Positions 1-38,339 of a stretch of DNA of 38,339 nt are shown here, piece by piece. This DNA comes from Maribacter sp. (GTDB taxonomy: Bacteria; Bacteroidota; Bacteroidia; Flavobacteriales; Flavobacteriaceae): contig JALHST010000098.1 of assembly GCA_022865355.1 (NCBI GenBank), positions 1-38,339 on the forward strand, read 5' to 3'. The position numbers and the translations under genes are program-made. Within the stretch, counting starts at the first letter, position 1; the number at the start of each line of letters is the position of its first letter. A model generated the notes under the pieces. The model was not told the DNA's origin. It worked only from the letters and a program-made list of their open reading frames with translations, and did not search any database.

Positions 1-269
1 AATTCAAGTCCACCCAGGTATCCGGGGAAGTGAGTTTCACCGATTTGGCAAAACGGCAAGTAATCAATTCATACCCATTGTCTAGTGAGTTCGTTTTTGA
101 ACACAGCTACGCCAATTATGACGGGGATAAGCGCGCATTGGAAAATGACCTGGTATCTTTATTGAATTTGGCGGCGGTACCTTTTCCCTCAAATGAACAA
201 ATGGTCTACGACACCGGGGAAGATCTCAAATTAAAATTGAAAACTATTTTAACGCAACAACAATTTTAG
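1..269 (+). CDS. C-terminal part of an unidentified protein (5' end outside window)
   Basis: The reading frame is open from base 3 to the TAG at 267-269, so the gene starts upstream of the window; the GTG at base 30 is probably internal. The visible 88 residues end in QQQF. They hold a segment reading FVFEHSYANYDGDKRAL followed by VPFPSNEQM and a Lys/Leu-rich tail. I do not recognise the family. No membrane segment is visible in this part. A strong terminator begins ten bases after the stop, so this is the last gene of its transcript. Real coding is supported by frame continuity, the terminator placement and the absence of a competing frame. Confidence 0.75.
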   Translation, partial: FKSTQVSGEVSFTDLAKRQVINSYPLSSEFVFEHSYANYDGDKRALENDLVSLLNLAAVPFPSNEQMVYDTGEDLKLKLKTILTQQQF

Positions 270-278
270 CGATAAACG

Positions 279-306
279 ACCCCGAAAACCTTTCGGGGTT
301 TTTTTA
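279..306 (+). terminator. Rho-independent terminator, possibly shared with convergent ytxJ
   Basis: A perfect 9-bp stem (ACCCCGAAA at 279-287, TTTCGGGGT at 291-299) encloses a 3-base loop and is followed by a T run at 299-305. It ends the transcript entering from the left. The convergent ytxJ stop codon lies at 304-306, so the same hairpin could also act on that transcript, though the A run needed on the other side is weak. Confidence 0.85.
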
Positions 307-699
307 TAAATATTTATTTAAATCAATCTCAATGATACCGCCATGTGAATCGTGAGCAACGACTATCCCATTGCGTATAATCAGTAATTGTGGGGATTGG
401 TGTAAGACTTTGAATCTTTTCCCGACCTCATTTGAAAGTTCCCTAAAACGATGCAGATCTAGATAGTATAGGTCGGCTTTGTCTTTATCATGTGTAATAT
501 CCTTGCCGAACCTATTGAGCACCATACGACTGGTTCCACAGATTGTTGAATGTTTGAATATCATTTGTGTCCTGGAGAGCGATTTCTGTGCAATTTCATC
601 AAGCTGTTCGCTCGTGGTCAATGCGATCCATGACACTGTATTTTTCGATGTTTCCTCCATCTTTTTTTTACTCCCAAATAAATTATTGAACATACTCAT
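304..699 (-). CDS. ytxJ: YtxJ-type bacilliredoxin (bacillithiol-system redox protein)
   Basis: This 131-residue thioredoxin-fold protein matches the YtxJ/DUF2847 family: W24-I-A-L-T near the N terminus, then IFKHSTICGTS around residues 48-57, and a C-terminal ending HGGIIEIDLNKYL. Family members are thought to reduce mixed disulfides between bacillithiol and protein cysteines in the cytoplasm, and Flavobacteriaceae commonly make bacillithiol. C54 is the only cysteine in the protein, consistent with a monothiol mechanism. Two ATG starts (699 and 693) are possible; the first is used. It stands alone, diverging from clpB, another stress-related gene, but no shared operator was identified. Confidence 0.85.
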   Translation of the reverse strand: MSMFNNLFGSKKKMEETSKNTVSWIALTTSEQLDEIAQKSLSRTQMIFKHSTICGTSRMVLNRFGKDITHDKDKADLYYLDLHRFRELSNEVGKRFKVLHQSPQLLIIRNGIVVAHDSHGGIIEIDLNKYL

Positions 700-713
700 T
701 TTATAACTTTAGA

Positions 714-785
714 TCATTGGTCGAAGAAATCCTGAATCCTTTCTAGCTGACGATATGTCCTATTTTTATTGCCCATATCAGCCAT
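714..785 (-). CDS. Possible 23-residue ORF just upstream of ytxJ (uncertain)
   Basis: The frame reads from ATG at 785 to TGA at 714-716 and ends 14 bases before the ytxJ start on the same strand. The peptide is charged and helix-prone, with YRQLERIQDFFDQ at its end. The frame stays open upstream of the ATG for about a dozen more codons (QQSYQYRLADK) to an in-frame TAA near 821. The composition looks protein-like. It could be a small leader gene or the tail of a decayed gene, but nothing beyond composition and position supports translation. Confidence 0.2.
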   Translation of the reverse strand: MADMGNKNRTYRQLERIQDFFDQ

Positions 786-866
786 TTTGTCCGCTAAACG
801 GTATTGGTAGGATTGTTGACTTCCTTATATACAAAATAGGCGTTAACAATATAATACTCAAACTAT

Positions 867-3467
867 ATGAACTTTAATAACTTCACCATAAAGGCCCAAG
901 AGGCCATCCAACGGGCACAACAGATCGCACAGGAGATGGGGCATCAGCAAATTGAAAATGAACATATTTTTAAGGCGATTTCAGAGGTCGAAGAAAATGT
1001 ACTTCCATTCATTCTTAAAAAACTAAACGTAAACCTGCCTTTGCTTCATCAAATTTTGGATAAGGAAATGACAACGTTCCCGAAGGTTTCCGGTGGCGAA
1101 ATCATGGTTTCCCGTGAGGCCGGCAAGACCTTGAATGAAGCCAACATCATTGCCAAAAATATGGAAGATGAATATGTTTCCATTGAGCATTTGATTATGG
1201 CAATATTTAAATCGAAAAGTAAAGTTGCACAAATTCTTAAGGATCAAGGGGTTACCGAAAAAGACTTAAAATCGGCGATAGAGGAATTACGGGGTGGCGG
1301 CAAGGTTACCTCGCAAAGTGCTGAAGAAACCTATAATTCCTTAGAGAAATATGCCAGAAATTTGAACCAATTGGCCGATAACGGCAAACTAGATCCCGTC
1401 ATAGGCCGTGATGAGGAAATTCGGCGGGTATTACAAATACTATCGCGACGTACAAAAAACAACCCGATGCTCGTTGGTGAGCCGGGCGTGGGTAAGACCG
1501 CGATCGCCGAAGGCTTGGCGCACCGAATTATTCAAGGCGATATCCCTGAAAATCTCAAAGACAAAGTTATCTACTCATTAGATATGGGTGCCTTGATCGC
1601 GGGAGCGAAATACAAGGGTGAATTTGAAGAGCGACTCAAAGCCGTCATCAAGGAAGTTACTTCCTCCGATGGAAATATCGTTCTCTTCATCGACGAAATT
1701 CACACCCTTATTGGCGCTGGTGGCGGTCAAGGAGCCATGGATGCCGCCAACATATTGAAACCTGCCTTGGCACGGGGCGAACTGCGGGCCATAGGTGCTA
1801 CAACCCTTGACGAATATCAAAAGTATTTTGAAAAGGACAAGGCGTTGGAGCGCAGATTTCAAAAAGTAATGGTCAATGAACCGGATACTGAAAGCGCGAT
1901 ATCAATTCTTCGGGGAATCAAGGAAAAATACGAGGCCCATCACAAGGTCAGGATCAAGGATGAGGCCGTAATTGCAGCGGTCGAGCTCTCTCAGCGTTAT
2001 ATAACAAACCGGTTTTTACCCGATAAGGCTATCGACCTTATGGATGAAGCTGCATCGAAATTACGTATGGAAATCAATTCAAAACCCGAAGAACTTGACG
2101 TACTCGACCGAAAAATTATGCAACTTGAAATCGAAATCGAGGCCATTAAACGTGAGGATGACAAAGCAAAGCTCAAGTCACTAAACTCGGATCTTGCCAA
2201 CATCAAGGAAGAGCGTAATGAGCTATTTGCCCAATGGGAAAGTGAAAAGAGCGTGGTCGACAATATTCAAAAGACTAAGCAGGATATTGAGAATTACAAG
2301 GTTGAGGCCGACCGCGCCGAGCGCAATGGCGATTATGGTCAAGTTGCCGAACTCCGCTATGGTAAAATTAAGGATGCCCAAGAAAAATTGGAAAAGCTTC
2401 AAATTGAATTGCGGGAACAACAACATTCCGGAACCCTCATAAAAGAGGAAGTTACCAGTGAGGATATTGCAGAAGTGGTAGCAAAATGGACCGGGATTCC
2501 GGTAACCAAAATGTTGCAATCGGAACGTGAAAAACTATTGCAACTTGAAGAAGTACTTCATAAGCGGGTCGTAGGCCAAGACGAGGCCATACAAGCGGTC
2601 TCCGACGCTATTCGAAGAAGCAGGGCCGGACTTCAGGATGCGAAGAAGCCTATAGGCTCTTTTCTATTCCTTGGTCCAACGGGGGTTGGTAAAACCGAAC
2701 TCGCCAAAACCTTGGCGGCTTATCTTTTCGATGATGAAAATGCCATGACTCGCATTGACATGAGCGAATATCAGGAAAGTCATTCTGTAAGTCGTTTGGT
2801 CGGAGCACCTCCGGGATATGTGGGATACGAAGAAGGCGGCCAATTGACCGAGGCGGTGCGTCGCAGACCCTACTCGGTTGTTCTTTTGGATGAGATCGAG
2901 AAAGCCCATCCCGATACCTTCAACATATTATTGCAAGTATTGGATGAGGGAAGATTGACCGATAATAAGGGAAGGATGGCCGATTTCAAGAATACCATCA
3001 TCATCATGACCAGCAATATGGGCAGTCATATCATTCAGGAAGCCTTCGAGAATACCAAAAATCTTCACAGTGCCGCAGAGGCCGCTCGGGTGGAAGTTCT
3101 TGGGTTGCTAAGAAGAACGATCCGTCCCGAATTCTTAAATAGGATCGACGATATCATAATGTTCACCCCATTAAGCAAAGGAGACATCCTTGAAATCATA
3201 AAACTTCAGCTCAACCAGTTGAAAAAAATGGTAGCGAAGCAGAACATAACTATTGACGCAACCGAAGAGGCCATAACCTACTTGGCCAATAAAGGGTATG
3301 ATCCGCAGTATGGCGCGCGACCGATCAAAAGGATGATCCAAAAAGAGATTCTTAATAATCTTTCAAAAGAATTATTAAGCGGAACCATAAAGTCGGATAG
3401 CGTCGTGCTCATTGATTCCTTCGACGACGGCCTGGTTTTTAGAAACCAGAGTGAACTTGTAGAGTAA
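867..3467 (+). CDS. clpB: ATP-dependent disaggregase ClpB
   Basis: At 866 residues this is full-length ClpB, the hexameric AAA+ chaperone that works with DnaK to pull proteins out of aggregates in the cytoplasm. The order is as expected: double Clp-N repeat (about 1-145), NBD1 with Walker A GEPGVGKT at 204-211 and Walker B FIDEIH near 275, a long coiled-coil middle domain (about 400-530), and NBD2 with Walker A GPTGVGKT at 603-610. The C-terminal small domain carries [15 protein letters not shown]. The middle domain separates it from ClpA and ClpC. The ATG at 867 begins MNFNNFT, typical of Bacteroidota ClpB. It is monocistronic: divergent ytxJ lies upstream and a perfect hairpin terminator downstream. 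No heat-shock element was recognised. Confidence 0.97.
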
Positions 3468-3485
3468 TTTTGTAAATAATTTGGT

Positions 3486-3529
3486 AAGACATCCGCCCAA
3501 AGCAAAACTTTGGGCGGATGTCTTTTTTT
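3486..3529 (+). terminator. Strong Rho-independent terminator of clpB
   Basis: A perfect 17-bp stem (3486-3502 with 3508-3524) closes a 5-base loop and leads into a T run at 3523-3529. It lies 18 bases after the clpB stop and separates it from the tetR-type gene. Confidence 0.95.
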
Positions 3530-3537
3530 ATCAACAT

Positions 3538-3557
3538 TATATACCATACAGTATATA
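3538..3557 (+). promoter_or_regulatory. Palindromic operator candidate upstream of the TetR-type gene
   Basis: Half-sites TATATAC (3538-3544) and GTATATA (3551-3557) form a perfect inverted repeat around a 6-base centre (CATACA). It lies 31 bases before the regulator's ATG. Size and symmetry fit operators of TetR-family dimers, which often control their own gene. A poor -7-like box (TATATTCG) sits between it and the start. The role is inferred. Confidence 0.5.
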
Positions 3558-3588
3558 GATTTTTTATATTCGTAAAAAATAGCCGACC

Positions 3589-4185
3589 ATGACCTCCAAA
3601 GCCGAAAAAACAACAAAATACATTATCGAGACAGTTGCTCCCATCTTTACCAAACAGGGCTTTGCAGGAACCAGCATGAGGGACCTTACCGAAGTGACGG
3701 GCCTAACGAAAGGTGCCCTATACGGCAATTTTGAGAATAAGGAAGCCCTAGCACTTGCCGCCTTTGAATACAATAGCAATCTTTTATTAGCGGCAATTGA
3801 TGAGCAACTTAATTACGAGGGGACCTCGCTAGAGAAGCTCTTTGTGCTTACCCAATTTTATCGCAATTACGATATCTTTACAAAGGAAATGGGCGGTTGC
3901 CCCATTTTAAAGGTGGGCGCCGACGCACAATATAACAATAGCCTGTTGGCCGCCGCCGCTAGGGAAACCCTTAAAACCGTTGAGGGAAAAATAGCCGTTG
4001 TTCTTGAAAATGGCGTCAATAAAAGCGAACTCAAGCTTCCGGTTACACCACTGCAGTTCGCCAAACAGCTATTTACCATGCTTATGGGAGCCGTGGCGAT
4101 GGCAACCATCACCGAAGATCGCAAATATTTAGTGAATACCGTTGCTTATATCGATGTGCTTATCAATAGGGAAATCAAAAAATAG
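3589..4185 (+). CDS. TetR/AcrR-family transcriptional regulator
   Basis: This 198-residue protein has a TetR-type N-terminal helix-turn-helix at about residues 10-56 (FAGTSMRDLTEVTGLTKGALYGNF contains the turn and recognition helix, ending in the usual YxxFxxKEAL). A helical ligand-binding and dimerisation domain fills the rest. The ligand cannot be read from sequence. Cysteine in the GGCPIL segment near residue 104 is typical of one TetR subgroup. It follows the clpB terminator as a single gene with its own palindrome upstream and a terminator downstream. No efflux pump or enzyme gene is adjacent, so its targets may be elsewhere. Confidence 0.92.
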   Translation: MTSKAEKTTKYIIETVAPIFTKQGFAGTSMRDLTEVTGLTKGALYGNFENKEALALAAFEYNSNLLLAAIDEQLNYEGTSLEKLFVLTQFYRNYDIFTKEMGGCPILKVGADAQYNNSLLAAAARETLKTVEGKIAVVLENGVNKSELKLPVTPLQFAKQLFTMLMGAVAMATITEDRKYLVNTVAYIDVLINREIKK

Positions 4186-4219
4186 CCTTATCCCGTTTAC
4201 TACAAAATGATTCAAAAAT

Positions 4220-4262
4220 AAATTGCCCTTTGGAATTCTTTCGATTTCAAAGGGCAATTTTC
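4220..4262. terminator. Bidirectional terminator between convergent genes
   Basis: A 13-bp perfect stem (AAATTGCCCTTTG at 4220-4232, CAAAGGGCAATTT at 4248-4260) closes a 15-base loop. T-rich sequence follows on the plus side and A-rich sequence precedes it, so it can end both the tetR-type gene and the convergent PorP-SPOR gene. Confidence 0.8.
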
Positions 4263-4278
4263 TATCTGAACAGGGTTT

Positions 4279-5928
4279 TTAATTCCCTATAACCCTGAAT
4301 ATCCATGTTTTGTCAGGATATTTTCCTCCTAATTTAGAATCCCTGGCTTTTCGCGCCTCACCCATGGTATCATATCTTCCCAGATAGACATAATTGTAAT
4401 TTTTAGGGCCGGTGACAAATGAATTCGGTTGCAAGCCTTTTGCAGTAAGGTCTTTCATAAAGGCTTCGTAATACTTCTTGGTGCCAAATACATTCGCTAT
4501 CAAATAGTAACCGGGTTCGATACCGCTTGCTGACTTGACTTCTTCATATTTTTCGTCGGTCTTCGGCTTGTCAGCTTCCTGTTGCGCCAAATTTTCCAAT
4601 TCGGCTTGCTTCTTGATCGCTTCCTCTTCGGCAATCTTAATTTGATTTAACGAATCTTGTTTGCGCTCTAAATCTCGTCTTTGGGCGGCCACTATGGCGT
4701 CTGCCTCCTTCTTGCGGTTAATGGAATCTTGCAGGCGTCCCTGCTCCAGTTTTTGATTTTGGGCCAGGGCTAGTGAATCCCGTTGTTGTCTGCGATCTTT
4801 TCTTGTTAGGACTACGGCCTCGGCCTCTTTCAAATTGGCAAGTGAATCTTTTACTTTCTTTTCATTTGCTTTATTCAGTCTTTCGGTTTCCTTGGCCTTT
4901 TCCTGGGCTGCCAAGGCCTGCTCTTTTTCGAGATTTTCCTTTAATTTTTCATCTTGGAGTTCCTGATCGGTTAGTATCGGTTTTTCAGCCAATTCCAAAT
5001 TATAGTCCGTTACCGCAAATCTTTCTTCAGGAGTACCTAAAAAATAGGCTGCCATGATCTCAAAGGAAGGTTTTTTTGTATTAATCGAGGCACTCGTTCC
5101 AAATTCGGCAAGTGCACCTAGCGATAACCGTTCAAATAACGTTGCACCTCCCCCAATGCCTACCCCATAAAAATTATTATATCCCAGTTGTGCCCAATAT
5201 TTTCGGGTATTGAACAGTGTATTTATCCCAATTTGATTGGCCTCGCCAGGGAGGGTCCTCAAATACAATGATGGCCTAAAATACGCATTGGGTTCTTTCA
5301 TGGTAATGGGAAAATCATAAGACAGCATCCCCATAAAAATTTTATCGGCCCTATCGGTATTACTTTCATTCAGAGCGAAATTATAATCAAAGAGATTTTC
5401 GGAAGCAACGCTAAAAGACAAGCCAAGCACCGAGAGTCGAATTCCCGGGGCCATCTGTAAAATAAAATCGTTCGATACCCTTAATTGCGGCAAGGGTATA
5501 TTGGGATCGATCACAAACCGGTCATCGGCCAATTTTTGTTTAAAACCAAATAGGTTGACTCCAAAAGCAAGTTGGGTGGTGGCATTGAAATTTATGGCAT
5601 AAGCGTAGTTGATGACTCCCCCTGTATTGAAATATACGCCCGTATTTTGCTGAAAAAAGGCAGCTCCGGCGGCAGAACGGCCGTCAATTCTTCGGGTATA
5701 GTTCAAAAATAAGGTTGTTGGGTCCGAGTCGATGCTTTGCCATTGCCAACGCGTCCAGAAAGCCACGGATTCCGGTTCGTTGCGATCCAATGAAAAGGCC
5801 GGATTAAACAGACTGGCATTGTACGTAACCAAATTGTGCTGCCTGAGGTCAGCGGGAAGACGCACTTCCTGTCCAAAAACCTCATTAGAAAACAAAATAA
5901 GTAGGAAAAGTAGTAGCGTTCTCTGCAT
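4279..5928 (-). CDS. PorP/SprF-family outer-membrane protein with C-terminal SPOR domain
   Basis: From ATG 5928 this is 549 residues. A signal peptide (MQRTLLLFLLILFSNEVFGQ) precedes a PorP/SprF-type membrane domain to about residue 300, with the typical opening (LRQHNLVTYNASLFNPAF) and alternating aromatic strands. The family occurs with type IX secretion and gliding proteins. Residues about 318-463 form a highly charged, probably coiled-coil segment with recurring DSL/DSI motifs. The last 75 residues (GYYLIANVFGTKKYYEAF to TWIFRVIGN) look like a SPOR domain, which binds denuded septal peptidoglycan. The combination could tie an outer-membrane protein to the cell wall. An in-frame ATG at 5949 would add seven residues, but the later start gives a cleaner signal peptide. 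Confidence 0.85.
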   Translation of the reverse strand: MQRTLLLFLLILFSNEVFGQEVRLPADLRQHNLVTYNASLFNPAFSLDRNEPESVAFWTRWQWQSIDSDPTTLFLNYTRRIDGRSAAGAAFFQQNTGVYFNTGGVINYAYAINFNATTQLAFGVNLFGFKQKLADDRFVIDPNIPLPQLRVSNDFILQMAPGIRLSVLGLSFSVASENLFDYNFALNESNTDRADKIFMGMLSYDFPITMKEPNAYFRPSLYLRTLPGEANQIGINTLFNTRKYWAQLGYNNFYGVGIGGGATLFERLSLGALAEFGTSASINTKKPSFEIMAAYFLGTPEERFAVTDYNLELAEKPILTDQELQDEKLKENLEKEQALAAQEKAKETERLNKANEKKVKDSLANLKEAEAVVLTRKDRRQQRDSLALAQNQKLEQGRLQDSINRKKEADAIVAAQRRDLERKQDSLNQIKIAEEEAIKKQAELENLAQQEADKPKTDEKYEEVKSASGIEPGYYLIANVFGTKKYYEAFMKDLTAKGLQPNSFVTGPKNYNYVYLGRYDTMGEARKARDSKLGGKYPDKTWIFRVIGN

Positions 5929-5949
5929 ATGCAAAAAAACAAAAATCAT

Positions 5950-6265
5950 ATGGTTTAAATACTATTTTTAACTTATTTTAGTTCGGAAAGAAGAACTATT
6001 TTTGGGAAATTTCATATTTGCCATGGATCATTTTCCCAAGAAGGGTAAAAATCAACCCATTTATTTAGGATGCCTTATGACAATTCATACCAGCACATGA
6101 AGAAATTCCGTTGATGAATATACTGCCATATCCTATGGGACGTATAAAAAATGGTATGGCCGCTTTGATTTATTTCGAAACTATCCGTTTTTGTTGCGGT
6201 TCAATACACTATTTATTTCTATGCCATTAAAAACCATAACAGACCTTAAAAAGATATCTTAAATA
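5950..6265. other. 316-base intergenic region, no recognised gene
   Basis: This gap between two divergent genes must hold both promoters. A perfect -7-like box, TATTTTTG, lies at 5997-6004 on the plus strand, far from the phosphatase start at 6266. A 25-codon ORF (6023-6100) and a 38-codon ORF (6114-6230) follow it, with no supporting features. An imperfect hairpin, GCCATA with TATGGC, lies within about 6124-6163. A second possible -33/-7 pair (TTTG near 6192, TATTTATT near 6210) is closer to the phosphatase gene. No tRNA, riboswitch or known RNA was recognised. Confidence 0.5.
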
Positions 6266-6820
6266 ATGAAATCAATTAGAATAGTTCTTTCCTTTATATT
6301 TATTATAAGTTTTTTCGGGTGTAAGAATGATCAAAATAAAATGGAAGCGGTCGTTGTAGGTGCATCAGTTTCTACCTTTTATTTTATAAGGCATGCCGAA
6401 AAAGATCGTTCAGATCCTGAAAATGTTGATCCCGAACTTTCCCAAAAAGGGTTGGGAAGGGCGATGCATTGGGCCGAGATTCTAAATGATGTCAAATTGG
6501 ATGAGATCTATACCACCGATTTTGAGCGCACGACCATGACAGCCGCCCCTACCTCAGTAAAAAAAGATATCACAGTAAAGTATTATGACCCTCAAAACCT
6601 TGATATAAAACAATTTGAGGTTGATAATCTAAACAAAAATGTATTGGTTGTCGGACATAGTAATACGATTCCCGAAATGGTCAATAAGTTGATAGGTGAG
6701 GACAAATATCCCGATATGGACGATAATGACAATGGCAGTCTTTACATTGTCCAAATTGTGAACGGTATACCTACTGACATGCATTTGGTATTCAATTGTA
6801 ATTGTCCGGCCGGACGATAA
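6266..6820 (+). CDS. Lipoprotein histidine phosphatase (SixA/phosphoglycerate mutase fold)
   Basis: This 184-residue protein begins with a lipoprotein signal ending SFFGC (C19). The histidine-phosphatase core follows: R42-H43 in FIRHAEKD (H43 would be the phosphorylated residue), R88 in TDFERTTMTA and H131 in VVGHSNT. The short, single-domain form resembles SixA-type phosphatases rather than glycolytic mutases. As a probable lipoprotein it would act outside the cytoplasmic membrane, on an unknown phosphate ester. It is flanked by divergent and convergent genes and so is transcribed alone. Its last 29 bases overlap the end of the convergent DUF6503 gene. Confidence 0.88.
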   Translation: MKSIRIVLSFIFIISFFGCKNDQNKMEAVVVGASVSTFYFIRHAEKDRSDPENVDPELSQKGLGRAMHWAEILNDVKLDEIYTTDFERTTMTAAPTSVKKDITVKYYDPQNLDIKQFEVDNLNKNVLVVGHSNTIPEMVNKLIGEDKYPDMDDNDNGSLYIVQIVNGIPTDMHLVFNCNCPAGR

Positions 6821-7544
6821 TGTTTTTAAGCTCGATTTTAGAAAGCAGTTCCAATTTATTTGCCTCGAAAAGACTATCTATTTTCAAAATGGGGGTATTC
6901 AAATCCGTTGTTTGATAATTATAATAATCTACGAAGCGTATTCCATTGACATACCGTTCATTGTAAGCTTCCCGTAGTCGCATTCCGCCCCCATCGGTGT
7001 GGAATTCATAGGCGAAGTAATCGGGCTTCATGGTTTTCTTATTAAACCAATAGACGTAAATATCATCATGGTCATAACCGCCTCCTTCCTTATCAAAAGT
7101 GACTTTAATTTTAAAATAGGCCTTCCCTTTTATAACGGAACTCCCTAATAATTCTTTATTCACTGCCCTATCATTCAATCCATAGGGCAAATAGGCAAAG
7201 TAGTGCACCGAATTCACTGAATTCGAATACTTGGTGACCATCGTGTCGTTCAATATGATCAAACTGTCATTTACATAACGTTGAAATTTGCCAGGACCCT
7301 TTATATCTACCGTAATCGATGAATCAGTCTTATAGATGCGGCGCATTATGCGTTGGTCATCCTCTTGATCCAAAACATAGGATCTATCTCTGAAATCAAA
7401 TGAAATATGGCTATTTCGGAAGCGTTCCCCACCGCTCACTGCGATACTCTCGTCAATTATATTCTGGGCCGTTACGGTATTTGATTTCTTTCCAAGACAA
7501 GAAACCAAGACCGTAAACACGATAAGTATGTAGATCTTTTGCAT
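6792..7544 (-). CDS. DUF6503-family lipoprotein
   Basis: This 250-residue protein has a short lipoprotein signal with SC at residues 15-16 (VLVSC). The body is rich in beta-strand patterns and matches what I recall of the DUF6503 family in Flavobacteriia: AQNIIDESIAVSGGERF near the N terminus, then HDDIYVYWFNKKTMKPDYFAYEF and a Gly-rich DGGGMRLREAYNE segment. The function is unknown; the fold may be of the lipoprotein-carrier type. It is a single gene, convergent with the phosphatase (29-base overlap) and divergent from smpB. No good terminator was seen because its end lies inside the neighbouring gene. Confidence 0.8.
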   Translation of the reverse strand: MQKIYILIVFTVLVSCLGKKSNTVTAQNIIDESIAVSGGERFRNSHISFDFRDRSYVLDQEDDQRIMRRIYKTDSSITVDIKGPGKFQRYVNDSLIILNDTMVTKYSNSVNSVHYFAYLPYGLNDRAVNKELLGSSVIKGKAYFKIKVTFDKEGGGYDHDDIYVYWFNKKTMKPDYFAYEFHTDGGGMRLREAYNERYVNGIRFVDYYNYQTTDLNTPILKIDSLFEANKLELLSKIELKNIIVRPDNYN

Positions 7545-7619
7545 AGTGGTGTTTTACAAATAGTTCGTAAATTATAGACAATCTTACCAATTTTTTGGCA
7601 ATATTTAATTTGCCTGAAA

Positions 7620-7648
7620 TTTAAAGATAGATTTGTTCCTTATTTTTG
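7620..7648 (+). promoter_or_regulatory. Bacteroidetes-type promoter of smpB
   Basis: A perfect -7 box, TATTTTTG (7641-7648), is preceded 17 bases upstream by a weak -33-like TTTA. The box ends only seven bases before the smpB ATG, so the mRNA would have at most a few leader bases. Confidence 0.5.
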
Positions 7649-7655
7649 TGTTCGT

Positions 7656-8117
7656 ATGCAGCAAAAAATCAATATCAAGAATAAAAGGGCCCGCTTCGAA
7701 TATGAACTTATGGATACCTATACGGCTGGCCTAGTCTTGTCGGGTACCGAAATAAAGTCGATTCGCCATAGTAAAGCATCAATATCGGAGAGTTTTTGCG
7801 AATTCAATGAACAGGGTGAACTTTTTATTATCAATATGCAGATAGATGAATATTCACATGGTTCCCATTACAACCATAAGCCGAAAGCCGAACGAAAACT
7901 TTTGTTAAACCGGCAAGAGCTTAAAAAATTGGAAAAAGAGGTAAAAACTTCTGGATGCACTATCATTCCTTTGAACTTGTTCTTAAACGATCGCGGTCTT
8001 GCGAAAATAAATATTGCCTTGGCAAAGGGTAAAAAATTATACGATAAAAGGGAAAACATAAAAGATCGTGATAATAAGCGGCAATTGGATCGCATAAAGA
8101 AGAAATTCAATAAATAG
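7656..8117 (+). CDS. smpB: SsrA-binding protein SmpB
   Basis: This 153-residue protein is the tmRNA partner that brings SsrA RNA to stalled ribosomes for trans-translation. The beta-barrel core is clear: [33 protein letters not shown] (about 5-37), then the ANY-equivalent segment [22 protein letters not shown]. The C-terminal tail ([24 protein letters not shown]) is the positively charged helix that enters the mRNA channel. Length is normal. It is transcribed alone and ends 28 bases from the convergent pcm gene with no visible hairpin. The tmRNA gene itself is not in this window. Confidence 0.97.
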
Positions 8118-8145
8118 GAATTTGGTTTTTCAGGTAGCTTGCAGA

Positions 8146-8787
8146 CTAATTCTTATCCTCTAAAAGTGGAACGAATCGAAAGGTCCCCAACTCCTTTTTT
8201 TCAAATTCCTGTCCCGATTTGCGAATGTATAGCGTCATGATTTGATCTTCCTCGCCTATAGGTATCACCAACCTACCCCCTACCTTTAATTGCGCCATAA
8301 GTGCCTTGGGGACATCTGGGGCGCCGGCAGTAACGATAATGCTATCGAAGGGCGCTTCTTCAGGGAGTCCTTTATACCCATCCCCAAAAATCATCTTTTT
8401 CGGCCGGTAGCCCATTTTCTTGAAGAAGATATTGGTTTTTTTGAAAAGTTCCAATTGGCGTTCAATGGTATATACTTTTGCCTTAAGCTGCAGTAAAATG
8501 GCCGTTTGATAGCCGCTTCCCGTACCGATTTCCAAAATTCGATCATTGGGTTTGACCTCCAAAAGCTCTGTTTGGAACGCCACCGTATAGGGTTGTGAAA
8601 TGGTCTGGTCGGCGGCAATTGGAAATGCCTTATCCTGATAGGCATGCCCTTCAAAACTACTATCCATGAACAAGTGCCTCGGGATTGTGCGAATGGCGGC
8701 CAAAACTTTTTGGTCATGTATACCTTTGGCACTCAGAATATCGGCAAGCTGGTTGCGCATTCCACGATGTTTTAAGGTATCTTTCAT
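8146..8787 (-). CDS. pcm: Protein-L-isoaspartate O-methyltransferase
   Basis: Pcm methylates isoaspartyl residues in aged proteins, starting their repair, using S-adenosylmethionine. The sequence has the family opening MKDTLKHRGMRNQLADIL, the PRHLFM and AFPIAADQTISQPYTVAFQ segments (substrate loop) and the SAM-binding motif ILEIGTGSGYQTA. It ends with the family's GRLVIPIGEEDQ strand. The frame extends upstream to a TTG at 8808, but the ATG at 8787 gives the N terminus usual for flavobacterial homologues and is chosen, giving 213 residues. A -7-like TCATTTTG lies about 20 bases upstream. It is convergent with smpB. Confidence 0.95.
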   Translation of the reverse strand: MKDTLKHRGMRNQLADILSAKGIHDQKVLAAIRTIPRHLFMDSSFEGHAYQDKAFPIAADQTISQPYTVAFQTELLEVKPNDRILEIGTGSGYQTAILLQLKAKVYTIERQLELFKKTNIFFKKMGYRPKKMIFGDGYKGLPEEAPFDSIIVTAGAPDVPKALMAQLKVGGRLVIPIGEEDQIMTLYIRKSGQEFEKKELGTFRFVPLLEDKN

Positions 8788-9042
8788 AGGTAAGTCACTT
8801 GTTCGCAAAATGAGTAGGCCCCTGTTTTCTAAAAGTCTATGCCCTGTAGGTTTGAAATATGCCGCTACCCATTATGACGTGTTGGTCTTGGAATTCAAAG
8901 TTAGAGCGGAATATTGCAAATAGCAAATGACACCTAAGTGATTATTCAATAAATACGCAAGATTCGCAATATTATGAATGGTACCAATAGGATGTACGAC
9001 CCGAAACAACAAAGAGAAACCCTTAAACTCCAAAACTATCCT

Positions 9043-9050
9043 TATTTTTG
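9043..9050 (+). promoter_or_regulatory. -7 box of the Gfo/Idh/MocA dehydrogenase gene
   Basis: TATTTTTG matches the Bacteroidetes TAnnTTTG box exactly and ends 16 bases before the ATG at 9067. No clear -33 TTTG is present at the expected distance. Confidence 0.45.
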
Positions 9051-9066
9051 AACAAAACATACATAA

Positions 9067-10050
9067 ATGCTTAAAGTCGGCGTATTAGGAGCGGGCCATT
9101 TGGGGAAAATTCATCTTCGTCTCCTTAATGAATCAAAAAAATATCATTTGGTCGGATTCTTTGACCCAGATGAAATTATTGGAAAAAAAGTAGCTGCAGA
9201 ATACGGTTATACCTATTATCAAAATATGAATACCTTAATTGACTCCGTTGATGTTGTCGATATTGTTACCCCTACCCTTTCCCATTTTGATTGCGCCAAA
9301 AAGGCTATTGAAAAAGGCAAACATGTATTCTTGGAAAAGCCTATCACCACTACCTCTGCCGAAGCTGAAGAATTGATTGCGCTTGAAAAAAAATATAAAA
9401 TCAAGGGTCAAGTCGGCCATGTTGAGCGTTTTAATCCTGCGTTCATTGCCGTGAAGGACAGCATCAAAAATCCGATGTTTATTGAAGCGCATAGATTGGC
9501 AGAATTTAATCCCCGTGGTACCGATGTGCCGGTGGTCCTTGACCTTATGATCCATGATATCGATGCGATATTGAGCGTTGTCGATTCGGAAGTAAAACAA
9601 ATCAATGCGAGCGGGGTATCGGTCATTAGCAAATCACCCGATATTGCGAATGCACGCATAGAATTTCAAAACGGTTGTGTCGCCAATCTGACCGCAAGTC
9701 GTATCTCGCTGAAGAATATGCGAAAGTCTCGTTTCTTTCAGCGCGATGCTTATATTTCAGTAGATTTTCTCGAAAAGAAGGTCGAGGTAGTCAAAATGAA
9801 GGATGCACCTTTGGCTGTCGGTGATTTTGATATGATTCTTCAAAATGCCGAGGGAGAAAAAAAACAAATTTATTTCGAGAATCCCGAAATTCATCACAAC
9901 AATGCCATCCAAGATGAATTAGAAACTTTTGCCGATGCCATTGCGAACGATACGGTTCCCGTAGTTACACTATCGCAAGGGGCAGCCGCCTTAAAGGTTG
10001 CATTAGCGATTATCGCATCATTTAATGTGTCGCAAAAATCAACGCATTAA
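9067..10050 (+). CDS. Gfo/Idh/MocA-family NAD(P)-dependent dehydrogenase
   Basis: This 327-residue protein has an N-terminal Rossmann fold with GAGHLG at 8-13, the family EKP motif at 90-92 and the catalytic-region H163-D164 in LMIHDIDAI. The segment GHVERFNPAF (118-127) is shared with sugar-nucleotide dehydrogenases such as the UDP-GlcNAc 3-dehydrogenase GnnA and with WlbA-like enzymes. A role in oxidising a nucleotide sugar is therefore possible, but no partner aminotransferase is nearby. The substrate cannot be settled from sequence. It lies upstream of the YggS-type gene on the same strand, with a 144-base gap. Confidence 0.9.
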   Translation: MLKVGVLGAGHLGKIHLRLLNESKKYHLVGFFDPDEIIGKKVAAEYGYTYYQNMNTLIDSVDVVDIVTPTLSHFDCAKKAIEKGKHVFLEKPITTTSAEAEELIALEKKYKIKGQVGHVERFNPAFIAVKDSIKNPMFIEAHRLAEFNPRGTDVPVVLDLMIHDIDAILSVVDSEVKQINASGVSVISKSPDIANARIEFQNGCVANLTASRISLKNMRKSRFFQRDAYISVDFLEKKVEVVKMKDAPLAVGDFDMILQNAEGEKKQIYFENPEIHHNNAIQDELETFADAIANDTVPVVTLSQGAAALKVALAIIASFNVSQKSTH

Positions 10051-10194
10051 ACCCATCATTTTTAATGAGTTGCTGTCCGGTGGCTTGGTAATCGGGACAT
10101 GCCTTTCGGTGTTGCATGAAATAAATTAGATCTTTTTCCCTAAAAGCAACGACAATAAAAATATAGTACACGTTCGCAAAAGAATTCATACACA

Positions 10195-10848
10195 ATGTCG
10201 ATAACTGAAAATCTGCTCTACATAAAAAAAACAATGCCTGAAGGGGTGACCTTGGTGGTTGTTACCAAAACAAAACCCATAACTGCCATTATGGAGGCTT
10301 ATAATGCCGGCCACAGGATATTTGGGGAGAACAAGATACAAGAGATGACCGAAAAAATGGAAAAATTGCCAAAGGACGTCCAATGGCATATGATAGGTCA
10401 TGTTCAACGCAACAAAGTAAAATATATGGCCGCTTACGTGACCTTGATACATGGTGTCGATACATTGAAATTGCTACAGGAAATCGATAGGCAAGCCAAA
10501 AATTATCAGCGTAAAATTAATTGCCTACTGCAGGTACATATTGCCGAAGAGGAAACGAAATTCGGAATGGATCACCGCGAACTATTCGAACTTGTGGCTT
10601 CAGGGAAATTGGACAAGTTGACGAATACAAATGTAATTGGCTTGATGGGTATGGCCACTTATACCGAAAATAAGGAGCAGATACGGCGTGAGTTTAAACA
10701 TCTAAAACAACTTTTTGATACGATGAAGACCAGAATCCCCGGAATCTCGGTACTTTCAATGGGAATGAGCGCTGATTATTCGATTGCCATCGAAGAAGGC
10801 AGTACAATGGTTCGCATAGGAAGTGCTATCTTTGGAGCAAGAAATTAG
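10195..10848 (+). CDS. YggS/PROSC-family pyridoxal phosphate-binding protein
   Basis: This 217-residue cytoplasmic protein belongs to the YggS/PLPBP family, single-domain TIM-barrel proteins that bind PLP and help keep its homeostasis without known enzyme activity. The PLP lysine is K25 in VVVTKTKP. Other family marks are FGENKIQEM, WHMIGHVQRNKVKYM, the GLMGMATYT strand and the end segment LSMGMSADYSIAIEEGSTMVRIGSAIFG. The ATG at 10195 begins MSITENLLYIKK; many homologues carry a slightly longer N-terminal helix. The gap to the next gene is 78 bases, with no terminator seen. Confidence 0.95.
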   Translation: MSITENLLYIKKTMPEGVTLVVVTKTKPITAIMEAYNAGHRIFGENKIQEMTEKMEKLPKDVQWHMIGHVQRNKVKYMAAYVTLIHGVDTLKLLQEIDRQAKNYQRKINCLLQVHIAEEETKFGMDHRELFELVASGKLDKLTNTNVIGLMGMATYTENKEQIRREFKHLKQLFDTMKTRIPGISVLSMGMSADYSIAIEEGSTMVRIGSAIFGARN

Positions 10849-10926
10849 CTGTGTTCCTATCCACCCTCTAGGGCTTTTAATAGCTATCTTTAGGCTTTCC
10901 TTTAAAATATATGCACTCAATTTCAG

Positions 10927-12294
10927 ATGTACGCAATACTAGATATAGAAACCACCGGCGGGAAATATAATGAAGAGGGTATCACCGAAATTGCCATTCA
11001 TAAATTCGATGGCCACAAGGTGGTTGATAAATTTATTAGCCTCATAAATCCTGAAAAAGAGATTCAACCCTTTGTTGTGAACCTTACAGGTATCAACAAT
11101 AAAATGCTCCAAACGGCACCGAAATTCCACGAAGTGGCCAAACGCATTGTTGAGATTACCCAGGATGCCGTCATCGTAGCACATAACGCACAATTCGATT
11201 ATCGAATTCTTCGTACCGAGTTTAGGCGGCTGGGCTACAACTACGAACGAAAAACACTATGTACCGTCGACCTTTCCAAAACATTGTTACCAGAGGCCGA
11301 ATCGTATAGCTTGGGAAAATTGGTGCGCTCCTTGGGGATTCCCGTAAGTGAGCGGCACCGGGCAAATGGGGATGCACTGGCTACCTTGAAACTTTTTAAG
11401 CTATTACTGACGAAAGATAGCGATAAATCGATTCTTAGAAAGGTGCTACGCAATGAGACCCATGGCGAACTTTCGGAACGGCAATTAGACATTGTTCAAC
11501 AAATGCCGTCTGAAACCGGCATGTATTATATGCACAATAAAGATGGGGAAATAATCTTTCTTGATAAGAGTTCCGATATCAAAAAACGCGTGAACCAGCA
11601 TTTTACAAAAAGTGGCGATCAGGCGCGACGGTTACAAAAAGAAACCAAAAAAGTTACTTTCGAAAGAACGGGCAACGAGTTGATCGCCATGTTGAAGGAA
11701 TACGAGGAACTTCGGAGAAATAAACCCAAATTCAACAATAAACCAAGCCCTAATTTATTTACCCACGCCCTTTATGAATCAGTCGATGAAAATGGGTATA
11801 TAAACCTTGCCATTGACAATTCGAATGGGAGAATCAACTATGTTACCACTTTCAATGGCGCACAAAGTGCTGCGAATTTTTTACACCTTATCAATACAGA
11901 ATTCAAACTGTGTGACCGATTGAACGGTCGCTCGAAAGCAATGGACCAATGCCCAAGATTCGACGCACAAGATTGTAATGGGGCCTGCCTACGTATAGAA
12001 GATCCCATCGAATACAATGCAAGGGTGAGCGCAGCACTGGGCAAGTATCACCTCAATAGAAAAAACATGCTCATCGTCGACAAGGGTCGCGAGATTGGCG
12101 AATATAGCGCCGTTTTGATCAAAAATGGCATCTTTAAAGGTCTTGGATTTTATGAACTTAACCATCAAATAAATAATATTCATATCTTAGAATCAATAAT
12201 TACCCCTATGAGAGGAGATGCCAATACGAAACATTTGATTGAATCGTATCTTAGAAAGAGAAAGGGCATCAAGATTCTGGAGTTAAATCATTGA
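10927..12294 (+). CDS. DnaQ-like 3'-5' exonuclease fused to a UvrC-like GIY-YIG module
   Basis: In this 455-residue protein, residues 1-165 form a DEDDh exonuclease domain with all catalytic residues: D6 and E8 in LDIETTGG, D91 in HNAQFDYRI, H144 and D149 in RHRANGDA. Residues about 194-270 resemble the UvrC/Cho GIY-YIG nuclease domain (GMYYMHNKDG, R221, E258, then KPKFN). A UvrC-like cysteine segment follows (C329, C342, C350, C354) with IEYNARVSAAL. This matches the known DnaQ-UvrC-type fusion, thought to act in DNA repair. The YVG half of the signature is FLD at 211-213, so the second nuclease may be inactive. It overlaps the next gene by four bases. Confidence 0.9.
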   Translation: MYAILDIETTGGKYNEEGITEIAIHKFDGHKVVDKFISLINPEKEIQPFVVNLTGINNKMLQTAPKFHEVAKRIVEITQDAVIVAHNAQFDYRILRTEFRRLGYNYERKTLCTVDLSKTLLPEAESYSLGKLVRSLGIPVSERHRANGDALATLKLFKLLLTKDSDKSILRKVLRNETHGELSERQLDIVQQMPSETGMYYMHNKDGEIIFLDKSSDIKKRVNQHFTKSGDQARRLQKETKKVTFERTGNELIAMLKEYEELRRNKPKFNNKPSPNLFTHALYESVDENGYINLAIDNSNGRINYVTTFNGAQSAANFLHLINTEFKLCDRLNGRSKAMDQCPRFDAQDCNGACLRIEDPIEYNARVSAALGKYHLNRKNMLIVDKGREIGEYSAVLIKNGIFKGLGFYELNHQINNIHILESIITPMRGDANTKHLIESYLRKRKGIKILELNH

Positions 12295-13136
12295 CCTTGG
12301 AAGACGATAAACCTAATAAAGGCTGGAAGCGAAACCTCCACGTAATTATTTACGGAACGCATACCCCTGCGGGAAAATTGTTTGATATTCTCCTCCTTCT
12401 GCTTATCCTGTACAGTGTCATCATCGTGATGCTGGAGAGTGTTCCTCGTATTGATATCAAGTATCACGGGTTTTTCAATATGTCCGAATGGGTGGTCACT
12501 ATCTTATTTTCGATTGAATATCTTTTGAGAATAATTTGCATAAAACGCCCGAGCAAATATATTTTTAGTTTTTTCGGTATCATAGACCTACTATCGACCA
12601 TACCGAAATATTTATCCTATTTATTTGTTGGCTCCCAGTATTTTACGGCATTTAGGGCCTTGAGACTGCTACGCGTTTTTAGGATTCTCAAACTAGTGCG
12701 ATTTGTCGGGGAATCGAATAATTTGGCCAGGGCCTTGAAGGGCAGTCGCACGAAAATATTTGTGTTCGTATTTTTTGTGCTTGTGGTTTCGGTACTTCTA
12801 GGTACTCTAATGTACCTTATCGAAGGTCCCGAACACGGCTTCAATAGCATTCCCCACAGTGTATATTGGACGATTGTTACCCTTACCACGGTGGGCTATG
12901 GAGATATCTCCCCAGAAACCCCCTTGGGGCAGTTCTTGGCTACGCTCATTATGATCATCGGTTACGGAATCATTGCGGTCCCTACGGGTATCGTTTCAGC
13001 GAAATATGCTACCTCTATCTTAAAAGAGAAGGATGCTGATGAAGGACGTTCCTGTCCGAACTGTGGAGCCGAGATATATCGATCGGATGCCCTGTATTGT
13101 CGGAAATGTGGTTTTGATTTAAGCGATGAAGCGTAA
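12291..13136 (+). CDS. Voltage-gated-type potassium channel with C-terminal zinc ribbon
   Basis: This 281-residue six-helix channel resembles Kv-type bacterial channels. S1 lies at about 30-50. An S4-like helix carries R122, R125, R128, R131, K134 and R137 at every third position. The pore has the potassium filter TTVGYGD at 199-205, followed by S6 (FLATLIMIIGYGIIAVPTGIVSA). After the last helix the protein ends in a treble-clef or zinc-ribbon motif, C255-C258 and C270-C273, in the cytoplasm. The start is TTG at 12291, giving a TTGA overlap with the previous stop, so translation is probably coupled. It overlaps miaA by 11 bases. The zinc ribbon may sense metal or redox state or assist assembly; this is inference. 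Confidence 0.9.
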   Translation: MTLEDDKPNKGWKRNLHVIIYGTHTPAGKLFDILLLLLILYSVIIVMLESVPRIDIKYHGFFNMSEWVVTILFSIEYLLRIICIKRPSKYIFSFFGIIDLLSTIPKYLSYLFVGSQYFTAFRALRLLRVFRILKLVRFVGESNNLARALKGSRTKIFVFVFFVLVVSVLLGTLMYLIEGPEHGFNSIPHSVYWTIVTLTTVGYGDISPETPLGQFLATLIMIIGYGIIAVPTGIVSAKYATSILKEKDADEGRSCPNCGAEIYRSDALYCRKCGFDLSDEA

Positions 13137-14055
13137 AAAAAAAACACTCATTTCGATTGTTGGTCCTACAGGAATTGGAAAGACTAAATTGGCCATAGCG
13201 ATTGCAGCGTATTTTAAAACTGAAATAATTTCGGCCGATTCCAGACAGTTCTATAAGGAAATGTACATCGGTACCGCCGTTCCGTCGCATCAGGAATTAA
13301 AAGCCGTCACGCATCATTTCGTTCAACATAAAAGTATTTTCGATAGCTATTCGGTCGGCGATTTTGAACGTGAGGCGATGTCAAAATTGATAACTCTTTT
13401 TAAAGAATATGATATCGTCGTCCTGGTCGGGGGAAGTGGACTCTACATCGATGCGCTCTTAAAAGGTTTGGATCGATTTCCTAAAATCGATCCAAAAATA
13501 CGTCGCGATTTGAATGAAATGCTTCGAACCAAAGGTATCGAAGCGTTGCAAGAGCAATTAAAAGTTTTAGATAACGACTATTATGCAAAAGTCGATATAC
13601 AAAATCCGCACCGATTAATTCGGGCTTTGGAAATCTGTATGGGCACAGGAAAACCCTACTCTAGTTTCCTCAATAAGGCACAAGTTAAAAGGCCCTTTCA
13701 AATGATAACCCTGGGGATTACGGCCCATCGGAAGATAATCTACGACCGTATCGAACAGCGGGTAGATGCCATGATGCAACAAGGATTGCTTGAGGAGGCG
13801 AAGGCCTTATTCAGTTATAGCGCCTTGAATGCCTTACAGACCGTGGGTTACAAAGAGTTATTCCGCCATCTGAATGGGGAATGGGATCTAGAAATTGCGG
13901 TTTCTGAAATAAAAAAAAACACAAGAAGGTTTGCCAAACGCCAATTGACCTGGTTCAAAAGAGACCCATCAATCATTTGGATAGACATTGAGACGAATAT
14001 GAAAGAAATAGTAACACAAATCAGCAAGTGGCTTGACAACCCTAAAGACAGCTAA
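13126..14055 (+). CDS. miaA: tRNA dimethylallyltransferase MiaA
   Basis: MiaA transfers a dimethylallyl group to N6 of A37 in tRNAs that read codons starting with U. The 309-residue sequence has the P-loop GPTGIGKTK at 13-21, the SADSRQFYK segment at 36-44, GGSGLYIDALLKG in the middle and NPHRLIRALEI. The C terminus carries RRFAKRQLTWFKRD, the usual tRNA-contacting region. Length is normal. It begins inside the channel gene (11-base overlap) and its end overlaps gntK by 23 bases, so these genes form one translationally coupled operon. A separate miaA promoter is unlikely. Confidence 0.97.
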   Translation: MKRKKKTLISIVGPTGIGKTKLAIAIAAYFKTEIISADSRQFYKEMYIGTAVPSHQELKAVTHHFVQHKSIFDSYSVGDFEREAMSKLITLFKEYDIVVLVGGSGLYIDALLKGLDRFPKIDPKIRRDLNEMLRTKGIEALQEQLKVLDNDYYAKVDIQNPHRLIRALEICMGTGKPYSSFLNKAQVKRPFQMITLGITAHRKIIYDRIEQRVDAMMQQGLLEEAKALFSYSALNALQTVGYKELFRHLNGEWDLEIAVSEIKKNTRRFAKRQLTWFKRDPSIIWIDIETNMKEIVTQISKWLDNPKDS

Positions 14056-14542
14056 GACCATACTATTTATTATGGGGGTTTCCGGTTCAGGTAAAACAAC
14101 CGTAGGCGCACTATTGGCGCAAAAACTGGGCATCCGTTTTTTTGATGGCGATGATTATCATTCCAAAAAAAATATTAGAAAAATGGCTTCGGGACAAGCC
14201 TTAACCGATGTGGACCGCCGGGATTGGCTTGAGCGTTTAAATGCGCTGGCAAGGGCCTACCAAAAAGAAGGTGCAGTAATCGTTTGTTCGGCCCTTAAAG
14301 AAAGCTATCGACAACTCCTATGCAAAGATATTGAGGAGAAGTGCCAATATGTGCTTTTATTGGGCACTTTTGAGGAGATCATGGACAGAATGCAAAAAAG
14401 AGTAGGCCACTTTATGCCCCCAGGCTTACTAAAGTCGCAATTCGCAACATTGGAATCCCCTAAAGAAGCCATTGTGGTCTCGATAAAAGAAACGCCCGAA
14501 GACATCGTCTCAGCAATTTTAGACGAACTTCACAAAAATTAA
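14033..14542 (+). CDS. gntK: Gluconokinase
   Basis: This 169-residue P-loop kinase phosphorylates D-gluconate to 6-phosphogluconate. It has Walker A GVSGSGKT (15-22), FDGDDYHSKKNIRKMASGQALTD (37-59), DRRDWLERL and CSALKESYRQLL, all strong GntK signatures. The TTG at 14033 is the likely start; an in-frame ATG at 14072 would begin directly at MGVSGSGKT and remove the first strand residues, which is less likely. It is the last gene of the DnaQ-GIY-YIG/channel/miaA operon and is followed at once by a terminator. No gluconate transporter or 6-phosphogluconate gene is adjacent. Confidence 0.93.
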   Translation: MTTLKTAKTILFIMGVSGSGKTTVGALLAQKLGIRFFDGDDYHSKKNIRKMASGQALTDVDRRDWLERLNALARAYQKEGAVIVCSALKESYRQLLCKDIEEKCQYVLLLGTFEEIMDRMQKRVGHFMPPGLLKSQFATLESPKEAIVVSIKETPEDIVSAILDELHKN

Positions 14543-14579
14543 AAAGGCATCCCACCAATGGCGGGATGCCTTTTTTTTA
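14541..14579. terminator. Bidirectional terminator after gntK and the response regulator
   Basis: A 13-bp stem (AAAAAGGCATCCC at 14541-14553, GGGATGCCTTTTT at 14563-14575) with a short loop is flanked by an A run and a T run. It can stop transcripts from both sides, which fits the convergent gene arrangement. Confidence 0.92.
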
Positions 14580-14592
14580 ATTCGTAAAAATA

Positions 14593-15303
14593 TTAAGCGT
14601 CGGTTTTGACAACCAATCTGAATCCTTCCCCATGAATATTTAAAATTTCGACGGTATCATCAACTTTCAAATACTTGCGTAATTTGGCAATATATACGTC
14701 CATACTGCGGGAAGTAAAATAATTGTCATCTCGCCAAATCTTTGTCAATGCCAATTCCCGAGGCATTAAATCATTCTCATGCAAGGCCAATAATCGCAGC
14801 AGTTCATTCTCTTTGGGGGAGAGCTTGATGGTTTCATTCTCCTTATATTTAAGGAATCGCAATTTTGAATTTAAATGAAAATTGCCGATTTTAAATTCGA
14901 ATTTTTTACTGTCTACCAAAGTGTTTGATGCCTTTCGTTGAAGTATAGCTTTCAGCTTCATTAGAAGTACTTCCGAATCAAACGGCTTATTCAAATAATC
15001 GTCGGCGCCGGCTTTATACCCTTTAAGAACATCTTCCTTCATCGTCTTAGCCGTCAAGAAAACGATGGGCACGTTCTCGTTTTTTTCCCGTATCTCTTTC
15101 GCCAGTGTAAATCCGTCCTTATAGGGCATCATGACATCCAAAATACAAATGTCAAAATTGTCTTTCTTGAATTTTTCAAAACCCTCCATTCCGTTTTTGG
15201 CTAGAGTTACATCAAAATCATTCATTGACAAATAGTCTTTTAGCACGATTCCGAAGTTTGGGTCATCCTCGACTAAAAGAATTTTTTTATTAATTGTTTC
15301 CAT
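14593..15303 (-). CDS. OmpR-family response regulator (RprY-like)
   Basis: This 236-residue regulator has a receiver domain (1-120) with acidic residues E12, D13 and D14, phospho-acceptor D56 in CILDVMMPYKDG, T84 and K106, followed by a winged-helix DNA-binding domain (about 135-232) including SPKENELLRLLALHENDLMPRELAL. Architecture and Bacteroidota context match RprY. It lies four bases after the sensor kinase gene and is surely co-transcribed with it. Targets cannot be read from the window; repeated TTAAC motifs upstream of the kinase gene could be an autoregulatory site. RprY-type regulators have been tied to envelope and oxidative stress in other Bacteroidota, but this copy's role is not known. 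Confidence 0.93.
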   Translation of the reverse strand: METINKKILLVEDDPNFGIVLKDYLSMNDFDVTLAKNGMEGFEKFKKDNFDICILDVMMPYKDGFTLAKEIREKNENVPIVFLTAKTMKEDVLKGYKAGADDYLNKPFDSEVLLMKLKAILQRKASNTLVDSKKFEFKIGNFHLNSKLRFLKYKENETIKLSPKENELLRLLALHENDLMPRELALTKIWRDDNYFTSRSMDVYIAKLRKYLKVDDTVEILNIHGEGFRLVVKTDA

Positions 15304-15307
15304 AATT

Positions 15308-16891
15308 TTAAATTAAAGGCAGTTTAACATAGAAAGTGCTTCCTTTACCTTTTTCACTTTCTGCGTAAACCTCACCTTGATGATCATCTACTATTTTTTT
15401 TACGTATGCCAGGCCTAAACCATGTCCTTTGACATTGTGAATGTCGCCTGTATGCTCTCGATAGAACTTTTCAAAAACTTTTTTCAATACGGCTTTGCTC
15501 ATGCCGGCTCCCTGATCTTGTATTTTAATAACGATAAAATTCTTCGCCACTTCAGTGAATACGTCAATTTTGGGGGCTTCCGGGGAATATTTTATCGCAT
15601 TATCCAAAATATTTACGATTACATTGGTAAAATGCATCTCATTGGCCAGAACTTCGGATCTTTCGGCCTCTAAATGTGTTTCTATATACCCGCCACGATC
15701 CGCCACGATCAGTTCGACATGGGCGATGGCATCATGAATGATATCATGAATGTCAACACGATCCTTACTGATGTCCAATTGATTCTTTTCCAACTTTGAA
15801 ATGCGCAACACATTTTCAACTTGGGCATGCATGCGTTTATTTTCATCACGTATCATCAACAAATAGCGCATTACCTTTTCCTTATCATCGATAATCTTCG
15901 GATTCCGAATCGCCTCTACCGCCAAGTTTATCGTTGCGATAGGGGTTTTGAATTCGTGGGTCATATTGTTAATAAAATCCGACTTTATTTCCGATATCTG
16001 TTTTTGTTTTATCAACTGATAGATGGCGCCCGAATAGGCTATAACGATTATCAATGTAAACAGCAGGGACAGTATGGCCATTTTTAAAATAGACCCTATC
16101 AAAAATCGTTTCTTTTTTGGAAATGATATCAACAAGGAAAAATCGGAAGCGCCATCGCTATCCTTAAAAATGGGTGCCTTGTAAATTGTGGTGCCACCGA
16201 GTTTAAATTTCCTTGACTTTATCTTTGTCGGCAGTCCGTCGGAATATACACCGTATTCTAAATCAATGTCAATATCCCTATTCTTTAGTTCCCGCGCCAG
16301 CAATAGTTCAATTTCCTGCTTTGAAACCCTTTTATGAATAGGGACTCTTTTGGCGTAAACACTGAAAACATCCTCGAATGCCGCTTTTTCAGTTGAGGAA
16401 AGACCACCGATCTTCTCTAATTTTTGGATGGGGTCTAATCGATACGATTTGCCATCGAGACCAAATTCTTCCTTAAAAGTGGCCGTTGTGCGCTTGCTCG
16501 TAATATTTTTAATGGTGGTAGTATCATTGCCACTACCGTTATCAAAGAACGTGGAGGCCAGATTATAGTCCTCTTCAAGTATACCATGGGAATAGAATTT
16601 GATCTCATCCGAATTCAAATCCCTATCGATAAAAAAAATGTTTTTAAAATGCGTCTCTACGGGCTCCCCCCCAGCGCTGTCCTTTTCGCTAATAAAGCGA
16701 TCAAAATAATCTCTTCGTTCCCGTGCTTCGATTTTATCGGTAACTTTTAATAAAGCCTCTGAAACGATACTGGAAAAGCGCTCTTCTTTATCTTCGACCG
16801 ATTGTTTTATCCAAAAACCTTGAACGAAAATTATTCCAATAAGTGAGAGGCTCATTAGAATAACCAACAGAACAAACAACCTCTTACTCAT
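15308..16891 (-). CDS. Sensor histidine kinase (RprX-like)
   Basis: A membrane kinase of 527 residues from ATG 16891. The frame extends two codons to a TTG at 16897, which is less likely. The first membrane helix is at about residues 5-27, followed by a roughly 235-residue extracytoplasmic sensor region without a recognised domain and a second helix at about 263-290. The HisKA domain has H312 in NNMTHEFKTPIATI. The HATPase domain shows the N box (NVIVNILDNAIKYS), DQGAGM and GHGLGLAYVKKI. There is no HAMP domain. It pairs with the response regulator directly downstream. It follows coaE on the same strand after 76 bases, which may contain its own promoter. Confidence 0.93.
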   Translation of the reverse strand: MSKRLFVLLVILMSLSLIGIIFVQGFWIKQSVEDKEERFSSIVSEALLKVTDKIEARERRDYFDRFISEKDSAGGEPVETHFKNIFFIDRDLNSDEIKFYSHGILEEDYNLASTFFDNGSGNDTTTIKNITSKRTTATFKEEFGLDGKSYRLDPIQKLEKIGGLSSTEKAAFEDVFSVYAKRVPIHKRVSKQEIELLLARELKNRDIDIDLEYGVYSDGLPTKIKSRKFKLGGTTIYKAPIFKDSDGASDFSLLISFPKKKRFLIGSILKMAILSLLFTLIIVIAYSGAIYQLIKQKQISEIKSDFINNMTHEFKTPIATINLAVEAIRNPKIIDDKEKVMRYLLMIRDENKRMHAQVENVLRISKLEKNQLDISKDRVDIHDIIHDAIAHVELIVADRGGYIETHLEAERSEVLANEMHFTNVIVNILDNAIKYSPEAPKIDVFTEVAKNFIVIKIQDQGAGMSKAVLKKVFEKFYREHTGDIHNVKGHGLGLAYVKKIVDDHQGEVYAESEKGKGSTFYVKLPLI

Positions 16892-16973
16892 CTTCAAGTA
16901 AATTTAAAGATTAAACCTATAGAAAATCGTACGTTTAACCTAACCTTAACAAAAATGTTAAAATTTCACAAAC

Positions 16974-17558
16974 TCAACTATACTTAAGCAGACACTGGTG
17001 AATTTTCCGAATTTTAGATTTGGTTACGGCCAAATTTATATTCTCGACCACAAAATCGGAAAGGGGTATTTTTGCGGAGTCATTCCACTGGTTTTCCATT
17101 CGGGATAAAATACTTTTTTTTGAAATTCCATCTCGATTCTTGACCCGTTGAATACGTTTATTCATCGGAGCGGTTATCAAAATTATTTTATCATAAAAAT
17201 TCGGTGAGGAATTTTCAAAAATGAGTGCGGTTTCTTGTATAACGTAGGGATAGTGTTGCTTTTTCATCCAAGTCAAAAAATGCTTTCGAACCTCTGGATG
17301 CACAATGGCGTTCAATTTTAAGAGTAATTCTTTATTTTCGAACACTTTCTTTGCAATATCGGCGCTATTAAGCTTTGTATTGATATAGGCTTGTGGCCCG
17401 AAAAGTTTGGTAATCGCATTGATGACTTTCTTCGAGGTATTCATCAAGCGTTTGGCCTCTTCATCTGAATTATAAACCGGTACGCCCAGTTCCTTGAACA
17501 TTTTGGCAACTGTTGTTTTGCCACTGCCAATTCCCCCTGTTAAACCCACGATCATCAT
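16974..17558 (-). CDS. coaE: Dephospho-CoA kinase
   Basis: CoaE performs the last step of coenzyme A synthesis, phosphorylating the 3'-hydroxyl of dephospho-CoA. The 194-residue protein has the P-loop GLTGGIGSGKTT (5-16), VYNSDEEAKRLM (DxD-like region), IVHPEVRKHF and the lid-region segment RVKNRDGISKKSILSRMENQW. Length is normal. Its ATG overlaps the end of the YbbR-domain gene by four bases (ATGA), so translation is coupled. CoaBC, an earlier CoA enzyme, is encoded about 6 kb away in another transcription unit of this window. Confidence 0.95.
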   Translation of the reverse strand: MMIVGLTGGIGSGKTTVAKMFKELGVPVYNSDEEAKRLMNTSKKVINAITKLFGPQAYINTKLNSADIAKKVFENKELLLKLNAIVHPEVRKHFLTWMKKQHYPYVIQETALIFENSSPNFYDKIILITAPMNKRIQRVKNRDGISKKSILSRMENQWNDSAKIPLSDFVVENINLAVTKSKIRKIHQCLLKYS

Positions 17559-18511
17559 TCTTTTTTTAAAATAAATTCAATTTTGGTTTCGGTCAAGGTC
17601 GCCGCGTGCAGGCCGTCCGGTTTTTTTTCAAGTCGCACCGAAAGGATGTTCGAATTTTCATCTTTCTTTTCACTATAATCGGCTATGATTTGAAAATCGG
17701 AGGGGCCGATTTTTTTTAGATCATCGATTTTTGCCTGGCAAATGACCGTAACCTTGTCGGGAAATGTTCTGATCTGGAGACCTGGAGGCAAATTTATTAT
17801 CTTTATGGGTACCTCAAGCAACTTTTCTGAAAATCGGGCTACCTGGCCCGCAATACGCACAAAACTCGAAGAAAATTCGGTATTCTTTAATTCGGGTGGG
17901 AGCAGTAAAGGCACCTGAATATTAAAATCGGCATGTATATCTTCTGCGTTGATTTTCTTCGTCATCACGGTGGTAATCGTATCGATTTCATTTTTTGGAC
18001 CTTTAATGACTATCGTCTCCGGTTCAATATGCAACTTTCCATCTATCATGTAATCTTGGGCCAGGTTTAATCTAACCCGCGAGGTAACTGTCACTTCCTT
18101 GTGCTCAACTTTAAAAAGATCAAGATAAATCTCCTCTCCATTAATCTCTAAAAGTGTTAATGAAGTTGGCAATTGTTTTTCGATTTGCTTTTTGCAATTC
18201 GCTTTGGGGATATAATATTTGCCATTCTCAGTACGAATTTGCGTGAGATCGATTTTTATTTTCTTGGGTTTAAGATTATAGCCCAAAAATTGAAATCCTG
18301 TTCCCCGAAGTGTACCAATGACTTTATCGTTCACACTATTCCCTAAAAGCAGACTATCGGGCGCGTTTTCAAAATACAACTCAAATTGGGTGCTTGTTGT
18401 ATAGGTTTCCGATAACTTACTAATAAACCATGCAAAGGCGGAGCATAGCACGAAGATCAAAAATAATTTGAATTTGCGCTTTTTCAATTCGTTTTTCACT
18501 TTGCTTATCAC
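17555..18511 (-). CDS. YbbR-domain protein, membrane anchored
   Basis: The 318-residue protein has a basic N terminus (KNELKKRKFK) and one membrane helix at about 15-32 (FLIFVLCSAFAWFISKL), followed by extracytoplasmic beta-rich repeats typical of YbbR domains. In Firmicutes the YbbR protein CdaR regulates the diadenylate cyclase CdaA. No cyclase gene is present here, and in Bacteroidota YbbR proteins are often encoded next to coaE, as seen. Its function is therefore open. It is joined by 4-base overlaps to both the glycosyltransferase gene upstream and coaE downstream. Confidence 0.85.
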   Translation of the reverse strand: MISKVKNELKKRKFKLFLIFVLCSAFAWFISKLSETYTTSTQFELYFENAPDSLLLGNSVNDKVIGTLRGTGFQFLGYNLKPKKIKIDLTQIRTENGKYYIPKANCKKQIEKQLPTSLTLLEINGEEIYLDLFKVEHKEVTVTSRVRLNLAQDYMIDGKLHIEPETIVIKGPKNEIDTITTVMTKKINAEDIHADFNIQVPLLLPPELKNTEFSSSFVRIAGQVARFSEKLLEVPIKIINLPPGLQIRTFPDKVTVICQAKIDDLKKIGPSDFQIIADYSEKKDENSNILSVRLEKKPDGLHAATLTETKIEFILKKE

Positions 18512-19524
18512 GACGTATTTTCGGTTTTAAAAAACAATTTGGGGAACCTGTCCTCGGGTTCCTTTTCACTAAAGGTGAGCCAGAAGTTGGATATTAAAAA
18601 ACCCTTCCCGTAACCCACAAATTGAATCGCTACAGCCATCAAGGATAAGAACGCTATTTCAGCATTTTTGGTCTTTAACAAAGCGTCAAAAAAGACCGAA
18701 ATAAAATAAAGCGCATAAAGACCTATAGGCCAAAAGATGCCATAAAGTAGTGCTGCAAAAGCTAATACAAATCCTATACAGAAAAGCGTTGGAAACCAAT
18801 AGGTTAATTTGGCCGTACCGGGATGCCAGCGATTCAATATCGGGCGTACCATGCCAAACTTGGTAACCTGTTTAAAAAATTTATTCCAGTCGATGCGACG
18901 TTTGTGGTATACGAAGGCCTCGGGAATAAGTTGCGTCTCGTATCCCTTTCCCCAGATACGAAAGCTAAGGTCGGGATCCTCGCCAGGGTGAATGGCCCCA
19001 AAACCACCTACCTTTTCGAAAACGGTTTTTGAGATCCCCATATTGAAACTCCTAGGTTGAAATTTTCCGATAGACCTTGTGTTTCCGCGAATACCTCCCG
19101 TGGTCATAAAAGAAGTCATAGCGTAATTAATGGCTTTTTGAATCTTGGAAAATGACGGATGTGCAGCATCAGGACCGCCGAAGCAATGCAAATAGGCATT
19201 CTTCAAGGAATCTTCCACTACCTTCAAATACTGCGGAGGGAGCACACAGTCTGAATCCAGAACGATAAAATAATCGCCCTGGGCCATTCGCATTCCGTAA
19301 TTTCGGGAATCACCGGGCCCCGTATTCGGTTTTTTGTAATACGAAATGTGAAGCTTGTCTTGAAAATAGCGAATGACACTTTCCGAATCGATCGTAGAGC
19401 CATCCTCCACGATTACGATTTCGAACGGTCGATCATAGGTTTGTTCGTCAAGACTTTGCAAGAGCTCCCGAATCTCCTCAGGTCTGTTATACACGGGTAT
19501 TATAAAAGAGAAAGCTATATGCAT
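18508..19524 (-). CDS. Family 2 glycosyltransferase with C-terminal membrane helices
   Basis: The 338-residue protein starts with a GT-A catalytic domain: FIIPVYNRPEEI, IVEDGS (about 38-43) and the metal-binding DSD at 90-92. NPGxDSRNYG-like and GEDPDLSFR segments complete the family 2 pattern. After about residue 240 come two or three hydrophobic stretches (WFPTLFCIGFVLAFAALLYGIF and following), so it is bound to the inner membrane. The acceptor is unknown; lipid-linked or envelope polysaccharide is likely for this type. It heads a three-gene unit with the YbbR protein and coaE. No other polysaccharide genes are adjacent. Confidence 0.9.
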   Translation of the reverse strand: MHIAFSFIIPVYNRPEEIRELLQSLDEQTYDRPFEIVIVEDGSTIDSESVIRYFQDKLHISYYKKPNTGPGDSRNYGMRMAQGDYFIVLDSDCVLPPQYLKVVEDSLKNAYLHCFGGPDAAHPSFSKIQKAINYAMTSFMTTGGIRGNTRSIGKFQPRSFNMGISKTVFEKVGGFGAIHPGEDPDLSFRIWGKGYETQLIPEAFVYHKRRIDWNKFFKQVTKFGMVRPILNRWHPGTAKLTYWFPTLFCIGFVLAFAALLYGIFWPIGLYALYFISVFFDALLKTKNAEIAFLSLMAVAIQFVGYGKGFLISNFWLTFSEKEPEDRFPKLFFKTENTS

Positions 19525-19640
19525 TGAATGAAAATGATAACCTATGAGGTCCTAAGAAAAACCTATCCGCGGTTTAATGGATATGAAAGCAATGTCAACA
19601 AATTCATCAAAATTACATATTGCTGCAATTTGCGCTCGGG

Positions 19641-20453
19641 TTATTCGACAAAATGATCCATTACTTCCTTGCTGACCCCGGTATTTGAAAATCCACCGTC
19701 ATGAAAAAGATTTTGCATGGTGACCTTTTTTGTGAGGTCAGAAAATAGGGAAACGGTATAATCTGCACATTCTAGGGCCGTTGCATTGCCCAAGGGCGAC
19801 ATTTTTTCGGCATAGCTTATGAAACCATCGAATCCTTTTACGCCTTGACCGGCCGTAGTCGGTGTAGGCGATTGGGAAATCGTATTTACACGTACTTTCT
19901 TCTCCTTGCCAAAGAAATAGCCAAAACTTCGAGCCACCGACTCCAAATATGCCTTGTTATCGGCCATATCATTATAATCGGGAAAGGTGCGTTGCGCCGC
20001 CATATAGGTCAAGGCTACAATACTGCCCCATTTATTCATGGCGTCTGCTTTGTAAAGACTCTGCATCACTTTATGAAAAGAAAGTGCCGAAACGTCCCAA
20101 CCCTTGGTCGAAAAATCATAGTTCTGGTCTGTATAGTGTCTTCCTTTGCGCACGTTTACGGACATTCCGATGGAATGCAAAACAAAATCAAGTTTCCCAC
20201 CAAGAATTTTCACCGATTGAGCTACCAAGGCATTCAAATCTTCCTCGCTGGTAGCATCCGCAGCTACGATTTCTGACCCGGTTTTTTTTGCAAGTTCCTT
20301 GATAGTGCCCATGCGCATAGCAATCGGCGCGTTGCTCAAAACAAATTTCCCTCCCTCTTCATGAACACGTTCGGCGGTTTTCCATGCAATGGAATTTGAA
20401 TCCAGAGCTCCAAAGATAATTCCTCTTTTCCCTTTAAGTAAGTTGTATGACAT
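19641..20453 (-). CDS. fabI: Enoyl-[acyl-carrier-protein] reductase FabI
   Basis: FabI reduces enoyl-ACP with NAD(P)H in the last step of each fatty-acid elongation cycle. The 270-residue short-chain dehydrogenase has the FabI-type nucleotide motif GIIFGALDSNSIAW (11-24), VLHSIGM and the catalytic pair Y160 and K167 (YNDMADNK, spacing Y-x6-K). YNDMADNKAYLESVARSFG is characteristic of the FabI family rather than FabG. The C terminus carries LFSDLTKKVTMQNLFHDGGFS. A -7 box, TATCTTTG, lies 28 bases upstream of the ATG, so it can be transcribed apart from recN. Confidence 0.96.
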   Translation of the reverse strand: MSYNLLKGKRGIIFGALDSNSIAWKTAERVHEEGGKFVLSNAPIAMRMGTIKELAKKTGSEIVAADATSEEDLNALVAQSVKILGGKLDFVLHSIGMSVNVRKGRHYTDQNYDFSTKGWDVSALSFHKVMQSLYKADAMNKWGSIVALTYMAAQRTFPDYNDMADNKAYLESVARSFGYFFGKEKKVRVNTISQSPTPTTAGQGVKGFDGFISYAEKMSPLGNATALECADYTVSLFSDLTKKVTMQNLFHDGGFSNTGVSKEVMDHFVE

Positions 20454-20481
20454 GTTTTGGCGTTGTTAGTTGATACGATTT

Positions 20482-20489
20482 CAAAGATA
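20482..20489 (-). promoter_or_regulatory. -7 box upstream of fabI
   Basis: On the minus strand the bases read TATCTTTG, an exact TAnnTTTG match, ending 28 bases before the fabI ATG in the 103-base gap after recN. The -33 box is not clear. Confidence 0.45.
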
Positions 20490-20556
20490 TTAAAATTAGT
20501 TGGAAAGTGTTAAAATCCCGGAGGCAATTGGCAGCGAAGTATTGGCTGCTTAGTAT

Positions 20557-22209
20557 TTAATTAAGGAGTTGCCGTGCATGTGCCATCGCGGAATCGGAGA
20601 GGGACTTTCCCCCGAGCATTTCTGCAAGTTCAACTACTCTTTCATCCTGATTCAACTTCTTCATTTTAGTGCTTGTCACTTCGGCCCTTTCATCCTTAAA
20701 TACCTTATAATGGTGATCCCCTTTTGAGGCCACCTGTGGTAAATGCGTAATACTAAAGACCTGCATGGTCCTACTCATTTCGTGCATTATGGTGCCCATA
20801 CGATTCGAGATTTCTCCAGAAACCCCCGTATCTATTTCGTCGAACATCATCGTAGGAAGATTTTCATACTTACCCAAAATTGCCTTGATGGTCAGCATGA
20901 TTCGGGATAATTCGCCCCCGGAAGCCACTTTTTTCAATTCCCCGAATGCCGTACCCTTATTGGCCGAGAATACGAAAAGAAGCTCATCCTTCCCTGTACT
21001 TCTGAAAATTTTAGAAGGACGTAATTCAATCTTAAATCGGGCGTTGGGCATTCCCAAAGAACCAAGACTTTTTTCCAATTGTTTTTTTAATTCGGGAATA
21101 ACCTTGTTTCGTTCGTTTCTCAAGACCATGGCTTGTACTTCCAATTCATTTTCCAACTTCAGCAGCTCCAGCTGTTTTTCATGAATGGCCGTTTCTAAAT
21201 TTAGGGTTGCCCCGACTTTTTCCGCGAGGTCGGCCTTAATGGCCAATAAATCGGATACACTGTTGACACCATGCTTCTTTTGGAGACCGTAGAGCAATTG
21301 CAGTTTGTCATTGACTTCTTCGAGTACGTTGGGATCTGTCTCGATATTTTCCTGAATTGATTGCCATTCGGCAGTGATATCGTCAATTTCAATATAGGCC
21401 GATAAAATACGTTTGTTCAATTCACCATATTGGTTGCCAAAATTGGCAAGCTTGTTCGAAATCTGTTTTAATTCGGTAAGGAGATTTAAAATACCAACCG
21501 GGTCATCGTTCAATAGTTGCATGCCCTTGGACAACTGCTCGACAATCGTTTCCACGTTGCTCAATTGCTCATATTGCGATTCCAATTCTTCCTGCACCCC
21601 TAGCGTTAATGGCGCCTTTTCCAACTCATCCAAAAGAAATGAATTGTAATCAAGTTCTTTGATCGAACTCTTTTGAAATTCAATAAGTTCTCGCAGAGCC
21701 TCCCCTACTTCATTATATTTCCAGAGGATACCGGCGTAGGTTAAAATGACTTTTTGGTTTCCGGCCAAGGCATCGATCAATTTCAATTGAAAATCATTTT
21801 CCGCTAATTGTAAGGACTGGTGCTGGGAGTGAACATCGATCAATTTGTCTCCCAATTCGGAAAGAACGTCCAAGGTAACCGGACTATCATTGATAAAAGC
21901 CCGGGACTTGCCACTGGGATGGATCTCGCGACGAATAATGGTGGTAGCCTCGTAGTCGAGATCGTTATCGGCAAAAAAGGAATTCAGATTATATTTTTCG
22001 ATACTGAACTCGGCTTCGACAATACATTTTTGCGACTTGTCACGCAGGGAGGACATGTCGGCCCGTTTACCCAAAACCAGGGAAAGCCCACCGAGAAGAA
22101 TTGATTTTCCTGCACCTGTTTCGCCTGTAATAACCGTAAAACCATTGGTAAAATTTACCTTTAGGTCGTCGATTAATGCGTAGTTTTTTATGGTAAGGTT
22201 TGCTAACAA
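20557..22209 (-). CDS. recN: DNA repair ATPase RecN
   Basis: RecN is an SMC-like ATPase that acts early in double-strand break repair. The 550-residue protein begins MLANLTIKNYALIDDLKVNF, with Walker A GETGAGKS at 29-36. Long coiled coils (about 155-230 and 290-370) flank the hinge, and the C-terminal ABC part has KVASGGELSRIMLTIK (signature) and MMFDEIDTGVSGE (Walker B). The start codon is TTG at 22209: the protein begins exactly where homologues do, and no ATG is available nearby. A -7 box lies 22 bases upstream, so it can be transcribed separately from the DUF4835 gene. Confidence 0.95.
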   Translation of the reverse strand: MLANLTIKNYALIDDLKVNFTNGFTVITGETGAGKSILLGGLSLVLGKRADMSSLRDKSQKCIVEAEFSIEKYNLNSFFADNDLDYEATTIIRREIHPSGKSRAFINDSPVTLDVLSELGDKLIDVHSQHQSLQLAENDFQLKLIDALAGNQKVILTYAGILWKYNEVGEALRELIEFQKSSIKELDYNSFLLDELEKAPLTLGVQEELESQYEQLSNVETIVEQLSKGMQLLNDDPVGILNLLTELKQISNKLANFGNQYGELNKRILSAYIEIDDITAEWQSIQENIETDPNVLEEVNDKLQLLYGLQKKHGVNSVSDLLAIKADLAEKVGATLNLETAIHEKQLELLKLENELEVQAMVLRNERNKVIPELKKQLEKSLGSLGMPNARFKIELRPSKIFRSTGKDELLFVFSANKGTAFGELKKVASGGELSRIMLTIKAILGKYENLPTMMFDEIDTGVSGEISNRMGTIMHEMSRTMQVFSITHLPQVASKGDHHYKVFKDERAEVTSTKMKKLNQDERVVELAEMLGGKSLSDSAMAHARQLLN

Positions 22210-22231
22210 AGTATCCTGGGCCTTTAAGCCG

Positions 22232-22239
22232 CAAAGATA
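22232..22239 (-). promoter_or_regulatory. -7 box upstream of recN
   Basis: The minus strand reads TATCTTTG, the same octamer found before fabI, ending 22 bases before the TTG start of recN. It lies in the 59-base gap after the DUF4835 gene. Confidence 0.45.
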
Positions 22240-22268
22240 ATTTATATATTAACGGAAAAAAATGGAGG

Positions 22269-23156
22269 TCAAAATTTAATTTCGTTCCAGGTGCTGGAGT
22301 ATAAAGGCGCAATGTTATTGAGGGTTTCCTTAAGTTGAACGATATCTACCTTAGGGCCATCGGAAAAGATATTGCGGATCTCATCTGATTTTGCGTCAAA
22401 AAAAGTAGTCACCAAAAAGGCATTGGGTCGTCTCTTGATCATCGTTTCGAATAATTTCATAGTACCGGCTATAACTTGCTTTCCCGTACTGTTGTTATCG
22501 CTTAGTATGTCAAGTCCCTTGCGGTGATAATTGTACATGGCCACGCGATATTCCCGATAGGTGTTCGACAATAAATTATCTACCAGTTCAAATCGGCTCC
22601 TATCGCTACTTTGGCTCCAACCCGGTGAATTGCTCCCTTGTGCCTGGGTCACGATCTTTTGTGCAGTCCGAAAGTATTCGGTTCCCCCCTCGAGGGCAAA
22701 AGTATCGGCATCCAATCCCAGAATGATGTATACATAAAATGATACAACGCTTATTAAATTCGATTCGAAGACATTTTCATTAAAGATTAAGGGCTGAAAT
22801 TCAAGATATTCGAAACTCAAGTTATTATCCTTGTAATTAAAAATAGGCGTCTCGTAGGATGTATTGAAAACGGGTCGGGAAGATTGGATCTGCAAGGTAC
22901 CTTTAAACCGGTTAGACTCGTATTCGGTAATGGTTATGAACATCTGGGCGTTGACCCTTTCATTCGTTTTATAAACGCGGTTCGTCCATTTGTTCTTGTT
23001 CACAAAATCATTCAAAGATCGCTCTAAGGTCTTGAAGATTTGTTGATTGGTTTGTGATACCTGATCCGAATTGACCGTCACGACACAATTGAGTTCTTGG
23101 GCATCCATGCCCAGTGCAAAAACAAAGAACAAGAGGGTGAAAAAAATACTACGCAT
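22269..23156 (-). CDS. DUF4835 (PorD-like) exported protein
   Basis: From ATG 23156 the protein is 295 residues with a signal peptide (MRSIFFTLLFFVFALGMDAQ). The mature start ELNCVVTVNSDQVSQTNQ, the segment SFYVYIILGLDADTFALEGG and the FFDAKSDEI segment fit the DUF4835 family, restricted to Bacteroidota and associated with type IX secretion (called PorD in some annotation). Its exact role is not established. An ATG at 23177 would add seven residues and a 29-base overlap with coaBC; the later start overlaps by eight bases and matches homologues better. It lies between coaBC and recN. Confidence 0.85.
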   Translation of the reverse strand: MRSIFFTLLFFVFALGMDAQELNCVVTVNSDQVSQTNQQIFKTLERSLNDFVNKNKWTNRVYKTNERVNAQMFITITEYESNRFKGTLQIQSSRPVFNTSYETPIFNYKDNNLSFEYLEFQPLIFNENVFESNLISVVSFYVYIILGLDADTFALEGGTEYFRTAQKIVTQAQGSNSPGWSQSSDRSRFELVDNLLSNTYREYRVAMYNYHRKGLDILSDNNSTGKQVIAGTMKLFETMIKRRPNAFLVTTFFDAKSDEIRNIFSDGPKVDIVQLKETLNNIAPLYSSTWNEIKF

Positions 23157-24354
23157 TGAGTTTTTTGATGATTTCATTTAATATATCATGAGCAACCTCG
23201 GCCTTGCTCTTTAGTTGAAACGGTTTTATCATTAAATTCTTATCGATAAAGGTTATTTTATTCGTTCCCGTTCCGAACCCTGCCCCTTCATCGTTCAATG
23301 AATTCAACACAATGGCATCCAAATTCTTTTTTTTGAGTTTGTTTATGGCATTTTCCACCTCATTTTCGGTTTCAAGTGCGAACCCAACTAAATATTGATT
23401 TTTCTTGATTTCCCCTAGTGCGCCTAAAATATCCTTGTTCTTGACCAGCTCTAGGGTCATTGTTGCCGAATTCTTTTTAATCTTTTGATCCGCAACCGTT
23501 GCTGGCCGATAATCGGCTACGGCAGCGGCGCAAATTGCAATATCCACATTTTTATAATGGGCATGGGCGGCGTCGTACATCTCATCGGCCGAGACTACTT
23601 TGATCAATTTAATGCGGCTATTCTCTACCGAAAGGTGCGAAGGGCCTGAAATCAGAATGACTTCGGCCCCTAAATTATCGGCTTCTTTGGCAAGTTCATA
23701 ACCCATCGCCCCTGAAGAATAATTTCCTATAAAACGAACCGGGTCGATGCCCTCATAGGTTGGCCCTGCGGTAATCATTATTTTTTTTCCCTTCAACGGC
23801 TTCCCTTTTGAAAAATAATCCTCCAGTACTTTTACGATTTCCTCGGGTTCTGCCATTCTTCCCTCCCCATGAAGTCCGCTGGCCAATTCTCCCGAACTAG
23901 CGGGTATCATTATATTCCCAAAGGATTGCAGTTTTTCAAGGGAAGTTAGGGTCGAAGGATGTTGATACATGTCAAGGTCCATTGCAGGAGCAAAAAACAC
24001 GGGGCATTTGGCTGATAGGTATACGGCCAATAATAGGTTATCGCAGCTACCATTGGCCATTTTCGAGAGGGTGTTGGCGGTCGCCGGGGCGATTATCATT
24101 AGATCTGCCCAGAGCCCCAATGATACATGGTTGTTCCAGTCGACGCTATGGTCTTCTTCCTTTACAAAGGAGCTGAGTACCGGATTTTTGGATAGGGTCG
24201 CCAAGGTTAAGGCAGAAACGAAAGAACCGGCGCTTGGTGTTAAAATGACTTTAACGTTCGCGCCGGCTTTAATCAGTAGGCGAACCAGAAAGGTTGTCTT
24301 GTAGGCGGCAATCCCTCCGGTAATGCCTAAGAGGATATTTTTACCGCCCAGCAT
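23149..24354 (-). CDS. coaBC: Bifunctional CoaBC (4'-phosphopantothenoylcysteine synthetase/decarboxylase)
   Basis: CoaBC joins cysteine to 4'-phosphopantothenate and decarboxylates the product, two steps of CoA synthesis. The 401-residue protein has the flavin-dependent CoaC domain first (GGIAAYKT, NHVSLGLWADLMIIAPATANTLSKMANG, FAPAMDLDMY), then the CoaB domain from about 185 (MITAGPTYEGIDPVRFIGNYSSG, AAAVADYRP, KNKDILG). The histidine in NHVSLGLWAD is the expected catalytic base. Length is normal for the fusion. It follows rpoZ by two bases and overlaps the DUF4835 gene. Confidence 0.97.
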   Translation of the reverse strand: MLGGKNILLGITGGIAAYKTTFLVRLLIKAGANVKVILTPSAGSFVSALTLATLSKNPVLSSFVKEEDHSVDWNNHVSLGLWADLMIIAPATANTLSKMANGSCDNLLLAVYLSAKCPVFFAPAMDLDMYQHPSTLTSLEKLQSFGNIMIPASSGELASGLHGEGRMAEPEEIVKVLEDYFSKGKPLKGKKIMITAGPTYEGIDPVRFIGNYSSGAMGYELAKEADNLGAEVILISGPSHLSVENSRIKLIKVVSADEMYDAAHAHYKNVDIAICAAAVADYRPATVADQKIKKNSATMTLELVKNKDILGALGEIKKNQYLVGFALETENEVENAINKLKKKNLDAIVLNSLNDEGAGFGTGTNKITFIDKNLMIKPFQLKSKAEVAHDILNEIIKKLNA

Positions 24355-24356
24355 AT

Positions 24357-24686
24357 TTACTGTACGTCTTTCTCGGTATTCCTATAGTAAATCTTATCAT
24401 TCAACCATTCTTCTGCGGCCATGGCATGTGGTTTTGGCAATTTTTCGTAAAACTTTGATACCTCGATCTGTTCCTTATTTTCGAACACTTCCTCTAAGCT
24501 ATCGCTATAGGTCGCAAATTCTTCCAATTTTTCCAAGAGCTCCTTTTTGATTTCTGAATTGATCTGAATAGCACGCTTTGCGGTTATTGAGATCGCTTCA
24601 TAAATATTTCCAGTTTTTGCATCAAACTCATTCTTGTTGATAGTAATCGTAGAAACAGGGGCTTTAGAACTTTTTAAATCGGTCAT
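24357..24686 (-). CDS. rpoZ: RNA polymerase omega subunit (RpoZ)
   Basis: The 109-residue protein corresponds to the Bacteroidota form of the omega subunit, which helps beta' fold and join RNA polymerase. The core segment FDAKTGNIYEAISITAKRAIQI (about 20-42) matches the omega family's Asn-x-x-Tyr-Glu-hydrophobic-Ala-Lys-Arg-Ala pattern. An acidic C-terminal extension follows, typical of this phylum. It sits between bamD (17-base gap) and coaBC (2-base gap); the rpoZ-coaBC pairing is common in bacteria and supports the call. Confidence 0.92.
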   Translation of the reverse strand: MTDLKSSKAPVSTITINKNEFDAKTGNIYEAISITAKRAIQINSEIKKELLEKLEEFATYSDSLEEVFENKEQIEVSKFYEKLPKPHAMAAEEWLNDKIYYRNTEKDVQ

Positions 24687-24703
24687 GTGTATATAGATTA
24701 GTA

Positions 24704-25522
24704 TTATTTTGATTCTTTTGAAAAATTATCTAATTCTCGCTCGATTTTTTTTAAGAGGTTCTCAACCTCTTTGGCGTAGGCCGTTTCAGGAAATTGTTTT
24801 TTTAAGGCCGCATGAGCGACTTTCGCTTCCTGCAAACGCTCAGGCTTCAAACTTTCATAACTGTTAAGTGCCAATTTAGTGGCCGAATCGAACTTGTAAA
24901 ACAAGGCGGCCTCTCTGTAAATCGATCCCGGATAATCTGAAATAAAGTTATCGAAAGCGGCCAGTGCCGGCGTTAAAAACGTAAAATCAAATTGGCCGAT
25001 CTTATTAAACTGCATCGCAATTTCAAAGGCTTTTTTCTCTTTTTTAGTAGTCAATTCCTTGGCCATGGCGTTGGCCTCTTCAAAATATTCCGATTCCGGG
25101 TATGTATTCACAAAAGTCTGAAGCTTTGCCAAGGCCTTGTCGGTATCAGTCTGGTCCAATGAATATTTCGGGGAAAGCTCATAATAACTTTTGGAACCTA
25201 AAAATGCGGCTTCCACAATTTTATCGCTTTTCGGATACGATTTCATAAATCGTTCGAACTGATAGCCCGCCATATTATATTCCTTTCTTTGAAAATAAGT
25301 GTCAGCAAAAAAGAACATGACCCTTTCCCCTTGAGGTTTCCCTACATATTTCGGGGCAATCTGCTCAAAAAGCCTATTGGCCCTTCTGAAATCACCTGCT
25401 TCATATAATTTTAAGGCAAGGTCGTACTTGGCTTTAATATCCTCGTTCTTGAGTGCCTTTTGATACTCACTACAAGAGTATAAAAGTACGGCCAGCATTA
25501 AAACTGGAAAAATTCTCCTCAT
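24704..25522 (-). CDS. bamD: Outer-membrane assembly lipoprotein BamD
   Basis: BamD is the lipoprotein partner of BamA in inserting outer-membrane beta-barrels. From ATG 25522 the protein is 272 residues with lipobox LLYSC (C17), followed by SEYQKALKNEDIKAKYDLALKLYEAGDFRRANRLFEQI and successive TPR-like helical repeats to about residue 200 (GERVMFFFADTYFQRKEYNMAGYQFERFMKSYP). The C-terminal helix is Lys/Glu rich. A second ATG, at 25534, would add four residues, but MRRIFPVLML is the better signal sequence. A -7 box just upstream suggests it starts the bamD-rpoZ-coaBC transcript, apart from dapA. Confidence 0.93.
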   Translation of the reverse strand: MRRIFPVLMLAVLLYSCSEYQKALKNEDIKAKYDLALKLYEAGDFRRANRLFEQIAPKYVGKPQGERVMFFFADTYFQRKEYNMAGYQFERFMKSYPKSDKIVEAAFLGSKSYYELSPKYSLDQTDTDKALAKLQTFVNTYPESEYFEEANAMAKELTTKKEKKAFEIAMQFNKIGQFDFTFLTPALAAFDNFISDYPGSIYREAALFYKFDSATKLALNSYESLKPERLQEAKVAHAALKKQFPETAYAKEVENLLKKIERELDNFSKESK

Positions 25523-25538
25523 CTTTAAAAACATTTTG

Positions 25539-25546
25539 CAAAATTA
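25539..25546 (-). promoter_or_regulatory. -7 box upstream of bamD
   Basis: The minus strand reads TAATTTTG, an exact TAnnTTTG match. It ends four bases before the ATG at 25534 and 16 bases before the preferred ATG at 25522. If transcription starts five to seven bases downstream of the box, the earlier ATG would lose its leader, which favours the later one. Confidence 0.45.
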
Positions 25547-25645
25547 CGCATTCCCAGCGGATTAAAAAAACATATTTGGCAGGCTAAAATAGCGCCTTTA
25601 AAGTTGGAAGCAAGGCATTTAGCGAAGTTTTAACGAATTCAATAT

Positions 25646-26536
25646 TTATGAATTGACTTTCATAAAAGGCTGCACGAATTCGGCTACCTTTTGTTTCAAT
25701 GCATCGGATGCCTCAACCAAAGGCAGTCGCACTGAGGCATTCGATAGCCCAAGCGTTTCAAAAATGCATTTGATGCCAGCGGGATTCCCTTCCTGAAAAA
25801 TTAGACCCATTCCTTCAAGTAGTGCATAATGCAAGTCATAGGCATCTTCCAATCTTCCTTCCAAGGCAAAACGGATCATCGATGAGAATTCAAAAGGCAG
25901 GCCTTGGCCCAATACCGATATTACACCCACTCCACCAGCCAATACTGTAGGGATTGCCGTAATATCATCACCGGATATCACATCAAAATCATTCGGTTTG
26001 TCTTTTATGATTTTCATGATCTGTACCATATCGCCCGACGCTTCCTTTACCGCAACAATATTCTTAAAATCGCGTGCTAACCTTAAAACGGTCTCCGGTA
26101 AAACATTACTTCCAGTCCTGCCGGGGACATTATACAGAATAATCGGCACCGGAGAGGCCTTTGAAATGGCTTTATAATGTTGATAGATTCCCTCTTGGGT
26201 AGGTCGGTTATAATACGGGGAAACTGAGAGAATGGCATCGAAAGGTTTCAGATCGCGTCGCCCGAGTTCTTCAACGATGGCCGCGGTATTATTACCGCCA
26301 ACTCCCAATACCAATGGTAGGCGATCCGCATTTGCAGCGACCACGGTATCGATCGCCAATTGCTTTTCAGTTTCATTCAAGGTTACCGATTCACCCGTTG
26401 TGCCAAGGACTACCAAATAGTCGACTCTTCCGTCGATACAATGCTCGACGATATTTGTCATAGCTTTTACGTCGATCGAAAGATCTTTTTTAAATGGAGT
26501 AACCAAGGCGACCCCGGTGCCTGTTAGTTGTTTCAT
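25646..26536 (-). CDS. dapA: 4-Hydroxy-tetrahydrodipicolinate synthase
   Basis: DapA condenses pyruvate and aspartate semialdehyde, the first committed step to lysine and diaminopimelate. The 296-residue TIM-barrel protein has GTTGES (45-50), Y135 in LYNVPGRTG and the Schiff-base lysine K164 in VAVKEASGD, all at positions matching the E. coli enzyme. [16 protein letters not shown] confirms the family. It overlaps the upstream DUF6913 gene by four bases (ATGA). The 111-base gap to bamD holds the latter's promoter. Confidence 0.97.
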
Positions 26537-27069
26537 TTCTCAATTTCGTTAAAAACCCGTAAATATTTCTTCAACTCCTGTTTGAATATTTTGAATTCCT
26601 TTAGGGGCGTGTGCAAAATTAGGTCATTTAATTTGGGGTCGATCTCCTTGAATCCGACCCGCACGCGGGCTTTACTTTTTATGCTCATCAGTTGGAGCAA
26701 CAAATTCTCCTGCGTAAAATAATTGACCAATAGGTCATAATCCCTACTCAAGAACTCCAGGGCATAGCTATTTTCTATCTTTCCGTTCCAACCTAGATCC
26801 TTATCAGAGAATACAGGGGTCGCATAGGGGGAGTTTTTGTCGTAATAATTTTTATATCCTATAATCTTAACAGCATTTGGTCGCAAGGAAAAATCTTCTA
26901 TAAATTCATAAAACAAATTCGTGTTTTCAAAGGCATCCATATCTACAATACATCCTATCGAATTAATGCCTTTTTTACGCTCAATCGCGGGCTGGGATTT
27001 GTTTAATGCCTCTTTTAAAAATTTAACTCCCGATTTGTATTTAAATTTATCTTTTATTGCCTTAAACAT
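26533..27069 (-). CDS. DUF6913-family protein, function unknown
   Basis: This 178-residue soluble protein has no signal peptide. The opening [22 protein letters not shown] and the segments GCIVDMDAF and [28 protein letters not shown] fit the DUF6913 family of Bacteroidota as I remember it. It has alternating strands and helices, so an alpha/beta fold is likely. Its 4-base overlap with dapA indicates co-translation, but a link to lysine synthesis is not shown. The ATG at 27069 follows a -7 box by 17 bases. Family recognition is from memory, so the name is less certain than the gene. Confidence 0.8.
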
Positions 27070-27074
27070 GTACT

Positions 27075-27096
27075 TTTACATTTCTACAAATGTAAA
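27075..27096. promoter_or_regulatory. Divergent promoter dyad between DUF6913-dapA and 5'-nucleotidase genes
   Basis: TTTACATTT (27075-27083) and AAATGTAAA (27088-27096) are a perfect inverted repeat around CTAC. The minus-strand -7 box TACATTTG (27094 to 27087) lies inside the right half and serves DUF6913-dapA. A near-match TACATTTC (27077-27084) on the plus strand lies inside the left half and could serve the nucleotidase genes. The dyad may be an operator or simply two mirrored -7 boxes. Confidence 0.45.
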
Positions 27097-27136
27097 GAAT
27101 ATCCGGGCATTATCTGGGGCGAAGATAGAAAGGAAA

Positions 27137-27907
27137 ATGTATTTAAATATAAAACATTTTGTTGTATTTATAACAATTACACTTTGTGTTTCCTGCAAAC
27201 AGGGAATTCCGGCCCTGTTGAAAATAGAAGGGAAACAAGTCGTTATTGACAGTACATTCAGAGCCATTGATTCGATCGATGCCTTTGTTTCCCCCTATCG
27301 GATCCATATCAATAAAGTGCTTGACAGCGCATTGGCATTCGCCCCAAAACCTATTTCAAAAGATGACGGGCGTTACAACACCACGGCCGGAAACTTAATG
27401 GCCGATATCGTCATGGCCCAGGTCTCCCCGATTTTCAAATCCCGGACCGGTCGAAATATTGATTTTGTCCTTTTAAACCATGGTGGCATTCGCTCCATAA
27501 TTTCAGAGGGGAAAGTCACCGCTCGAACCGCCTATGAAGTAATGCCCTTTGAAAACTCGATCGTGGTCGCCGAATTGAGCGGCAAATCGGTATTAGATCT
27601 TATTGCCTATTTGGTAAATTCCGGGAGGCCCCACCCCATTTCTGGTATGCAAATTATCCTCAATAAGGACAATAGTCTTAAATCATTAACCATTCAAGGG
27701 AAGCCCTTTGATGAGAAGCGAACCTATAATGTTGCGACTTCAGATTATTTGATCAATGGTGGGGACCATATGGACTTTTTTAAAGATGCCATCCAAACAA
27801 TGGATATTGATTATTTTATACGCAATGCGATGATAGATTACTTTGGGAAAGTTGACACCCTTGCGCCGGTCGTGGACAATCGCTTTTTTAAACTCAACCA
27901 ACCATGA
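27137..27907 (+). CDS. 5'-Nucleotidase C-terminal domain lipoprotein
   Basis: From the ATG at 27137 (preceded by AGAAAGGAAA, a purine-rich site) the protein has 256 residues, with a lipoprotein-type signal ending CVSC (C20). The frame continues upstream into the divergent gene, but those codons encode no signal sequence. The body is the C-terminal substrate-binding domain of UshA-type 5'-nucleotidases: NTTAGNLMADIVM, LNHGGIRS, MPFENSIVVAELSGK and YNVATSDYLINGGD. It lacks the metallophosphatase domain, which the next gene supplies; the two overlap by four bases (ATGA). Together they probably dephosphorylate external nucleotides or related phosphates. Confidence 0.88.
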   Translation: MYLNIKHFVVFITITLCVSCKQGIPALLKIEGKQVVIDSTFRAIDSIDAFVSPYRIHINKVLDSALAFAPKPISKDDGRYNTTAGNLMADIVMAQVSPIFKSRTGRNIDFVLLNHGGIRSIISEGKVTARTAYEVMPFENSIVVAELSGKSVLDLIAYLVNSGRPHPISGMQIILNKDNSLKSLTIQGKPFDEKRTYNVATSDYLINGGDHMDFFKDAIQTMDIDYFIRNAMIDYFGKVDTLAPVVDNRFFKLNQP

Positions 27908-28815
27908 ACCGAAGGAAATTTTTAGAAAATTCTGTACTTTCCTCAACTTACCTAGGCTTGGGCGGGGCATCGCTAAGTTCATGCTACCGAACCTCCCAAA
28001 AGAAAATTACCATCCTGCATACCAACGACGTGCACAGCCATATCGACCCATTTCCGAAAGACCATTCCCAATATGCCAATTTAGGAGGGGTCGCAAGAAG
28101 GGCAACCTTAGTGGATATCTTTCGCAACGAGAATCCGAATACCCTGTTATTCGATGCCGGTGACATTTTTCAGGGCACTCCATATTTCAATTTTTATGGG
28201 GGCGAACTCGAATTCAAATTAATGAGCATGCTGCGATATGATGCCGCAACCATAGGAAATCATGATTTCGACAATGGGGTTGAGGGTCTCTTTGCACAAT
28301 TACCCTATGCGAAATTTACTTTTGTGTCGGCCAACTATAATTTTAAGAATACCGTAATGGAAGGGCATGTAAAACCCTATGAAATGTATGTTGTAAATGG
28401 CATAAAAATAGGCGTGTATGGTCTTGGCATCGAACTTGATGGCCTGGTTACCAAAAAACTCTACAAGGAGACTGAATATTTAGATCCTTTTGAAATGGCC
28501 CTTGAATCTGAACGTACTTTAAAAAACGGCCAGAAGTGCGATTTGGTTATTTGCCTTTCGCACTTGGGATATCGCTACCAAATTGACAACAAACCAAGCG
28601 ATGTGCTATTGGCGGCTAAAACCCGATATACAGATCTAATAATCGGTGGGCATACCCATACATTTTTAGACAAGCCTGTTATTGTACAAAACGAAAACGG
28701 TCGCGATGTACTTGTAAACCAGGTGGGCTGTTATGGGGTAAATCTAGGTCGCATAGATTTCTATTTTGAAAATAACAAGCATGCCAAAGCCGATGCTGTA
28801 AACATCTTAATATAA
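27904..28815 (+). CDS. 5'-Nucleotidase N-terminal metallophosphatase domain protein
   Basis: The 303-residue protein starts with a Tat-like signal (MNRRKFLENS) and a possible lipobox cysteine at C27 (SLSSC). The calcineurin-like core has every metal ligand expected: D42 and H44 in HTNDVHSH, D87 in DAGDIFQG, N119 and H120 in GNHDFDNG, H220 in LSHLG, H250 and H252 in GGHTHT. It stops after the catalytic domain, and the substrate-binding domain is the preceding gene. Tat export of the metal-binding half and Sec export of the other would let both meet outside the cytoplasmic membrane. The pairing is inferred from the 4-base overlap. Confidence 0.92.
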   Translation: MNRRKFLENSVLSSTYLGLGGASLSSCYRTSQKKITILHTNDVHSHIDPFPKDHSQYANLGGVARRATLVDIFRNENPNTLLFDAGDIFQGTPYFNFYGGELEFKLMSMLRYDAATIGNHDFDNGVEGLFAQLPYAKFTFVSANYNFKNTVMEGHVKPYEMYVVNGIKIGVYGLGIELDGLVTKKLYKETEYLDPFEMALESERTLKNGQKCDLVICLSHLGYRYQIDNKPSDVLLAAKTRYTDLIIGGHTHTFLDKPVIVQNENGRDVLVNQVGCYGVNLGRIDFYFENNKHAKADAVNILI

Positions 28816-28832
28816 CTAATAATTTAACAAAA

Positions 28833-29624
28833 ATGAATATGAAAACCACCTTCTTAACATGCCTTTTGGTCATCGCCCATATTTGGGGATTTTCACAGGG
28901 GTCATCAAACACCAAAAATCGCGAGTATTATCAGTTAAAGGTTTATTCGTTCGCTAGCGATAGCCAAATTGCCACCACCGATGCCTATTTGAAAAATGCC
29001 TTTCTCCCGGCACTCAAACGCACGGGGATAAGCCATGTTGGGGTTTTTAAACCAAGGCCTTTGGATTCATTGACCCCTAAAAAGACCTATGTATTGATTC
29101 CGTTCGCCAATTTTGAACAATTTGAGTCCTTAGCCGATCTGTTGGACCAAGATACCGCCTATTTGGAAGCCGGGAAAGAATACTTGACGGCAGCCCATAA
29201 TCAGCCACCCTATGAGCGAATTTCATCCACTTTATTAAAGGCATTCCCCGAAATGCCCAAAATGATGCCTTCGGCCCTGAAGGGAAATCGTGCTGATCGG
29301 GTATATGAATTGCGGAGTTATGAATCTGCCACCGAAGCCCTCAATTTGAAAAAGGTAGAAATGTTCAATGCCGGTGGTGAGGTGCCACTCTTTGCCAGGT
29401 TGGGTTTCAATGCCGTTTTTTATGCCGAGGTCTTGTCGGGTGCCCAAATGCCCAATCTCATGTACTTGACGACGTTTAAAGATCAAGAAAGCCGTGATGA
29501 ACTTTGGAAAGCTTTCTTTGATTCCCCAGAATGGACAAAATTAAAGGATATTCCCAAATATCAGAATACGGTTTCGCACAATGAGCAACTCTTTTTATAT
29601 CCGACCGACTATTCCGATTACTAG
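28833..29624 (+). CDS. NIPSNAP-family exported protein
   Basis: The 263-residue protein has a signal peptide (KTTFLTCLLVIAHIWGFSQG) and two ferredoxin-like alpha/beta repeats of the NIPSNAP type. The first is about 30-110 (YYQLKVYSFASDSQIATTDAYL, FLPALKRTGISHVGVF); the second, about 150-255, starts with VYELRSYESATEALNLKKVEMFN. A C-terminal FLYPTDYSDY completes the usual form. The biochemical role of exported bacterial NIPSNAPs is unknown. It lies 17 bases after the metallophosphatase gene and is probably in the same operon. ATG codons at 28833 and 28839 are both possible starts. Confidence 0.88.
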   Translation: MNMKTTFLTCLLVIAHIWGFSQGSSNTKNREYYQLKVYSFASDSQIATTDAYLKNAFLPALKRTGISHVGVFKPRPLDSLTPKKTYVLIPFANFEQFESLADLLDQDTAYLEAGKEYLTAAHNQPPYERISSTLLKAFPEMPKMMPSALKGNRADRVYELRSYESATEALNLKKVEMFNAGGEVPLFARLGFNAVFYAEVLSGAQMPNLMYLTTFKDQESRDELWKAFFDSPEWTKLKDIPKYQNTVSHNEQLFLYPTDYSDY

Positions 29625-29796
29625 TATTGCGGGCGTTTTTGACATATAATTATAGATTTCAATTGCCGGCTAAGGCCATAAAATAGCGAAGGATCATTTT
29701 AATACTTGAATTTGGCCCTATTAAAAGTCGTTAATTTTTGAGCCAACCAATTAGAATTTAAATTACTTTAGATTTACCAACGAACAACCTGATTTA

Positions 29797-30909
29797 ATGG
29801 ATGCATCACCAAAGTACCAACGGCTTTATTCGTTGGATGCCCTACGTGGCTTTGATATGTTTTGGATCATTGGGGGCGAGGAAATCTTCCACAAGCTCGC
29901 CGAAATTACCAAATCACCGTTTTGGGAAGGAATTTCGAAACAACTCAACCATCCTGCCTGGCATGGTTTTGCAGCGTATGACCTAATATTTCCCTTGTTT
30001 CTTTTCTTAGCAGGTGTTTCAACGCCATATAGTATCGGTAAACAAATCGACAAAGGCGTCCCGCGAAATAAAATATTGCTCCGGGTCATAAAAAGAGGTT
30101 TGATTTTGGTGCTTTTGGGAGTCATTTACAACAACGGCCTTGACATAAGACCCTTGGAAGAAATACGCTTTGGTAGCGTACTTGGTCGCATTGGCTTAGC
30201 TTATATGTTTGCGAACATTATTTATTTATATACCAAGCAACGGGGACAGATCATTTGGTTTGTTTCTATACTCATAGGATATTGGTTGCTGATGCTATTG
30301 GGGTCGGCGCCAGGATATCCTGCAGGTGATTTGACGATGCAGGGTAATATTGTTTCCTACATTGATCGCCTCATTATGCCTGGCAAACTGTATCTCGGTA
30401 TTCATGACCCGGAAGGATTGACGAGCACGTTACCCGCTATAAGTACCGGACTTTTAGGTATTTATATTGGGACCCTTTTGAGAGGCACCGCATCGCAAAA
30501 CAAGAAAAAAACCGTGCTTCAGATGGTAGTCATGGGAATCGGTTTTCTCATCCTGGCACAAATCTGGAACCTTTTCTTTCCCATAAACAAAAACCTATGG
30601 ACCAGTTCATTTGTGCTACAATGCGGTGGCATTAGCATTTTATTGATGGCCCTTTTCTATTATATTATCGATGTGCTAGACTATAAAAAATGGGCCTTCT
30701 TTTTTAAGGTAATCGGGATGAACTCGATATTAATATATATGTCGGGCCAATTTATTAATTGGGAATATACCACGAACGGCATCTTCCATTGGGTGGGTCA
30801 GATTATCGGAGACCCATGGAATGCAATCTCCTTTGCCATTACTTTAATATTCACTAAATGGTTGTTCCTTTACTTTTTGTACCGACAAAAAGTCTTTTTA
30901 CGCGTATGA
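29797..30909 (+). CDS. HGSNAT-like membrane acyltransferase (DUF5009 type)
   Basis: The 370-residue integral membrane protein begins with RLYSLDALRGFDMFWIIGGEE, typical of the DUF5009/heparan-alpha-glucosaminide acetyltransferase-like family, followed by HPAWHGFAAYDLIFPLFLFLAGVSTPYSIG. About ten hydrophobic helices follow. The histidine in PAWHGF corresponds in position to the conserved histidine of this superfamily and may carry acyl transfer across the membrane. The acceptor is unknown; sugars are likely. It follows the NIPSNAP gene after 172 bases, with a possible promoter in between (TACTTTAG at 29764-29771), so it may be a separate unit. Confidence 0.88.
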   Translation: MDASPKYQRLYSLDALRGFDMFWIIGGEEIFHKLAEITKSPFWEGISKQLNHPAWHGFAAYDLIFPLFLFLAGVSTPYSIGKQIDKGVPRNKILLRVIKRGLILVLLGVIYNNGLDIRPLEEIRFGSVLGRIGLAYMFANIIYLYTKQRGQIIWFVSILIGYWLLMLLGSAPGYPAGDLTMQGNIVSYIDRLIMPGKLYLGIHDPEGLTSTLPAISTGLLGIYIGTLLRGTASQNKKKTVLQMVVMGIGFLILAQIWNLFFPINKNLWTSSFVLQCGGISILLMALFYYIIDVLDYKKWAFFFKVIGMNSILIYMSGQFINWEYTTNGIFHWVGQIIGDPWNAISFAITLIFTKWLFLYFLYRQKVFLRV

Positions 30910-30920
30910 TGGCAGGCGTG

Positions 30921-31217
30921 CTATAATAAGAACCTGATAATTTCCCGTTGCTCCTCGTTCAGGTTGATTTTCGGGAAGGGCCTATGTGCTTTGGTATACC
31001 AGTATCGTGCATTGTATTCATCCCCTTCCTTGCGGTGCAGATAAGCATGAAGCCAACTACCGATTTCATCATGCATATCCTGGGCGATATGGTGGGAAGC
31101 TTTCCAGTCGCCTTTGGCATCGTACCAGAGCACCTTAAAGGACTCCTGCCAATTCATAGGAGGGACCTGATTTTTAAGACTTCCCAAAAAAGCCTCATAA
31201 CTCTCGGGCTTTGCCAT
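30921..31217 (-). CDS. Small conserved W/H-rich protein of unknown function
   Basis: A 98-residue soluble protein, family name not known to me. It has a striking run of conserved-looking aromatic and histidine residues: LWYDAKGDWKASHHIAQ, then HDEIGSWLHAYLHRKEGD and NARYWYTKAHRPFP. The pattern (GDWxxxHxxxQ ... WxHAxLHRxEGDxxNAxYWY) recalls small proteins found widely in bacteria. Two helical repeats seem likely. Histidines could bind metal, but this is inference. The gene converges with the HGSNAT-like gene (11 bases between stops) and diverges from the GT-C-like gene; two TATTTTTG boxes lie upstream on its strand. Confidence 0.8.
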   Translation of the reverse strand: MAKPESYEAFLGSLKNQVPPMNWQESFKVLWYDAKGDWKASHHIAQDMHDEIGSWLHAYLHRKEGDEYNARYWYTKAHRPFPKINLNEEQREIIRFLL

Positions 31218-31253
31218 GTTTTGTCTTTTTGGTTTTCTGATGGACTTTCATTT

Positions 31254-31287
31254 CAAAAATAACTATTTTCACCCTACAAAAATAGTT
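31254..31287. promoter_or_regulatory. Promoter region with dyad between the W/H-rich gene and the GT-C-like gene
   Basis: On the minus strand TATTTTTG occurs twice, at 31261-31254 and 31284-31277, both exact -7 matches for the 98-residue gene. AACTATTTT (31261-31269) and AAAATAGTT (31279-31287) form a perfect 9-bp inverted repeat with a 9-base centre that overlaps the second box. Confidence 0.4.
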
Positions 31288-31310
31288 CCAACGTGGCCAC
31301 CAAACACAGA

Positions 31311-32549
31311 ATGCCTAAGTGGGTATTAAAAAGCCTGCCCTTTTTGGTAAGTCTATTATGCTCATTTTTCATTTATAAGCTCCATATGCTTGAAAGCATG
31401 GATAGCATGTTAAATGAAAACAATTCAATAATTTCAAACGGATTTTTAACTTCACAGATCAAATATCACGAAGAATTTGCGCCCTTTGCAAGAAGGCCCT
31501 TGACATCCTGGTTTATCGAGGGAACCGCCAAAGCACTCGACCTAAAATTAGGCTATTCATTTATTGTAGTGAATTTCTTTTTTTTGTTCCTAAGTGGCGT
31601 CCTTGTATTTGTGGTATCAGGCAAAATTGGGGCCACTAAATCGCAGGGATATCTCAACATGGCCGCTTATTTTTTATCGTACTCCGTATTATTTTCATTT
31701 TTTCCCCCTGTTTTCAGTTATGATGAACCCGTACAATATTGTTGCATATTATTGGCTATTTTGGCACTCTTGTGGCAAAAATGGCCACTTTATGTTGCGC
31801 TTTTTACCCTGGCATTGCTCGCCCGTGAAACCTCGGTACTATTGCTTCCAGGTCTCGTTTATGTTTTTGGAAGGGCTTCGAACGAACCATCAACCGCCCT
31901 TTTTGGCTTTGATTTCAAAAACAGTGTTAAAATAGTGTTACCTGTGCTTTTCTATATGATTTTTCTTGCTATCTATCTTAGCACCACCAATTCATGGACC
32001 GTTACTCAGGGAGAATTGTCACAAAGGTTTTCATGCTTTCTAGAAAATTTTGAAAATGAAAAGAATACGGTTGAATCGATTACTTCATTTTTTTTGGCCA
32101 TCGGGGCCTTCTTATATATTGCGATTTTTTCCTTGAAAAGTTTGGAATGTACGGCAACCAGTAAAAAATATCTCCAGGCATTTTTATTGACCTTGGCCAT
32201 TAATACCCCCATCGTATTTTTAACCGCCTTTGCAAGGGAATCCCGGCTTTTTGCATTGCCCTTATTTTTTATTTGGCCGCTCTTCGCGCAACTTTTTCAA
32301 AGGCAATTTTCAAATAGGTCTTTAATCGAAGTCTGCCGGAAACTCTTGAAAAGGAAGGATTACATCCTATCAATTCTGCTGTTTAACATCCTGAACTATC
32401 TGTATTGCTTTTCGTATTATAAAAAATTGGGGCTCGGGGAAAATAATTATTTCGCGGAATATCTTTTTATCATGCTCTTTGTAATTTCTCTTCATTTTAT
32501 GATCAATTGGTTCGTAAAGAACGAAAAGGTCTCAAGAAATTTGCCCTAA
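31311..32549 (+). CDS. Polytopic membrane protein, GT-C glycosyltransferase-like
   Basis: From ATG 31311 the protein has 412 residues; a GTG at 31293 would add six. About ten hydrophobic helices are visible, starting LKSLPFLVSLLCSFFIYKL. An extracytoplasmic loop (about 30-70) with Asp and Glu follows the first helix (HMLESMDSMLNENN, FAPFARRPLTSWFIEG), and a central ALLARETSVLLLPGLVYVFGR resembles segments of GT-C fold mannosyltransferase-like proteins. No family name can be given with confidence. It stands alone between the W/H-rich gene (divergent) and ligA (convergent). The C terminus is basic and cytoplasmic. Confidence 0.75.
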   Translation: MPKWVLKSLPFLVSLLCSFFIYKLHMLESMDSMLNENNSIISNGFLTSQIKYHEEFAPFARRPLTSWFIEGTAKALDLKLGYSFIVVNFFFLFLSGVLVFVVSGKIGATKSQGYLNMAAYFLSYSVLFSFFPPVFSYDEPVQYCCILLAILALLWQKWPLYVALFTLALLARETSVLLLPGLVYVFGRASNEPSTALFGFDFKNSVKIVLPVLFYMIFLAIYLSTTNSWTVTQGELSQRFSCFLENFENEKNTVESITSFFLAIGAFLYIAIFSLKSLECTATSKKYLQAFLLTLAINTPIVFLTAFARESRLFALPLFFIWPLFAQLFQRQFSNRSLIEVCRKLLKRKDYILSILLFNILNYLYCFSYYKKLGLGENNYFAEYLFIMLFVISLHFMINWFVKNEKVSRNLP

Positions 32550-32595
32550 CAAAAAAAATCCAGAAGTTTACGAATTATGCTCATTCGAATACCCA

Positions 32596-34593
<1,998 letters not shown>

Positions 34594-35175
34594 TTATAGT
34601 TGATCTTTTTTTATCCATTTTGGCAAAGGCCTGGGTTGATAATTTCGCATCTTATAAAGCAACCTATCGACCTCTTCATCGACTAAGATCATATCGTAAT
34701 TTTCTTGCTTCAAAAATTGAAGATCTACCATTTTTCGAAGCATTTTAAGCAGCTCATCATAAAAGCCATTTACGTTTAAAATCCCTATGGGCTTTTGGTG
34801 CAGTCCCAATTGCCCCCAGGTTATCATCTCGAATAATTCTTCCAAGGTACCATACCCGCCAGGCAGGGTAATGATACCATCTGACAGTTCATGCATCCTC
34901 AACTTTCGTTGGTGCATATTCTGGGTCACAATGAGTTCGGTCAATCCCTGATGAAAAACTTCCTTACGTCTTAAAAAATCGGGTATTATGCCGATGACGG
35001 TTCCGCCGGCGTCTAATGCGCCTTGAGCCAACTTGCCCATAACCCCTATTTTAGCACCGCCGTAGACCAATTTTATCTTTTGCTCGGCCATGGTCTTTCC
35101 CAAGTAATTAGCGGATAGCAATATTTGGGGGTCGTTGCCCTCGCTACTTCCACAAAATACAACGATACTATGCAT
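34594..35175 (-). CDS. LOG-family protein (putative cytokinin riboside 5'-monophosphate phosphoribohydrolase)
   Basis: The protein has 193 residues from ATG 35175; the frame reaches a GTG two codons earlier. It has the Rossmann-like LOG (lysine decarboxylase-like) fold: SIVVFCGSSEG, LVYGGAKIGVMG and the catalytic motif PGGYGTLEELFE, with QRKLRM upstream supplying the conserved Arg/Lys. Plant and bacterial LOG enzymes release nucleobases from nucleoside monophosphates, so nucleotide clean-up is more likely here than hormone synthesis. It ends one base before the ligA start. A 122-base gap separates it from prmC upstream. Confidence 0.92.
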   Translation of the reverse strand: MHSIVVFCGSSEGNDPQILLSANYLGKTMAEQKIKLVYGGAKIGVMGKLAQGALDAGGTVIGIIPDFLRRKEVFHQGLTELIVTQNMHQRKLRMHELSDGIITLPGGYGTLEELFEMITWGQLGLHQKPIGILNVNGFYDELLKMLRKMVDLQFLKQENYDMILVDEEVDRLLYKMRNYQPRPLPKWIKKDQL

Positions 35176-35297
35176 CAGCACTTCTTTTGACCACCAGTAT
35201 CAAGTGGCATATTATTTTGATAATCCATTTTGTTTCTACTTTCATTCGGCAATACAAAAAATGTACGCACGTTTTTTTGTCCTAATCTTCCTAACCA

Positions 35298-36209
35298 TCA
35301 TTGAATGGTATGCTGCCTCTTCAAAGCACGTTGCATTTTGCCTTTCAACATACGATCATTCCCAAAAAGATCCCTTTTTAGTTCAATCCCCTTAAAACCC
35401 GACTTTTGCAATAGTTCGCGCGTTTCGTTTGCTAAATATTGATTTATTTCTAAGTACAGGACCCCATCGGCCTTCAAATTTCGCGATGCAAAATCGATGA
35501 TGGCCTTGTAATACATCAGGGGATTGTCATTGGGCACGAACAGGGCCTCCCGAGGCTCGTAATCCTTGACATTTTTTGCCATCTCCCTTCGTTCGGATTC
35601 ACGGACATAGGGCGGATTGGAAACGATTATATCAAATTTTACTGCAAACGCGCCCGGTGCAAGAATATCGGCCTGTATAAGTTCAATTTCCACCCCATTC
35701 AGTTGGGCATTTCGTTCGGCAATCTGCAATGCATCTCCCGAAATATCCATTGCACATACGTTTGACATCGACAAATTTTTTGCCAGGGCTATGGCAATAC
35801 AACCGCTACCCGTCCCAATATCTAAAATACGTACTCTTGAATTTTCTTTACCCTCTGTCGGATTATCGCCTTGCTCCTTCTTCGTATCGTCAATTATCCA
35901 TCGCACTAATTCTTCAGTTTCAGGTCTTGGAATAAGTACTTTTTCATTAACTTTAAAGTCCATTTCCATAAAATGTGCCTTTCCTACAATATATTGCAAG
36001 GGACGATTCAATTTTAGGTTGGCCAATGCCTCGAATAATGGCTGCTCCTCTTTCTTTGAAATTCTTAAATCAGGGGTAATCGCCAGAACAAAGCGTTCGA
36101 GGCCGAGATAGTGACCTATTAACAAATAGAAAAAACTATCGATTTCTTCGTTTGGATATTGATCGCCTAATTCGCTATGGAAAATATTTTTTATTTCTCT
36201 TAACAACAT
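35298..36209 (-). CDS. prmC: Release factor glutamine methyltransferase PrmC
   Basis: PrmC methylates the glutamine of the GGQ motif in peptide-chain release factors. The 303-residue protein has an N-terminal helical domain (1-75), PRPETEELV (94-102), the SAM-binding motif ILDIGTGSGCIAIALAK (128-144) and the catalytic NPPY at 198-201. It is somewhat long because of a 15-residue acidic insert before the SAM motif (DTKKEQGDNPTEGKEN). It diverges from ribD (97 bases) and may head the prmC-LOG-ligA unit. Confidence 0.95.
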   Translation of the reverse strand: MLLREIKNIFHSELGDQYPNEEIDSFFYLLIGHYLGLERFVLAITPDLRISKKEEQPLFEALANLKLNRPLQYIVGKAHFMEMDFKVNEKVLIPRPETEELVRWIIDDTKKEQGDNPTEGKENSRVRILDIGTGSGCIAIALAKNLSMSNVCAMDISGDALQIAERNAQLNGVEIELIQADILAPGAFAVKFDIIVSNPPYVRESERREMAKNVKDYEPREALFVPNDNPLMYYKAIIDFASRNLKADGVLYLEINQYLANETRELLQKSGFKGIELKRDLFGNDRMLKGKMQRALKRQHTIQ

Positions 36210-36294
36210 GAATATCTTGTGTGATAATATTCCGGTATTTAAATTTAATAGGCTGGCCTCTCCATAAAATTAAAATCGGTCTGCGATAAAATTC

Positions 36295-36302
36295 TATTTT
36301 TG
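36295..36302 (+). promoter_or_regulatory. -7 box directly before the ribD start
   Basis: TATTTTTG matches TAnnTTTG exactly and ends four bases before the GTG start of ribD at 36307. Transcription would be expected to begin at or within a base or two of the start codon. No -33 box is clear. Confidence 0.45.
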
Positions 36303-36306
36303 CGAT

Positions 36307-37359
36307 GTGAATATACACACAAAATACATTTCAAGGTGCATCCAGATTGCCAAAAATGGTCTTGGGACAACGTATCCCAACCCCATGGTAGGCAGCCTAT
36401 TGGCCTATAATGACACCATATTGGGGGAAGGTTTCACCAGTGCCTATGGTGGGCCGCATGCCGAGGTAAATGCCATTCATTCAGTGCAGGAAAAGGCACT
36501 TTTAAAAAAAGCTACCTTATACGTTACATTAGAACCCTGCTCCCATCATGGTAAAACACCTCCTTGTGCCGATTTGATCGTCGCAAGCAAAATTCCCAAT
36601 GTGGTGATTGGAACGATGGATCCAAATGACAAAGTAGCAGGAAAAGGTATCGAAAAATTGCGGGCCGCAGGTTGTAACGTGGTAGTTGGTATCTTAGAAA
36701 AGGAATGCCGAGAGCACCATAAGCGGTTTTTGACCTATCATGAAAAAAAACGCCCTTATATTATCTTAAAATGGGCCGAAAGTGCGGATGGTTTTATTGC
36801 TCCTTCTCCAAATAGCAGAAAAAGAGGTCTTGCCCCACATTGGATATCTGGCGTAAACGCACGTCAACTGGTACACAAATGGCGAAGCGAGGAGCACGCT
36901 ATTTTGGTGGGCTCCAATACGGTTCTTGACGACAATCCCCAATTAAATGTGCGCTCGTGGTCCGGTCCTTCTCCATTCCGAGTCGTTTTAGATCGGGAAC
37001 TGAAAATCGCAGACGATTTTCATATTATGGATGGCAGTGTTAAAACCATTGTCATTACCGAAGCCATTAACAAAAGCAGGTACAAAGACCACGTTCATTA
37101 TGAAGCGCTAAATTTTTCAGGGGACCTTGCTCCTCAGATTTGCCAAATGCTGCATAAACAAAATATAATAAGCATCTTAATCGAAGGTGGCGCCAGAACG
37201 TTGCAGACCTTCATCGATGCCGATCTATGGGATGAAGCCAGGGTATTTGTGAGTGCAACGCCTTTGGGTAATGGACTCATGGCACCTACCTTTGCAGGTC
37301 GTTTGAAAGCCTGTAAAAAAATTGGATCGGACATCTTAAATCTCTACGCCAATGATTAA
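36307..37359 (+). CDS. ribD: Bifunctional riboflavin deaminase/reductase RibD
   Basis: RibD deaminates and then reduces the pyrimidine intermediate in riboflavin synthesis. The 350-residue protein has the zinc deaminase domain first: H51-A-E53 in GGPHAEVNAI, C78 and C87 in LEPCSHHGKTPPCAD. The reductase domain follows from about 150 (RPYIILKWAESADGFIAP, NTVLDDNPQLNVR, ILIEGGARTLQTFID). The start is GTG at 36307: an in-frame TAA lies 36 bases upstream, the only ATG nearby is followed at once by TGA, and MNIHTKYISRCIQIAKNGLG matches homologues. It overlaps the HAD gene by eight bases. Confidence 0.95.
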   Translation: MNIHTKYISRCIQIAKNGLGTTYPNPMVGSLLAYNDTILGEGFTSAYGGPHAEVNAIHSVQEKALLKKATLYVTLEPCSHHGKTPPCADLIVASKIPNVVIGTMDPNDKVAGKGIEKLRAAGCNVVVGILEKECREHHKRFLTYHEKKRPYIILKWAESADGFIAPSPNSRKRGLAPHWISGVNARQLVHKWRSEEHAILVGSNTVLDDNPQLNVRSWSGPSPFRVVLDRELKIADDFHIMDGSVKTIVITEAINKSRYKDHVHYEALNFSGDLAPQICQMLHKQNIISILIEGGARTLQTFIDADLWDEARVFVSATPLGNGLMAPTFAGRLKACKKIGSDILNLYAND

Positions 37360-37954
37360 CAACATAATTTTTGATTTTGGGGATGTCTTTATTGACCTTG
37401 ACAAACAAATCGTGTTTAGGGAAATGCAAAAAAGGGGCGGCGGAGGCCTTACTCCAATGTTGATTGCCCTTAATAATGCGTACGAAATTGGTGACATCTC
37501 CTCGGAGGAATTTATCGATCGGCTAAAGACTTCGTATCCGAAGGCTACCGCAAATGAAATTATTGACATTTGGAATTCGATGCTACTCGATTTTCCGGAA
37601 TACAGGCTTGAATTTATTGAAAACTTGGCCAAGGAAAATAGGTATCGCTTATTTTTATTGAGCAACACAAATGCCCTGCATATCCCCCATGTCGAAACAA
37701 AAATGGGATTTAAAAGGTTTAATCGTTTCAAAGACAGCTTTGAAAAGTTCTATCTTTCACATGAAATAGGTCTCAGAAAACCCGATCGTGAGATTTTTCA
37801 ATTCGTTCTTGACGACAATGGATTAATTGCGGAGGAAACCTTATTCATTGATGATTCGAAAGAGAACACCGAGGCTGCCAGCGCCTTGGGTCTTCAATGT
37901 TGGAATTTGCGAGTTGGACAGGAAGATATTATAGAACTTAAATCTAAACTTTAG
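37352..37954 (+). CDS. HAD-superfamily phosphatase (subfamily IA)
   Basis: The 200-residue protein opens NIIFDFGDVFIDLD, with nucleophile D8. The usual second aspartate, two residues on, is G10, as in YihX-like members. Other motifs are LFLLSNTN (motif II), K and RKPDREIF (motif III) and LFIDDSKENTEAA (motif IV with adjacent aspartates). The all-helical cap between motifs I and II fits subfamily IA. Substrates are probably small sugar or nucleotide phosphates. Its position after ribD is suggestive: the riboflavin pathway needs a HAD-type phosphatase for its 5-phosphate intermediate, but family resemblance alone does not prove this. Confidence 0.9.
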   Translation: MINNIIFDFGDVFIDLDKQIVFREMQKRGGGGLTPMLIALNNAYEIGDISSEEFIDRLKTSYPKATANEIIDIWNSMLLDFPEYRLEFIENLAKENRYRLFLLSNTNALHIPHVETKMGFKRFNRFKDSFEKFYLSHEIGLRKPDREIFQFVLDDNGLIAEETLFIDDSKENTEAASALGLQCWNLRVGQEDIIELKSKL

Positions 37955-38339
37955 ATGATCTATTTGCTGCTGTGCGTACTTTTCTCAAGTTCACTTTTTG
38001 TTATTTTCAAGCTCTTCACCCGATATAAGATACAAACTTCCTATGCCATAATAGCAAACTATTTTACGGCAAGTTTTGTAGGCTTCCTATTTTTTGAAAG
38101 AGAAATCAATATTTCCGAACTTCCCCAAAAACCTTGGTTTTTTGGCACCTTGGCCTTAGGGGCCTTGTTCATAGTCGTTTTCAACATAACAGCAAAAACC
38201 TCCCAGGATTTAGGGGTATCGGTGGCGTCGGTTGCCTCGAAAATGTCGTTGGTCATTCCTGTATTGGTAGGACTTATACTTTATAAGGAAGATGCCAGCC
38301 CCTTCAAGATAATCGGAATCATCTTGGCATTGGCAGCAG
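37955..38339 (+). CDS. EamA/DMT-family transporter, N-terminal part (runs off window)
   Basis: The ATG at 37955 follows the HAD stop codon directly and the frame is open to the end of the window, encoding 128 residues so far. The first helix is MIYLLLCVLFSSSLFVIFKLF. At least four hydrophobic segments are visible, with the pattern expected of EamA-like drug/metabolite transporters (TAKTSQDLGVSVASVASKMSLVIPVLVGLILYKE, then PFKIIGIILALAA). The substrate is unknown. It probably belongs to the ribD-HAD operon. Confidence 0.85.
   Translation, partial: MIYLLLCVLFSSSLFVIFKLFTRYKIQTSYAIIANYFTASFVGFLFFEREINISELPQKPWFFGTLALGALFIVVFNITAKTSQDLGVSVASVASKMSLVIPVLVGLILYKEDASPFKIIGIILALAA

Follow-up and report, generated by a model that had tools for sequence, protein, structure and literature searches.

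The window analysed here, a 38,339-nucleotide contig (JALHST010000098.1) of Maribacter sp., carries a gene for a voltage-gated-type potassium channel whose product ends in a four-cysteine motif and whose neighbours encode a nuclease and a tRNA-modification enzyme. The locus raises the question of whether this ending sets the channel apart from its group, which the initial annotation expected to end after S6 or in an RCK or cyclic-nucleotide domain, and whether the surrounding operon accounts for it. We consider it highly probable (roughly 85%) that the channel belongs, as an ordinary representative, to a widespread clade of bacterial voltage-gated-type K+ channels, with a tail that is itself ordinary and widespread, because PF00520 and PF13240 both match above their cut-offs and because of the conservation and distribution of these parts described below.

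The channel and its start codon

The channel gene most likely occupies positions 12297..13136 of the forward strand and encodes 279 residues, an assignment drawn from the open reading frame, its PF00520 match and a survey of start codons. Residue numbers given here follow the frame first annotated (12291-13136, forward strand; 281-residue product). Pfam PF00520 (Ion_trans) matches residues 29-240 with an E-value of 9.8e-36 and 123.6 bits against a curated cut-off of 25. The S4 voltage sensor lies in a predicted helix (residues 115-141) and carries six basic residues, one at every third position as in Kv-type channels: R122, R125, R128, R131, K134 and R137 (12654..12701, forward strand). An alignment of 43 sequences shows no change at the first five, and R137 is kept in at least 90% of them. 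The K+ selectivity filter TTVGYGD (T199-D205; 12885..12905, forward strand) is conserved in the same alignment. The channel is thus complete and of Kv type, as had been proposed.

Neither an RCK (TrkA_N) nor a cyclic-nucleotide-binding domain appears in the Pfam table for the channel at E-values up to 1, which rules out an RCK- or cyclic-nucleotide-gated K+ channel. An AlphaFold2 model built with the 43 aligned sequences contains helices S1-S6 (mean pLDDT 70.5, pTM 0.55); it is a single-chain model, and the tetramer and zinc lie outside what it can show. From what is known of the Kv fold, the expected assembly is a tetramer whose K+ pore opens when S4 moves.

The start of the gene was reconsidered using 55 of 80 family loci, those in which the match begins at residues 1-3. 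The codon aligned to residue 1 (TTG 12291) is a stop in 22 of these 55 homologues. Residue 3, which is TTG 12297 in the window and lies two bases past the stop of the upstream DnaQ-type gene, aligns with TTG (39 homologues), ATG (8) or GTG (2); 49 of the 55 offer no other start codon within codons 1-12. The first methionine of the window protein is residue 47, inside S1. Since residue 1 is often a stop and residue 3 is usually the only start codon available, the start is most likely TTG 12297, which replaces TTG 12291. The TTGA overlap with the DnaQ-GIY-YIG gene, claimed earlier, is therefore probably not used. Retention of TTG in 39 of 55 homologues means that a rare start codon has been kept across the family, possibly for weak translation.

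The zinc ribbon tail and its distribution

The C-terminal motif, C255-x2-C258-x11-C270-x2-C273-G274 (13053..13121, forward strand), is assigned as a zinc ribbon by Pfam, a whole-genome scan and conservation among homologues. PF13240 (Zn_Ribbon_1) matches residues 255-277 with 26.2 bits, barely above the curated cut-off of 25, so that the four-cysteine pattern noted initially does score as a ribbon. In the whole-genome scan the best PF13240 match of the entire genome is this tail, at the identical place. Conservation is far stronger than the marginal Pfam score: all four cysteines and G274 are invariant in 43 of 43 aligned sequences. Further conserved positions are Asp-Ala before the third cysteine, an aromatic residue immediately before it, a basic residue immediately after it, a glycine after the fourth cysteine and a leucine four residues past the fourth. 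Outside the Flavobacteriaceae, 80% of 36 rows have an additional histidine in the ribbon. Compared with solved structures, the 45-residue tail matched ribbons only weakly (ribosomal eL37, bL32 and eS31; E 0.02-1), and the two highest-ranking entries (E 6e-5 and 0.002) contain no matched stretch that passes alone; these matches do not inform the function of the tail.

Between S6 and the ribbon lies a linker (residues 241-252; 13011..13046, forward strand) that varies in length and sequence among relatives. In the AlphaFold2 model its pLDDT is below 50 at residues 244-251, and the ribbon block follows with values of 71-75 and short strands. The spacing between the two CxxC pairs is 11 residues in 138 of 141 four-cysteine sequences and 10 in the other 3. 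Between the PTG(I/L) motif of S6 and the first cysteine the distance is 14-28 residues, measurable in 138 of these 141 sequences. One member of the family (L182, genome G106) has an unusually long, proline-rich linker, beyond this range, before an intact ribbon.

Within the Flavobacteriaceae, a protein search at E 1e-20 matched the channel in 179 of 199 genomes and returned no match in the other 20. All of the matches listed for the family extend to residue 274 or beyond, except that in G106, where the tail is present past its longer linker. The C-x2-C...C-x2-C pattern occurs in 110 of 110 close-homologue frames, the window's own among them; this set, like the 109 loci used for gene neighbours, includes same-species records from two collections (e.g. 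L003 and L036). The question of whether close homologues conserve the four cysteines, raised when the tail was first noticed, is thereby answered.

Across a phylum sample, the channel matched in 134 of 296 genomes at E 1e-15. Two classes of match are apparent. The strong class aligns as far as residues 274-280, apart from some shorter matches; the weak class mostly ends around residues 237-264, with a few reaching 267-274. We examined 40 loci of the strong class (36 outside Flavobacteriaceae, 4 within it), picked by hand to spread over families and thus non-random; strong rows with shorter alignments (e.g. G357, G466, G218 and G213) were left out. The strict four-cysteine pattern is present in 36 of the 40. 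The remaining four (L130, L148, L134 and L137) keep the second CxxC pair and have an altered first ligand pair, so on sequence grounds a complete Cys4 site appears not to be indispensable everywhere. The altered pairs read C-C, C-x-C or C-x2-H, L134 being the histidine variant.

The tail was first described as a departure from the channel's group, and its presence on nearly all channels of that group was named beforehand as the observation that would count against this view. That is what we found. The counts in close (110/110) and divergent (36/40) relatives also reject a recent or local fusion, and the compared sequences show that channels of this lineage normally end in the zinc ribbon.

The tail extends beyond the phylum. 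Ten of 19 plasmid records with a match were examined, and seven of the ten encode the four-cysteine tail (Deinococcus, Thiodictyon, Acetoanaerobium, Pseudomonas aeruginosa, Klebsiella, Salmonella and Bacteroides). The Aristaeella plasmid row has no cysteine pair within the stretch examined. A further Salmonella copy (L181) is without the second pair, and no channel gene is among the annotations listed for it. In the Klebsiella and Salmonella plasmid records (L176, L177 and L181) the channel is flanked by oppF on one side and an HI1450-like/cls pair on the other.

A tree computed without the tail, from 84 of 168 non-identical channel sequences with Flavobacteriaceae thinned, divides into two groups, each with support of 100/100; its root is a drawing aid only, and several rows are on long branches. 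The first group has 63 rows, 57 with a full ribbon and 6 with variants, and includes Deinococcota, Gammaproteobacteria and Clostridia. The Burkholderia row (L178), the last of the ten plasmid records examined, has one cysteine pair only, yet falls inside this group. The second group has 21 rows, of which 12 are without a ribbon and 9 have half of one. Because the tail-less tree brings the ribbon rows together, the tail is placed by sequence in a channel lineage that spans phyla, through age or transfer.

Operon neighbours

Upstream of the channel lies a gene for a DnaQ-type exonuclease with a GIY-YIG/UvrC-like part (10927..12294, forward strand; RNase_T E 1.7e-32, with UvrC-type matches). Downstream are miaA, encoding tRNA dimethylallyltransferase (13126..14055, forward strand; TIGR00174 E 1.6e-78), and a GntK-type gluconokinase gene (14033..14542, forward strand; TIGR01313 E 4.6e-46). 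The channel and miaA share 11 bases (13126-13136), exactly as claimed. In the Flavobacteriaceae, miaA is downstream of the channel in 109 of 109 loci (L003-L111), and a 200-base rule for adjacency holds in 108 of them; in the exception (L006) miaA is also downstream, in a stop-to-stop frame that overlaps the channel by 286 bases. The adjacency of channel and miaA, which the initial annotation had singled out for checking, is thus kept across the family. The DnaQ-GIY-YIG gene is directly upstream in 97 of the 109 loci, further off in 3 and not seen in 9, and gntK lies nearby in 77. These counts miss neighbours where the flanks are short, as in L003-L031 and some other family loci. Four further Flavobacteriaceae loci have both miaA and the DnaQ gene (4/4).

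These neighbours invite the idea, hinted at initially, that the channel works as part of the nuclease/tRNA-modification operon, for example in a stress-response unit. The constancy of miaA (108/109) and the DnaQ-GIY-YIG gene (97/109, and both in the four further loci) speaks for it. Against it, neither gene has a match at E 1e-8 near the channel in any of the 36 loci of other families, where flanks are about 6 kb and shorter in some (e.g. L134, L137 and L141). Other lineages have unrelated neighbours, among them oppF and cls (Klebsiella, Salmonella) and a urea transporter (Pseudomonas). We regard a functional operon of this kind as very improbable. A tie between the tail and the miaA operon is likewise rejected (0/36 loci outside the family), and the operon is no explanation for the tail, because in this sample the neighbours are confined to Flavobacteriaceae and the tail is wider. 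In the sample, the grouping with miaA and DnaQ-GIY-YIG is thus a feature of Flavobacteriaceae, distinct from the tail, and the tRNA-modification and nuclease genes are most likely housekeeping genes that are merely co-transcribed with the channel.

Possible roles of the ribbon and comparison with known channels

The four cysteines of each subunit would bind one zinc ion, and the zinc-bound ribbon would fold as a small cytosolic knob that the flexible linker tethers to S6. We tentatively favour, at just short of even odds, the view that this knob acts as a tethered docking or sensing module, contacting a partner protein, a lipid head group or another ribbon, rather than as a rigid gating ring aligned with S6. 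The linker varies freely in length and sequence while the ribbon spacing is nearly fixed, which suggests a tether; linker variation is the single line of evidence used here. The same mobility would suit a zinc or redox switch, in which oxidation or metal loss of the cysteines alters gating, and the cytosolic cysteines are almost absolutely conserved. Structural zinc ribbons show equally strong cysteine conservation, however, and a histidine ligand variant exists (L134), so a switch of this kind seems unlikely to us.

The weak class, made up of Kv-type paralogues of a sister group, bears on a further alternative. We sampled 39 weak-class paralogues, nearly all of the weak rows listed, with the short rows G300 and G248 left out. 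None has the four-cysteine ribbon; 20 have one CPxC(G)-type pair, by itself, at the C-terminal end (9/20 and 11/19 in the two batches; L156, L162-L167, L170, L171, L183-L187, L193, L195-L197, L199 and L200), and 19 have no pair. With one pair per subunit, a four-cysteine zinc site would need a second subunit, and the half-ribbons may therefore form an inter-subunit zinc site in the tetramer. This would fit an account in which the whole ribbons serve to assemble the tetramer or to hold its subunits in contact, zinc helping to build or lock it. Kv channels are tetrameric and their short cytosolic ends often make oligomer contacts. Kv1-4 carry an N-terminal T1 domain, which in animal Kv2-4 contains zinc; the likeness to T1 would be one of role, not of descent. 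Yet in the whole ribbon all four ligands lie within one chain and zinc requires no partner, the linker varies widely in length, and 19 of the 39 sister-group members are without any cysteine pair. An assembly device is unlikely on balance. We would give little credence to the broader conjecture that a large, hitherto undescribed bacterial Kv branch could be regulated through cytosolic zinc-cysteine modules, with whole ribbons in the one clade and CPxC(G) half-ribbons in its sister that would have to pair between subunits to hold zinc and so act as a zinc/thiol gating switch. The sister group with its half-ribbons lends itself to comparison. The tail is also a tractable subject: a module of about 25 residues on K+ channels, conserved across phyla and removable by simple truncation.

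By sequence, the solved structures nearest to the channel are Kv1.3 (E 4.9e-25) and Kv4.2, with prokaryotic Kv channels ranking lower. Animal Kv1-Kv4 and KCNQ channels have the voltage sensor and GYGD filter in common with the window channel; they differ at the C-terminus, where their matches stop at or before query residue 259 and the zinc ribbon is unmatched. The prokaryotic structures 6uwm and 2a0l (both 'voltage-gated potassium channel') and 1orq ('potassium channel', which we take to be KvAP) match from residue 38 with E-values of 5e-17 to 2e-16 and share the six-helix plan of voltage sensor and pore. Their alignments end at query residues 239-247, again leaving the ribbon unmatched.

The tail belongs to the PF13240 family and differs from its members generally in being fused to a channel, in its conserved D-A-x-(F/Y)-C-(K/R)-x-C-G signature and in the extra histidine found outside Flavobacteriaceae. 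All parts of the channel are already in Pfam, and its relatives are publicly annotated as 'ion transporter'. We found no description of a zinc-ribbon Kv channel in the open-licence papers searched, judged mostly by their titles and the beginnings of abstracts; one may be in print elsewhere. A report on the SHOCT domain places it at the C-terminal end of one PF00520 protein and three PF07885 proteins, and its account of these proteins mentions no zinc ribbon (PMC3581485).

A further comparison is with four proteins annotated 'ion transporter': WP_003083179.1 (P. aeruginosa), WP_002910080.1 (K. pneumoniae), UUX07985.1 (S. enterica) and WP_055279155.1 (B. finegoldii). The Pseudomonas aeruginosa gene is presumably PA1496. 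PA1496 has been listed as a putative K+ channel with slightly changed expression (PMC6591848). All four proteins fall in the same tree group as the window channel, with 39-50% identity to it; their neighbouring genes differ, and their C-terminal four-cysteine ribbon is the same. What looked like one flavobacterium's curiosity is how channels of this clade ordinarily end, as far afield as Bacteroides, Pseudomonas, Klebsiella and Salmonella.
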